49,761 nt of DNA from Candidatus Rokuibacteriota bacterium (GTDB taxonomy: Bacteria > Methylomirabilota > Methylomirabilia > Rokubacteriales > CSP1-6): the NCBI GenBank assembly GCA_003221515.1, contig QHSI01000130.1, positions 1-49,761 of the forward strand, given 5' to 3'. The position numbers and the translations under genes are program-made. Each line of letters starts with the position of its first letter. Position 1 is the first letter of the stretch. Positions 1 through 49,761 of the stretch are shown piece after piece. The notes beneath the pieces are model-generated. The model had not been told where the DNA came from. It was given only the letters and a program-made list of their open reading frames with translations, and ran no database searches.

Positions 1-18
1 GGCGGCACGGCGCGGCGG

Positions 19-24
19 TATAGT
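19..24 (+). promoter_or_regulatory. possible -10 element (TATAGT)
   Basis: TATAGT lies about 43 bases before the ATG of the molybdopterin oxidoreductase gene. Similar TATACT/TATAGT hexamers precede several other genes in this window at like distances. No convincing -35 box is visible, and the window begins just upstream. Confidence 0.35.
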
Positions 25-66
25 GGTGCGGAGGCGAAACGGCTCGACAATCTCTGGAGGTCACGG

Positions 67-708
67 ATGAAGCAGGCCGACCCTGCGCTCGCGCATCGCG
101 TCCCGCCGGGACAAACGCTCACCGCCAAGTGGCCGGTCCTGACCTATGGGCTCACGCCGCGGTTCGATCCCGCCCGCTGGACGTTCCGCTGCTTCGGCCA
201 GGTCGAGCGCGAGACGACCTGGACGTGGCCGGAGTTCCTGAAGCTCCCGCGCGTGACGATCACCTCCGACATCCACTGCGTCACGCGCTGGTCGAAGCTC
301 GACAACGTGTGGGAGGGCGTGCGCATCCAGGAGATCGTGAGCCGGGCCAGGCCGCGGCCGGAGGCGACGTTCGTCATGCAGCACGCCGACCCGGACTACA
401 CGACCAACATCGCGCTGGCCGACCTGGTCGACGACGACGTGCTGCTGGCCGTCAAGCACAATGGCCGCGACCTCGAGCCCGACCACGGCGGCCCGATGCG
501 CCTGGTGGTGCCGAAGCTCTACTTCTGGAAGAGCGCCAAGTGGCTCCGCGCGCTCGAGTTCCTCGACGTGAATCCGCCGGGCTTCTGGGAGCAGAACGGC
601 TACCACATGCACGCCGACCCGTGGACGGAAGAGCGCTACTCCGACCAGGAGACGCGCGCCATGCAGCAGATGCGCGCGGAGGCCGCCCGGAAGCTCCGCG
701 ACCGCTAG
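67..708 (+). CDS. sulfite oxidase-like molybdopterin-dependent oxidoreductase
   Basis: This 213-residue protein has the single-domain sulfite-oxidase fold signature (Oxidored_molyb family, YedY/MsrP-like catalytic subunit). Cys71, in SDIHCVTRW, is the expected Mo-coordinating cysteine, and the later GGPMRLVVPKLYFWKSAKW segment is typical of the molybdopterin-binding core. There is no signal peptide or Tat motif, so it is probably cytoplasmic, unlike periplasmic MsrP. GGAGG sits eight bases before the ATG. The substrate is unknown; no heme or membrane partner is adjacent. Its TAG stop shares the palindrome CTAG with the stop of the convergent hydrolase. Confidence 0.88.
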   Translation: MKQADPALAHRVPPGQTLTAKWPVLTYGLTPRFDPARWTFRCFGQVERETTWTWPEFLKLPRVTITSDIHCVTRWSKLDNVWEGVRIQEIVSRARPRPEATFVMQHADPDYTTNIALADLVDDDVLLAVKHNGRDLEPDHGGPMRLVVPKLYFWKSAKWLRALEFLDVNPPGFWEQNGYHMHADPWTEERYSDQETRAMQQMRAEAARKLRDR

Positions 709-1538
709 CGTCGCGGCACGCCCAGGAATTCGTCCACCAGCGCGCGGAAGATCGCGGGCTGATCGCCGGGCACCGTGTGGCCGGCGCCCGCCACCTCGAC
801 GAGTCGCGCGTTCGAGTTCTCGTCCACCATCCGCTTGGCCGTCTCCGGCTCGAGCACGTCGGAGTCGCCGCCGCGCACGATCAGGACCGGGCAGGCGATG
901 GCGCGCCAGAACGGCCACAGGTCGATCGGATCGCTCCACCGTCCCGAGCGCGCGGCATCGCGCAGCCCTCGATCGTACTTCCAGGTGAGGCCGCCCGGCA
1001 CGGGCCGGGTCCCGTGGCTGACGCGATGGCGCAGCATCGCGTCGGTGTAGCGCGGGTTGGTCGCGCGCTGGAAGGCGTACGCGTCGTCGAAGCTCGCGAA
1101 GAGCTCCGGGGCCCCGGCCATGAGCATGCCGACGCGCGCGCGCCCGATCTGCGAGATGTCCGGGCCGATGTCGACCACCACGAGCTTGTCGACGCGACGG
1201 GGCTGCTGCCCGGCGAACGCGATCGCCACGCGGCCGCCCATCGAGAGCGCGACGATCGACACGCGGGCGAGGCCCAGCGCGTCCAGGAACGCCGCGAGGT
1301 CGCCGGCCATGGTCGCGACGGTGTAGTCGCCGTCGAGCGGGGGATCGGAGTCCCCGTGGCCGCGCTGATCGAGCGCCAGCACGCGATAGCGCGAGGCGAG
1401 CCCGGCGGCCTCCTCGTCCCACGTGCGGGCGTGGCCGGTGACGCCGTGAAGCATGACGAGCGCGGGGGCGGCGGCGTCGCCCCACTCGGTGTAGTGAAAT
1501 CGCTGGCCGTGCAGGAGAAGGGTCTGGTCGCGGAGCAT
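705..1538 (-). CDS. alpha/beta hydrolase
   Basis: This is a 277-residue alpha/beta-hydrolase-fold protein. HG at residues 31-32 forms the oxyanion region, the nucleophile elbow is ALSMGG with Ser99, and the catalytic His is in GAGHTVPGDQP near the C-terminus. The late strand IACPVLIVRGGDSDVL supplies the acid. I chose the ATG at 1538 because the domain begins at once there; the open frame runs further upstream but has no family similarity. The family includes esterases and haloperoxidase-like enzymes, and the substrate cannot be read from sequence. It is convergent with the molybdoenzyme and divergent from the lipoprotein gene. Confidence 0.87.
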   Translation of the reverse strand: MLRDQTLLLHGQRFHYTEWGDAAAPALVMLHGVTGHARTWDEEAAGLASRYRVLALDQRGHGDSDPPLDGDYTVATMAGDLAAFLDALGLARVSIVALSMGGRVAIAFAGQQPRRVDKLVVVDIGPDISQIGRARVGMLMAGAPELFASFDDAYAFQRATNPRYTDAMLRHRVSHGTRPVPGGLTWKYDRGLRDAARSGRWSDPIDLWPFWRAIACPVLIVRGGDSDVLEPETAKRMVDENSNARLVEVAGAGHTVPGDQPAIFRALVDEFLGVPRR

Positions 1539-1599
1539 AGACGATTCTAGCAGGGCGTCCCGACTTCCCCGAGGTCGTAGACTTCTAGGCACAAAGGCG

Positions 1600-2184
1600 A
1601 TGACCTGCGCCCACTCGGGCCCATTGCGCCGTACCGCAGCCGTGCTGGCCGGCCTGCTGCTCGGGGGCTGCACGCTCTCGCCCGTACCGCCCGCCACCCA
1701 GCCCTCCGGAGTGACTCAGCAGCTGATGATGCGGTCCCTGGAGCGCGCCCTGGGCCAGCTGGACATCGAGAAGCTCAAACAACAACGCGTCGCCGTGGAA
1801 GTCTTCTACCACGCGGGGCCGGAGGCGCTGGTCAAGGAATTCGTGGTCACGTGGCTCAGGGCCCACGGTATTCGCACCGTCTCCGAATCTCCTGACCTCA
1901 AGGTCAAGGCCTTCGCCTCGGTCCTGGGGACCGACAACGACCAGACCCTGATCGGTATTCCCGCGTTCCAGGCGCCCGTCGTGAACATCGGCGTCCCGGA
2001 GATCGCGTTCTTCAAGTGGCAGCGCAACCGGGGCGTCGCCGAGATGCGCCTGTTCGAGTTCGACGGCAAGACCGACGCGATCGTCAACGCTCCGCCAACC
2101 GCGACCGGCCGCGCGAAGCTCGACAAGTTCACGGTCTTGCTCATCTTTGGATTTACGCTGTCGGACGTCGACAAGCACGAGTGA
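1600..2184 (+). CDS. putative lipoprotein of unknown function
   Basis: The 194-residue protein starts with a charged n-region, a hydrophobic stretch and a lipobox (LLGGC, Cys near residue 24), so it should be exported and lipid-anchored. The mature part contains a long helix rich in Lys and Gln followed by mixed alpha/beta sequence. I recognise no family. Its stop codon overlaps a possible GTG start of the CDF transporter gene in a GTGA junction, suggesting translational coupling and perhaps a shared role in metal handling or the envelope. The function is unassigned. Confidence 0.7.
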   Translation: MTCAHSGPLRRTAAVLAGLLLGGCTLSPVPPATQPSGVTQQLMMRSLERALGQLDIEKLKQQRVAVEVFYHAGPEALVKEFVVTWLRAHGIRTVSESPDLKVKAFASVLGTDNDQTLIGIPAFQAPVVNIGVPEIAFFKWQRNRGVAEMRLFEFDGKTDAIVNAPPTATGRAKLDKFTVLLIFGFTLSDVDKHE

Positions 2185-3098
2185 GTGCTTGGATGCATGC
2201 GCCTCCGCACCGTCAGACAGCCGCCGCGCACTCTCGCGGCCGGTTGACCGCGACCCTGGTCCTGACGTGCGGGTTTCTCGTCGTCGAGATCGCGGGCGCG
2301 CTCTGGTCGGGCAGCCTCGCCCTGCTGGCCGACGCCGGCCATATGCTCACCGACGCGGGCGGCCTCGGCCTGGCCCTCTTCGCCATCTGGGTCGCGGCTC
2401 GGCCGCCCACGCCGGCCAAGACCTACGGCTACTACCGCGCCGAGATCCTCGCCGCGCTGGTCAACGCGATCGTGCTGCTCGTCGTCGCCGGCGGGATCCT
2501 CGTCGAGACCTACCGGCGCCTGCTGGCGCCGCCGGAGATCCTGGGTGGCCCGATGCTCGTGGTCGCGCTGCTGGGGCTCGCGGTGAACCTCGTGTGCGCG
2601 CGCCTGCTCCACCACGCGGCCGGGCAGAGCCTCAACGTCCGGGCGGCGTATTTCGAGGTGCTCGGCGACGCGCTGAGCTCCGCCGGAGTGGTGATCGCCG
2701 CGCTGGTCGTCGTGGGCACCGGCTGGACGCCGGCCGATCCGCTCGTGAGCGGCGCGATCGCGCTGGTCATCGTGCCACGGACGTGGCGCCTGCTCCGCCA
2801 GGCGGTCAACGTGCTGCTCGAGGGCACGCCGGCCCACCTGGATCTCGGGGAGATCGAGGTCGCGATACTCCGCGTGCCCGGCGTGCGGCACGTGCACGAC
2901 CTGCACGTGTGGACGCTGACCTCGGGCCGCGAGGCGATGAGCGCGCACGTGGTCGTCGACGACGTGCGCGAGAGCGAGCGGCTGCTGGAGGCGCTTCACG
3001 CCGTCCTGCACGCGCGTTTCGGCATCGATCACACCACGATCCAGCTCGAGACCGCCCCCCCGGCGGTGCTCCGCATCCAGGGACCCAATCCGGTATAG
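2181..3098 (+). CDS. cation diffusion facilitator family transporter (CzcD/ZitB-like)
   Basis: This is an inner-membrane metal/proton antiporter of the CDF family, with about six membrane helices and a C-terminal cytoplasmic domain (VPGVRHVHDLHVWTLTSG). The helix 2 metal site HxxxD is intact in AGHMLTD. In helix 5 the usual HxxxD reads EVLGD, so His is replaced by Glu. The start is either GTG at 2181, overlapping the upstream stop (GTGA), or ATG at 2193. Zinc, cadmium or cobalt export is the family role; the altered site may change selectivity. It is probably cotranscribed with the lipoprotein. Confidence 0.9.
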   Translation: MSAWMHAPPHRQTAAAHSRGRLTATLVLTCGFLVVEIAGALWSGSLALLADAGHMLTDAGGLGLALFAIWVAARPPTPAKTYGYYRAEILAALVNAIVLLVVAGGILVETYRRLLAPPEILGGPMLVVALLGLAVNLVCARLLHHAAGQSLNVRAAYFEVLGDALSSAGVVIAALVVVGTGWTPADPLVSGAIALVIVPRTWRLLRQAVNVLLEGTPAHLDLGEIEVAILRVPGVRHVHDLHVWTLTSGREAMSAHVVVDDVRESERLLEALHAVLHARFGIDHTTIQLETAPPAVLRIQGPNPV

Positions 3099-3099
3099 T
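3094..3099 (+). promoter_or_regulatory. possible -10 element (TATAGT) for the UxaA-type gene
   Basis: TATAGT overlaps the stop of the CDF transporter gene and lies 18 bases before the next ATG, with GGAGG in between. The spacing allows a short leader. No clear -35 box is visible. Confidence 0.3.
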
Positions 3100-3117
3100 T
3101 GGCCGCTGGAGGAAGCC

Positions 3118-4662
3118 ATGGCGACATACGCGCTCACCGACAAGGCGGTGCTGCTCCGCGCGGAAGACGACGTCGCGGTCGCGAAGGCCGAGCTGGCGGC
3201 CGGGACCGTGCTCGAGGACGGGACCACTCGGATCGAGGTCCGTCAGGACATCAGGCCTGGCCACAAGGTCGCGCGCAAGGCGGTGCGGACGGGAGCGCCG
3301 GTCCGTCGGTACGGCCAGGTCATCGGTTTCGCGACGCAGGACATCGCGATCGGGGACCACGTCCACACGCAGAATCTCGGGATCGGCGAGCTGCAGCGGG
3401 AGTACGAGGTCGGCGTGGACGTGAAGCCGGTCGACTACTACCCGGCGAAGTCGATGCGGTACTTCGACGGCTACCGGCGCGACGACGGCCGGGTGGGCAC
3501 GCGCAACTATGTCGCCATCATCTCCGGCGTGAACTGCTCGGCGAGCGTGAGCCAGTTCGTGAAGGATCGCTTCCGCGACGTCCAGAAGGACTATCCGAGC
3601 GTCGACGGCGTCCTGGCGATCACCCACAAGTCGGGCTGCGGCACCAAGCTCTTCGGTGAGGATCACCTGGCGCTGCAGCGGGTGCTGGCCGGCTACGCCA
3701 AGCACCCGAACGTGGCCGCGTACATCCTGGTCGGGCTCGGGTGCGAGACCAATCAGGCGGCGGTGATGGTCGAGCGCCAGCGCATGGCGGCGCCGGGTCA
3801 CCCCGAGCGCAAGCCGTTCCTGGTCAACATCCAGGAAGCGGGCGGCATCCGAAAGACGGTGGAGCGCGCCTCCGAAGAGGTCGCCAAGCTCCTGCCGCTG
3901 GCGAACGCGGCCCAGCGCAGCCGCCAGCCGATCTCCGAGCTGACGCTCGCCACCAACTGCGGCGGATCGGACGCCAACTCCGGTATGACCGCCAACCCCG
4001 CGCTCGGCTGGGCGGTCGACGAGCTCGTGCGCTACGGCGGCACCGGCGTGCTCGCGGAGACGCCGGAGATCTACGGCGCCGAGCACCTGCTGATCAGACG
4101 CGCGATCAACGAGGGCGTCGCCAAGAAGCTCGTCGACCGCTACAAATGGTGGGAGTGGTATTGCCGTGGACTCGACGCGATGGATAACAATCCGGCGCCT
4201 GGGAACAAGGCTGGAGGAATCACCACCGTGTTCGAAAAGTCTCTCGGCGGTGTCACCAAGGGCGGCACGACGCCGATGATGGACGTGTTCCTCTACGGCG
4301 AGCCGATCACGACGCGCGGGTTCGTGTTCATGGATACGCCCGGTCACGATCCGGTGTCGATCACCGGGCTCGTCGCGGGTGGATGCAACCTCATCTGTTT
4401 CACGACCGGCCGCGGCTCCGTGTTCGGGTGCAAGCCGGTGCCGTCCATCAAGCTCGCCACCAACTCGCTGATGTACCGGCACATGGCTGAGGACATGGAC
4501 ATCAACTGCGGCGTCGTCCTGGAGGGAACGCCGATCGCCACCGTCGGCCGTCAGATCTTCGAGGAGATGATCGCGGTCGCGTCCGGGAAGCGGTCGAAGA
4601 GCGAGCTCTCGGGCGTCGGCGAGGAAGAGTTCGCGCCCTGGATCATCGGGCCGGTGATGTAG
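3118..4662 (+). CDS. UxaA-family hydrolase/dehydratase (altronate/galactarate dehydratase-like)
   Basis: The 514-residue protein has an N-terminal SAF domain (about residues 1-95) followed by the altronate/galactarate dehydratase catalytic region. Characteristic stretches are DGRVGTRNYVAII, THKSGCG, LGCETNQ and LATNCGGSDANSG, whose cysteines are expected to hold the iron or metal centre of this family. UxaA and GarD dehydrate sugar acids to 2-keto-3-deoxy acids. The full-length SAF plus catalytic fusion matches UxaA. Neighbours give no sugar-acid context, so the exact substrate is uncertain. GGAGG lies just upstream of the ATG. Confidence 0.88.
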   Translation: MATYALTDKAVLLRAEDDVAVAKAELAAGTVLEDGTTRIEVRQDIRPGHKVARKAVRTGAPVRRYGQVIGFATQDIAIGDHVHTQNLGIGELQREYEVGVDVKPVDYYPAKSMRYFDGYRRDDGRVGTRNYVAIISGVNCSASVSQFVKDRFRDVQKDYPSVDGVLAITHKSGCGTKLFGEDHLALQRVLAGYAKHPNVAAYILVGLGCETNQAAVMVERQRMAAPGHPERKPFLVNIQEAGGIRKTVERASEEVAKLLPLANAAQRSRQPISELTLATNCGGSDANSGMTANPALGWAVDELVRYGGTGVLAETPEIYGAEHLLIRRAINEGVAKKLVDRYKWWEWYCRGLDAMDNNPAPGNKAGGITTVFEKSLGGVTKGGTTPMMDVFLYGEPITTRGFVFMDTPGHDPVSITGLVAGGCNLICFTTGRGSVFGCKPVPSIKLATNSLMYRHMAEDMDINCGVVLEGTPIATVGRQIFEEMIAVASGKRSKSELSGVGEEEFAPWIIGPVM

Positions 4663-4664
4663 CC

Positions 4665-4687
4665 GGGCGGGGGCTCGGGCCCCGCCC
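4665..4687. terminator. GC-rich hairpin between convergent genes
   Basis: GGGCGGGG (4665-4672) and CCCCGCCC (4680-4687) form a perfect 8-bp stem around a 7-base loop, between the ends of the UxaA-type gene and clpS. There is no U-tract on either strand, so a role as a bidirectional terminator or mRNA 3' end protector is only suggested by position. Confidence 0.4.
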
Positions 4688-4691
4688 TCCG

Positions 4692-4979
4692 TCAAGACTG
4701 GACGACCGTCACCACCAGGCCGATGGCGGCCAGGACGTTGCCGACCTTGACGCACTCGGCCTCCGCACCGACCTTCACCACGGCCTTGCCGGTGTTGTGG
4801 ACCTGCCAGGCGATCTCCCAGCCCTTGGCCTCGCTGCAGCCGATCGCCTTCTGAAGCTGCGCCACCACCTGCTCGAAGGTGTGGCAGTCGCAGTTGTGGA
4901 GGATCGTCATCCACGGCGGGGCGACGGCCTCCTGGCCGATCTCCTCGACGTCGGATTCGGGAACGATCCGCTCACTCAT
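4692..4979 (-). CDS. clpS: ATP-dependent Clp protease adaptor ClpS
   Basis: The 95-residue protein matches the ClpS core: a disordered N-terminus, a first strand ending in LHNCDCHTFEQVV in place of the usual LxNDDxTxxxxV, then WQVHNTGKAVV holding the conserved His of the N-degron pocket. ClpS docks on the ClpA/ClpC N-domain and delivers N-end-rule substrates. The Asn-Asp pair is separated as N-C-D, and there are three cysteines in this part, so substrate preference may differ. It starts seven bases after the stop of the upstream acyl-CoA dehydrogenase gene. No clpA is in the window. Confidence 0.8.
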   Translation of the reverse strand: MSERIVPESDVEEIGQEAVAPPWMTILHNCDCHTFEQVVAQLQKAIGCSEAKGWEIAWQVHNTGKAVVKVGAEAECVKVGNVLAAIGLVVTVVQS

Positions 4980-4986
4980 CCGGCGG

Positions 4987-6279
4987 CTATCCCTTGACCT
5001 CCCGGAGGAGCTCGCGCGCGATCAGGAACTTCATGGTCTCGTCGGACCCGGCGCCGATGCGCATGAGGCGCGCGTTCCGGAAGATGGCCTGTACCGGGAA
5101 GTCGGTCGTGTAGCCGATGCCGCCCAGCACCTGCATCGCGTGGTCGACGATCTTCCACACCGCGTCGGCCGTGAACAGCTTGGTGACGGCGGACTCGCGC
5201 TGGGCCGGGCGCCCGGCCTCGATCATCTTGGCGGTCCGGTAGATGAGCTGGCGCGCGGCGTCGAGCTGCGCGTACATCTCGGCGAGCTTGAACGACACGC
5301 CTTCGAACATCGCGATCGGCTGCTTGAACTGGACGCGCTTGGTGGCGTACTCCGTCGCGATCTCGAGGCAACGGCGCGCGCCGCCCAGCGAGGCCATGCA
5401 ATACGTGACGCGCTCGGTATCCAGCTCGTCCATCAACACGTGATAACCGCCGTTGAGGGGTCCCAGCAGATTGTCCCCCGGAATGTCCACGTCGTCGAAC
5501 TCGATCAAGGCGTTGTCCATCCAGTCGGCCATGATCACCTCGTCGAGCTGGCGCCGGATGCGCACGCCCGGGTGGTCCATCGGCACGATGAAGGTGGACA
5601 TTCCCTTGTGCGGGTGCGTCGACGAATCGGTGATGGCGAACAGGGTCACGTAGTCGGCGAGGCCGCCGCCGGTGATGAACCGCTTCTGGCCGTTGACGAT
5701 CCAGCGGTCGCCCTTCAGCACCGCGCGCGTCTGCATGCCGGAGGTGTCGCTGCCGATCTGGGGCTCGGTGATCGCGATCGCCGCCAGCTCCTCGCCGGCG
5801 AGCCGCGGCGGGATGTGCTGCCGCTTCTGGGCCTCGGTGCCGTACCGAAGGATCGAAATGGTGCCGAGGGTCAGCGTGACCGAGCGGAGCGTGTCGGCCG
5901 GGTGGCCGACCGCGGCCAGCTCCTCGTCCACGATGCACTCGGCGACCACGCCGCGGCCGTTACCGCCGAACGCTTCGGGGAACAGCGCGCCGGTGAGCCC
6001 GGCCTCCCCGATCAGCTTGAGGTACGCCCGGGCCATCTCGCGCAGGAGGCGCCGCCGCTCCGGGCCGGCCTCGTGTTTTGCCTTGATCTCCTTGACGCGC
6101 CGATGGGCCGCGGCCGCCTGCGGCAGGATCTCGCGCTGGGCGAACGCCCGCGCCTCCTGCATCAGCTGGAGCTCGGCCGGCGTGTAGAGGAAGGTCTGCC
6201 CGGCGGAGACGGACCAGCCGCCGGGCATGGTCAGGTCGTCGAGCGAGATGGCGCGGAAGCGCTCGGCGTCGACGGTCAT
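4987..6279 (-). CDS. acyl-CoA dehydrogenase
   Basis: This is a 430-residue flavoprotein of normal family length. It shows AITEPQIGSDTSGMQT followed by WIVNGQKRFITGG (flavin and substrate binding in the beta domain), then the C-terminal helical domain with RVQFKQPIAMFEGV, HAMQVLGGIGYT and IGAGSDETMKFLIARELL. The end is the usual flavin and catalytic-base region of the GSDE-type subgroup. It oxidises acyl-CoA thioesters and passes electrons to ETF. I chose ATG 6279 because AGGAGG precedes it and the domain begins there. clpS follows in the same transcript. Confidence 0.92.
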   Translation of the reverse strand: MTVDAERFRAISLDDLTMPGGWSVSAGQTFLYTPAELQLMQEARAFAQREILPQAAAAHRRVKEIKAKHEAGPERRRLLREMARAYLKLIGEAGLTGALFPEAFGGNGRGVVAECIVDEELAAVGHPADTLRSVTLTLGTISILRYGTEAQKRQHIPPRLAGEELAAIAITEPQIGSDTSGMQTRAVLKGDRWIVNGQKRFITGGGLADYVTLFAITDSSTHPHKGMSTFIVPMDHPGVRIRRQLDEVIMADWMDNALIEFDDVDIPGDNLLGPLNGGYHVLMDELDTERVTYCMASLGGARRCLEIATEYATKRVQFKQPIAMFEGVSFKLAEMYAQLDAARQLIYRTAKMIEAGRPAQRESAVTKLFTADAVWKIVDHAMQVLGGIGYTTDFPVQAIFRNARLMRIGAGSDETMKFLIARELLREVKG

Positions 6280-6326
6280 GGTGGCCTCCTGGCAGCGAGT
6301 AGGGGAACCGTCGAGGGCGACACGGT

Positions 6327-7667
6327 CTAGAGGCGGCCGCGCGCCGCCACGCGGCGGGCCAGATCGCGACGCTCCGAGGCGTTGGCGGTGGGAGAGGAAG
6401 CGAGCCCGGCAGCGTCTCGGTAGTAGCGCTCCACCGGGAACTCGCTCGTGTAGCCGTAGCCGCCGTGGACGCGCATCGCGTCGAGGGCGACCTGGTACGC
6501 CGTCTCCGAGGCGTAGACCTTGGCCATCGACAGCCGCACGTCGTCGTCCGCGTGCGAGGCGGCATCGTCGACGAGAAGGCGGGCCGCGGTGATCCGCGTC
6601 GCCATGTCGGCCAGCATCAGCTGGACGGCCTGGTGCTGGGCGATGGGCTTGCCGAACGTCGTCCGCTGCTGCGAATAGCGCAGCGCGGCCTCGAACGCCG
6701 CCTGCGCGATCCCCAGCCCCGTCGCGGCGGCGCCGAGCCGCGCGGCCACGCGGGCCAAGGCCGCCTGCGCGCCTCCGTGCCCGGGCGCGCCGCCCAGAAG
6801 ATCGCGAGAGGCAACGCGGCAGGCCTCGAAGCGAAGCGCGCACGACTCGAGGCCGCGCAGGCCGAGCGTTGCGAGCGGCGCGCCGCGGCGCATCCCCGGC
6901 GAGTCATGGTCGATCAGGAAACATCCCGTGTCTCCGGCCGCGACCAGAATCCGCGTGGCGCGGGCGCCATGCGCGACGAGCGGGATCGCGCCGTCCAGGC
7001 TCCAGTCGTTTCCACTGCGTTCGGCGCGCACGCTGGCGCCGAGGGCGAGCGCCACGACGATCTCGCCGCGGGTCATCGGGCCGAGGAGACGCTCGCGTTG
7101 CTCCGTGGTTCCGAACACCGAGATGGCTCGGCCGGCGGCGACGTGCGCGGCGGCGATCGTCGCCAGGACCGCCGAGCCGCGGGCCAGCTCCTCGACGACC
7201 ATCGCCCACGTGCGGGGCTCGAGGCCGAAGCCACCGAAGGCCGGATCCACGCTCACGCCGAGAATCCCGAGCTCGGCGAGCGCGGCCACGAGCTTGTCCG
7301 GATGCGCACTCGCGGCGTCGAGCGCGCCAGCGACGGGGACCACCTGCTTGTCGACGAGCTGACGCACGGCCAGGATGACCTGCTTCTGCTCCTCGGGCAT
7401 CCGATCGCGCGAGGTCAACGCGCCGAGCCGCTCACCGTACCGGTCGACGAGGTTGCGCGCGATGATCGTCCGCTGGATCTCGTTCGTGCCCTCGCCGATG
7501 ATCATCAGCGGCGTGTCCCGGTAGTAGCGCTCGACGTTCAGCCGGGCGAGCACGCCGGCCTCGCCGTGGAGTCGGAGCGCTTCCACCGCGATGTCCTGGG
7601 CGGCCTCCGAGGCGAAGAGCTTTGCCATGCCGGCCTTGAGGTCGCACCGCTCGCCGTGGTCCTTCAT
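6327..7667 (-). CDS. tandem acyl-CoA dehydrogenase, C-terminal part (end of domain 1 plus complete domain 2)
   Basis: Residues 1-80 carry the end of one acyl-CoA dehydrogenase domain (CDLKAGMAKLFASE, then IGEGTNEIQRTIIARNL). The rest is a second, complete but divergent domain ending in MRVHGGYGYTSEFPVERYY. In the second domain the middle beta-region lacks the usual TEP..GSD motif. This piece continues the gene at 7664-8437 in another frame: the two overlap as ATGA at 7664-7667. About 43 residues of domain 1, including the FAD-contacting QRxxFGKPI strand, are missing at the junction. It may be a broken gene or an assembly gap. Confidence 0.75.
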   Translation of the reverse strand: MKDHGERCDLKAGMAKLFASEAAQDIAVEALRLHGEAGVLARLNVERYYRDTPLMIIGEGTNEIQRTIIARNLVDRYGERLGALTSRDRMPEEQKQVILAVRQLVDKQVVPVAGALDAASAHPDKLVAALAELGILGVSVDPAFGGFGLEPRTWAMVVEELARGSAVLATIAAAHVAAGRAISVFGTTEQRERLLGPMTRGEIVVALALGASVRAERSGNDWSLDGAIPLVAHGARATRILVAAGDTGCFLIDHDSPGMRRGAPLATLGLRGLESCALRFEACRVASRDLLGGAPGHGGAQAALARVAARLGAAATGLGIAQAAFEAALRYSQQRTTFGKPIAQHQAVQLMLADMATRITAARLLVDDAASHADDDVRLSMAKVYASETAYQVALDAMRVHGGYGYTSEFPVERYYRDAAGLASSPTANASERRDLARRVAARGRL

Positions 7668-8437
7668 GTCCGCCGCCCAGTCGCGGCCTGGGCGACGCCG
7701 ACGGCGCGTGCCGCGATGTTGATCCGGCCGGCCTCGAGGCCGCCCATCACGTGCTTGAAGCCGCGCCCCTCGATGCCACCCACGAGGTTGGCCGCCGGCA
7801 CGACGCACTCGTCGAACACGAGCTCGGCGGTGTCGACGCCCTTGTACCCGAGCTTGGCGACGGACTTCGTGACGCGGAACCCCGGGTGCCCCTTCTCGAC
7901 GATGAAGCAGGACATCCCGCGGTGGCGGGGCTCGGCGCGGGGGTCGGTGAGCGCCAGCAGCGCCAGCGTATTGCCCTCGCGGGCGTTCGTGATGAACATC
8001 TTGCTGCCGCTCACGATATAGTCGTCGCCCCGGCGGATCGCGACCGTGCGGATCGCCTGGACATCGGTGCCGGCGTGCGGCTCGGTCAGCGCGAGACCGC
8101 CGCGCGCCTCGCCGCAGGCGAAGCGGGGAAGGAAGCGCTGCCGCTGCGCGTCGGTCCCGTGGTTCAGCACGATCAGCGCGGCCATCGTGTGGCTGTTGAT
8201 CACGCCCGCGAGCGACATCCAGCCGCGGCAGAGCTCCTCGATCACGCGCGCGTAGGTGGTCACGTCGAGCCCCAGGCCGCCGTACGTGGACGGCACCAGC
8301 GCGCCGAAGAGGCCGAGCTCGCGCATCCGGGCGACGAGGGCGTGCGGGTAGGTGTCGGCGTGCTCGAGCGCCGCGGCGGAGGGACGAACCTCGTCGGCGA
8401 CGAAGCGGCGCACGGCGACGACCATTGGATGGTCCAT
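7664..8437 (-). CDS. tandem acyl-CoA dehydrogenase, N-terminal part (truncated domain 1)
   Basis: The 257-residue fragment has the N-terminal helical domain and the beta domain of an acyl-CoA dehydrogenase (LALTEPHAGTDVQAIRT, then DYIVSGSKMFITNA, then GRINIAARAVGVAQAA) and ends abruptly in a few unrelated residues. The normal continuation, from the helix before the FAD-binding strand, is absent, and reading resumes in a different frame in the downstream piece. The missing length is about 130 bases and not a multiple of three. The intact gene would encode a fused double dehydrogenase of about 745 residues. Confidence 0.75.
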   Translation of the reverse strand: MDHPMVVAVRRFVADEVRPSAAALEHADTYPHALVARMRELGLFGALVPSTYGGLGLDVTTYARVIEELCRGWMSLAGVINSHTMAALIVLNHGTDAQRQRFLPRFACGEARGGLALTEPHAGTDVQAIRTVAIRRGDDYIVSGSKMFITNAREGNTLALLALTDPRAEPRHRGMSCFIVEKGHPGFRVTKSVAKLGYKGVDTAELVFDECVVPAANLVGGIEGRGFKHVMGGLEAGRINIAARAVGVAQAATGRRT

Positions 8438-8465
8438 GGGCGATCAGATACTACAATAGGGACGC

Positions 8466-8588
8466 ATGCCCCCCGACGACCTCGCCCTGGTGCTGATCCA
8501 TCCGCCGAATGTCGAGGTGACGATGCCGCTCACGCACCCGATCCACCTGTATTCCCACTTCGCACGCTATCAGGCCGAGGTTGCATGA
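8466..8588 (+). CDS. possible 40-residue ORF overlapping the EEP gene start
   Basis: This short frame starts MPPDDLALVLIHPPNVEV and ends in an ATGA overlap with the next gene at 8585. The beginning, a hydrophobic strand followed by HPPN, resembles the first strand of B12-binding or radical-SAM proteins, so it could be a relic of one. TACAAT at 8452-8457, nine bases before its ATG, could give a nearly leaderless transcript. No ribosome binding site is visible. It may also be only the leader of the EEP gene. Confidence 0.3.
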   Translation: MPPDDLALVLIHPPNVEVTMPLTHPIHLYSHFARYQAEVA

Positions 8589-9346
8589 GACATCTCACCG
8601 TGACGAGCTACAACATCCACCGCGGCGTGGGTCTCGACCGGCGACGCGACCTCGACCGCATCGCCGACGTCATCGCCGAGACCACACCGGACGTCGTGGG
8701 GCTCCAGGAAGTGATCCGGGAAAACGGGGTGCCGCACGCGGACCAGGCCGCGTACATCGCCTCGCGGCTCGGGATGTCGGAGATCGTCATGGGCGAGACC
8801 CGAGCGCACGGGGCGGGCACGTACGGCAACGTCGTCCTGACGAAGCTTCCCGTCCTCGGGTCGGGGCGGTGTGACCTGAGCTGCGGTCCGCGCGAGCCCC
8901 GCGGATGCCTCCGCGTCGATCTCGACATCGAGGGCGCGCCGGTCCACGTCTTCAACTGCCACTTCGGCCTGGCGCTGTCCGAGCGGCGCGCGCAGCTCGC
9001 GCTGCTCGGTGTCTTCATCCGCGACTCCGAGCGCCTCGCGGGGCCCCGGGTCCTGCTGGGCGACTTCAACGAGTGGCACCGCGGCCCGGTGACGCGCGGG
9101 CTCCGGCGGGAGTTCTCGTCGCCGATGCGCCGGCGGCGGACTCACCCCGCGATGTTCCCGTTGTTCGCGCTCGATCGGATCTACTGGGACGCCGAGCTCG
9201 AGGGCGAAGGCTTCAGCGTGCACCGGAGCCGGCTGGCCCGCGTGGCGTCCGACCACTTGCCCGTGGTCGCCCGGCTGCGCCTGCGCCACGGGCCGCCGCG
9301 CCTGACTCCCTATGTGGTCGGCGACGCCCTCCCGCCCCCGGAGTAG
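8585..9346 (+). CDS. endonuclease/exonuclease/phosphatase (EEP) family protein
   Basis: The 253-residue protein has the family motifs in order: SYNIHRGVG, VVGLQEV with the metal-binding Glu, FNCHFGL, LLGDFNEWH with the Asp-Asn catalytic pair, and ASDHLPVVARL with the terminal Asp-His pair. EEP members cleave phosphodiesters of DNA, lipids or small molecules using Mg2+. No signal peptide or membrane anchor is visible. The cardiolipin-synthase-associated YbhP group is a plausible match, but no partner is adjacent. ATG at 8585 overlaps the preceding small frame as ATGA. Confidence 0.88.
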   Translation: MRHLTVTSYNIHRGVGLDRRRDLDRIADVIAETTPDVVGLQEVIRENGVPHADQAAYIASRLGMSEIVMGETRAHGAGTYGNVVLTKLPVLGSGRCDLSCGPREPRGCLRVDLDIEGAPVHVFNCHFGLALSERRAQLALLGVFIRDSERLAGPRVLLGDFNEWHRGPVTRGLRREFSSPMRRRRTHPAMFPLFALDRIYWDAELEGEGFSVHRSRLARVASDHLPVVARLRLRHGPPRLTPYVVGDALPPPE

Positions 9347-9357
9347 GGCCGCCCGCC

Positions 9358-10581
9358 TCAGGCCCGGCCCGCCAGGTCGAGCGCGGCCAGCAGCAGCGTG
9401 GTGGCTCCGTGCTCGATGTCGTCGATCGCCGTGAACTCTTCCTCGCAGTGGCTCCGGCCGTCCCGCGACGGCACGAAGACCATCCCGGCCGGGCCGATCG
9501 CCGCCATGTACTGAGCGTCGTGGCCCGCGCCCGACCGGATGCGCCGGTAGCGCGCGCCGGACGCCTTCGCGGCGCGCTCGACGGTGTCGACGACGTCGCG
9601 ATCGAACGGCGTGTAGGGGACACGCCAGTAGTGCTCGAGCTCGTAGCGCACGCCCTCGCGAGCGCAGACGTCGCGGACGATCGGCTCCAGCATCGCCCGC
9701 GCGCGGTCGAGCGTCGCGTCGCTCGGGTCGCGTGTGTCGATCGAGAGCATCACCCGACCGGGGATCGCGTTGACGATGTTCGGCGCCACCACGAAGTTGC
9801 CGACGGTCGCGACCAGGTCGCCCCCGATCTCACGGGCGACGCGGCGGACACCACCGACCACCTCGGCGGCGGCGACGAGCGCATCGTGGCGAACGCGCAT
9901 CGGGGTCGGCCCGGCGTGGTCCTGGACGCCGTGGATCGTCAGACGCGACCACGCGATCGCGACGATGCCCTCGACCACGCCTACGGTGAGCCCCTCCTCC
10001 TCCAGGAACGGCCCCTGCTCGATGTGGAGCTCGAGGTAGGCGCGGAAGGGCCGGGCGACGCAGGGCTCGGCGCCGAGGTAGCCGATACGCTCGAGCTCGT
10101 CGACCAGGCGGATGCCGTCCTTGTCGCGGGCGTTGTAGGCGTCTTCGAGCGCGATCTTGCCGGCCATCACGCCGCTGGCGATCATCGCCGGCTGGAAGCG
10201 CGCGCCCTCCTCGTTGGTGAAGATCGCGAGCGTGATTGGACATCGAGTGTTGATGCCGCCGTCGTTCAGCGCGCGGACCACCTCCAGGGCGCACAGGACC
10301 CCGAGTTGCCCGTCGTATTTACCACCAGTCGGTACCGAGTCGATATGCGAGCCCATGATGACCGGGGGCAGCGCCGCTTCTCCGCGCCGCTGGCCGAAGA
10401 TGTTGCCCATCTGGTCGACCGTCACGGCAAGGCCGGCCTCGCGCATACGCGCCACCATCCAGTCGCGGCCCCGCTTGTCCTCGTCGCTGAGCGCCAGGCG
10501 CGTGAGCCCGCCTCGGGGTGTCTGGCCGATCCGGCCCAGCTCCTCGATCGACCGTTCCAGGCGCCCCTTGTCGATCCTCAT
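9358..10581 (-). CDS. M20-family Zn-dependent hydantoinase/carbamoylase-type amidase
   Basis: The 407-residue enzyme matches N-carbamoyl-L-amino-acid hydrolases and allantoate/ureidoglycolate amidohydrolases. The di-metal ligands are visible in GSHIDSVPTGGKYDG, TNEEGARF and LELHIEQGP, with the dimer-domain motif QDHAGPTPM and GAGHDAQYMA near the end. It hydrolyses carbamoyl-amino acids or related ureides to the acid, NH3 and CO2. ATG 10581 is preceded by AAGGAAAGGA. No hydantoinase is nearby, so the substrate is open. It is convergent with the EEP gene. Confidence 0.88.
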   Translation of the reverse strand: MRIDKGRLERSIEELGRIGQTPRGGLTRLALSDEDKRGRDWMVARMREAGLAVTVDQMGNIFGQRRGEAALPPVIMGSHIDSVPTGGKYDGQLGVLCALEVVRALNDGGINTRCPITLAIFTNEEGARFQPAMIASGVMAGKIALEDAYNARDKDGIRLVDELERIGYLGAEPCVARPFRAYLELHIEQGPFLEEEGLTVGVVEGIVAIAWSRLTIHGVQDHAGPTPMRVRHDALVAAAEVVGGVRRVAREIGGDLVATVGNFVVAPNIVNAIPGRVMLSIDTRDPSDATLDRARAMLEPIVRDVCAREGVRYELEHYWRVPYTPFDRDVVDTVERAAKASGARYRRIRSGAGHDAQYMAAIGPAGMVFVPSRDGRSHCEEEFTAIDDIEHGATTLLLAALDLAGRA

Positions 10582-10698
10582 GTCAGTCCTTTCCTTGTGA
10601 GCCCTAAATCCCTGGAGTGTCAAGGCGACGGCCGGCGCAGGACCCCGCCGATCGTCTGGCATTGTCGCGTCCAGAATAGCTGGTTTAGACTCTGGGAC

Positions 10699-11244
10699 GT
10701 GAGCGACGGCCACACACATCCGTTCCTGGCGCCCTCCACGATCCGCTTCTGCCCGCTCTGCGGCGCGCTGCTGGTACTGGAGCGAGTTCCACCCGACCAC
10801 CGAGAGCAGCAGGTGTGCTCGCGCTGCCGCTTCGTCTATTACCTGAACCCGAAGGTCGTCGCCGCGACCATCCCCGAGCAGGACGGGGCAGTGCTGCTGA
10901 CGCGGCGCTCGATCAATCCCGGGCGGGGTCTGTGGACGTTTCCCGGTGGCTTCGTCGACTTCGGGGAGGCGGTGACCGACGCGGCGGCGCGCGAGACGTT
11001 CGAGGAGACCGGGCTGAAGGTGGATCTCACCGGTCTTCTGAACGTCTACACGTATCCCGACGCGCCGGTGATCATCGTGTACCGGGCGCGGGTGGTGGGT
11101 GGCACCCTCACGACCTGTGACGAGAACGACGCGTGCGAGTGGGTCAGCGCGGGGAACATCCCGTGGGACGTGCTGGCGTTTCAGTCGACGCGCGAAGCCT
11201 TGCGGGACTGGCTGGCGGCGCGGGAGAAGCCGGCGGGGGGCTAG
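10699..11244 (+). CDS. Nudix hydrolase with N-terminal zinc ribbon
   Basis: This 181-residue protein begins with a zinc ribbon (FCPLCG and VCSRCRF) and then a Nudix domain. The Nudix box is complete, running from GGFVDFGE to RETFEETGL. This arrangement is like NADH pyrophosphatase-related or ADP-ribose/nucleoside-diphosphate hydrolases. I chose the GTG at 10699 because the conserved region begins soon after; the frame is open far upstream but without similarity. Its last 101 bases overlap the 3' end of the MaoC gene on the other strand. Confidence 0.87.
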   Translation: MSDGHTHPFLAPSTIRFCPLCGALLVLERVPPDHREQQVCSRCRFVYYLNPKVVAATIPEQDGAVLLTRRSINPGRGLWTFPGGFVDFGEAVTDAAARETFEETGLKVDLTGLLNVYTYPDAPVIIVYRARVVGGTLTTCDENDACEWVSAGNIPWDVLAFQSTREALRDWLAAREKPAGG

Positions 11245-11677
11245 AGGGCCGCGCGGCCAGGATCACCGTGGCGCGACCCGTCACGACCTTCTCGGTCTTC
11301 TGGTTCTCGGCCCACACCTCGAGCTCGACGAGGTTCACATCGTCGGTCGAGGACTTGCCCACGACGCGTCCCCGGCAGGTCACGACGTCCTTCAGCCGCA
11401 CCAGGGTCGCGAAGCGGACGCCGAGCTTGCGGACGGCTCCGGCGCCGGCCCAGTCGGTCACCGCCTGGGCCACGAACCCCATCGAGAGCATGCCGTGGGC
11501 GAAGACTCCGCCCATCCCGGCCGCTCGCGCGAACTCGTCGTCCTGGTGGATCGGGTTGAAGTCGCCGGAGGCGCCCGCGTAACGCGTGAGCTGAATCTGC
11601 TGGATCGGCCCCTTGACCAGCGGCGGCAGCTCGTCGCCCACGTTGACGTCGTCGAAGTAGACCTTGGCGTACTTCAT
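11144..11677 (-). CDS. MaoC-like dehydratase (C-terminal half type)
   Basis: This is a hot-dog-fold (R)-specific hydratase half: the catalytic hydratase-2 motif YAGASGDFNPIHQDDEFAR with Asp and His is intact, followed by GVFAHGMLSMGF. Homology ends near residue 140 (ATVILAARP). The remaining 37 residues are Pro/Ala/Ser-rich and lie antisense over the Nudix gene, so they look like accidental read-through after loss of a stop; a TAG exists in another frame at 11241. Its ATG overlaps the stop of the preceding half (TGATG), so the two probably form a heteromer. Confidence 0.85.
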   Translation of the reverse strand: MKYAKVYFDDVNVGDELPPLVKGPIQQIQLTRYAGASGDFNPIHQDDEFARAAGMGGVFAHGMLSMGFVAQAVTDWAGAGAVRKLGVRFATLVRLKDVVTCRGRVVGKSSTDDVNLVELEVWAENQKTEKVVTGRATVILAARPSSPPPASPAPPASPARLRASTETPARPTGCSPR

Positions 11678-12132
11678 CAGAGCCGCACGATCGTGATGTG
11701 ACGCATGGCGGCCACGACGTCGTTCGTGCGGTCGGTGATCGTGGTCTCGCGCACCACGAACGCCATCGGCCCGCTCCGTCCGGACTTCTCGTAGATGTCC
11801 ACGATCCGGGCGCGGCACAGATACGTCTGGCCCGGCTGCAGCGGTCGGAACAGCTCGAACTCCTGCTCGCCATGCAGGATCCGCGAGATGTCGGCGCCGA
11901 GGTCGCGCAGCATGGCGCCGGTGTCGGCCGTCTCGTCGCGAAAGGTCACCGCGAACGTCGGGGGCGCGATGAGATCGCCCCACTCGGAGGCCGCCCCCAC
12001 GCGGTCGTCGAGGTAGAACGGGTTGAGATCGCCGATCGCGCGCGCGAACTCCTTGATCTTCCCGCGCTCCACCGTGAACGGATAGGGCCCGTATTCCTTG
12101 CCGATCAGGGCCGTGTTGATGGAGGTCGGCAT
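11677..12132 (-). CDS. FAS1-like/MaoC N-terminal half dehydratase
   Basis: The 151-residue hot-dog protein matches the non-catalytic N-terminal half of split hydratases (FAS1_DH_region, HTD2 and mesaconyl-CoA hydratase-like). FARAIGDLNPFYLDD corresponds to the hydratase motif but lacks the catalytic His. It is followed by a one-base overlap with the MaoC gene carrying the active motif. Together they likely hydrate an enoyl-CoA. It starts two bases after the end of the thioesterase gene, in one operon. Confidence 0.82.
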   Translation of the reverse strand: MPTSINTALIGKEYGPYPFTVERGKIKEFARAIGDLNPFYLDDRVGAASEWGDLIAPPTFAVTFRDETADTGAMLRDLGADISRILHGEQEFELFRPLQPGQTYLCRARIVDIYEKSGRSGPMAFVVRETTITDRTNDVVAAMRHITIVRL

Positions 12133-12134
12133 CG

Positions 12135-12527
12135 TCACGTGCCCTTGCTCATGGCCCGCGCGAGGAACTTCTCCATGTCCGGCACGACGGCGCGCTCGTG
12201 CCGGCCCTCGGCGATCTTGTCCTTCTCGTCCCACGCCTCGACCGCGAAGAGATAGCGCCGGCCGTCGGTCTCCAGCAGCGTCGCCTTCGCGCGGACCTTC
12301 ATCCCGACCGGCGTGGCGGCGAGGTGTTTCATCTCGACCGAGGTGCCGACCGTGCCCGCCCCGGGCGGCAGGTGGGGCTTGAGGACCGCGCCGGCGGCGT
12401 CCTCGAGCATGCCGATGACGAACGGCGTGGCGAAGACGTGCACGCCGCGATTGCCCATCGCGTGCGCCGTCCGCTCGGCATCGACCGTGTACGCCACTTC
12501 CGCCGTCGCCCCGGGCTCGATGTTCAT
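12135..12527 (-). CDS. hot-dog thioesterase (FlK-like)
   Basis: The 130-residue protein has the fluoroacetyl-CoA thioesterase-like hot-dog signature: FATPFVIGMLEDAAGA, then GTSVEMKHLAATPVG, and a final strand KIAEGRHERAVV. The Thr, Glu and His positions needed for catalysis in FlK appear present. It probably hydrolyses a short acyl-CoA made or used by the following hydratase pair. ATG 12527 is 11 bases after the stop of the TauE-type gene. The frame is open much further upstream over that gene but without similarity. Confidence 0.78.
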   Translation of the reverse strand: MNIEPGATAEVAYTVDAERTAHAMGNRGVHVFATPFVIGMLEDAAGAVLKPHLPPGAGTVGTSVEMKHLAATPVGMKVRAKATLLETDGRRYLFAVEAWDEKDKIAEGRHERAVVPDMEKFLARAMSKGT

Positions 12528-12538
12528 GGCAAACGGTT

Positions 12539-13270
12539 TTACCGTGGAAACAGAAGGAACTGCAACCCCATCGCGGCGACCAGCACCTCGATGACGGTCA
12601 GGAAGATGCGGTCGCTCATTCGGTCGAGCAAGCGCCGGCCGAGCCACGCGCCCGCGAACATCATGCCGCCGAGGACCAGGCCGACCGCGACGGTCTCCCA
12701 CGTCATGAGCCTGTAGCGGGCCAGCGCGGCGCCGCGGGCCAGGTGCATCGCCATCGCGCAGACCGACTCCGTACCGATGTAGGCGCTGCGCCGCAAGCCG
12801 TAAGCCAGGAAGAACGGCGTGTTGATCGGGCCGGTGGTGACCACCAGAGCCGACAACAGGCCGACGACCGCGCCGAGCACGGGGAAGTGCCGCAGCCGCA
12901 TCTGGAAGACGTTCCACGCGAGGATGCGGCGCAGCGGGACCGAGAGGACGAGGAACGCGCCGACGATCCGTCCGAGCCCCTCGCTGCTCGTCCCCGCATA
13001 GACCGCCGTGCCGAGAGCGGTGGCCGGCACGGCGCCCAGCGCGAAACGGATGACCACCGCGCGATCGATCTCGCCGCGGCTCCACCAGATGCGCGAGAGA
13101 TTGCCCACGAGCATCGTCACAGTCAGTACCGGCACCGCGGCGCGCACGCCGACCACCCATGCCATGAGCGGCAGCATGACGATCCCGGCGCCGAAACCGG
13201 CGACGCCGCCGACGATCGAGGCCACCAGCGCGCCGCCGCCGAGGATCAGCCATCCGAGCGGGTCCGGCAT
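12539..13270 (-). CDS. TauE/SafE-family membrane permease
   Basis: This 243-residue integral membrane protein has about eight hydrophobic segments. It opens with GGGALVASIVGGVAGFGAGIV-like glycine-rich sequence typical of TauE/SafE anion exporters, with a second half repeat including TTGPINTPFFLAYG. The family exports sulfite, sulfoacetate or other organic anions. As first gene of a run with a thioesterase and a split hydratase, it may move an organic acid linked to that pathway. Its start is only 20 bases from the divergent MFS start. Confidence 0.83.
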   Translation of the reverse strand: MPDPLGWLILGGGALVASIVGGVAGFGAGIVMLPLMAWVVGVRAAVPVLTVTMLVGNLSRIWWSRGEIDRAVVIRFALGAVPATALGTAVYAGTSSEGLGRIVGAFLVLSVPLRRILAWNVFQMRLRHFPVLGAVVGLLSALVVTTGPINTPFFLAYGLRRSAYIGTESVCAMAMHLARGAALARYRLMTWETVAVGLVLGGMMFAGAWLGRRLLDRMSDRIFLTVIEVLVAAMGLQFLLFPR

Positions 13271-13290
13271 GTCGTGCCATCATACGCGCG

Positions 13291-14457
13291 ATGATCCACT
13301 GGCTCGCGGCGGCGGGCGCTCTGCTCGTGTCGCTCGACTCCATGATGAACATCGCGTTCCCCGCCATCGCCGCCACGTTCGCGGTGCCGCCCGAGCGGGT
13401 GCGGTGGGTCATCATCTGCTACGTCCTGACCTACGCGATCACGTCGTTCGCCGGGGGCGCCGCCGCCGACCGGATCGGGCACGTCGCGGTGTTTCGCGCC
13501 GGCCTGGCGCTGAGCGCCGTCGCGTACGTGATGGGAGGTCTGGCTGGCACCTACGAGTGGCTTCTGGTGGCGCGCGTCGTCCAGGGGTTCGCGGGCGGAT
13601 TCATCTACGGCACCGCGCCCGCGCTCGCCACAATCGGCGCGCCGAGGGGGAGCCATGGGCGGCGGCTCGGCTTCCTGAACGCGGCGATGGGGCTCGGTGC
13701 CCTCGGTCCGCTGGCCGCGGGTCTGCTGCTCGAGCGCTTCGGCTGGCGCCTGGTCTTCCACGTCCGCGTGCCGCTCGCCCTCGGCGTGCTCGCCTGGTCC
13801 ATCACCCTGGTATCCTCGGAGCCGATGGAGCGGGCGCGGCGACCCGTGACGCTCGCGGATCTCACGCGGGCCCAGGTGCTGCTGGCGAGCGCCTTGTCCT
13901 TCGTGGCGCGGGGAGCGATCTTCGCGATCTGGCTCCTGGCGCCGTTCTATCTCGTGGAGGCGCGGGGGCTCAGCCCGGCGATGGGAGGCGTGTTCTTCAT
14001 GCTGGCGCCCCTCGGCACCGCCTTCGCGGCCCCGCTCTCGGGGCGCCTGGCCGACCGCGTCGGCCCTTGGGCTCCCGCGGTTGCGGGCCTGGTGATCGAG
14101 AGTGCCGGGCTGGCGCTTCTGGGAACGGCCGATGGCGCCACGCCGCTCGGCTTGGTCGCGATCGGCCTCTTCACCGCGGGCTGGGGCGTCGGCTTTTTCG
14201 AAGTGCCGAACATGGCCGCCATCATGTCCGCGTTCTCGCCGACGCAGCAAGGCGCCGCCGGCGGCCTGTCGTTCCTGGCGCGGACGCTCGGCGTCGTCGT
14301 AGGCGTCGCGAGCCTGGCCGAGATCTTCGCGGTCCGGCGCGTCACCGTAGGGTTCCTCGGCGCGTTCGCGGAGGCGCACATGACCGCGGCGATCGCGGTC
14401 GCCGTGGCGGCGCTCCTGGCGCTCGCCGGCAGGCGCGCTATACTTCGGGGACCGTGA
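13291..14457 (+). CDS. MFS transporter
   Basis: The 388-residue protein has 12 hydrophobic segments and the MFS loop motif GGAAADRIGHVAVFRAG after helix 2. The start MIHWLAAAGALLVSLDSMMNIAFPAIA resembles drug:proton antiporters of the 12-helix group, with the helix 5 proline/glycine motif region around LGPLAAGLLLERFGWR. Substrate is unknown. The gene is divergent from TauE with a 20-base gap, and the next gene's promoter-like TATACT lies within its last codons. Confidence 0.85.
   Translation: MIHWLAAAGALLVSLDSMMNIAFPAIAATFAVPPERVRWVIICYVLTYAITSFAGGAAADRIGHVAVFRAGLALSAVAYVMGGLAGTYEWLLVARVVQGFAGGFIYGTAPALATIGAPRGSHGRRLGFLNAAMGLGALGPLAAGLLLERFGWRLVFHVRVPLALGVLAWSITLVSSEPMERARRPVTLADLTRAQVLLASALSFVARGAIFAIWLLAPFYLVEARGLSPAMGGVFFMLAPLGTAFAAPLSGRLADRVGPWAPAVAGLVIESAGLALLGTADGATPLGLVAIGLFTAGWGVGFFEVPNMAAIMSAFSPTQQGAAGGLSFLARTLGVVVGVASLAEIFAVRRVTVGFLGAFAEAHMTAAIAVAVAALLALAGRRAILRGP
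14439..14444 (+). promoter_or_regulatory. possible -10 element for the UGSC module (TATACT)
   Basis: TATACT sits 42 bases upstream of the first ATG of the two-gene UGSC operon, inside the end of the MFS gene. No good -35 match is visible. The same hexamer occurs 43 bases before the tlpA start at 21555. Confidence 0.4.
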
Positions 14458-14485
14458 ACGTTCCGCTGATCCCAAGGAGACGCTG

Positions 14486-15523
14486 ATGGCGACGGTGCTC
14501 ACGTCCAAGCGACATCAAGTTCAGGCGACCAGCGACCCCGTCGAGTTCTGTTTCCAGCAGGGCTGGACCGACGGTCTTCCGGTGGTCCCACCCACGGCGG
14601 ATCGAGTGGGCGCGATGCTCGAGGCGGCGCGCCTGGCGCCGGGCAAGCAGATCGCGTTCGTCGAGCACCGGTCGGTGGCCATCACCGCCGAGAAGGTCGC
14701 CATCAACGCGGTCATGGCCGGCTGCAAGCCCGAGTATCTGCCGGTGGTCGTGGCGGCGGTCGAGGGGATCGGTGACCCGCGCTGGAGTTATCACGGGCCG
14801 GGGACGTCGACCGGCGGCGCCGGGGTGCTCATGATCGTGAATGGACCGATCGCCCGCGAGCTCGACATCAACGCCGGCGACAACCTGTTCGGACCGGGCT
14901 GGCGGGCCAACCTCACGATCGGGCGGGCGGTCCGTCTGGTGATGCGTAACGTCTGCGGCTCCTTGCCCGGCTTGCTCGATCGCGGGACGCTCGGACATCC
15001 GGGCAAGCTCTCGTACGTGATCGCGGAGAACGAGGCGGACAGCCCGTGGACCCCACTGCACGTCGAGCGCGGGTTCCGTCCGGAGCAGAGCACCGTCACG
15101 GTGATCGCGTCCGAGGCGCCGCACCAGTTCTACAACCAGCTCTCGCCGACCGCCGAGGGCGTGCTCACCACCCTCGCCGACTCGATGCGGATCTCGGGCA
15201 CCGTCATGGGCCAGTCCACCTACGCGGTGATCCTGGCCGGCGAGCACATGCGGACGATCGCGGGCAGCGGGTGGGGCAAGAAGGAGATCCGGCAGTTCCT
15301 CTTCGACCACACCAAGAACTCGCACGCGCACCTCAAGCGCACCCAGCGGATGGCGGGCGCCATTCAGGCGGCGGACGAGACCACGATGCGTCCGCTGGTC
15401 GCGAGCCCCGACGACATCCTCGTCGTGGCCGCCGGCGGCCGCGCCGGGGCCTTCTCGGCCTTCGTCCCGGGCTGGGGCAGCGCGAAGAACTCTCAGGCAG
15501 TCACCAAGGAGGTCAAACGATGA
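14486..15523 (+). CDS. conserved protein paired with the UGSC selenoprotein, function unknown
   Basis: I do not recognise an enzymatic family for this 345-residue protein, though its opening (GWTDGLPVVPP) and NAVMAGCKPEYLPVVVAAVE look strongly conserved. It is soluble, with no signal or membrane segment. It has three cysteines, Cys22, Cys80 and Cys157, the second in AGCKPEY. AAGGAGA lies before the ATG. Its stop overlaps the start of the UGSC gene (ATGA at 15520-15523), so the two are made together and are probably partners, for example redox partner or subunit. Confidence 0.8.
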   Translation: MATVLTSKRHQVQATSDPVEFCFQQGWTDGLPVVPPTADRVGAMLEAARLAPGKQIAFVEHRSVAITAEKVAINAVMAGCKPEYLPVVVAAVEGIGDPRWSYHGPGTSTGGAGVLMIVNGPIARELDINAGDNLFGPGWRANLTIGRAVRLVMRNVCGSLPGLLDRGTLGHPGKLSYVIAENEADSPWTPLHVERGFRPEQSTVTVIASEAPHQFYNQLSPTAEGVLTTLADSMRISGTVMGQSTYAVILAGEHMRTIAGSGWGKKEIRQFLFDHTKNSHAHLKRTQRMAGAIQAADETTMRPLVASPDDILVVAAGGRAGAFSAFVPGWGSAKNSQAVTKEVKR

Positions 15524-16050
15524 CCGAGCTCCTCGATCCCACCGTGGAAGCGGCGAAGCAGCCGATCGGCTACGTCGATCGACCGCACTCGCTGGCCGGC
15601 AAGCGCGTCGGGCTCATCGAGAACACGAAGTTCAACTCCGACAAGCTCCTGTTGAGAATCGGCGAGGTCCTCAAGGCGGAGTACGGCGTGGCCGAGACGC
15701 GCATGTTCCGCAAGCACAACTCGTCGGTGCCGGCGCACGACGAGATCGTCCAGGAGGTGCGCAAGACCTGCGACGTCATCGTCGCGGGCGTCGGCGACTG
15801 AGGGTCCTGCTCGTCGGGCAGTGTGCTCGACGGAATCCTGCTGGAGAAGAACGCGGTGCCGTCCGCCTCGATCATCACCGACGTGTTCGAGAAGACCGGA
15901 CGCGCGATGGCCGAGCAATGGGGCGTGCCGACCTACAAGTTCCTGATGATGCCGCATCCGATCGCGAACCTCACGGAGGCGGAGCTCGACCGCCGCGCGA
16001 GGGAGATCGTGCCGGAGATCGTGAAGCTGCTGCTGATAGGGCAGGCGTAG
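15520..16050 (+). CDS. UGSC-family selenoprotein (UGA at codon 94 read as selenocysteine)
   Basis: The reading frame from ATG 15520 meets an in-frame TGA at 15799-15801 and continues to TAG at 16048-16050, giving 176 residues. The sequence before it ends VIVAGVGD and the sequence after reads GSCSSGSVLDGI, so the product contains U-G-S-C, the motif that names this known selenoprotein family (first described from marine metagenomes). Homologs with Cys at this position also occur. A SECIS-like hairpin follows the TGA. A strong AAGGAGG (15505-15511) precedes the start. The fold looks alpha/beta; U/C94 and Cys97 form a CxxC-like redox pair. The reaction is unknown. Confidence 0.88.
15811..15833 (+). 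promoter_or_regulatory. bacterial SECIS-type hairpin for the UGSC gene
   Basis: TCGTCGGGCA (15811-15820) pairs with TGCTCGACGG (15824-15833) in ten consecutive pairs, two of them G-U, around the loop GTG. The loop begins with G and lies 19 bases after the UGA. This fits the published bacterial SECIS rules: apical loop 16-37 bases from UGA, with a G in the first two loop bases. Confidence 0.75.
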
Positions 16051-17045
16051 CGTCCGCGTTCCGGCCACCCTGGTGGTGCCGGAACGGCCACGTCCAGACG
16101 ATCTGGGGCCCGCTCTTCCGGCGCGACCGGCTGCGGTGGCGCCGGGAGCGGGTCGCCACATCGGACGACGACTTCGTCGACCTCGACTGGACGGTCGGCG
16201 AGGTGCGGCCGGACGCACCGGTCCTCCTGATCCTCCACGGCCTGGAAGGCTCCTCGCGATCGCACTACGCTGTCGGCCTCGCCCGCGAGGCGCTGGCCCG
16301 GGGCTGGCGGGCCGTCGTGCTGAACTTCCGATCGTGCAGCGGGGAGCTGAACCGCCGGCCGCAGTTCTACCATTCCGGCCACACCGACGACCTCGACGAC
16401 GTCGTCCGCGGGCTCGTCGCCCGTGAGCCGGCGACGCGTCTGGCAGCGGTCGGCGTGTCGCTTGGCGGCAACGTGCTGCTCAAGTGGCTCGGCGAACGGG
16501 AGGCGAAGGCGCCGGCGCAGCTCGTCGGTGCCGTGGCGATCTCGGCCCCGTTCGATCTGGTGCCGTGCGCCCGCGGGCTCGACCAGGGGCTACGCCGTCG
16601 CGTCTACACCGCGAACTTCCTCCGCACGATGCGGGCCAAGGCGGAGCGCAAGGCCGCCCGCGATCCCAGCTTCGCAACGCTCGTCGATCTCCAGCAGGCG
16701 CGGCACGCGCGGACGTTCGCCCAGTACGACCGCGCGGTCACCGCGCCGCTGAACGGCTTCGCCGACGAGATGGACTACTGGGTGCGCGCGTCCTGCGCGC
16801 CATACCTCTCGCGGATCCGACGGCCGGCCCTGCTCGTCAACGCGCTCGACGATCCGATCGTCCCGTCCGCGGCGTTGCCCGACCCGAGGACCCTCCCGCC
16901 GTGGGTGCGAGCCGAGTTCCTGGAGCGCGGAGGCCACGCGGGATTCCTCGAAGGCGGCTGGCCGTGGCGACCTCGGTCGTGGATCGAGCGGCGCGCGATC
17001 GAATTCCTCGCCCCGCTCGTCGCCCCGGGCGAGCGTCTCTGCTAG
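16047..17045 (+). CDS. YheT-family alpha/beta hydrolase
   Basis: The protein matches the YheT/ABHD1-3 group: FRPPWWCRNGHVQTIWGPLF at the start, ILHGLEGSSRSHY, the nucleophile elbow GVSLGGN, and GGHAGFLEGG with the catalytic His near the end. The family includes lipid or ester hydrolases. No ATG, GTG or TTG exists in frame near the start of the domain; the only in-frame ATG, at 15918, would overlap the UGSC gene by 133 bases. The domain fits a start at GTA 16047, which overlaps the UGSC TAG stop. AGGG lies five bases before it. Confidence 0.8.
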   Translation, partial: VASAFRPPWWCRNGHVQTIWGPLFRRDRLRWRRERVATSDDDFVDLDWTVGEVRPDAPVLLILHGLEGSSRSHYAVGLAREALARGWRAVVLNFRSCSGELNRRPQFYHSGHTDDLDDVVRGLVAREPATRLAAVGVSLGGNVLLKWLGEREAKAPAQLVGAVAISAPFDLVPCARGLDQGLRRRVYTANFLRTMRAKAERKAARDPSFATLVDLQQARHARTFAQYDRAVTAPLNGFADEMDYWVRASCAPYLSRIRRPALLVNALDDPIVPSAALPDPRTLPPWVRAEFLERGGHAGFLEGGWPWRPRSWIERRAIEFLAPLVAPGERLC

Positions 17046-17203
17046 CATCCATCCACTTATCCCCAGGCATCCCCACTGCGAAAATCGTCCGGTGTGGTGC
17101 GGCGCGATAGCAGGCACCGCTTGTGAGCTCGGGAAAAGTGCGGCCGCGCGCTCGCCGAGCTCGATCCAGCCCGTGGAGACGCGGCGCTTTCGCGCGACCC
17201 CGA

Positions 17204-17223
17204 GCGAAACCCGCATGTTTCGC
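17204..17223. repeat. inverted repeat upstream of the receiver gene
   Basis: GCGAAAC and GTTTCGC form a perfect 7-bp inverted repeat with a 6-base spacer, ending eight bases before the first possible TTG start of the receiver gene. It could be an operator or a leader hairpin. The rest of the 186-base gap (17046-17231) shows nothing I can name. Confidence 0.4.
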
Positions 17224-17231
17224 GGCGATGT

Positions 17232-17654
17232 TTGTTGTTGAACTCGACGCGATCGCCGCCGTATCTTGACTGCGCCTTGCTCAACCCGCCTCGCGTTCTG
17301 GTCATCGATGACGAGCGACTCATCCGGGGGCTCCTGGCCGAGCTGCTGACGGTCTGGGGCTGTGAGGCCGACGTCGCGGCGAGCGGCACCGAGGGGCTAG
17401 CGCTCCTTGACTTGAAGAGCTACGACCTCGTGCTGACAGACTACGTCATGCCCGGGAGCACGGGGGTCGAGCTCGTCGAGCGGGTCCGCAGTCGCGACCA
17501 GGGCATCGGCGTGATCATGCTGACCGGATCCGAGGCCGATCTCGAAAGTGAGGGGCGCCGGCTCGGGTTCACGCTGCTTCACAAGCCCCTGCAGATCGAT
17601 CGCCTGGAGACGGCGGTGAAGCAGCTGCTGAATCACCGCCAGATCGAGGCCTGA
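17232..17654 (+). CDS. stand-alone response-regulator receiver protein
   Basis: This is a single CheY-like receiver domain of about 125-140 residues: acidic pair VIDDE, phosphoacceptor Asp in LVLTDYVMPG, Thr in MLTGSE and Lys in LLHKPL are all present. There is no output domain. The only near starts are TTG codons, at 17232 and at 17277; the latter begins just before the domain and is the more economical choice. No histidine kinase is nearby, so its signalling partner is unknown. Confidence 0.83.
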   Translation: MLLNSTRSPPYLDCALLNPPRVLVIDDERLIRGLLAELLTVWGCEADVAASGTEGLALLDLKSYDLVLTDYVMPGSTGVELVERVRSRDQGIGVIMLTGSEADLESEGRRLGFTLLHKPLQIDRLETAVKQLLNHRQIEA

Positions 17655-18593
17655 TCAGCGGCCCAGCACCTTCCGCGGATCGAGCGCGTCGCGCAGCGCG
17701 TCCCCGATGTAGTTGATCGAGAGCACGGTCAGGAAGATCGCGGTCCCCGGGAAGATCGCCCAGTGCGGGGCGAAGTCCAGGTTGTCCTTGGCGTCGAACA
17801 GGATCCGTCCCCACGTGGGAATGTCGGGTGGAAACCCGAGACCCAGGAAGGACAGCGTCGACTCCGCGATGATCGCCGCCGCGACGTCGATGGTGGCGGC
17901 CACCAGCACCGGACCCATCGAGTTCGGCAGGAGGTGGCGGAACATCTGACGGAAGGCCGGCGCCCCGAGACCGCGCGCCGCCTCGACGAACTCCTTCTCG
18001 CGGAGCGACAGGAACTGGGCGCGCACCAGGCGCGCGACCGGCATCCAGCGCAGGCCCCCGATGACCGCGACGATCAGGATGAATATGCCAGCCTCCGGGC
18101 CGAGCGTCTTCCGCAGCGCGTCGCGGAAGAGGTAGACGATCAGCAGCAGCAGGGGGAGCCCCGGGAGCGACAGGAACATGTCGGTGATGCGCATCAGCGT
18201 GTTGTCGATCTTGCCGCCCACGAACCCCGACGTCGCGCCAATCGTGGTCCCGATCGAGATCGCGATCAGCATCGCCGCGATCCCCACCGCGAGCGAGATG
18301 CGGCCGCCATAGAGCATGCGCGCCAGCAAATCCTGGCCGAGGTCGTCGGTGCCGAGCGGGTGGCTCCAGGACGGGCCCTTGAGCTTGGCCTTGAAGTCGA
18401 TTTCGTTGATCGGGTAGCGCCACACCAGTGGACCGGCCAGTACCGCGAGCACCATCGCCACGAGGATCACGCTTCCAACCATGGCGAGGTGGTGGCGACG
18501 GAAACGGCGTCCGGCCTCGAGCCACAGCGAGGTCGATACGTCGGCCGCGGCGCCGACCGCGAAGACGGCTTCGGACGCGCCCCGGGTCGCCAC
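17655..18593 (-). CDS. peptide/oligopeptide ABC transporter permease (DppC-like)
   Basis: The 312-residue inner-membrane protein has the DppC/OppC N-terminal region with helix and HPLGTDDLGQDLLARMLYGGR, and the permease EAA loop EFVEAARGLGAPAFRQMFRHLLPN that contacts the ATPase. About six helices are visible. I chose GTG 18593, which overlaps the TAG stop of the upstream permease by one base (TAGTG). No ATP-binding subunits follow, so these must be encoded elsewhere. Confidence 0.9.
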   Translation of the reverse strand: MATRGASEAVFAVGAAADVSTSLWLEAGRRFRRHHLAMVGSVILVAMVLAVLAGPLVWRYPINEIDFKAKLKGPSWSHPLGTDDLGQDLLARMLYGGRISLAVGIAAMLIAISIGTTIGATSGFVGGKIDNTLMRITDMFLSLPGLPLLLLIVYLFRDALRKTLGPEAGIFILIVAVIGGLRWMPVARLVRAQFLSLREKEFVEAARGLGAPAFRQMFRHLLPNSMGPVLVAATIDVAAAIIAESTLSFLGLGFPPDIPTWGRILFDAKDNLDFAPHWAIFPGTAIFLTVLSINYIGDALRDALDPRKVLGR

Positions 18594-19552
18594 TACCGGT
18601 AGCTGATCCGCGGGTCGAGCCATCCGTAGAGGAGGTCGGCCGCGAGATTGGACAAGAGGACGAGGCACGACAAGACGAACGTCACCGCCATGACCACCGG
18701 CGTGTCGTTGGCGAGTATCGACGCGATCAGGAGCGAGCCGATCCCCGGAACTCGGAAGATCTGCTCTGTCACAATGGCTCCTCCGAAAATGCCCGGAATT
18801 TGAAGTGCCACGAGCGTCACGACCGGGATCAATGCATTCCTGACCACATGCTTCACGAGAGTCGTTCCCTCCGAGAGTCCCTTCGCCCGAGCCGTATTCA
18901 CATAGTCGAGCCGGATCACGTCGAGGACGGCGGCACGCATGAAGCGCGTCATCGACGCGGCCTGGAAGAGCCCGAGCACCGCCACCGGCATGATCGACTG
19001 GCGCAGGTGCTCCCAGTACCACCGCCATCCCGTCGCGCTGATGTCGGCCCGGTAGATGAAGGGCAGCCAGTCCAGGTGGATGCTGAACAACAGAATGAAC
19101 AGGAGGCCCGTGAAGAACGTCGGGAGCGAAAAGCCGATGAACGCGAACGTGGTCGCGGCCTGGTCGAACAACGAGTACGGTCGTAACGCCGAGAGGGTGC
19201 CGATCGGAACGGCGACGACGATCGCCAGGACCAGCGCCGAGCCCAGGACCACCATCGTGACCGGCAGTCGCTGCATGATCAGCGTGTCGACGTTGACCCG
19301 GCTGACGAACGAGAAGCCCCAGTCACCGCGCACCATCGACACCACCCAGCGCGCGTAGCGGATCGGAATGGGGTCGTCGAGGCCGAACTTCGCGCGGAGG
19401 TTCATGCGGACCTCGGCCGGCACGTTGGGGTTCGTCGCCAGCTCCTCGAAGGGATCGCCGGGGGCGAGGGTCAGGATCGTGAACAGGACGGCGCTGATCC
19501 CGGCGAGCACCGGAATCAAGATCAGGATCTGGCGAAGAAAGTATTTCGACAT
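18593..19552 (-). CDS. peptide/oligopeptide ABC transporter permease (DppB-like)
   Basis: This 319-residue permease starts with the typical first helix (YFLRQILILIPVLAGISA) and has LAPGDP, the GDWGFSF segment and the EAA loop YVNTARAKGLSEGTTLVKHVVRN. It ends with WLDPRISYR, the standard DppB tail. With DppC it forms the membrane channel of a Dpp/Opp-type importer fed by the binding protein encoded just upstream. Confidence 0.92.
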   Translation of the reverse strand: MSKYFLRQILILIPVLAGISAVLFTILTLAPGDPFEELATNPNVPAEVRMNLRAKFGLDDPIPIRYARWVVSMVRGDWGFSFVSRVNVDTLIMQRLPVTMVVLGSALVLAIVVAVPIGTLSALRPYSLFDQAATTFAFIGFSLPTFFTGLLFILLFSIHLDWLPFIYRADISATGWRWYWEHLRQSIMPVAVLGLFQAASMTRFMRAAVLDVIRLDYVNTARAKGLSEGTTLVKHVVRNALIPVVTLVALQIPGIFGGAIVTEQIFRVPGIGSLLIASILANDTPVVMAVTFVLSCLVLLSNLAADLLYGWLDPRISYR

Positions 19553-19581
19553 CCGCGTGGGCGGGGAGGCCGCGCTCCCGG

Positions 19582-21378
19582 CTACGCCTGCCTGGACCAG
19601 TAGGGCAGGGCCCAGAAGTCACCGTCCCACCCGCTCTGGACCACGTCGCGCATCCGGCTCGAGATCGCGGCGACGCGCGGGCGGAAGACAACGGGAATGA
19701 CGACGATGTTCTGGATCACCAGGTCGTTCATCTTGACGAAGAGCGCCGCGCGCTTGACCGGGTCCATCTCGGTCTCGGCCGCCTTCCAGGTGCGGTCGTA
19801 CTCCTCGCTGCGCCAGCGCGTCTTGTTGGTCAGCGCGAACTTGTTGTCCTTGGCGGAGACTTCCCAGGACGCGAACTGATCCATGAACCGCTGGGGATCT
19901 GGCTGGGTCATGGTCGTCGTGTACATCTGCAGATCGGTGTAGAAGTGCGAGTAGGTGTCCGGGTTCGCCGGGTCGGACGAGAAGTAGACGCCGGCCAGGA
20001 CGGCCTTCAGGTCGAGGTCGATCCCCGCCTTGGCGCACGACTGCTTCACGATTTGCTGCGTCTTCTGGCGCGGCGGGTTCACCGAGGTCTGGTACACGAA
20101 CTTGAGCTTCTTGCCGTCCTTGGCGCGGATGCCGTCGGTGCCGCGCTTCCAGCCCGCGGCCTCGAGGATCTGGTTGGCCTTCTCGACGTTGAACTCCCAC
20201 TTCGTGTTCTTCGATACGAACCGCGCCGGCGCGTTCACGAAATTGGCGGTGGCGATGCCGGTGCGCCCGTAGATCTCCTCCTGTACCGAGCCGCGGTCGA
20301 CCAGGAGATTGAGCGCCTGGCGCACGGCGAAATCGCTCAGGATCGGGTGCTTGGTCTTGATCGACGACCTCTCGCCGTCGACCTCCGTCCACGGATCGGT
20401 GAAGTTGAGCTGGATGTGCTCGATGTTCCCGCCGGAGACGATGTCGGCGCGGCCCTTGCCGCCCTGCTCCCAGCGCTTCAGGATCTCGTCCTCGACCTGC
20501 ATGTTCCAGGCGTAGTCGAACTCGGCGGTCTGGAGCACCGCGCGCGCCGCCGACGGCGCGTCGCCGCCGCCCTTCATCTCGATCTGGTCGAAGAACGGCC
20601 GGTTCGGCACGTGGTAGGTCGAGTTCAGCTCGCCGCGGACGATGTCGCCGGGCTTGAAGTCCACGAACTTGTAGGGGCCGGTGCCTACCGGTTTCAGATT
20701 CGTCGGCGCCTCGCGCGACTTGTCGCCCTTGAAGGCCTGGAAGAGGTGCTTGGGGATGATCATCCCCGACGGGCCGCAGAAGCCCGCCGACCAGAACGGC
20801 ATCGGCGACTTGAAGACGAGCTTGACGGTGTGGCTGTCGAGCTTGTCGATCCGGCTGATGTCACGGTACTGGCCGACCGTCACCGCGGCGGTCCCCGAGT
20901 CCATCACGTATTCCCAGTTGAAGACGACGTCGTCCGCCGTGAACGGCTTGCCGTCGTGCCAGGCCACGTTCTTCTTGAGCCGCCAGGTCACCGAGAGCCC
21001 GTCCTTGGCGACCTGACCGTTCTGGAGGCTCGGGACCTCTGCGGCCAGCACCGGGACGATGTTGCCGTCGGGATCGTACCCGCCGAGCGGCTCGTAGAAG
21101 ATCCGGCACGCATCCTGATCCTTCGTGCCGTTGGCGAAGTGCGGGTTCAGGAGGGTCGGCGCCTGCCACCAGAGCGTCTTGACGAGGCCGCCGCCCCCGC
21201 GCTTGGTGGGATTGAACGTCCACTTGGTCTGCGCCTGCGCCACGCCGGCCGACGCCAGCATCTGCGCGGCCATCGGGGCCGTGAGGCCCAGCCCGACCAT
21301 CATCTGGACGAAGTGGCGTCGGCTCAGCGTTCCCGCCTTGACGGCTCCGACCAACGTTCTCAGCTCACGTTCTTCCAT
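19582..21378 (-). CDS. peptide ABC transporter substrate-binding protein (SBP family 5)
   Basis: The 598-residue protein has an N-terminal signal with a twin arginine (SRRHFVQMMVGLGL) ending at AQAQ, so export is likely by Tat. The mature part is an extracytoplasmic solute-binding protein of family 5, with motifs such as GLSVTWRLKKNVAWHDGKPFTADDVVFNWEY-like sequence and the downstream VRQALNLLVDR. It binds peptides, nickel or other solutes and delivers them to the two permeases encoded next. It is the first gene of this operon. Confidence 0.9.
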   Translation of the reverse strand: MEERELRTLVGAVKAGTLSRRHFVQMMVGLGLTAPMAAQMLASAGVAQAQTKWTFNPTKRGGGGLVKTLWWQAPTLLNPHFANGTKDQDACRIFYEPLGGYDPDGNIVPVLAAEVPSLQNGQVAKDGLSVTWRLKKNVAWHDGKPFTADDVVFNWEYVMDSGTAAVTVGQYRDISRIDKLDSHTVKLVFKSPMPFWSAGFCGPSGMIIPKHLFQAFKGDKSREAPTNLKPVGTGPYKFVDFKPGDIVRGELNSTYHVPNRPFFDQIEMKGGGDAPSAARAVLQTAEFDYAWNMQVEDEILKRWEQGGKGRADIVSGGNIEHIQLNFTDPWTEVDGERSSIKTKHPILSDFAVRQALNLLVDRGSVQEEIYGRTGIATANFVNAPARFVSKNTKWEFNVEKANQILEAAGWKRGTDGIRAKDGKKLKFVYQTSVNPPRQKTQQIVKQSCAKAGIDLDLKAVLAGVYFSSDPANPDTYSHFYTDLQMYTTTMTQPDPQRFMDQFASWEVSAKDNKFALTNKTRWRSEEYDRTWKAAETEMDPVKRAALFVKMNDLVIQNIVVIPVVFRPRVAAISSRMRDVVQSGWDGDFWALPYWSRQA

Positions 21379-21466
21379 CGAAGGCTCCTCCCCAGTCGGT
21401 CGCGGCGACCACGTGGCTGGCTTCTCGTCGTTTCGCGCGGTTCAGTGTCAAAACTGCCGGCCGCCT

Positions 21467-21472
21467 ACTATA
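21467..21472 (-). promoter_or_regulatory. possible -10 element (TATAGT, minus strand) for the peptide transporter operon
   Basis: On the minus strand TATAGT lies in the 176-base divergent gap, 88 bases before the ATG of the binding protein. TTGACA also occurs downstream of it on the same strand but has no suitably placed -10 partner. Confidence 0.35.
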
Positions 21473-21505
21473 GCAAGTCTGCGGATCGATGGCCGAAGGT
21501 GGCGG

Positions 21506-21511
21506 TATACT
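21506..21511 (+). promoter_or_regulatory. possible -10 element (TATACT) for tlpA-ccdA
   Basis: TATACT lies 43 bases before ATG 21555. Its position downstream of the alternative start at 21489 supports the later start for the thioredoxin-like protein. Confidence 0.4.
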
Positions 21512-21554
21512 TGCGTATTCTCCACGCGACGATGGCGACGATCCTGGTAAGGAC

Positions 21555-22208
21555 ATGCGGCGCGATCTCGCCCTGACCGTGACGATCGGCGTCGTCACCG
21601 TGGTCGTGGCGACCGGCTTCTTCGCGCTGATGCGCCCAGGCCCCGACGCGCCGGCGGCGGCTCTCGAGGGGCCGGCGCCGGCTCCGCCTGCCGAAGGCGG
21701 CGGCGCGGGAGCGCCGGCGCCCGAACGACTCGCGCTGGCCCTCGACGACGCGGCGCGCGAGCTCGACCTGATCCGGCCGACGCGCCCGAAGCTGGCTGAT
21801 GACTTCGCGGTCGCGCTCGTGCGCGGGGGCGACACCTTCAGGCTCAAGGAGCAGCGTGGCAAGCCGGTCTTGATCAACTTCTGGGCGACGTGGTGCGCCC
21901 CGTGTCGCGAGGAAATGCCGGCGATGGAGCGGCTGCATCGCCGATACAAGGAGCAGGGCTTCGTGATGCTCGCGGTCTCCGTGGACTCGGACCCCGCTCT
22001 CGTCACGCCATTTCTAGCGCTGCACAAGCTCACGTTCCCGGTGGCGATCGACGCCAAGATGGAGCTGGCCAACACGTACCGGGTTCGGGGGCTGCCCTCG
22101 AGCTTCATCGTGGACCGGGAGCGGTACCTGGCGGCAGTGGCGCTGGGGCCGCGCGCGTGGGACAGCCGCGCCGCTCACTTGCTGGTCGAGGGGATGCTCC
22201 GTCCGTGA
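21555..22208 (+). CDS. TlpA/ResA-type membrane-anchored thioredoxin-like protein
   Basis: This protein of about 217 residues has an N-terminal membrane anchor, an Ala/Pro-rich linker and a thioredoxin-like domain with FWATWCAPCREEMPAM (CxxC active site) and the cis-Pro loop VRGLPSSFIVDRE. It should work outside the membrane as a disulfide reductase, for example in cytochrome c maturation, and draw electrons from CcdA encoded next. ATG 21555 follows GGTAAGGA; an in-frame ATG at 21489 is upstream of a likely promoter. The stop overlaps ccdA as GTGA. Confidence 0.88.
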   Translation: MRRDLALTVTIGVVTVVVATGFFALMRPGPDAPAAALEGPAPAPPAEGGGAGAPAPERLALALDDAARELDLIRPTRPKLADDFAVALVRGGDTFRLKEQRGKPVLINFWATWCAPCREEMPAMERLHRRYKEQGFVMLAVSVDSDPALVTPFLALHKLTFPVAIDAKMELANTYRVRGLPSSFIVDRERYLAAVALGPRAWDSRAAHLLVEGMLRP

Positions 22209-22945
22209 CGGGTGAATCGCTCGGCGTCGCGGTCGCGTTCAGCGCCGGGCTCTTCTCGTTCCTGTCGCCGTGCGTGCTACCGCTCTTTCCGTCGTACGTG
22301 TCCTTCATCACCGGCATGTCCGTGGCCGATCTCACCGCCGATCTCTCGGCCACCGCGCGCCGGCGAGTGCTGATCCACGCCGCGGCGTTCGTCCTCGGGT
22401 TCTCGCTGGTATTCGTGGCGCTGGGCGCCTCGTTCAGCGCGGCGGGACAGTTCCTGCTGGACTATCGCGACTGGATCCGTCGGATCGGCGGCGTGCTGAT
22501 CGTGATCTTCGGCCTCTACATCGTTGGCATCCTCCGGATCGGGCTCTTCGGACGGACCCAGCAGTGGCAGATCCGGGAGAAGCCCGCCGGCTACTTGGGC
22601 TCGCTCGCGGTCGGCATCACCTTCGCGATCGGCTGGACGCCCTGCGTCGGTCCCATTCTGGGCGCGATCCTCTCGCTCGCCGGCACGGCGGAGACGGTCC
22701 AGCGCGGCATCGGCCTGCTCGTTGCCTACTCCGCCGGGCTCGGGCTGCCGTTCCTGGTCTCGGCGGCGGCGCTCGGCCCGTTCCTCGGCTTCTTCAAACG
22801 CTATCGGCCATTCATTCCGGTCGTCGAGCGCGCCGCCGGTGTGATCCTCGTCGTCGTCGGGGTCCTCGTCTTCACGAACTACTACGTCGTCCTGAACTCG
22901 TGGGCGATCTCGCTCACCCCCGACTGGCTCTTGAGGCGGCTGTAG
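22205..22945 (+). CDS. ccdA: cytochrome c biogenesis / thiol-disulfide transport protein CcdA
   Basis: The 246-residue membrane protein has six helices and both conserved redox cysteines: FSFLSPCVLPLFPSY in helix 1 and GWTPCVGPILG in helix 4. CcdA moves reducing equivalents from cytoplasmic thioredoxin across the membrane to TlpA-like proteins. GTG 22205 overlaps the tlpA stop, so the pair is translationally coupled. Confidence 0.93.
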   Translation: MTGESLGVAVAFSAGLFSFLSPCVLPLFPSYVSFITGMSVADLTADLSATARRRVLIHAAAFVLGFSLVFVALGASFSAAGQFLLDYRDWIRRIGGVLIVIFGLYIVGILRIGLFGRTQQWQIREKPAGYLGSLAVGITFAIGWTPCVGPILGAILSLAGTAETVQRGIGLLVAYSAGLGLPFLVSAAALGPFLGFFKRYRPFIPVVERAAGVILVVVGVLVFTNYYVVLNSWAISLTPDWLLRRL

Positions 22946-22949
22946 CCGC

Positions 22950-23849
22950 GTGCGCGTCCAGGTCCGCGTTCCCGCCACCTCAGCGAATCTCGGCCCGGGC
23001 TTCGATACGCTGGGCCTGGCGCTGTCGCTCCACAACGAGGTCGTCGCCGAAGAAGCTGAGGGCATCACCGTGCGCATCGAAGGCGAGGGCGCGGACTGGC
23101 TCGTGGAGAACGGTGACAACATCGTCGCGCGCGGCGTCCGGCTCGCCTACGAGGAGACGGGGCGGGCCTTCAAGGGCTGCGCGCTCACGTGCGTGAATCG
23201 GATCCCGACCGCGCGCGGGCTCGGCTCGAGTGCCGCGGCCTGGGTCGGTGGCCTCGTCGTGGGCAACGCGCTCCTGGGGGCGCCGCTCTCGAAGGACGCC
23301 TTGCTGGCGCTCGCGGCGCGCGCCGAGGGCCATCCCGACAACGTCGCGGCCGCGGTCCTCGGAGGCCTGACGGTGTCGTGCGCGGTGCCCGCGGGGATCG
23401 CGGCGGTCTCGCTGCCGGTGCCTCGGAGCCTCGCCTGGGTCGTCTTGATCCCCGCGGTGACGAGCTCGACCGCCGAAGGGCGGGCGCTCCTTCCCCCCTC
23501 GGTTCCGCTCGAGGACGCGGTGTTCAACGTCCAGCGCGTCGCGCTGCTGCTGGCGAGCCTCCAGGCCGGACGTTCGGACACCCTCGGAGCCGCGCTCGAC
23601 GATCGGCTGCACCAGCCATACCGGCTCAAGCTCTTCCCGTGGCTGCCGGACGTCGCCGCCGCGGCCCGCGCCGCCGGCGCGCTCGGCTGCGTGCTCAGCG
23701 GCGCCGGTCCGGCCCTCCTCGCCGTCGTCCCTGGCGACGGTGGCGCTGTTGCCCGCGCGATGGAGCGAGCCTTGACGAAGGCGGGCGTCGAGGGCTCGGC
23801 GCGCGCGTTCGACGTCGACGCCGACGGCGCCACGAGCCGGATCGTCTAG
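22950..23849 (+). CDS. thrB: homoserine kinase ThrB
   Basis: This is a 299-residue GHMP kinase. It opens with VRVPATSANLGPGFDTLGLAL, characteristic of ThrB, has the ATP loop PTARGLGSSAAAWVGG, then GHPDNVAAAVLGGL, and ends with LSGAGPALLAV. It phosphorylates homoserine in threonine synthesis. The GTG start lies four bases after the ccdA stop. No other thr gene is adjacent. Confidence 0.93.
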   Translation: MRVQVRVPATSANLGPGFDTLGLALSLHNEVVAEEAEGITVRIEGEGADWLVENGDNIVARGVRLAYEETGRAFKGCALTCVNRIPTARGLGSSAAAWVGGLVVGNALLGAPLSKDALLALAARAEGHPDNVAAAVLGGLTVSCAVPAGIAAVSLPVPRSLAWVVLIPAVTSSTAEGRALLPPSVPLEDAVFNVQRVALLLASLQAGRSDTLGAALDDRLHQPYRLKLFPWLPDVAAAARAAGALGCVLSGAGPALLAVVPGDGGAVARAMERALTKAGVEGSARAFDVDADGATSRIV

Positions 23850-25126
23850 GTCGCCGCGCCATTCTCGCCTCGCCGCGCGCCACGATCCTCGTCGTCGTGT
23901 GGGCGTCGCTCGCCGTCGCGAACGGGCTCTATTTCTCGTTCTCGGTGTTCCTTCCGCCGCTGGTCGAGGAGTTCCGCTGGTCCCGGGCGCTGACCTCCGG
24001 CGCGCTGTCGCTGTCGACGGTCGTTCAGGGCGCGCTCGCCCCCGTCGCGGGCCTGCTCGTCGATCGATTGGGCCCGCGGCGCGTGATCCTCGCCGGGGTC
24101 GGCTTCCTGTCCGCCGCCGCGCTCCTGGCCGCGACAGTCCGAGGCCCCTGGGAGCTCTATCTCTACACCGGCCTCCTCGGCGCCGTTGGGCTCGTCGGCC
24201 TGGGCCCGGTACCGATGGGGGTGCTCCTGTCGCGCTGGTTCTCCCAGCGGCGCGGGCGCGCGGTCGGCGTCGCGTTCTCGGGGATGGGCGCCGGCGTCTT
24301 CGTGACCGGCCCGCTCGCTCAGTGGCTCATCGGCTCGTTCGGCTGGCGCGCGGCGACTGCCACTCTCGGCGCGGGCGCCCTGGCGATCTTGCTTCCGCTC
24401 GTCTGGCTCGGGGCCCATGATCCACGCCCGCGTCGCAATGAACGATCCGCAGAACCGGATGAGGCGGCTCGGGGGATAGGAGGGGTCCGGGGCGAGTGGG
24501 GTTCCGAAGCCCCGCGACCCCTCCTATCCCCCGAGCCGCCTCATCCGACGCTGAGCGGAGCGATCGGAATGCGTGCGTTCTGGGCGCTCTGGTTCGCGTA
24601 CCTGTTCACGCCACTGGCCGTCTTCCCCGTCACGACGCACCAGGTGGCGTTCGCGATCGATCGGGGCTTTCAGCCGTTTCTCGCCGCCTCGGTCTTCGGC
24701 GTCATGGGGCTCATGTCGAGCATCGGCCGCATCAGTTTTGGCTTTGCCGTCGACCGCCTCGGCGGCGCGCTGGCGGCGACGATCTCGTACGGGTGCACCG
24801 CCGCCGGCGCGCTGGCGCTGCTGGCGCTCGAGGGCGACCCGCGCGTCGGCTGGCTGGTGGCGTACGCGCTGGTCTTCGGTCTCGGTTTCGGCGCGCGCGG
24901 CCCGATCATCACCGCGATGGCCTCGGACCTCTTCGGCGGGCGCCGCTTCGGCGTGATCTACGGCGCGCTCAGCATCGGGAACGGAATCGGCGGGGCGATC
25001 GGCCCATGGTTCGGGGGCGTCGTCCACGACATGACGGGCTCCTACCGGGTCGTGTTCCTCTCGTCCGTAGCGTTCTGCGCCTGCGGCTCGGCGTGCTTCT
25101 GGCTGGCCCGGCGGCGCGCGCCTTGA
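23846..25126 (+). CDS. MFS transporter interrupted in frame by a palindromic element
   Basis: The protein has 12 membrane helices and resembles the monocarboxylate/oxalate:formate-type MFS group: YFSFSVFLPPLVEEF in helix 1, LLVDRLGPRRV in loop 2-3, and a second half starting FWALWFAYLF. The central cytoplasmic loop contains about 30 extra residues encoded by a perfect palindrome (24456-24547). No ATG, GTG or TTG precedes helix 1; the frame fits a start at CTA 23846, overlapping the thrB TAG stop. ATT 23861 is another option. GTG 23897 would cut into helix 1. Confidence 0.82.
   Translation, partial: LGRRAILASPRATILVVVWASLAVANGLYFSFSVFLPPLVEEFRWSRALTSGALSLSTVVQGALAPVAGLLVDRLGPRRVILAGVGFLSAAALLAATVRGPWELYLYTGLLGAVGLVGLGPVPMGVLLSRWFSQRRGRAVGVAFSGMGAGVFVTGPLAQWLIGSFGWRAATATLGAGALAILLPLVWLGAHDPRPRRNERSAEPDEAARGIGGVRGEWGSEAPRPLLSPEPPHPTLSGAIGMRAFWALWFAYLFTPLAVFPVTTHQVAFAIDRGFQPFLAASVFGVMGLMSSIGRISFGFAVDRLGGALAATISYGCTAAGALALLALEGDPRVGWLVAYALVFGLGFGARGPIITAMASDLFGGRRFGVIYGALSIGNGIGGAIGPWFGGVVHDMTGSYRVVFLSSVAFCACGSACFWLARRRAP
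24456..24547. repeat. long perfect palindrome inside the MFS coding region
   Basis: Bases 24456-24487 and 24516-24547 are perfect reverse complements (32 bp). Inside them CGGGGC (24488-24493) and GCCCCG (24509-24514) pair with one bulged base, leaving a 15-base loop. The element contains no stop in the MFS frame and encodes part of the loop between helices 6 and 7. It looks like a REP- or RPE-type mobile palindrome that landed in a tolerant site. Confidence 0.85.
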
Positions 25127-25142
25127 CGCGCCGGAGCGCCCG

Positions 25143-26297
25143 ATGCTAAGTGCATCGAGCATGAGCGAGGGAGTTCTGGCCGACCGCGAGCTCCGCGCCG
25201 CAGTCCGCGACGGCTGGATCGCCGCGCCCGTGGCCATTGAGGACGGACAGTTTCAACCCGCCAGCCTCGATCTGCGCCTGGGCCCTGAGGCCTATCAGCT
25301 CCGCGCGAGCTTTCTGCCGTTTCAGGAGACCGTTCAGAGTCGCCTCGGCGACCAGCGCCTCGCCGAGAGCGATCTGGTCATCGACCAGCTCGCGCTGACC
25401 GGCGTCGGCGCCACGCTGCAACGCGGATCCGTGTACCTGGTGCCGCTCCTGGAGTCGCTGCAGCTACCGTCGAACATCCGGGGGCGCTCGAACCCGAAAT
25501 CCACCACGGGCCGCCTCGACATCTTCACGCGTGTCATCACCGACGCCACGCCTCGATTCGACGAGATTCGCCCCGGGTATCGGGGCGCGCTGTACCTGGA
25601 GGTCTCGCCGCAATCCTTCCCGGTGCGCGTGCAGACGGGCACGTCGCTGAATCAGCTGCGGCTCCTCTCGGGACAAACCTCGCCGTTGTCGGACACGGCG
25701 CTCCACGCGCTGTATCGCGACACACCGCTGCTCTACGACGACGACGAGCGTCCGATTCCCGCCGAGCGCGTCGTTTTCAACGACGGGCTCTGCATGGGCG
25801 TGGATCTCTCAGGGAAGCTGACCAACGGCATCATCGGCTATCGCGCGCAATCCAATCCTCCGGCGATCGATCTGAGCCGAGTCGCCGCCTACGATCCCAC
25901 GGAGTTCTGGGAGCCCATCAAGCGCCCGGCGCGCGACGCGTACATCCTGGAGGCGAACCGGTTCTACATCCTCGTCTCCAAGGAGCGGATCCGCGTGCCG
26001 CCGGAGTTCGCGGCCGAGATGGTGGTCTACGACGCCGGCGCCGGCGAGATCCGGACGCACTACGCCGGCTTTTTCGACCCAGGATTCGGCTGGGGGGACG
26101 GGAGCATCCTCGGCACGAAAGTCGTCATGGAGGTGCGGGCCCGCGAGGTGCCGTTCATGGTCTACGACGGGCAAACGTCCTTCAAGATGTGGTTCGAGCG
26201 CCTGCGGTCACGACCGGACCGGGTCTACGGCGGTGGCCTGGGGTCCTCCTACCAGCGGCAGACGCTGACCCTCAGCAAGCACTTCAAACGGGGGTGA
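25143..26297 (+). CDS. dcd: 2'-deoxycytidine 5'-triphosphate deaminase (DCD family)
   Basis: The roughly 380-residue protein matches the long bacterial DCD family with two tandem dUTPase-like folds. Visible signatures are FQPASLDLRLG at the start, IRGRSNPKSTTGRLDIFTRVITD, and in the second half DPGFGWG with EVRAREVPFMVYDGQ. It deaminates dCTP to dUTP for thymidylate synthesis. ATG 25143 or ATG 25161 are both possible starts. It lies just upstream of pup. Confidence 0.88.
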   Translation: MLSASSMSEGVLADRELRAAVRDGWIAAPVAIEDGQFQPASLDLRLGPEAYQLRASFLPFQETVQSRLGDQRLAESDLVIDQLALTGVGATLQRGSVYLVPLLESLQLPSNIRGRSNPKSTTGRLDIFTRVITDATPRFDEIRPGYRGALYLEVSPQSFPVRVQTGTSLNQLRLLSGQTSPLSDTALHALYRDTPLLYDDDERPIPAERVVFNDGLCMGVDLSGKLTNGIIGYRAQSNPPAIDLSRVAAYDPTEFWEPIKRPARDAYILEANRFYILVSKERIRVPPEFAAEMVVYDAGAGEIRTHYAGFFDPGFGWGDGSILGTKVVMEVRAREVPFMVYDGQTSFKMWFERLRSRPDRVYGGGLGSSYQRQTLTLSKHFKRG

Positions 26298-26309
26298 GAG
26301 TCGGCGTGT

Positions 26310-26334
26310 TAGAATGCAGTCGGTAGCAGTCGGT
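26310..26334 (+). promoter_or_regulatory. possible pup promoter -10 and tandem GCAGTCGGT repeat
   Basis: TAGAAT (26310-26315) is a -10-like hexamer, 63 bases before ATG 26379. It is followed directly by GCAGTCGGT at 26316-26324 and again at 26326-26334, a 10-base period that puts both copies on one DNA face. This could be an operator in the early transcribed region. Confidence 0.35.
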
Positions 26335-26378
26335 CTCGGTGCAATGGTCACACGGCCTGCGGCCCCATGGAGGGCGAG

Positions 26379-26579
26379 ATGGCAGAGCAGAAGAAGAAAG
26401 AGACCCGGCCAACCAAGCCCGCTGAAGGCGGTGACGGAGCTGCCGCGAGCCCGGAGCTAGCCAAGAAGGGCAAGAAGATCAAGGAAGACATCGACAAGCT
26501 CCTCGACGAGATCGACGATATCCTCGAGGAGAACGCCGAGGAGTTCGTCAAGAGCTACGTGCAGCGCGGCGGCGAATAG
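26379..26579 (+). CDS. pup: prokaryotic ubiquitin-like protein Pup
   Basis: This small acidic protein of 66 residues has the Pup layout: a charged disordered N-terminus (AEQKKKETRPTKPAEGG), then the coiled region binding Mpa/ARC and PafA, with KLLDEIDDILEENAEEFV, and the C-terminus YVQRGGE. It ends in Glu, the form that PafA can ligate to lysines without prior deamidation by Dop. GGAGGG precedes ATG 26379; an ATG 12 bases earlier lacks a binding site. PafA, Dop and proteasome genes are not in the window. Confidence 0.92.
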   Translation: MAEQKKKETRPTKPAEGGDGAAASPELAKKGKKIKEDIDKLLDEIDDILEENAEEFVKSYVQRGGE

Positions 26580-26580
26580 C

Positions 26581-26793
26581 ATGCCGATCTACGAGTACCG
26601 CTGCAAGGAGTGCGAGAAGGACTTCGAGAAGTACGTTCCGGGCGCGACGACCACCGTCGCGTGCCCGACCTGCGCCAGCGAGCAGGTGATGCGCAAGCTC
26701 TCGGTCTTCGGCCTCAAGACCGCCGGCTCGTATCAGCCGTCAGCGATGTCGAGCGGCGGCGGGTGCTGCGGCGGCGGCTGTTCCTGCCACTGA
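26581..26793 (+). CDS. FmdB-family zinc ribbon protein
   Basis: The 70-residue protein starts with the standard FmdB ribbon MPIYEYRCKECEKDFEKY and CPTC, followed by a short linker. It ends in a Cys/Gly-rich tail, GGGCCGGGCSCH, that could bind another metal. FmdB-like proteins are putative regulators with unknown targets. The ATG follows the pup stop by one base, so the two are cotranscribed. Confidence 0.87.
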   Translation: MPIYEYRCKECEKDFEKYVPGATTTVACPTCASEQVMRKLSVFGLKTAGSYQPSAMSSGGGCCGGGCSCH

Positions 26794-26821
26794 CGGGTTC
26801 CCCGGCTTCCACGCCGTCCTG

Positions 26822-27739
26822 ATGGACCTCCGCCGCATCGAGATCTTCGCGAAGGTGGCGGAGCTCGGAAGCTTCTCGCGCGCCGCCGAGGCGCTCTTCC
26901 TCACGCAGCCGACGATCTCCGAGCACATCCGCGCCCTCGAGGACGAGCTCGGCGTCCAGCTCCTCGACCGGCTGGGCCGCGGCGCCGCGCCCACGCGCGC
27001 CGGCGAGCTGATGCTCGGCTACGCCCGGCGCATGCTGACGCTGGCCCGTGAGGCGCGGCAAGCGCTCGACCAGTTCCAGGGCCGGATGAGCGGCCAGCTC
27101 GTCGTCGGCGGCTCCACGATTCCGGGGGAGTATCTGCTGCCGGGCCTGATCGGTCAGTTCCGAACGAAGTATCCGGACATCTCGATCTCGCTGCTGATCG
27201 GCTCGAGCCGTCAGGTCGCGACCTGGGTCGACGACGGCCGCGCCGAGGTTGGGGTGGTCGGCGCCCGTCCGGGACCCCGAACGCTGCTGGCGCGCGAGCT
27301 GATGGTCGACGAGCTCGTGGTCGTGGTGCCGGGCGATCACCCCTGGGCCGGGCGCAAGAGCGTGACCCTCGCCGACGTCAAGGGCGAGCCCCTGATCGTC
27401 AGGGAGCAGGGCTCCGGATCACGCGAGGCGCTCGAGAACGCCCTCGGCGAGGTGAGCGCCGACCTCTCGGCGTTTCGCGTCGTCAGCGAGATCGGCTCGA
27501 CGCAGGCCATCAAGCAGGCGGTGCGCTCGGGCGTCGGGATCACGCTGATGTCGCGGCGGGCGGTCGAGGACGAGTGCCGGGCGAGGCTCCTGGCGTGCGT
27601 GAAGCTCAAGGACCTCAAGGTGTCGCGCTCGTTCTACCTCGTGATCCACCGAGAGCGGAGCCGCTCGCCGCTGGCGCAAGCGTTCGTGGAGTTCGTGGAA
27701 TCCCAGATGCCCGAGCGGGCGTCCCAAGGGCACCAATGA
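26822..27739 (+). CDS. LysR-family regulator, probably selenium metabolism-associated
   Basis: The 305-residue protein has an N-terminal winged helix (VAELGSFSRAAEALFLTQPTISEHIR-like) and a type 2 periplasmic-binding-like effector domain. A LysR subgroup is known next to selenium genes; here it overlaps selD as ATGA at 27736-27739. That suggests control of, or by, selenium status, but no ligand or target site can be read directly. Confidence 0.85.
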   Translation: MDLRRIEIFAKVAELGSFSRAAEALFLTQPTISEHIRALEDELGVQLLDRLGRGAAPTRAGELMLGYARRMLTLAREARQALDQFQGRMSGQLVVGGSTIPGEYLLPGLIGQFRTKYPDISISLLIGSSRQVATWVDDGRAEVGVVGARPGPRTLLARELMVDELVVVVPGDHPWAGRKSVTLADVKGEPLIVREQGSGSREALENALGEVSADLSAFRVVSEIGSTQAIKQAVRSGVGITLMSRRAVEDECRARLLACVKLKDLKVSRSFYLVIHRERSRSPLAQAFVEFVESQMPERASQGHQ

Positions 27740-28803
27740 CCGAGCACACGCATACGGAGGTCCGGCTCACCTCGTACGCCGCCTGCGCCGGCTGAGCGTC
27801 CAAGATGGCTCCTGGAGATCTCCAGGAGGTGTTGGAAGTGCTCAAGCCGAGCGGGAGCCCGCCACCGCGCGACCTGCTGGTCGGGCTCGGCGCGGCCGAC
27901 GATGCCGCCGTGTACCGCATCGGCGCCGACGTCGCGATCGTCGAGACGGTCGATTTCTTCCCGCCGGTCGTCGACGACCCGTGGACGTGGGGCGCGGTGG
28001 CGGCGGTCAACGCGATGTCCGACGTCTACGCCATGGGCGGCGAGGTGATGTTCGCGCTCGCTATCGCCGGCTTCCCGCGCGAGATGTCGAAGACGATCAT
28101 CGCGGGGGTGTTTCGGGGCGGGCGCGACAAGGTCGCCGAGGCGGGCGGCGTGATCGCCGGCGGGCACACGGTCGTCGACGCCGAGCCGAAGTATGGGCTC
28201 TGCGTGACGGGGCGCGTCCACCCCGACCGGATCCTCATCAAGGGCGGATTGCGCGCGGGCGACCGCCTCTTTCTGTCCAAGGCGCTCGGCACCGGCGTGA
28301 TCACGACCGCGGCGAAGAACGGCAAGGCGAGCGACGACGTCCTGGCCGGTGCCATCGCGAGCATGCTGCGGCTCAACCGGGTGGCCGCCGAGGTCGCGCG
28401 CGACGCCGGCGCTAGAGGCGCCACCGACATCACCGGGTTCGGGCTCCTGGGCCACGCCGGCGAGATGGTCAAGGCCTCGCGCGCGGGGCTCGCGATCGCA
28501 GCGTCTCGGCTGCCGCTCCTGCCGGGGGCTCGCGAGCTGGCGGAGGCCGGCAGCTTCAGCGGTGGGATGAAGCGCAACCGGCGGTACGTCGACTCGGTGT
28601 TCGGTGCCGCCTTGCAGATCGATCGCGGGATCCCTGACGACCTGGTCTCGATGCTCACCGAAGCCGAGACGTCCGGAGGCCTCCTCTTCTCGGTCGCCCC
28701 CGGCCAGGCGGACTCTGTGATCGACGCCTTCGGCCGGCGGGGCGAGGAGTGCTGGGAGATAGGCTCGGTCTTGGCCGAGCCCGTGATCCGCGTTACGACC
28801 TGA
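27736..28803 (+). CDS. selD: selenide, water dikinase SelD, itself a selenoprotein (UGA at codon 20)
   Basis: From ATG 27736 the frame meets TGA at 27793-27795 and then continues to 28803, giving 355 residues with Sec20 in the motif CAG-U-ASKM. Cys or Sec is normal at this spot in SelD. Later motifs are LGAADDAAVY, TVDFFPPVVDD, AVNAMSDVYAMGG and ATDITGFGLLGHA. The enzyme makes selenophosphate from selenide and ATP, the donor for Sec-tRNA. Starting at ATG 27805 instead would remove the catalytic residue. A SECIS-type hairpin follows the TGA. Confidence 0.94.
27809..27828 (+). promoter_or_regulatory. bacterial SECIS-type hairpin for selD
   Basis: CTCCTGGA (27809-27816) and TCCAGGAG (27821-27828) form a perfect 8-bp stem around the loop GATC. 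The loop starts with G and lies 21 bases after the UGA, within the spacing and loop rules of bacterial SECIS elements. SelB would bind it to direct Sec insertion. Confidence 0.78.
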
Positions 28804-28821
28804 CCGTCCGCCCCAGCGCGT

Positions 28822-28836
28822 ATCGGCGCGGCCGAT
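28822..28836 (+). terminator. weak hairpin after selD
   Basis: ATCGGC and GCCGAT pair around the triloop GCG, 18 bases after the selD stop. There is no U-tract, so it is at best a weak or Rho-assisted end. TATACG at 28888-28893 in the rest of the gap could be a -10 element for the next gene. Confidence 0.3.
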
Positions 28837-28946
28837 CACGCACTCACCACGAATAAGCTCTACCGATTTGCGTTGCCGCTGAATCGCTATACGCTCGACT
28901 GCCATCGACGACGCTGATTCAGCTGGATCCGAAGGAGACGCTCACC

Positions 28947-30062
28947 ATGAATCGACGCTCGTTCTTGAGGATGGCCGCGGCCGTACCCGCGGTGGCCGCG
29001 GCGTCGCAACTGCCTCCGTTCGCGTCGCCGGCGCGCGCCCAACAGAAGGAGTTCGCCCCGCGCCCTGGCACCTGGCGAACGTTCGAGATCACGACGCGCG
29101 TCGAGGTTCTGGAGCCGGCGGGCGTGAACCGCGTCTGGGTCCCGCTGCCCTCCGTCAAGTCGGAGTATCAGCGTCCGCTCGGCGATCAGTGGACGGGCAA
29201 CGCGAAGGTCATGAAGACCGCGACCGAGCCGCACTACGGCGCGACCATGCTCTACGCAGAGTTCGCGAGCGGCGAGGCCGCCCCGGTGGTCGAGGTGACG
29301 AGCCGCTTCCAGTCCCAGGACCGCGCGCTCGATTGGTCGAAGCAGGGCGGCGCGGACGAAGACCCGGCCGCGCTCAAGACGTGGACGAAGGCCACCGACT
29401 TCATGCCGACCGACGGGATCGTGCGTGAGACGGCGGTGGAGATCACTCGTGGCAAGGCCACCGACCTCGAGCAGGTGCGCGCGGTCTACGACTGGATCCT
29501 GGCCCACACCTACCGCGAGCCCAAGGTGCGCGGCTGCGGCGTGGGCGACATCAAGACCATGCTCGAGACGAAGAGCTTCGGCGGCAAGTGCGGCGACATC
29601 AACGGGCTCTTCGTCGGTCTCGTCAGATCCGTCGGCGTGCCCGCGCGCGACATCTACGGCATCCGCGTGGCCCCCTCGGCGTTCGGCTACAAGTCCCTCG
29701 GCGCTGGCAGCGCGACCATCTCCAAGGGTCAGCATTGCCGGGCCGAGGTGTTCTTGAGGGATTACGGCTGGGTGGCCATGGATCCCGCGGACGTCACCAA
29801 GGTGGCGCGCGAGGAGACGAGCGAATGGCTGACGATCGACCATCCGCTCGTCGAAGCGGTGCGGCCCAAGCTCTTCGGCGGGTGGGAGGGCAACTGGCTC
29901 GCCTACAACACCGCCCACGACGTCGCGCTTCCCAACGCCACGCAGGGCGGCCGGCTCGCCTTCTTCATGTACCCGCAGTCGGAGACCTCGCAGGGACGAC
30001 GCGACAGCCTCGATCCGGACACCTTCAAGTACACGATCACGTCGCGCGAGATCAGAGCATAG
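28947..30062 (+). CDS. exported transglutaminase-like protein
   Basis: The 371-residue protein has a Tat signal (NRRSFLRMAAAVP, cleavage near ARAQ). Its transglutaminase-like core has Cys in GGKCGDINGLF, His in QHCRAEVFL and Asp in AMDPADV, the full cysteine-protease-like triad. Family members are proteases or peptide ligases outside the cytoplasm, often acting in the cell envelope. GAAGGAGA precedes the ATG. It forms a pair with the following TlpA-like gene, whose frame begins at its stop codon. Confidence 0.85.
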   Translation: MNRRSFLRMAAAVPAVAAASQLPPFASPARAQQKEFAPRPGTWRTFEITTRVEVLEPAGVNRVWVPLPSVKSEYQRPLGDQWTGNAKVMKTATEPHYGATMLYAEFASGEAAPVVEVTSRFQSQDRALDWSKQGGADEDPAALKTWTKATDFMPTDGIVRETAVEITRGKATDLEQVRAVYDWILAHTYREPKVRGCGVGDIKTMLETKSFGGKCGDINGLFVGLVRSVGVPARDIYGIRVAPSAFGYKSLGAGSATISKGQHCRAEVFLRDYGWVAMDPADVTKVAREETSEWLTIDHPLVEAVRPKLFGGWEGNWLAYNTAHDVALPNATQGGRLAFFMYPQSETSQGRRDSLDPDTFKYTITSREIRA

Positions 30063-30571
30063 GCGCCGTCCGGGCGCTCGCGGGGATCGCGGCCGCGCTC
30101 CTGCTGGTCGCGAGCGGCGCTCGCGCGGAGCCCTCGCGGTTCTTGCCGTGGACGGAGTCCGCGACCCCGCCGCTGAGCCTGAACGACGTGGCCGGTCGGC
30201 GGCACACTCTCGCGGACTATCGCGGCAGCGTCGTGCTCGTGAACTTCTGGGCGACCTGGTGCGAGCCATGCCGCGAAGAGATGGTCACGATGCGAAAGCT
30301 TCAGGAGCGCCTGGCCGGCCGCCCCTTCGTGACCCTGCTCGTGAACTACGGCGAGTCGAGGATGCGAGTCGGCGAATTCGTCGAGCGTGAGTCCATCGAT
30401 TTCCCCGTCTTGCTCGACCCGAATCACGACGCCCTCAGGGCGTGGCGTGTCCGGGTGCTGCCCTCCAGCTTTCTGCTCGACGCCGACGGCCGCTTGCGTT
30501 ACAGCGTCATCGGCGAGATCGACTGGACGGGCGCCGACGCCGTGAACGTCGTGCAGGGTCTGTTGCGGTGA
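30059..30571 (+). CDS. TlpA-family thioredoxin-like protein
   Basis: This periplasmic thioredoxin of about 170 residues has FWATWCEPCREEMVTM and the cis-Pro loop VRVLPSSFLLD. A clean signal peptide (VRALAGIAAALLLVASGARA) starts directly at the stop of the transglutaminase gene, but no ATG, GTG or TTG is available there. The frame fits ATA at 30059, which overlaps the preceding TAG stop. It may keep the catalytic Cys of the transglutaminase reduced. Confidence 0.8.
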   Translation: MGAVRALAGIAAALLLVASGARAEPSRFLPWTESATPPLSLNDVAGRRHTLADYRGSVVLVNFWATWCEPCREEMVTMRKLQERLAGRPFVTLLVNYGESRMRVGEFVERESIDFPVLLDPNHDALRAWRVRVLPSSFLLDADGRLRYSVIGEIDWTGADAVNVVQGLLR

Positions 30572-30596
30572 GGCCGGCGAGCCTCGCCCGCGAATC

Positions 30597-30875
30597 TTAG
30601 GCGATCGGCCGTCGCGAGTCGCGCTGGCTCCGCAGGACGGCGAGCAGGCGCTTCTTCAGCTCTTTTGGAACCTCGACTTCTCTGAGCTTGGTTGCGGCGT
30701 TGATCGTGCCGCGGTAGGTCTTCACGAACGCGACGCAAGGCGGACAGCCCTCGATGTGCCACTCCAGGAGCTCGTGGGTCGACTTCGGCAGCGTGCCGTC
30801 CAGATAGTCGCCCAGCAGGTCAGCGATCTGCCGGCACTCGATCGTGGTGGGGTCGCGGGTTTCAGGATCTGACAT
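30597..30875 (-). CDS. zf-HC2 anti-sigma-factor-like zinc protein
   Basis: The 92-residue protein has the ZAS zinc motif: Cys14 then HIEGCPPC with His40, Cys44 and Cys47. Such domains bind ECF sigma factors, often with redox control. It has no membrane segment, so it would be a soluble anti-sigma factor. No sigma factor gene lies beside it. It is convergent with the TlpA gene and divergent from the glycosyltransferase gene. Confidence 0.8.
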   Translation of the reverse strand: MSDPETRDPTTIECRQIADLLGDYLDGTLPKSTHELLEWHIEGCPPCVAFVKTYRGTINAATKLREVEVPKELKKRLLAVLRSQRDSRRPIA

Positions 30876-30944
30876 CGGCCTACATTATATGTGGACGCCC
30901 GACCGCGTGCGAGGGATTCCATCCCGAATGCTATCCTCGCGCCG

Positions 30945-31988
30945 ATGGCCGCCCGGGTCGCGATCCTCGCCCCGTTTACCCCCCCTTCGGTTCGCGGCAA
31001 CGCGGTGACCGTCGCGCGGATCGCCCGCGGGCTCAGCGAGCGCGGGGTGGCTCTCCGGGTCTGGGATCTCTCGGTGCGCGAGGAAGCCGCGGTCGCCGCC
31101 GAGGTCGAGGCGTACCGCCCCGCGCTGGTCCACGCGTTCCACGCCCACCGCACGGGGCGACTCGCGCTCGCTCTGGCGCGCCGCCTGGAGGTTCCGCTGG
31201 TCGTGACCTTCACGGGGACCGACGCCAACCACGATCTCTTCGACGCCGAGCGGGCTCCGGTGGTCCGGCGCGTTCTCGAGGGCGCGGCGTGCTTGACGGT
31301 GTTCCACGCTTCGATCGGCGAGCGGGTGGCCGCGGTGTTGCCCGACCTGCGCGCGCGCCTGGTCGTGGTTCCGCAGTCCGTCGGCCTGGTGACGGGGGAG
31401 CCGTTCGATCTGCGTTCTCGCTGGCCGCTTCCTCCGGGGATCGTGTCGTTCGTGCTTCCTGCGGGTATTCGCCCCGTGAAGAACCCGATGCTTCCGCTGG
31501 CGCCGCTCGGGAGGCTGGCCACGCGCTTTCCGGAAATCCGTTTGATCTACGCCGGGCCGTTGCTCGATCCGGACTCCGGCGAGGCTCTGCTGCGGGGACT
31601 GTCGTCGCTGCCGTGGGCCCGCCACATCGGGACCGTGCCCCACGCTCAGATGGCCTCGCTCCTGTCGCAGTCTGACGTGGTGTTGAATTGCTCGCTGTCC
31701 GAGGGCGGCATGGCGAACTCGGTGCTCGAGGCGCTCGCGGCCGGCCGGGCGGTCCTGGCCTCGGACATCGAGGGCAACCGGTCACTCGTCGACGACGGCA
31801 TCACCGGGCTGCTGTTCCGCGACGGGGCCGAGCTAGAGCTACGAGCCGCCCAGCTGGCGCGTGACCCGAAGCTGCGGGACCGGTTGGGCCGGGCCGGCCG
31901 TGAGCTCGTGGCCCAACAATACCCGCTCTCCCGGGAGATCGACGGGTACCGCGACGTCTACCGCCCTCTGATCCCGGTTCCGGCGTGA
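30945..31988 (+). CDS. GT4-family glycosyltransferase
   Basis: The 347-residue GT-B protein has an N-terminal acceptor domain (ILAPFTPPSVRGNAVTVARI), TFTGTDANHD in the middle, and a donor domain with SLSEGGMANSVLEALAAGRAVLASDIEGN, which holds the EX7E motif. It transfers a sugar from a nucleotide donor, but no polysaccharide cluster surrounds it. I chose ATG 30945 because the first beta strand follows immediately. The 234-base gap after it (31989-32222) holds only the moxR -10 element that I can recognise. Confidence 0.85.
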   Translation: MAARVAILAPFTPPSVRGNAVTVARIARGLSERGVALRVWDLSVREEAAVAAEVEAYRPALVHAFHAHRTGRLALALARRLEVPLVVTFTGTDANHDLFDAERAPVVRRVLEGAACLTVFHASIGERVAAVLPDLRARLVVVPQSVGLVTGEPFDLRSRWPLPPGIVSFVLPAGIRPVKNPMLPLAPLGRLATRFPEIRLIYAGPLLDPDSGEALLRGLSSLPWARHIGTVPHAQMASLLSQSDVVLNCSLSEGGMANSVLEALAAGRAVLASDIEGNRSLVDDGITGLLFRDGAELELRAAQLARDPKLRDRLGRAGRELVAQQYPLSREIDGYRDVYRPLIPVPA

Positions 31989-32186
31989 CCGGCGTGCCGC
32001 CCGCCCACCGGTTGGGCACGCTCTGGCGAGATCGCTGATTCGGCGGGCAGCGCCTTCGAGCAGCTCCGGGAAAGGCCGCAACGCGTCAGCGGGTGTCTTT
32101 GGCAGCCGACTTGCAGTCTCCATCGAGTAGTATGAGTGCCAAGTGCGTGAGTCCAAAGGCTGGCAAAACGCGGCTTGACGGCTCTT

Positions 32187-32192
32187 TATAAT
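32187..32192 (+). promoter_or_regulatory. consensus -10 element (TATAAT) for the moxR operon
   Basis: A perfect TATAAT lies 31 bases before the moxR ATG. No -35 hexamer is at the best spacing; TTGACG is present but only six bases upstream. Confidence 0.5.
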
Positions 32193-32222
32193 GGCAGGGA
32201 AGATTCCCGAGAGGAGACCTCG

Positions 32223-33239
32223 ATGAGCCAGCAGGACTCGCGAGTCCAGGCGTTTGTCACCGCGTTCGAGGCGTTGCGCGGTGAAGTCGAAAAGGTGATC
32301 GTCGGGCACCGCGACGTCATCAACCACGTCCTCACGGGACTGTTCGCCGGGGGCCACGTCCTGCTCGAGGGTGTGCCCGGCCTGGGCAAGACGCTCCTCA
32401 TCAAGACGCTGTCGGAAGGGCTCGAGCTGTCCTTCTCCCGAGTTCAGTTCACTCCCGATCTGATGCCCGCGGACATCATCGGGACGAACATCATCATCGA
32501 GGACGCGGACGGTCGGAAGCACTTCCAGTTCCAGCACGGCCCGATCTTCGCGCACATCCTGCTGGCCGACGAGATCAACCGCGCCACGCCGAAGACGCAG
32601 TCGGCGTTGCTCGAGGGTATGCAGGAGGGCGGCGTCACGGTCGGCGGGTCTTCCCGCCCGCTCCCGGCTCCGTTCTTCGTCCTGGCGACCCAGAACCCGA
32701 TCGAGATGGAAGGCACGTACCCGTTGCCGGAGGCGCAGCTGGATCGCTTCTTCTTCAAGCTCCGCGTCCGCTATCCGGCCATCGACGAGCTGAACGCGAT
32801 CATCGATCGCACGACGCAGTCGCGGACGGCCACGGTGAGCCGGGTGCTGACCGGTCCCGCGGTGCTCTCCTTCCGCGAGCTGATCCGCGAGGTTCCGATC
32901 GCCTCGCACGTGCGCGACTTCGCCTCGGCGATCGTGATGGCCACCCACCCTCAGTGGGAGCGTGCTCCGGAGGTCGCGCGCCGCTTCGTGCGGTACGGGG
33001 CGAGCCCCCGCGGCGCTCAGGCGCTGGTGCTCGGCGCCAAGGTGCGGGCGCTAGCGGAGGGCCGCTACAACGTGAGCATCGAGGATATCAAGGCGATGAC
33101 GGCGCCCGCGCTCCGGCATCGAGTCATCCTCAACTTCGAAGGCGAGGCCGAGGGCGTGGACACCGACACGCTGATCGGCCAGGTCGTGGAGGAGGCTGAA
33201 GCGTCGGCCATTAAGAGCCGCGAGCCGTTTCTTCGCTAG
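32223..33239 (+). CDS. MoxR-family AAA+ ATPase
   Basis: The 338-residue protein has Walker A GVPGLGKT, Walker B ILLADEINR, the sensor region LATQNPIEMEGTYPLPEAQLDRF, and the C-terminal lid domain. MoxR ATPases act as chaperones, inserting cofactors or assembling complexes with VWA-domain partners, which follow here in order. GAGGAG precedes the ATG. Confidence 0.92.
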   Translation: MSQQDSRVQAFVTAFEALRGEVEKVIVGHRDVINHVLTGLFAGGHVLLEGVPGLGKTLLIKTLSEGLELSFSRVQFTPDLMPADIIGTNIIIEDADGRKHFQFQHGPIFAHILLADEINRATPKTQSALLEGMQEGGVTVGGSSRPLPAPFFVLATQNPIEMEGTYPLPEAQLDRFFFKLRVRYPAIDELNAIIDRTTQSRTATVSRVLTGPAVLSFRELIREVPIASHVRDFASAIVMATHPQWERAPEVARRFVRYGASPRGAQALVLGAKVRALAEGRYNVSIEDIKAMTAPALRHRVILNFEGEAEGVDTDTLIGQVVEEAEASAIKSREPFLR

Positions 33240-33254
33240 CCGAAGGAGGATCTG

Positions 33255-34703
33255 ATGGAGCAGCGCGTCGGGATGGAAGATCTCCTGAGGCGAATCCGCC
33301 GCGAGATTCGGCGGCGGCGCGCGGAATTCTACGGTCTCCGCGGCGCCTTCTGGGGCGGAATGGCCGGCCTGGTGGTCCTTCTCGTCAAGCAGGGCGTGGG
33401 CGGCACCGCGCCCTGGGTCGCGGGCGGCCTCGTCCTCGTCGGAGCTCTCGCCGGCCTCGTGTACGGAGCGGCCCGCCGCATCGACCGCCTCGACACCGCC
33501 CGGGTCGCCGATCGCGCGTTCGGGCTCCACGACCGGGTCGCGACGACGCTCGAGTGGGCCGAGCGCACGGACCGTACCCCGCTGGTCGAGGCCCTGGTCG
33601 CTGACACGCGGGCGCGCGTGGAAGCCCTCCAGATGAAGCGGGTCGTCAGGCACGAGCTGCCAGGCGAGGCGCGCTTCCTGCCACTCCCGCTGCTGGCGTG
33701 CCTGGTGCTCGCGTTGATGCCGCCGATACCGATGCCCTCCGGCCGTTTCCCCGACATGCTCTCCGGCGGCGAGGAAGACCGCGAGGACCGGACGCGGTCG
33801 ACGATGCTCGAGGAGACGACCCGTGCGCTCGCCAAGGACGCTCTCAAGCGGTCGTCGTTCGAAGAGAGGGACTTCGCCCAGCGCGCGGGTGGCAGCGGCG
33901 CCACCACGGCCGGCGACCTCTCCGCGATCTTCAAGGACACGTCGCTCGCGAACCAGCGCCCGGACTTCAACAGCTTTCTGAAGAAGGGCGACGAACGCCT
34001 CAAAATGTTGGAGCAGATGGATCGGGTCCCCGATCTCCAGTCAGACTTCACGAGCAGCAACTACAAGATGGTCTTCCGGAAGTCGAAGGCACTGACGGGC
34101 GGGCTGAAGCCGAACCAGATCTCGCCGCAAAAGCTTCGCGAGCTGCTCGAGGAGATGGAACGCCTGGGCCGCAAGGGCGGTAACTGGGGCGGCGACGCGA
34201 TGGAGGGCATGGAGGCGCTCGAAGGCGGGCAGACCGACCGTGCCCTCGAGGCCATGCAGAAGGCCCTCGAGAAGATGCGGGCGATGGACGACGCGGAGCG
34301 CTCGGGCAAGGGGCTCCGGGGCGGTCGCGAGAACGAACGCGGGTCGCGCAGCCGCGACCGCGGCCGTGGCGACGGGATGGGCGGTGACGAGCAGGACTTC
34401 GGCGAGGGCGAGGGGCTCATGCCCGGACGCGGGCGGAGCGGGTCGCCGAAAGGCGAGGCGACGCAGCGCCTGCGCGCCAACCCCTACGACGTCGGCGTCG
34501 AGGGTGAGTCCCGGCGCGGCAAGAAGGAAGGCTTCGACACCAACATGACCGGGCGGGGCGGCAGCATGGCGTCCCGCCTGCAGTACCTCGGCATCATCGG
34601 CCAGTACCGCAAGCAGATGGAGGACGCGATCACGCGGGAGCAGGTGCCCCGCGACTACCACGACCAGATCAGGAATTACTTCCAGTCGCTGGACGAGCGC
34701 TGA
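33255..34703 (+). CDS. membrane protein with charged C-terminal domain (DUF4175-like), function unknown
   Basis: The 482-residue protein has two or three membrane helices near its start (residues 30-75 and around 145), then a long charged region with coiled segments and Gly/Arg/Glu-rich low-complexity sequence (residues 340-420). It resembles proteins found between MoxR and DUF58 genes. It could be the membrane scaffold of the complex. AAGGAGGA precedes the ATG. Confidence 0.75.
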   Translation: MEQRVGMEDLLRRIRREIRRRRAEFYGLRGAFWGGMAGLVVLLVKQGVGGTAPWVAGGLVLVGALAGLVYGAARRIDRLDTARVADRAFGLHDRVATTLEWAERTDRTPLVEALVADTRARVEALQMKRVVRHELPGEARFLPLPLLACLVLALMPPIPMPSGRFPDMLSGGEEDREDRTRSTMLEETTRALAKDALKRSSFEERDFAQRAGGSGATTAGDLSAIFKDTSLANQRPDFNSFLKKGDERLKMLEQMDRVPDLQSDFTSSNYKMVFRKSKALTGGLKPNQISPQKLRELLEEMERLGRKGGNWGGDAMEGMEALEGGQTDRALEAMQKALEKMRAMDDAERSGKGLRGGRENERGSRSRDRGRGDGMGGDEQDFGEGEGLMPGRGRSGSPKGEATQRLRANPYDVGVEGESRRGKKEGFDTNMTGRGGSMASRLQYLGIIGQYRKQMEDAITREQVPRDYHDQIRNYFQSLDER

Positions 34704-34712
34704 GAGCGCGGG

Positions 34713-35600
34713 ATGGCGACGACGCGCCACGCGTTCTTCACCTCCGAGTTCCTGGCGCAGCTCGAGCGTCTGTCACTGCTCTCGCGCCGGATCTTCCGGG
34801 GGCGGGTGAAGGGTGAGCGCCGGAGCCTGCGCCGGGGGCACAGCGTCGAGTTCTGCGACTACCGCGCCTACGGGGTAGGCGATGACCTCCGCTACGTCGA
34901 CTGGAACATCTACGGGCGGCTCGATCGGCTGCACGTCAAGCTCTTCGTCGACGAGGAAGACCTCTGCCTGCACCTGATCGTCGACGCCTCCGCCTCGATG
35001 GACTTCGGCACACCGACCAAGCTCGACTGCGCGGTGCGGCTGGCGGCGGCCCTCGGCTTCGTCGGGCTCATGAACCTGGAGCGGGTGGGCGTGGGCGTGC
35101 TGCGCGAGCGTGTGGCCGAGGGATGGCCGCCGACGCGGGGTCGACACCAGGTGGGCACGCTCCTGGACTTCCTGGGCGGGGTCGAACCCGTCGGCGGTAC
35201 CGGACTCAACGAGGCGCTGGTGAACTACGCAACGCGCTCGCGGCAGGCGGGCCTGGCGGTCATCATCTCTGACCTGCTGGACCCGGCCGGCTACGAAGCC
35301 GGCGTGCGCGCGCTGCTCGAGCGGCGCTTCGACGTCCACCTGGTCCACGTCTTGGCTCCGGAGGAGATGAGCCCGGAGATCGGCGGCGATCTTAGATTGC
35401 TCGACCGTGAAACCGGCGAGGCGCGCGAGCTTTCGATGGACGGTGACGCCATGCGCGCCTACCGCGAGCGGCTCCGCCAGTTCCTCGAGCGCGCCGAGAC
35501 GTTCTGCCGGACCAAGGAGATCGGCTACCATCGGCTGACGTCCGATAGCTCGGTCGAGGACTTCGTCCTGTCGCAGATGCGGGGCCGCGTGCTCGTATGA
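34713..35600 (+). CDS. DUF58 domain protein
   Basis: The 295-residue protein matches DUF58: GRVKGERRSLRRGHSVEFCDYRAYGVGDDLRYVDWN at the start, then a VWA-like domain with LIVDASASMDFG as a degenerate MIDAS motif. DUF58 proteins accompany MoxR ATPases. The stop overlaps the next start as ATGA. Confidence 0.9.
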   Translation: MATTRHAFFTSEFLAQLERLSLLSRRIFRGRVKGERRSLRRGHSVEFCDYRAYGVGDDLRYVDWNIYGRLDRLHVKLFVDEEDLCLHLIVDASASMDFGTPTKLDCAVRLAAALGFVGLMNLERVGVGVLRERVAEGWPPTRGRHQVGTLLDFLGGVEPVGGTGLNEALVNYATRSRQAGLAVIISDLLDPAGYEAGVRALLERRFDVHLVHVLAPEEMSPEIGGDLRLLDRETGEARELSMDGDAMRAYRERLRQFLERAETFCRTKEIGYHRLTSDSSVEDFVLSQMRGRVLV

Positions 35601-38600
35601 GTTTTCTGTCCCCGTTCGCGCTCGCACTCTTCGCGCTGTCCGTCCCGCTGGTGCTGCTCTACTTCCTCAAGGTCCGCCGGCGCGAGCGCACGGTGTCGAG
35701 CCTGCTGCTGTGGCCGGCGTCGCTGCGCGACCGCGAGGCCTCGACGTTCTTCCAGAGGCTCCACCGCGACCCGCTGCTGATCCTCCAGCTCCTGGCGCTC
35801 CTCGCCCTCTGCCTGGCGCTGGCCCGGCCCGTCGCCACGGTCATGGGTCAGGGCTCGCGCAAGGTCGTCATCGTCCTCGACAGCTCGGCGTCGATGCAGT
35901 CGCGGGACGTGACGCCCTCACGCTTCGAGGTGGCGCGGGCCGCCGCGCTGTCGCTCGTGCGCGGTCTGGGGGAAGGCGCGGAGGTGATGGTGATCGAGGC
36001 CGGTGTCCAGCCGAAGGTGCTGGCGGCGCTGGCCCGGGACCGCGAGAGGGCGCTGGCGGCGATCCGCTCGGCGCAGGCCCGCGACCTACCAACACGCCTC
36101 GGGGAGTCGGTGCGCACGGCGCGCGCCCTCGTGGCCGCCGAGCCGCGCGCCGAGATCCACGTGTTCACCGACGGCGCCTTCCCCGCGCTGGCGCCCCGCG
36201 ACGTCGCCGACCCGCGCGTGCGGTGGGTGGGCATCGGGCGGCGGAGCCAGAACGTGGCCATCACGAATCTGTCCATCCGGAAGACCTACTACGGCGCGTT
36301 CGACTACCAGGCGTTCGTGTCGCTCGTGAACTACTCCGGGGAGTCGCAGGCGTTCAGCTTCACCCTGTCCCTCGACGACAAGCAGATCGCCGAGAAAGAG
36401 GTGACGCTGGAGCCGAGCGTCCGGCGCTCGGTCATGCTGCCCTTCAGCCACACCGGAGGCGGCACCGTCACGGCGCGTCTGCGGGTCGATGACGACCTGG
36501 CGGTCGACAACGTCGCGTACGCCGTCCTGCCCCCACCGCGGAAGATCGGCGTCCTCCTCGTGAGCCCGGGCAACCTGTTCCTCGAGAAGGTGCTGCGGAC
36601 CGATCCACAAGTTTCGCTCGAGGTGCGCACGCCCGATCAATATCAGGGCGGCATGGGTGACGCGGACGTCGTCGTGCTCGACTCGGCCACGACGCCGCGC
36701 GCCGGCGCCGGCCGGTTCATCTTCATCAATACCGTGCCGCCCGACGTGCCGATCGAGGTCCTGGGCCGACTCGAGCGTCCGACGATCATGGACTGGGATC
36801 GGAACCACCCGGTCATGCGCCACGTCGAGTTCGCCAAGGTCACCATCGAGGACGCGGTGCGGATCCGCCCGCTCGCGGCCGGTCGCCCGGTGGTCGAGGC
36901 GGTGGGCGGGCCGCTGATCTACGCGCTGGAGGAACCCGACCGCAAGGCGCTCTTCATCGGCTTCGATCTGTTCAAGACCGACTTCCCGCTGCGGATCGCG
37001 TTCCCGCTCGTCCTCTCGAACAGCCTGCGCTGGCTCCATCCCGCGGGACTCGACCAGGCGAGCTTCCAGTTCGCGACCGGACAGCCGATCCTCCTGCCGG
37101 CGCCGCACGGCGTGACGACCGTGACGGTGACGACGCCCAGCGGCCGCTCGGTGCAGGGTCGCGTCACCCGCGGCGTGCTGAGCTACACGGAGACCGACGA
37201 GGCGGGGATCTACAAGCTCGCGACGGCGCGCGGCGAGATGCGCGTCGCGGTCAACTTGATGGACGGCGACGAGTCCAACTTGGCGCCGCGGCCGCTCCCA
37301 GTGGCGAGCGGGCCGCCTCCCACGGCCGCGCCGGTTCCGGTCCAGCGCGAGCTGTGGCCGTTGCTCGTCATCCTGGCGCTCGGGCTCCTCGCCGTCGAGG
37401 GGCTGCTCTACTGGCGGCGACAGAGCGCCGGACAGCTCCGCATGCCGTCGAGCCCGGGCGACCGCTGGGCGCTCGCGCTGCGCACCGCGCTGGTCGCCGT
37501 GCTCTGCCTGACGCTGCTCCGGCCGACGCTCCCGCGCTGGGTCGATCGGATGAACGTCGTGTTCCTGCTCGACCTGTCCGACAGCGTCAGCCTCGCGTCG
37601 CGCGAGCGCGCGTATCGCTTCGTCGCCGACGCCGTGACGCACATGAAGAGCGGCGACCGCAACGCCGTGATCGCGTTCGGCGAGCAGGCGGTCGTCGAGC
37701 ATCCACTCGCGGCCCGGACGGCCGTCGACCGTCCGAAGGCGCAGGTCGACGGACGCGGCACGAACCTCTTCCAGGCTATCCAGCTCGGGCTCGCGGTGCT
37801 GCCGCCCGGCTCCGCGAACCGCATCGTCATGCTCACCGACGGGCGCCAGAACACCGGCAGCGCCCTGGCGGGCGCCCAGGCGGCCAAGGACGCCGGCGCC
37901 GACATCCACTACGTGGCCGCACCGCTGACCTTCACCCAGGAAGTCGTCGCCGAGGCGATGGTGCTCCCGCACGAGGTGAAGTTCGGCGAGCCGTTCCAGG
38001 CCAGGGTCGTGGTGTGGAGTCACCGCGACACGGAAGGACGCCTCTCGCTCTTCCGCAACGGCGAGTTCCTGGGCTCGCAGGTCGTGCGGCTGACGGCGGG
38101 CAAGAACGTCTTCAGCTATCGCCAGTCGCTCGACACCAGTGGCATCCACGTCTACCAGGCGGCGTTGGAGGTCGACGGGGACACGATCGAGGACAACAAC
38201 CGCGCCGTCGGCGCGATCGTGGTCCGCGGCCGGCCGCAAGTGCTGCTCGCCGACCGCGACCGGAGCCACGCACAGTCGCTGGCCGGCGCACTGCGCTCGC
38301 AGAACATCGACGTGACGGTGGTCGAGCCGCAGCAGATCCCGACCGACCTGGCCGGACTCCAGAAGTACGACGGCGTCGTCCTCTCCAACGTGTCGTCACT
38401 CAAGCTGACGCGGCCCCAGATGGCGTACATGAGGGACTACGTCCGCGACTACGGCGGCGGCCTGGTCATGATCGGCGGTGAGGAGAGCTTCGGCCTCGGC
38501 GGCTACTATCGGACGCCGGTCGAAGAGGCGCTGCCCGTCACGATGGAGGTGAAGCAGAAGGTCGAGATCCCGAGCCTCGCGGTGGTCCTCTCGATCGACC

Positions 38601-39970
38601 GCTCCGGGTCCATGGCGATGTCGACCGACGAGAAGGTGACCAAGCTCGACCTCGCCAAGGAAGCCGCCCACCTCGTGGTCGACCTGCTCGACGAGCGCAA
38701 CGAGGTCGGCGTCATGAGCTGGGACACCGAGTTCGTCTGGGACGCGCCGGTGCGGCCGGCCAAGGACAAGGGCGCGGTCCACCACGCGATCGCGACGATC
38801 AAGGCCGGCGGCGGGACGGACGGATATCCGGCCCTGAAGGAGTCGTACCAGGTCTTGTTCGAGCGGCCGGCCCTGCTCAAGCACGTGATCTTCCTGTCCG
38901 ACGGACAGATGACGCGCGGCGATTTTCAGGGGCTGCTGCGGCGCATGTCCAAGGACAAGATCACGGTCTCGACGGTGGCGATCGGCAAGGACGCCGACGT
39001 CCAGCTGATGGTGGACGTCGCGAAGTGGGGCCGCGGGCGGTTCTACTACACCGAGGATTCGCAGACGATCCCGCGCATCTTCACGCTGGAGACCCAGCTG
39101 GCCTCGAAGGCCTCGCTCGTGGAGCAGCCGTTCAAGCCGCAGCTCACGGCGCCCGGCCACGAGGCGATCCAGGAGATCGACTGGAAGAACGCGCCGCCGC
39201 TCGGCGGGTACGTCGCGACCACGCTGAAGTCCAGCGCTGACCTCGTGCTGATGAGCCATCAGGAAGACCCGGTGCTCGCGACCTGGCGCTACGGCCTCGG
39301 GCGCTCCGCCGCCTTCACGTCCGACGCCAAGGCGAAGTGGGGAGTCCTCTGGCTCCGCTGGCGCGAGTTCAACCGCTTCTGGGCGCAGCTGACCCGCTGG
39401 ACGCTCCGGAGCGGATCGCGCAGTGACACGGTCGCCTTCGTCGAGCGGCGCGAGAACATGGGCGAGATCGTCGTCGACGCCGTCGATCCCAAGGGGGAGT
39501 TCATCAACTTCCTGGACTCGCAGGTCGGCGTGGTCGCACCCAACCGGGAGCGGACCGTGATCGACCTCGAGCAGGTCGGTCCCGGCCGGTATCGCGGCCG
39601 GTTCCCGGCGGCGCAGGAAGGCGTCTACCTCGTGGGCATGGCGCAGCGCCGGAACGACCGCGTCGTCGGTTCGCAGCTCGCGGGATTGGTGGTACCGTAC
39701 GCTCAAGAGCTTCGCGATCTCGGCGTGGACGAAACGCTCCTGCGCGAGCTGGCGGAGCTGACGGGCGGCTCGGCGCTCGCGAAGCCGGAAGACGCGTTCT
39801 TGACGGCGCGGCGGCAGTCGCGCATCGCCGTCGACATCTGGCCGTGGCTGGTTGGGCTGGTCGCGCTGCTGCTCGTTCCGGACGTCGCGCTGCGTCGCAT
39901 CGGTCCCGGCGCGTTCTCGCGGGTGGCCCTGTTCATTCACCGGATGCTCCGGGTGAGGGAGGTGCCCTGA
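35597..39970 (+). CDS. giant membrane protein with three VWA domains (BatA-like fusion)
   Basis: This 1457-residue protein joins two usual operon members. It begins with BatA-type helices (residues 6-24 and 58-80) and VWA 1, whose MIDAS is DSSAS at Asp95. After a middle region and two more helices (near 590 and 630) comes VWA 2 with DLSDS at Asp659. A GATase-like segment (VMIGGEESFGLGGYY, about 953-975) leads into VWA 3 with DRSGS at Asp1001. A last helix is near 1415. All three metal sites look intact. It is probably anchored with its VWA domains on one side as MoxR substrates. Confidence 0.88.
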   Translation: MSFLSPFALALFALSVPLVLLYFLKVRRRERTVSSLLLWPASLRDREASTFFQRLHRDPLLILQLLALLALCLALARPVATVMGQGSRKVVIVLDSSASMQSRDVTPSRFEVARAAALSLVRGLGEGAEVMVIEAGVQPKVLAALARDRERALAAIRSAQARDLPTRLGESVRTARALVAAEPRAEIHVFTDGAFPALAPRDVADPRVRWVGIGRRSQNVAITNLSIRKTYYGAFDYQAFVSLVNYSGESQAFSFTLSLDDKQIAEKEVTLEPSVRRSVMLPFSHTGGGTVTARLRVDDDLAVDNVAYAVLPPPRKIGVLLVSPGNLFLEKVLRTDPQVSLEVRTPDQYQGGMGDADVVVLDSATTPRAGAGRFIFINTVPPDVPIEVLGRLERPTIMDWDRNHPVMRHVEFAKVTIEDAVRIRPLAAGRPVVEAVGGPLIYALEEPDRKALFIGFDLFKTDFPLRIAFPLVLSNSLRWLHPAGLDQASFQFATGQPILLPAPHGVTTVTVTTPSGRSVQGRVTRGVLSYTETDEAGIYKLATARGEMRVAVNLMDGDESNLAPRPLPVASGPPPTAAPVPVQRELWPLLVILALGLLAVEGLLYWRRQSAGQLRMPSSPGDRWALALRTALVAVLCLTLLRPTLPRWVDRMNVVFLLDLSDSVSLASRERAYRFVADAVTHMKSGDRNAVIAFGEQAVVEHPLAARTAVDRPKAQVDGRGTNLFQAIQLGLAVLPPGSANRIVMLTDGRQNTGSALAGAQAAKDAGADIHYVAAPLTFTQEVVAEAMVLPHEVKFGEPFQARVVVWSHRDTEGRLSLFRNGEFLGSQVVRLTAGKNVFSYRQSLDTSGIHVYQAALEVDGDTIEDNNRAVGAIVVRGRPQVLLADRDRSHAQSLAGALRSQNIDVTVVEPQQIPTDLAGLQKYDGVVLSNVSSLKLTRPQMAYMRDYVRDYGGGLVMIGGEESFGLGGYYRTPVEEALPVTMEVKQKVEIPSLAVVLSIDRSGSMAMSTDEKVTKLDLAKEAAHLVVDLLDERNEVGVMSWDTEFVWDAPVRPAKDKGAVHHAIATIKAGGGTDGYPALKESYQVLFERPALLKHVIFLSDGQMTRGDFQGLLRRMSKDKITVSTVAIGKDADVQLMVDVAKWGRGRFYYTEDSQTIPRIFTLETQLASKASLVEQPFKPQLTAPGHEAIQEIDWKNAPPLGGYVATTLKSSADLVLMSHQEDPVLATWRYGLGRSAAFTSDAKAKWGVLWLRWREFNRFWAQLTRWTLRSGSRSDTVAFVERRENMGEIVVDAVDPKGEFINFLDSQVGVVAPNRERTVIDLEQVGPGRYRGRFPAAQEGVYLVGMAQRRNDRVVGSQLAGLVVPYAQELRDLGVDETLLRELAELTGGSALAKPEDAFLTARRQSRIAVDIWPWLVGLVALLLVPDVALRRIGPGAFSRVALFIHRMLRVREVP

Positions 39971-41201
39971 TGCGCGGACTCGACCGACGGTCGCGGCTCC
40001 TCGCAGTGGCTGCGATCCACCTCACGCTGTTCGTCGCGGGCGGAGCCTACGCCGCTGACCCGAAACTCCGCGTGGTCTTGATCGTCCCGTTCGATGCGTC
40101 CGGGCTCGACCGGGAGGAGCAGTGGACGGCCGAGGGGATCGCCCAGATCCTCGGCCTCGGGCTGGCCCAGCAACCGACGTTCGTGCAGGTCGAGCGCGCG
40201 CGCGTGCGCACCATGGGGCGCGGGGATGCGACGGGGGAGACCGCGCTCGCGCAGGCCGCCCGGGCCATGCGGGCCGACACCGTGCTCTTCGGCCGCATCG
40301 AGCGTCGCGGGACCGACTTCGTCGTGCTCCCGCAGCTCCTGGAGGTGAAGTCAGGCGCGACCGACGTGGTGGGGCTTCGCGGCCGACCCGGTCGCTGCGG
40401 GCGTTCGAGCTGTTCGCGCGCGGTCAGATCGCGGCCCTGCGCGGTGACCAAGAGAGCAACGAAGCGGCGGTCGACCTCCTGTCACGCGCGATCGAGGCCG
40501 ATCCAGCGTTCGTCGTGGCGCACTACACGCTCGGCGTCGTGCACTCTGCCCTCGGCAACCGATGGAAGGCCGCCGCGCAGTTCCGCGCGTCGGTGCAGGT
40601 CGATCCGGGCTATCCCGAGCCGATGAAGGCCCTCGGCGACCTGTACCTTTCGCAGCCCCGGCGCCTCTTCGATCAGGCGATCGAGGCGTATGCCAAGGCG
40701 ATCGAGCTGCGGCCGTTCTACGCCGACGCCTACGTCGGGCTCGGCGACGCCAAGGCGGCGAAGAGCGATGTGGACGGTGCGATCGCCGCCTATCAGAAGG
40801 CGCTCGTCTACAATCCGGTGAACCCGCGGGTCCACATGAGCCTCGGGCGGATCTACCACGGCGAGAAGGGCCTCTACTACGAAGCGGTCACCGCCTACAA
40901 GAAAGCGATCGACCTCGATCCGCATTCGGTCGAAGCGCGCATGGGCCTCGGCGAGGTCTACGAGGAGAAGGGGCTCTACAAAGAAGCGATCGAAGAGTAC
41001 CGCCGCGTGATCGAGATCGATGCCAAGCACACCGGTGGCATGTACAACCTCGCGCTCGTCTACGAGAAGGTCGACCCTCGAGCCGCGATCGCCCAGTGGG
41101 AGCGCTACATCGAGCTCGCAGCGCCGCTGGCCACGGAAAAAGATTGGGTCGACGTTGCCCGCCAGCATCTGAGGAAGCTGAAGACTCAGATCAAGGACTA
41201 G
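39970..41201 (+). pseudogene. TPR-repeat protein, frameshifted near 40374
   Basis: The first part (from ATG 39970, overlapping the VWA stop as TGATG) encodes a signal peptide ending AYAADPK and a domain like the TolB/FlgO-type N-terminal region. The second part, in another frame, starts near SLRAFELFARGQ and holds about six TPR repeats (such as AIEAYAKAIELRPFYADAYV). One extra G in the run GGGG at 40371-40374 would join them seamlessly. The protein would be periplasmic, about 410 residues, and closes the MoxR-VWA operon. Confidence 0.75.
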
Positions 41202-41295
41202 CGCGCAGCGCGTCTCTGTCCCGTGCGTGACGCGCACGGGGGCTCACCTGAATGTATGCCGGGCGGCGTCGGGCCGACGGGTATCATGACTTGGA

Positions 41296-42321
41296 ATGTG
41301 GCAAAGCTTTGAGCCTCCGGAGGAGCGCGTGGACGAGCTGAGAAAGGACCCGACGCAAGGCCACTGGGTCCTGATCCGTCCGAAGGCGAAACCGACGAAG
41401 TCGACGGATTGCCCGTACTGTCCGGGCTCGGAGCACCTGACCGGACCGGAGATCGCCGCCTATCGTCCCGACGGTTCGAGCGCGAACGGACCGGGATGGA
41501 CGGTGCGGGTCGTGCCGGAGCCCGACGCGTACTTCCGCATCGAGTGGGAGCTCGTGCGTGAGGGCGTCGGCATGTTCGACATGATCAATCCCCGCGGCGC
41601 GAGCGAGCTGATCGTGGAGTCACCCGGCCACGACGACACGCTGGCCACGATGGAGCCTTCGCACGTCGAGTCGGTGCTTTGGATGTACCGCGATCGGCTC
41701 GTCGACTTGAAGCGCGACGGTCAGATTCGCGACATCCTCGTCTCGCGCCGGCACAAGAAGCCGGGCGTGGCGCCGCATCATCCCTACTCGCGGATGACCG
41801 CGATTCCCATCGTGTTCGACGAGACGCGGCGCGAGCTTCGCGAGGCACGCGAGTACTACCAGTACAAGCGGCGCTGCCTCTACTGCGACATCGTGCGGCA
41901 GGAGATCGGCGCCGAGGAGCGGGTAGTGCGGCTCACGCCGGCGTTTGCCGTGATCGTCCCCTACGCGCCGCGGGTGCCGCTCGAGACGTGGATCGTGCCG
42001 CGACAGCACGGCTGCTCGTTCGAGGAGGCGCTGAAGGGAGAGACCGCCGCGGACCTGGCGCGTCTGCTCAACGGCTACTTCCGAGGGCTCGCGGTTGGGT
42101 TCGGCGACCCCGGCTACGAGCTGGTGCTCCACACCGCGCCGAATCTCCGGTCACGGATCCTCCAGGGCGATTGGGCGACGATCCGCGACGACTATCACTG
42201 GCACCTCGAGATCACGCCCGAGCCGGAGCACACGAACCGTATCGGCGGGATCTACGTCAACGAGGTGCCGCCGGAGGTCTCGGCGGCGGCGCTGCGGCGC
42301 GCCTGGCCGAATCAGGGATAG
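41296..42321 (+). CDS. galactose-1-phosphate uridylyltransferase-like protein
   Basis: The 341-residue protein has the GalT layout: ELRKDPTQGHWVLI at the start, zinc-type CPYC, a second domain with YHWHLEITP. The active-site motif, normally HPHxQ, reads HPYSR here, so the nucleophilic His is Tyr and Gln is Arg. It may therefore have a different nucleotidyl or phosphorylase activity, like other HIT-superfamily branches. It overlaps the 3' end of the convergent dehydrogenase gene by ten bases. Confidence 0.8.
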   Translation: MWQSFEPPEERVDELRKDPTQGHWVLIRPKAKPTKSTDCPYCPGSEHLTGPEIAAYRPDGSSANGPGWTVRVVPEPDAYFRIEWELVREGVGMFDMINPRGASELIVESPGHDDTLATMEPSHVESVLWMYRDRLVDLKRDGQIRDILVSRRHKKPGVAPHHPYSRMTAIPIVFDETRRELREAREYYQYKRRCLYCDIVRQEIGAEERVVRLTPAFAVIVPYAPRVPLETWIVPRQHGCSFEEALKGETAADLARLLNGYFRGLAVGFGDPGYELVLHTAPNLRSRILQGDWATIRDDYHWHLEITPEPEHTNRIGGIYVNEVPPEVSAAALRRAWPNQG

Positions 42322-43574
42322 AGACCGCGGACCCGGTACCCCTCCGCCACCCGGCGGATGCCTTCCATCAGCGCGGCCGTCCTGAGATCGACGCCTTCCT
42401 TGGTGGCGAGCGCCCACACCCGGTTGAAGGCGCGCGTCATCACTTCCTGGAGCCGCGCCGTGATCTCGCTCTCGCGCCAGAAGTAGTATTGGAGTCCCTG
42501 CACCCACTCGAAGTACGACACGATCACGCCGCCGGCGTTGGCGAGGATGTCGGGGATGACGGTGACGCCGCGGTCGCGCAGGATCACGTCGGCCTCCGGC
42601 GTCGTCGGGCCGTTGGCGCCCTCGGCGACGATGGTGGCCTTGACGCGGTCGGCGTTGTCCTCGCGGAGCTGCGATCCGATCGCCGCCGGAATCAGGATGT
42701 CGCACGGCTGCTCGAGGATCTGCGTGTTCGAGACGGGCTCGGAGTCGGGGAACCCGCCGACGCCGCCGGTGGCGGCGACGTGGGCCTCGAGCTGTCGGAT
42801 GTCGAGTCCTTTCGCGTTCCAGATGCCGCCCTTGACGTCGCTGACCGCGACGACGACGCAGCCCTCGCGCCACAGGAGCCGTGCCGCAACGCCGCCGACG
42901 TTGCCGAATCCCTGGACGACGACTTTCTGGTCGCGGAGCTGATGGCCGAGGACCCGCGTCGCCTGATAGAGGGCGTACACGATCCCACGGCCCGTCGCCT
43001 CGCGGCGGCCCGCGGAGCCGCCCACGATCAGCGGTTTGCCGGTGACAACCCCGGGCACGCTCTTGCCCTGGGTCATCGAGTACGTGTCCATCATCCACGC
43101 CATCGTCTGCTCGTCGGTGCCGAGGTCGGGAGCGGGGATGTCCAGGTCTGGACCGATCAGCAGCATGATCTCCGTGGTGTATCGCCGGGTCAGGTGCTCT
43201 CGCTCTCTGGCTGACATGGCCCGGGGATTACAGGTCACCCCGCCTTTGGCTCCCCCGTAGGGCAGGCCCACCAGGGCGCATTTCCAGCTCATGAGCATCG
43301 CGAGGGCCGTGACCTCCCCGAGGTTCACGTCGAGGTCGTATCTGAGGCCTCCCTTGGTCGGTCCGAGCACGGTGCTGTGGTGGACTCTATATCCCTGGAA
43401 AACCTGAGTCTTTCCGTCATCCATACGGATCGGGACTGATACGATCAGCGCTCGCCTCGGATACCGCAGTCGCTCGTGAATATCAGGCTCAAGTTGGAGC
43501 TTCCCGGCCACTCGGTCCAGCTGCGCCAGAGCCGTCCGGTACAGATGGGACTCGAACTCTGTTTTATCGGTCAT
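42312..43574 (-). CDS. gdhA: Glu/Leu/Phe/Val dehydrogenase (glutamate dehydrogenase)
   Basis: The 420-residue enzyme has the family motifs: KGGLRYDLDVN, the catalytic-lysine loop PYGGAKGGVTCNP, PAPDLGTDEQTMAWMMDTYS, and the NAD(P)-binding QGFGNVGG. Length and motifs suit a hexameric glutamate dehydrogenase interconverting glutamate and 2-oxoglutarate. It is transcribed away from iscR across a 131-base gap. Confidence 0.92.
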   Translation of the reverse strand: MTDKTEFESHLYRTALAQLDRVAGKLQLEPDIHERLRYPRRALIVSVPIRMDDGKTQVFQGYRVHHSTVLGPTKGGLRYDLDVNLGEVTALAMLMSWKCALVGLPYGGAKGGVTCNPRAMSAREREHLTRRYTTEIMLLIGPDLDIPAPDLGTDEQTMAWMMDTYSMTQGKSVPGVVTGKPLIVGGSAGRREATGRGIVYALYQATRVLGHQLRDQKVVVQGFGNVGGVAARLLWREGCVVVAVSDVKGGIWNAKGLDIRQLEAHVAATGGVGGFPDSEPVSNTQILEQPCDILIPAAIGSQLREDNADRVKATIVAEGANGPTTPEADVILRDRGVTVIPDILANAGGVIVSYFEWVQGLQYYFWRESEITARLQEVMTRAFNRVWALATKEGVDLRTAALMEGIRRVAEGYRVRGLYP

Positions 43575-43589
43575 GTCTGGCCTTTCAAG

Positions 43590-43618
43590 TTGACGTCAGC
43601 CGGTCCTGGTGTGAGAAT
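43590..43618 (+). promoter_or_regulatory. likely iscR promoter (TTGACG - 17 - GAGAAT)
   Basis: TTGACG (43590-43595) and GAGAAT (43613-43618) are spaced by 17 bases, about 88 bases upstream of the iscR ATG. The gap after it should contain the site for IscR self-control, but I see no match to the E. coli type 1 palindrome. Confidence 0.45.
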
Positions 43619-43705
43619 GCGACTGAAAAGGTCGCCGATAGAATTGGTCGGTGACAAGGACCTTGCTTTTACAAGGGATTCGACGGGAACGAGGGTCAGC
43701 ACACG

Positions 43706-44134
43706 ATGCTCCGCTTTACCAAGCGCGCCGATTACGGGCTGATGGCGATTCATTATATCGCCGTCCACGACGAGCTCGGCGCGGTCAGTACGAAGCGGAT
43801 CGCCGAGGAATTCCGCATCCCGCAGGAGCTCCTGGCGAAAATCCTGCAGCGACTGGCCAAGCGCCGGCTGATCGTCAGCCAGAACGGCCCCAAGGGCGGC
43901 TACGTGCTGACACGCCGCCCAAGCGACATCTCGGTCGGGGAGGTCGTTCGGGCTCTCGAGGGCCCTATCAGCATCGTGAGCTGTCTGGACCACGGCGGCT
44001 GCCCGCAGGAGCAGCGGTGCAACCTGCGCAGGCCCGTACAGAAGCTGCAGTCGTCGATCAGCCGGCTGCTCGACACGATGAGCCTGGCCGAGCTGAGCAA
44101 CCAGGACACGCCCGAAGTGCTGTCGATCAGGTGA
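43706..44134 (+). CDS. iscR: Rrf2-family Fe-S regulator IscR
   Basis: The 142-residue protein has the winged-helix Rrf2 domain (TKRADYGLMAIHYIA and RIPQELLAKILQRLAKRRLI) and three cysteines at 93, 99 and 105, matching the cluster ligands of IscR (92, 98, 104 in E. coli). It should bind a [2Fe-2S] cluster and repress the isc genes that follow. Confidence 0.92.
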   Translation: MLRFTKRADYGLMAIHYIAVHDELGAVSTKRIAEEFRIPQELLAKILQRLAKRRLIVSQNGPKGGYVLTRRPSDISVGEVVRALEGPISIVSCLDHGGCPQEQRCNLRRPVQKLQSSISRLLDTMSLAELSNQDTPEVLSIR

Positions 44135-44156
44135 TCAGGAGAGACGGAGAGGCCAG

Positions 44157-45383
44157 ATGGCGCTGAAGTTCCCGATCTTCATGGACGCACAATCCACGAC
44201 GCCGGCGGATCCGCGGGTGGTCGAGGCGATGATCCCGTATTTCACCGAGAAGTTCGGCCACGCCGCGAGCCGCAATCACTCCTTCGGCTGGGAGGCCGAA
44301 GCCGGGGTGGACCGGGCGCGCGAGCAGCTGGCCCGGATCATCGGCGCCCGCGACCCGAAGGAGCTCGTCTTCACGTCGGGCGGAACCGAGTCGATCAACC
44401 TGGCGATCAAGGGCATCGCCGAGATGTACCGGGAGAAGGGCAATCACATCGTCACCACGGTCATCGAGCAGCGCGCGAGCCTCGACGTCGGCAAGCGGCT
44501 CGAGCGGCAAGGCTACGAGGTGACGTACGTGCCGGTGCGGCCGGACGGGCTCGTGGAGCTCGAGGCGATCCAGAAGGCGATCACCGACAAGACGATCCTG
44601 ATCTCGGTCATGTTCGCGAACAACGAGGTCGGCACGATCCAGGACATCGCGGCGATCGGTCGGCTCGCCAAGGATAAGGGGATCATCTTCCACACCGACG
44701 CCACCCAGGCGGTCGGCAAGATCCCGGTGAACGTCGAGACGATGGGGATCGACCTGCTGTCGTGCACCGCCCACCTCCTGTACGGCCCGAAGGGTGTGGG
44801 CGCGCTGTACGTTCGGCGCAAGGGTCCGCGGGTGCGCATCGCCCCGCTCATCGACGGCGGCGGCCACGAGCGCGGAATGCGCTCCGGAACGCTGCCGGTG
44901 CCGCTCATCGTGGGCTTCGGGCGGGCGGCCGAGATCTGCGGCGAGGTGATGGCCGTGGAGGGCGCCCGGCTCGCGAAGCTGCGCGATCGCCTCCAAGACA
45001 TGATCCTCTCCAATGTCGACGAGGCGTTCCTCAACGGACATCCGGAGCGGAGGCTGCCGCACAACCTGAACATCTCGTTCGCGTACGTCGAGGGCGAGTC
45101 GGTGCTGATGGGGCTGAACAAGGAGACGGCGCTCTCGTCGGGCTCGGCGTGCACGTCGTCGACGCTGGAGCCGTCCTACGTGATCGGCGCGCTGGGCGCG
45201 AGCGCCGAGCTGGCCCATTCGTCGATCCGGTTCAGCCTCCACCGATTCACCACCGAGGAAGAGGTCGAGCACGTCGGCGCGCGGACGATCGAGGTCGTCA
45301 AGCGCCTGCGCGACATGTCGCCGCTGTACGAGCTGGCGAAAGAAGGCGTGGATCTGAAGTCCATTCGCTGGAAGGCCGAGTAA
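44157..45383 (+). CDS. iscS: IscS-type cysteine desulfurase lacking the PLP lysine
   Basis: The 408-residue protein matches IscS throughout: FTSGGTESINLAIKG, HTDATQAVGKIPV, GGGHERGMRSGTLP, and the sulfur-carrying Cys in SSGSACTSSTLEPSYV. However, the segment that in IscS reads H-K-L/I-YGPKG reads HLLYGPKG, so the PLP Schiff-base Lys is Leu207 (CTC at 44775-44777). IscS strips sulfur from cysteine for IscU; without this Lys normal catalysis is not expected. It sits in a complete isc operon. Confidence 0.9.
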   Translation: MALKFPIFMDAQSTTPADPRVVEAMIPYFTEKFGHAASRNHSFGWEAEAGVDRAREQLARIIGARDPKELVFTSGGTESINLAIKGIAEMYREKGNHIVTTVIEQRASLDVGKRLERQGYEVTYVPVRPDGLVELEAIQKAITDKTILISVMFANNEVGTIQDIAAIGRLAKDKGIIFHTDATQAVGKIPVNVETMGIDLLSCTAHLLYGPKGVGALYVRRKGPRVRIAPLIDGGGHERGMRSGTLPVPLIVGFGRAAEICGEVMAVEGARLAKLRDRLQDMILSNVDEAFLNGHPERRLPHNLNISFAYVEGESVLMGLNKETALSSGSACTSSTLEPSYVIGALGASAELAHSSIRFSLHRFTTEEEVEHVGARTIEVVKRLRDMSPLYELAKEGVDLKSIRWKAE

Positions 45384-45395
45384 GGGGGTCGCACC

Positions 45396-45800
45396 ATGGC
45401 GTATAGCGAGAAGGTCGTCGACCATTACAACAACCCGCGCAACGTCGGGTCCTTCACCAAGGACACGCCGGGGGTGGGGACGGGGCTCGTCGGAGCGCCG
45501 GAATGCGGCGACGTGATGAAGCTGCAGATCAAGGTCAACCTCGACACCGGGGTGATCGAGGACGCCAAGTTCAAGACGTTCGGCTGCGGCAGCGCCATCG
45601 CGTCGTCGAGCCTGGCCACCGAGTGGCTGAAGGGCAAGACGGTCGACGAGGCGTCCAAGATCAAGAACACGGACATCGTGAACGAGCTGAAGCTGCCGCC
45701 GGTCAAGATCCACTGCTCGGTGCTGGCGGAGGACGCGATCAAGGCAGCGCTGGCGGACTACCGCGAGAAGCACGTCGCGGACGCCGAGGCGTCCAGGTAG
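45396..45800 (+). CDS. iscU: Fe-S cluster scaffold IscU
   Basis: The 134-residue scaffold has all three cluster cysteines (APECGDV, FGCGSAIASSS, KIHCSVLAED) and the LPPVK motif recognised by HscA. It assembles [2Fe-2S] clusters from sulfur passed by the desulfurase. It lies 12 bases after iscS. Confidence 0.95.
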   Translation: MAYSEKVVDHYNNPRNVGSFTKDTPGVGTGLVGAPECGDVMKLQIKVNLDTGVIEDAKFKTFGCGSAIASSSLATEWLKGKTVDEASKIKNTDIVNELKLPPVKIHCSVLAEDAIKAALADYREKHVADAEASR

Positions 45801-45821
45801 CGCAGGGGAGGGCATAGTTCT

Positions 45822-46151
45822 ATGGCGCTAGCGTTGTCGGAGGCTGCGGTGAAGCAGGTGAAGGAGCTCCAGCAAACGCAGAACCTGCCCAGCACCGTCT
45901 TCCTGAGGATGGGCGTGAAGGGCGGAGGGTGCTCGGGTCTCTCGTACTCGCTGGAGTTCGACAGCGAGATCGGGCCGCACGACAAGGAGTTCGAGATCGA
46001 CGGCATCAAGGTCGTCGTCGACAAGAAGAGCTACCTGTACCTGAATGGCACGACCCTCGACTACGTGCAGCAGGGGCTGACGGGCGGCTTCACGTTCGTC
46101 AACCCCCAAGCGAAGTCGAGCTGTGGATGCGGCACGTCGTTTTCGGCGTAG
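45822..46151 (+). CDS. iscA: A-type Fe-S carrier IscA
   Basis: The 109-residue HesB/IscA protein has the three conserved cysteines: GGGCSGLSYS and the C-terminal SSCGCGTSFS. It carries Fe-S clusters or iron to targets. A strong terminator hairpin follows its stop. Confidence 0.94.
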   Translation: MALALSEAAVKQVKELQQTQNLPSTVFLRMGVKGGGCSGLSYSLEFDSEIGPHDKEFEIDGIKVVVDKKSYLYLNGTTLDYVQQGLTGGFTFVNPQAKSSCGCGTSFSA

Positions 46152-46169
46152 CCGGGTCCTCGAGCTTCG

Positions 46170-46205
46170 GAGAACGGGCCCGGCGGAGGGCCCGTTCTCG
46201 TTTTT
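46170..46205 (+). terminator. Rho-independent terminator between iscA and hscB
   Basis: GAGAACGGGCCC (46170-46181) and GGGCCCGTTCTC (46188-46199) form a perfect 12-bp stem with a 6-base loop, followed by G and five Ts. It should end or attenuate the iscR-S-U-A transcript just before hscB. Confidence 0.88.
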
Positions 46206-46221
46206 GAGGGCAGTGAGGACG

Positions 46222-46824
46222 ATGGATCACTTCGAGGTGTTCGGACTGCCGCGCCGGCTCCGGATCGACGGTGCCGAGCTGCAGCGCAAGTTCTACGAGC
46301 TCTCCCGGCGCTACCACCCCGACTTTCACCAGGCGGCTCCCGCGGAGCGCCAGGCCGAAGTCCTGGACGCGTCGGCGCGGCTCAACGCCGCATACCGGGC
46401 GCTGCGCGATCCGATCAGTCGGATCGAGTATCTGGTCAGGCTCGAAGAGGGGCGCGAGACCAAAGAGGGCGCGACCGTGAAACCGAAGGCGCCGCCCGAG
46501 CTGCTGGGGGAAATGTTCGAGATCCAGGAAGCGCTGCAGGAGGCCAAGGCGTCGAACCGATCGGACGGGCTGGAGCCCGGCGCAAGGGAGACCCTCGCGG
46601 CTCAGCGCGATCGCCTGCTGGCGCGCTATCGGGACGAGGAAGCTCGGCTGCGCGGTCCGCTCAGCGAGGCGTGGGACGCCGGAGGATCCGCGGAGCGCTC
46701 GCGCGTCCTCGGGGGATTCAAGGACGCGCTGGCCACACGCGCGTACCTCCGCACCGTGATCGACGACATCGACCAGGCACTGGGAGAGGCTGGGGAGGGC
46801 CATGTCTCGCATCGTCGGCATTGA
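46222..46824 (+). CDS. hscB: Fe-S co-chaperone HscB
   Basis: The 200-residue J-type protein has the HPD motif in RRYHPDFHQ within the N-terminal J domain, and a C-terminal three-helix domain that binds IscU. It stimulates HscA ATPase. Its 3' end overlaps hscA by 23 bases. Confidence 0.92.
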   Translation: MDHFEVFGLPRRLRIDGAELQRKFYELSRRYHPDFHQAAPAERQAEVLDASARLNAAYRALRDPISRIEYLVRLEEGRETKEGATVKPKAPPELLGEMFEIQEALQEAKASNRSDGLEPGARETLAAQRDRLLARYRDEEARLRGPLSEAWDAGGSAERSRVLGGFKDALATRAYLRTVIDDIDQALGEAGEGHVSHRRH

Positions 46825-48631
46825 TCTGGGAACGACCAACAGTCTGGTCGCCTACGTCGACGACAAGACCGGGCAGCCCCGGGTGATCTCCGACCGTGAC
46901 GGTCAGCGGCTGCTGCCGTCGATCGTCTCGTTCGCGGGCGAGGGCGTGCTGGTGGGCGCCGCCGCGCGCCGGCAGCTGGTGCGCCGGCCCCAGTCGACGG
47001 TCTACTCGATCAAGCGCTTGATGGGCCGCGGCTACGAGGACGTCAAGGGGGAGCTGCGCTACTTCCCGTTCAAGGTGCTGCCGTCCGAAGGGATCGTGAA
47101 GATCCAGATCGGAAGCCGTGAGGTCACGCCGCCGGAAGTCTCGGCGATCGTGCTGCGGTCGCTCAAGGAGCGCGCGGAGGCCCATTTCGGGGAGCCGATC
47201 GAGAAGGTGGTCGTCACGGTGCCGGCGTACTTCGACGACAGCCAGCGCCAGGCGACCAAGGACGCCGGCCGCATCGCCGGACTCGACGTGGTGCGGATCC
47301 TCAACGAGCCGACGGCGGCGGCGCTCGCCTACGGGCTGCAGCGTCTCCACGAGGGTGTGGTGGCCGTCTACGACCTCGGCGGCGGGACGTTCGACATCTC
47401 CATCCTGAGAGTGAAGGACGGCGTCTTCGAGGTCCTGGCGACGAACGGCAACACCCATCTGGGCGGCGACGACTTCGATCGGGCGATCGTGCGGTGGCTG
47501 CTCGACGAGATCCGGGGTGGGCACGGCGCCGATCTCTCCCCTGATCCGGAGGCGATGCAGGAGCTGCGGCTCGCCGCCGAAGCCGCGAAGGTCAGGCTCT
47601 CGACCGACGAGCGGACCCCGTTGACGATCCCGTTCGACGCATTCACGTACTCGCGCGAGATCACGCGAGGTGACCTCGAAGGGTTGATCGGGCAGCTCGT
47701 CGATTCGACCCTGCTGCCGTGCCGGATGGCCCTCGCCGACGCCGGGTTGGCGCCGGCGGACATCGACGAGGTCGTGCTGGTCGGCGGGTCGACGCGGGTT
47801 CCGCTGGTGCGGCGTCGCGTGCACGAGCTCTTCGGCAAGACGCCGCACAGTCAGCTCAACCCGGACGAGGTGGTGGCGCTGGGCGCGGCGGTGCAGGCGC
47901 ACATCCTGGCCGGCGGGATCACGAACATGCTGCTGCTGGACGTCACGCCGCTCTCGCTGGGGATCGAGACGCTCGGGGGCATCGTGAGCGTCCTGATCCC
48001 GCGTAACACGACGATCCCCACCAACGCGCGCGAGATGTTCACGACCTCGGTGGACGGCCAGCGCGTGGTCGACATGCACGTCGTCCAGGGTGAGCGGGAG
48101 CTCGCCAAGGACTGCCGCTCGCTCGCCCGCTTCGAGCTGTCGGGCGTCGATCCGATGCCGGCCGGCATGCCCAAAATCGAAGTCGTCTTCCTGATCGACG
48201 CCAACGGGATCTTGCAGGTGACCGCCACCGAGCTCCGCACCGGCAAGGCCGCCGCGATCGAGGTGCGACCGACGTACGGCCTCGCGGAGGGTGATGTCGA
48301 CCGGATGGTCGAGGAGTCGTTCACCTACGCCGAGGCGGACGTGGAGGCGCGGCTGCTGATCGAGGCGCGCAACGAGGCGGACACGGTCATCACCCACGTC
48401 GAGCGCGCGCTCCGGCAGGGTGAAGCACTGGTCGGTGCCGAAGAGCAGCAGACCATCGGCGCGGCGCTGGACGCGCTGCGGCGGGCCCGCGCGACCGAGG
48501 ACCGCGAGCTGATCCGCGAGGCGACCACCGCGATGAACCGGGCCACCGAGCATCTCGCGGAGCTCATGATGGACGCCGCCCTCAAGGCGGCGCTGGCGAG
48601 CCGGCGGGCCGATCAGGTGTTGGAGAAGTAA
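46802..48631 (+). CDS. hscA: Hsp70-type Fe-S chaperone HscA
   Basis: The 609-residue Hsp70 starts with [16 protein letters not shown], has the ATPase motifs [12 protein letters not shown] and [14 protein letters not shown], the linker [14 protein letters not shown], and the substrate-binding and lid domains. It lacks the EEVD-like tail of DnaK. Position beside hscB and fdx supports the HscA role: transfer of clusters from IscU through its LPPVK motif. Confidence 0.93.
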
Positions 48632-48954
48632 TGGCGGTCCACAAAGTGACGTTCCTGCCGCTCAACGTGACGGTCGAGGTCGACGACGAGACGTACCCGA
48701 TGGCCGACCACGGCAAGCCGGGCTCGCTCCTCGACATCGCGCTGGCGAACCACATCCACCTCGAGCACAACTGCGGCGGAAGCTGCGCCTGCACCACCTG
48801 TCACGTCATCGTGAAGGAAGGCGAGGAGAACCTCTCCGAGATGCAGCCGGACGAAGAGGACCGACTCGACACGGCCGAGGGCCTCACCATCCATTCGCGG
48901 CTCGGGTGCCAGGCGGTCGTGCGCGGCAACGTCGTCGTGGAGATTCCCAAGTGA
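48631..48954 (+). CDS. fdx: ISC-type [2Fe-2S] ferredoxin
   Basis: The 107-residue ferredoxin has the adrenodoxin-type cluster ligands in HNCGGSCACTTCHV and a fourth Cys in RLGCQAVV. It supplies electrons for cluster assembly. The start overlaps the hscA stop (TAATG), and the stop overlaps iscX (GTGA). Confidence 0.94.
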   Translation: MAVHKVTFLPLNVTVEVDDETYPMADHGKPGSLLDIALANHIHLEHNCGGSCACTTCHVIVKEGEENLSEMQPDEEDRLDTAEGLTIHSRLGCQAVVRGNVVVEIPK

Positions 48955-49154
48955 TCACCTGGCGGGATACCGAGGACATCGCGATCGCCCTCAGCGAGCG
49001 TCACCCGGAACGGGATCCGCTGACGGTGCGGTTCACCGACCTCCATCGGTGGGTGACCGAGCTGCCGGGTTTCACGGACGACCCCAAGAGCTCCAACGAG
49101 AAGATCCTCGAGTCGATCCAGATGGCCTGGCTGGACGAATACCGGAACCGATGA
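48951..49154 (+). CDS. iscX: Fe-S assembly protein IscX
   Basis: The 67-residue acidic protein has the IscX signature: TWRDTEDIAIALSERHP, the FTDLHRWV helix, and KSSNEKILESIQMAWLDEY. IscX binds IscS and modulates its activity and iron delivery. GTG 48951 overlaps the fdx stop. Confidence 0.93.
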   Translation: MITWRDTEDIAIALSERHPERDPLTVRFTDLHRWVTELPGFTDDPKSSNEKILESIQMAWLDEYRNR

Positions 49155-49177
49155 CCCCAGCGATGTCCGGCGCGCGC

Positions 49178-49402
49178 CTACCAGCTCACGACCTGGTCGG
49201 CTTCGAAGATCAGCTCGAGCAGCTGGCCGTACGAGAGATCACCGTCGAGGTGATGAACCAGAACGCCGGCCGGCAATCCCGATGCCGCGCCACCCGGCAG
49301 GACGACCACCGTGACGCGGTCGCCGTCGCGAAGGTTCCGGTCGAGCACGGCGCGTGCGAGCGCGGTGTCAGGACTCTTGAGCAGGTGGAGGACGGCGGTC
49401 AT
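49178..49402 (-). CDS. small protein, possibly TusB/DsrH-like
   Basis: The 74-residue protein starts MTAVLHLLKSPDTAL, similar in layout to DsrH/TusB sulfur-relay subunits, with alternating hydrophobic strands and helices, but it lacks the cysteines seen in such proteins. Its start overlaps the preceding DsrE-like gene stop by one base. The assignment is by fold pattern and neighbour only. Confidence 0.5.
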   Translation of the reverse strand: MTAVLHLLKSPDTALARAVLDRNLRDGDRVTVVVLPGGAASGLPAGVLVHHLDGDLSYGQLLELIFEADQVVSW

Positions 49403-49758
49403 CAGAACACCAGGAACCGGCGACCGCGCTGGACGAGGCCCGCGATCTCCGCGCGCGTGACCGGCATCACGGAGTGCCCGTCGGCGTTCCAGGTCGGATC
49501 GCTGGGCACGGCGTCCTTCTCGACGTGGAACGGCACGCCGAGCGCTTTGAGGTTCGCGCGGAACTTCGCGATGTCGTCGCCGTCGACGAGGTCGTCGGTG
49601 TCCTCGTCGAGGAGGTGGACGCCGGCGCCCAGCAGGACGAAGGTGACGTCGTTCTCGCCCGCGACGATCCCGAGGCCGATGCGCATCGCTTCGTTCGCCC
49701 GGTGGGACGCGCGCGGATCCGTCGAGATGAGGACGATGACCGGTGGGCTGGCGGTCAC
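49402..49758 (-). CDS. DsrE-family protein
   Basis: The 118-residue protein opens IVLISTDPRASHRANEAMRIGLGI, typical of DsrE/DsrF/TusD-like folds. No active-site Cys is visible. It may be a sulfur-relay or signalling member. The GTG start is three bases from the window edge, so the true start may lie outside. Confidence 0.65.
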   Translation of the reverse strand: MTASPPVIVLISTDPRASHRANEAMRIGLGIVAGENDVTFVLLGAGVHLLDEDTDDLVDGDDIAKFRANLKALGVPFHVEKDAVPSDPTWNADGHSVMPVTRAEIAGLVQRGRRFLVF

Positions 49759-49761
49759 GGA

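Follow-up and report, generated by a model that had tools for sequence, protein, structure and literature searches.

A UGSC-family selenoprotein gene in a soil Rokubacteria-type bacterium and its predicted role in a two-protein, thioredoxin-coupled reductase related to GrdB

The window analysed, a DNA stretch of 49,761 nucleotides, represents contig C150 of a Rokubacteria-type MAG with a genome size of 5.1 Mb, and the host is a soil bacterium. The forward strand contains a UGSC-family selenoprotein gene of 176 aa (15520..16050), which runs for 93 codons from the ATG at 15520 to an in-frame TGA at 15799-15801, and continues for 82 codons before the stop TAG at 16048-16050. The TGA, assigned to selenocysteine at codon 94, is the only interruption of the frame. 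A Shine-Dalgarno-like sequence, GGAGGT, is located ahead of the start codon at 15508..15513 (+). The codon at 15808..15810 (+) encodes Cys97, which closes the UGSC motif as its invariant last position and is the proposed resolving thiol; it is followed by a bacterial SECIS hairpin at 15811..15833 (+), with the stem at 15811-15820 and 15824-15833 and the apical loop GTG at 15821-15823. A partner gene coding for 345 aa, with the motifs GWTDGLPxxPP and NAVMAGCxPEYxPV, occupies 14486..15523 on the same strand, and its stop TGA overlaps the ATG of the UGSC gene by 4 bp (ATGA). The Sec-machinery gene selD (27736..28803, +), itself coding for a selenoprotein (MTEHTHTEVRLTSYAACAG-U-ASK; AACAG-U-ASK) with its TGA at 27793-27795, sits 12 kb from the UGSC gene.

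The initial annotation had viewed the reading frames on both sides of the TGA as one conserved protein, and this was borne out by the read-through product, in which the PF24696 (UGSC) match spanned residues 3-171 across the TGA with an E-value of 1.8e-57 (194.7 bits, cut-off 25); NF041046 was matched at 143.8 (cut-off 125). The window protein corresponds to the family over its full length, with Sec in the UGSC position and the SECIS directly after the UGA. The read-through motif is Sec94-Gly-Ser-Cys97, as had been stated for the UGA-encoded residue in front of G-S-C, and the Sec or Cys together with the second Cys were invariant in 50/50 aligned separate UGSC proteins. The expected products of routine gene calling, pieces of 93 and 75 residues, are those of the plain ORF list, which cuts the gene in two, with 93 codons on the 5′ side starting at ATG 15520 and 75 aa on the 3′ side at 15823-16050. 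The naming of the family from marine metagenomes agrees with the 2008 survey (PMC2398784), although the relative frequency of the family reported there was higher in samples of non-marine origin. The literature on the family (PF24696/NF041046) assigns a Trx-like fold and gives no function, and the earlier remark that its reaction is not known agrees with a 2026 review (PMC13188914). In the Rfam scan, an ALIL pseudoknot was matched only below threshold at 15963-16071 (22.7 bits, gathering 50), probably by chance, and a scan of viral contigs found no relative.

For the decoding of the UGA, the initial annotation had asked for selA, selB and selC in the same genome, and had named their absence, or homologs with a true stop, as evidence to the contrary. 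All three genes were identified, in addition to selD; the tRNA-Sec (selC) scored 69.8 bits, over the Rfam gathering threshold, and the best selD match of the genome, which scored over its cut-off, is the one inside the window. The same genome contained five UGSC paralogs, all of which had a single TGA within the matched stretch; the motif was D-U-G-S-C in four and H-U-S-T-C in one. The family was present in 72/95 genomes of the phylum, in 4-9 paralogs per genome in this genus and up to 12 in the family, and every copy listed from the 72 genomes had exactly one TGA, at the same codon. Among the copies listed from the 95 phylum genomes, no homolog with another stop at codon 94 was seen.

Named relatives of the Sec type belonged to Rokubacteria, Entotheonella/Tectomicrobia, SAR324/Lambdaproteobacteria and Binatota, and those of the Cys type to Actinobacteria and one Burkholderiales MAG; haloarchaea also carry the Cys form. 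The search for Cys-containing homologs, another of the proposed checks, returned 30 loci with Cys aligned at codon 94. A SelA match was obtained in 13/13 Sec-UGSC genomes searched (one of these a contig-edge piece) versus 10/23 Cys-UGSC genomes, with a one-sided Fisher p of ~5e-4, computed by hand and with kinship ignored. Alternatively, the TGA could be a true stop, whether between two separate genes, within a pseudogene or through an error in sequencing, and the automatic annotations of, for example, Paracoccus ferrooxidans and Acidovorax sp. T1 do split such genes, but this is highly improbable in view of the identical TGA codon in all listed copies of the 72 genomes, the Cys found at that codon, the constraint on the SECIS described below, and the complete Sec machinery of the genome. 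In the Paracoccus ferrooxidans pFER4 record (L219:8411-8980), a Sec UGSC gene with SECIS is annotated as two hypothetical proteins; it lies directly before the partner gene, between selA and selB.

The hairpin had been described as a 10-bp stem with the loop GTG, located 19 bases after the TGA. Stem and loop were recovered as described, but the 19 bases are the distance from the TGA to the loop, and the stem starts 9 nt after the TGA. The outermost of the 10 pairs is T-G, and the position just 3′ of the UGA and the G in the first loop positions (GTG) are those of bacterial SECIS elements. In the GC-rich gene set, folding energy of the post-UGA segment relative to synonymous recodings did not separate Sec from Cys genes, and since folding energy alone was uninformative, a register-specific stem test was used. 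With the loop fixed at +19 nt, a stem of at least 6 bp was present in 53/54 Sec genes versus 4/30 Cys genes, the latter encoding a similar peptide. When the window peptide was recoded synonymously, a 10-bp stem in this register arose in 1.9% of cases. In 36 orthologs, the major-codon frequency was 0.985 in the stem codons versus 0.773 outside, a conservation reached by 0/20,000 random sets of outside codons. In a comparison that did not include the divergent H-U-S-T-C paralog, each of the six different Sec stems kept inner pairs 1-6, with compensating changes at two pairs (pair 2 as C-G or G-C; pair 4 as G-U, A-U or U-A).

The prediction of a bacterial SECIS therefore passed the register, synonymous-constraint and covariation tests, by which measure the hairpin at 15811-15833 is a real SECIS. 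Sequence comparison likewise confirms the predicted role of the UGA at 15799-15801 as the codon of Sec94, directed by this hairpin and by SelA/SelB/SelC/SelD. In the divergent H-U-S-T-C paralog (L034:9275-9574 region, contig C160 of the same genome) the post-UGA hairpin is weaker and bulged, and its partner has Ala replacing a conserved Cys. The Burkholderiales Cys copy grouped among the Rokubacteria Sec copies in the tree, although on a long branch, which fits a Sec-to-Cys change; distant paralogs on long branches have an unsure placement in this tree.

The 345-aa partner returned no significant Pfam or NCBIfam match, and comparison of partner members with Pfam gave only E-values of 0.004 or weaker, discordant between the members. 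Relatives of the partner adjoin all five UGSC paralogs of the genome, and the partner was adjacent to UGSC in 73/79 named loci; it precedes UGSC in 45 Sec loci and in a single Cys locus, and follows it in 27 actinobacterial Cys loci. The 71 phylum genomes containing the partner all fall within the 72 having UGSC, and it was found in none without UGSC. Fusions of the two proteins were identified in one copy of the same genome (C164), on plasmid p2-T1 of Acidovorax sp. T1, and in Variovorax boronicumulans. On the basis of this association, UGSC and the 345-aa partner are best explained as a two-protein module, of which UGSC is the small and presumably catalytic half.

The fusion on the Acidovorax sp. 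T1 IncP plasmid p2-T1 (L217:8380-10878) is of the Sec type, and its SECIS stem has 8 bp and keeps the register of the others; annotation in the record goes no further than the TGA, and the partner C-terminus seems to continue into transposase sequence. A fusion of UGSC to a conserved domain, Unknown_1, is reported in the 2008 survey (PMC2398784), and that domain is possibly the partner described here. A sixth partner homolog of the same genome (L035:9690-10712, contig C1) has no adjacent UGSC and lies near apparent cell-shape genes. Cys80 of the partner was considered as an essential catalytic residue and discarded, since Ala occupies this position in some copies. The structural model of the partner had a pLDDT of 87, with low confidence in the conserved segments around residues 107-109 and 164-174, as might be expected of loops for binding or at an interface. 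Its structural matches were to class I fumarases and cyanuric acid hydrolases, all weak, of low TM and not convincing (best VIA Z 7.0).

The motif pattern of UGSC, xxxU-G-[ST]-C ... GIPxxxI ... HPxxN, resembles that of selenoprotein B of glycine reductase. When all UGSC subfamilies were compared with the C-terminal Sec domain of GrdB/PrdB by hhalign, with the Sec column masked, the probability was 95.4% (E 1.7e-8) and Sec was aligned on Sec; this is a profile-profile comparison with modest sequence sets and profile depth. The first comparison with a narrow profile, Sec masked, was weak (15%), and the probability grew with profile diversity, from 15-61% for narrow sets to 93% and then to 95.4%. 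The best of 33 control families reached 12%, in a control set from which cluster 0, the partner ORFs, was left out because its mechanical ORFs overlap UGSC. No direct match of Pfam GRDB (PF07355) to UGSC was obtained, PF24696 being the only model listed up to E 1. The GRDB matches end at position 347 and do not reach past the Sec, and judging from these match ends, the link may have been missed earlier because the Pfam model stops at Sec.

Four PF07355 proteins were found in the same genome (C107:16209, C101:45074, C94:7006 and C93:18125), all truncated at the UGA by the plain ORF call and selenoproteins when read through, with the Sec motifs TSTUGTSTRCG, TSTUGSCNRGG, VATUGTCNRCG, and a short form, VPSUPVC. 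GrdE-like neighbours lie beside three of the four genes, the fourth being the short UPVC form, and in these genomes they accompany most full-length GRDB genes. The short, PrdB-sized UPxC selenoproteins (C93 and relatives) matched UGSC at 88% with Sec masked. They share with UGSC the genomes and a Sec in the equivalent domain, but are direct GRDB relatives (99.6%) with a longer N-terminus, and the UGSC-type partner was not found in their loci.

The likeness of UGSC to GrdB/PrdB (PF07355, TIGR04483) extends from Sec-x-x-Cys and the downstream GxP and HP motifs to the presence of a second subunit, the occurrence of trxB/trxA in part of the operons, and paralog sets, which in the case of UGSC are probably substrate-specific. 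In contrast to GrdB/PrdB, UGSC is missing the N-terminal half and is without a direct Pfam match, its partner is not GrdE-like (0.1% by hhalign against the GrdE profile), and its carriers include many from groups with a known aerobic lifestyle. Judging from the profiles, we take UGSC to be distantly homologous to the Sec domain at the C-terminus of GrdB/PrdB, rather than a member of glycine reductase.

The AF2 model of UGSC (mean pLDDT 91, pTM 0.85) had an alternating beta/alpha arrangement with five strands; a helix follows the third of these, and Sec94 sits directly in front of that helix. The folds matched, with modest scores, were those of flavodoxin, lumazine synthase and receiver proteins and others of Rossmann-like type, no GrdB/PrdB structures were among the matches listed, and sequence searches of the PDB returned no convincing relative of UGSC or of the partner. 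These data bear on the 2008 proposal that UGSC is a general Trx-like thiol/selenol oxidoreductase acting on disulfides or peroxides, with the partner as its redox client. In line with this proposal, the N-terminus of a helix carries the UxxC motif, three loci have trxA/trxB as neighbours, and UGSC is listed as Trx-like in the 2008 survey (PMC2398784) and the 2026 review (PMC13188914), but the model is five-stranded with flavodoxin/Rossmann-like matches, the profile reached 0.3% against a small thioredoxin/TlpA profile versus 95% against GRDB, and the neighbouring genes are catabolic rather than of oxidative stress, which together make it quite unlikely.

Fusions of a UGSC-like domain with the partner in Sporomusa termitida (L224:7320-9044) and on a Vibrio europaeus plasmid (L225:7401-9086) have D-M-G-T-S where others have D-U/C-G-S-C, and both are located near aconitase X and DUF126 genes. 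Neither Sec/Cys nor the second Cys is present in these fusions, so that the fold can serve a purpose outside redox chemistry, and they show that part of the UGSC superfamily does something else. They would also be compatible with a domain which mainly binds substrate or presents it to the partner, Sec/Cys being one option among others; for the family at large this is very unlikely, against the invariance of Sec/Cys and the second Cys in the separate proteins and the strong selection on Sec and its SECIS.

Thioredoxin genes accompany the module in several Cys-type copies, from which the association derives; none were found beside it in the window or in those loci of the Sec lineages that were examined. 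On a plasmid of Arthrobacter sp. ERGS1:01, trxB, trxA, partner and UGSC follow each other in a row with a 4-bp overlap between trxA and the partner, the gene order in Roseovarius sp. THAF8 is partner-UGSC-trxB, and in Variovorax sp. SRS16 trxB is four genes ahead of UGSC. The TrxB proteins of these three loci all exceeded the NCBIfam TIGR01292 cut-off. In Variovorax boronicumulans, a TrxB-like protein containing CxxC is more distantly related, and in a Phytoactinopolyspora locus trxA and trxB lie ~1-2 kb from a partner paralog. Glycine reductase (grd) clusters likewise carry trxA/trxB (PMC6311696, PMC2897892), and the enzyme uses thioredoxin (PMC10298544).

In actinobacterial loci, the neighbours included an NDMA-dependent alcohol dehydrogenase (25/29), oligopeptide-type ABC transport genes (23/29), a second Zn-dehydrogenase (22/29), Amidohydro_2 (20/29), aldehyde dehydrogenase (19/29) and IclR (17/29). 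Amidohydro_2 and LLM oxidoreductases were common in Binatota loci, and TTT/TRAP transporters, CoA transferases and lyases in haloarchaeal and proteobacterial loci. Within the host genome, paralog C71 is near a LigB dioxygenase, and paralog C160 near a group of Amidohydro_2, amine oxidase, CMD and CaiB genes. The neighbourhood, judged from raw gene content, points to uptake and catabolism of organic acids. Phosphosulfolactate synthase-like genes lie near UGSC in Arthrobacter (L215:6725-7513) and Natrinema (L218:5847-6314), a possible hint of a sulfonate or sulfur substrate.

With this setting, UGSC could also be a selenol peroxidase or detoxification enzyme, protecting the neighbouring catabolic pathway from peroxide, a metalloid or an electrophile. 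Sec with a resolving Cys would suit such chemistry, and the carriers, including cultured actinobacteria, Roseovarius and haloarchaea, belong mostly to aerobic groups; however, the near-obligatory large partner, the fusions and the up to 12 paralogs suit a substrate-specific enzyme better, and the homology is with a substrate-reducing selenoprotein, so that this role appears unlikely.

The preferred reading, to which we assign a probability of about 0.6, is that the module is a GrdB-like reductase which is coupled to thioredoxin and works with a partner other than GrdE, the genuine selenoprotein with Sec94 included. By analogy with GrdB/PrdB (PMC10298544) and the proposed fluoroacetate reductase (PMC10838667), the partner would hold a carboxylic-acid substrate, and the Sec94 selenolate would attack its electrophilic carbon and displace a leaving group by C-N, C-S, C-halogen or C-O cleavage. 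Cys97 would then cleave the Se-substrate adduct to give a Sec94-Cys97 selenenylsulfide, from which thioredoxin and thioredoxin reductase would regenerate the pair. Unlike in glycine reductase, the partner would be non-GrdE and presumably non-pyruvoyl, and Cys copies would carry out the same reaction via the thiolate. The substrates probably differ between the UGSC paralogs.

A close comparison is the candidate fluoroacetate C-F reductase FarBE of Synergistota, a GrdB-like pair without pyruvoyl cysteines (PMC10838667). It shares with the UGSC module a GrdB-like selenoprotein, a second subunit that is non-pyruvoyl, presumably so in UGSC, and a proposed C-X cleavage, but FarE is a GrdE homolog, FarB is a GrdB homolog, and the hosts are anaerobic. 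In relation to the existing UGSC literature, the tie to GrdB/PrdB and the near-obligatory partner with alternative gene orders are new, and so are the trx-coupled operons, the paralog multiplication and the catabolic context.

The cultured carriers and the catabolic neighbours suggest that the module works in aerobic organic-acid catabolism. At somewhat less than even odds, it would represent a class of selenium reductase in its own right, driven by thioredoxin and composed of a minimal GrdB-type Sec domain and a non-pyruvoyl subunit, acting in aerobic organic-acid catabolism with substrate-specific duplicates, and spread over Rokubacteria, Binatota, SAR324, Entotheonella and proteobacterial plasmids, and with Cys over actinobacteria and haloarchaea.

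The known setting of Grd/Prd chemistry is the anaerobic fermentation of amino acids, and if a relative acts in aerobic catabolism, the known range of selenium enzymes would be wider. The case also exposes annotated records in which such genes are broken at the UGA. With its ties to GrdB/PrdB, to a partner and to thioredoxin, an 18-year-old orphan family becomes a testable enzyme, the Cys version of which is carried, with trxB beside it, by cultured strains of Arthrobacter, Roseovarius and Variovorax.
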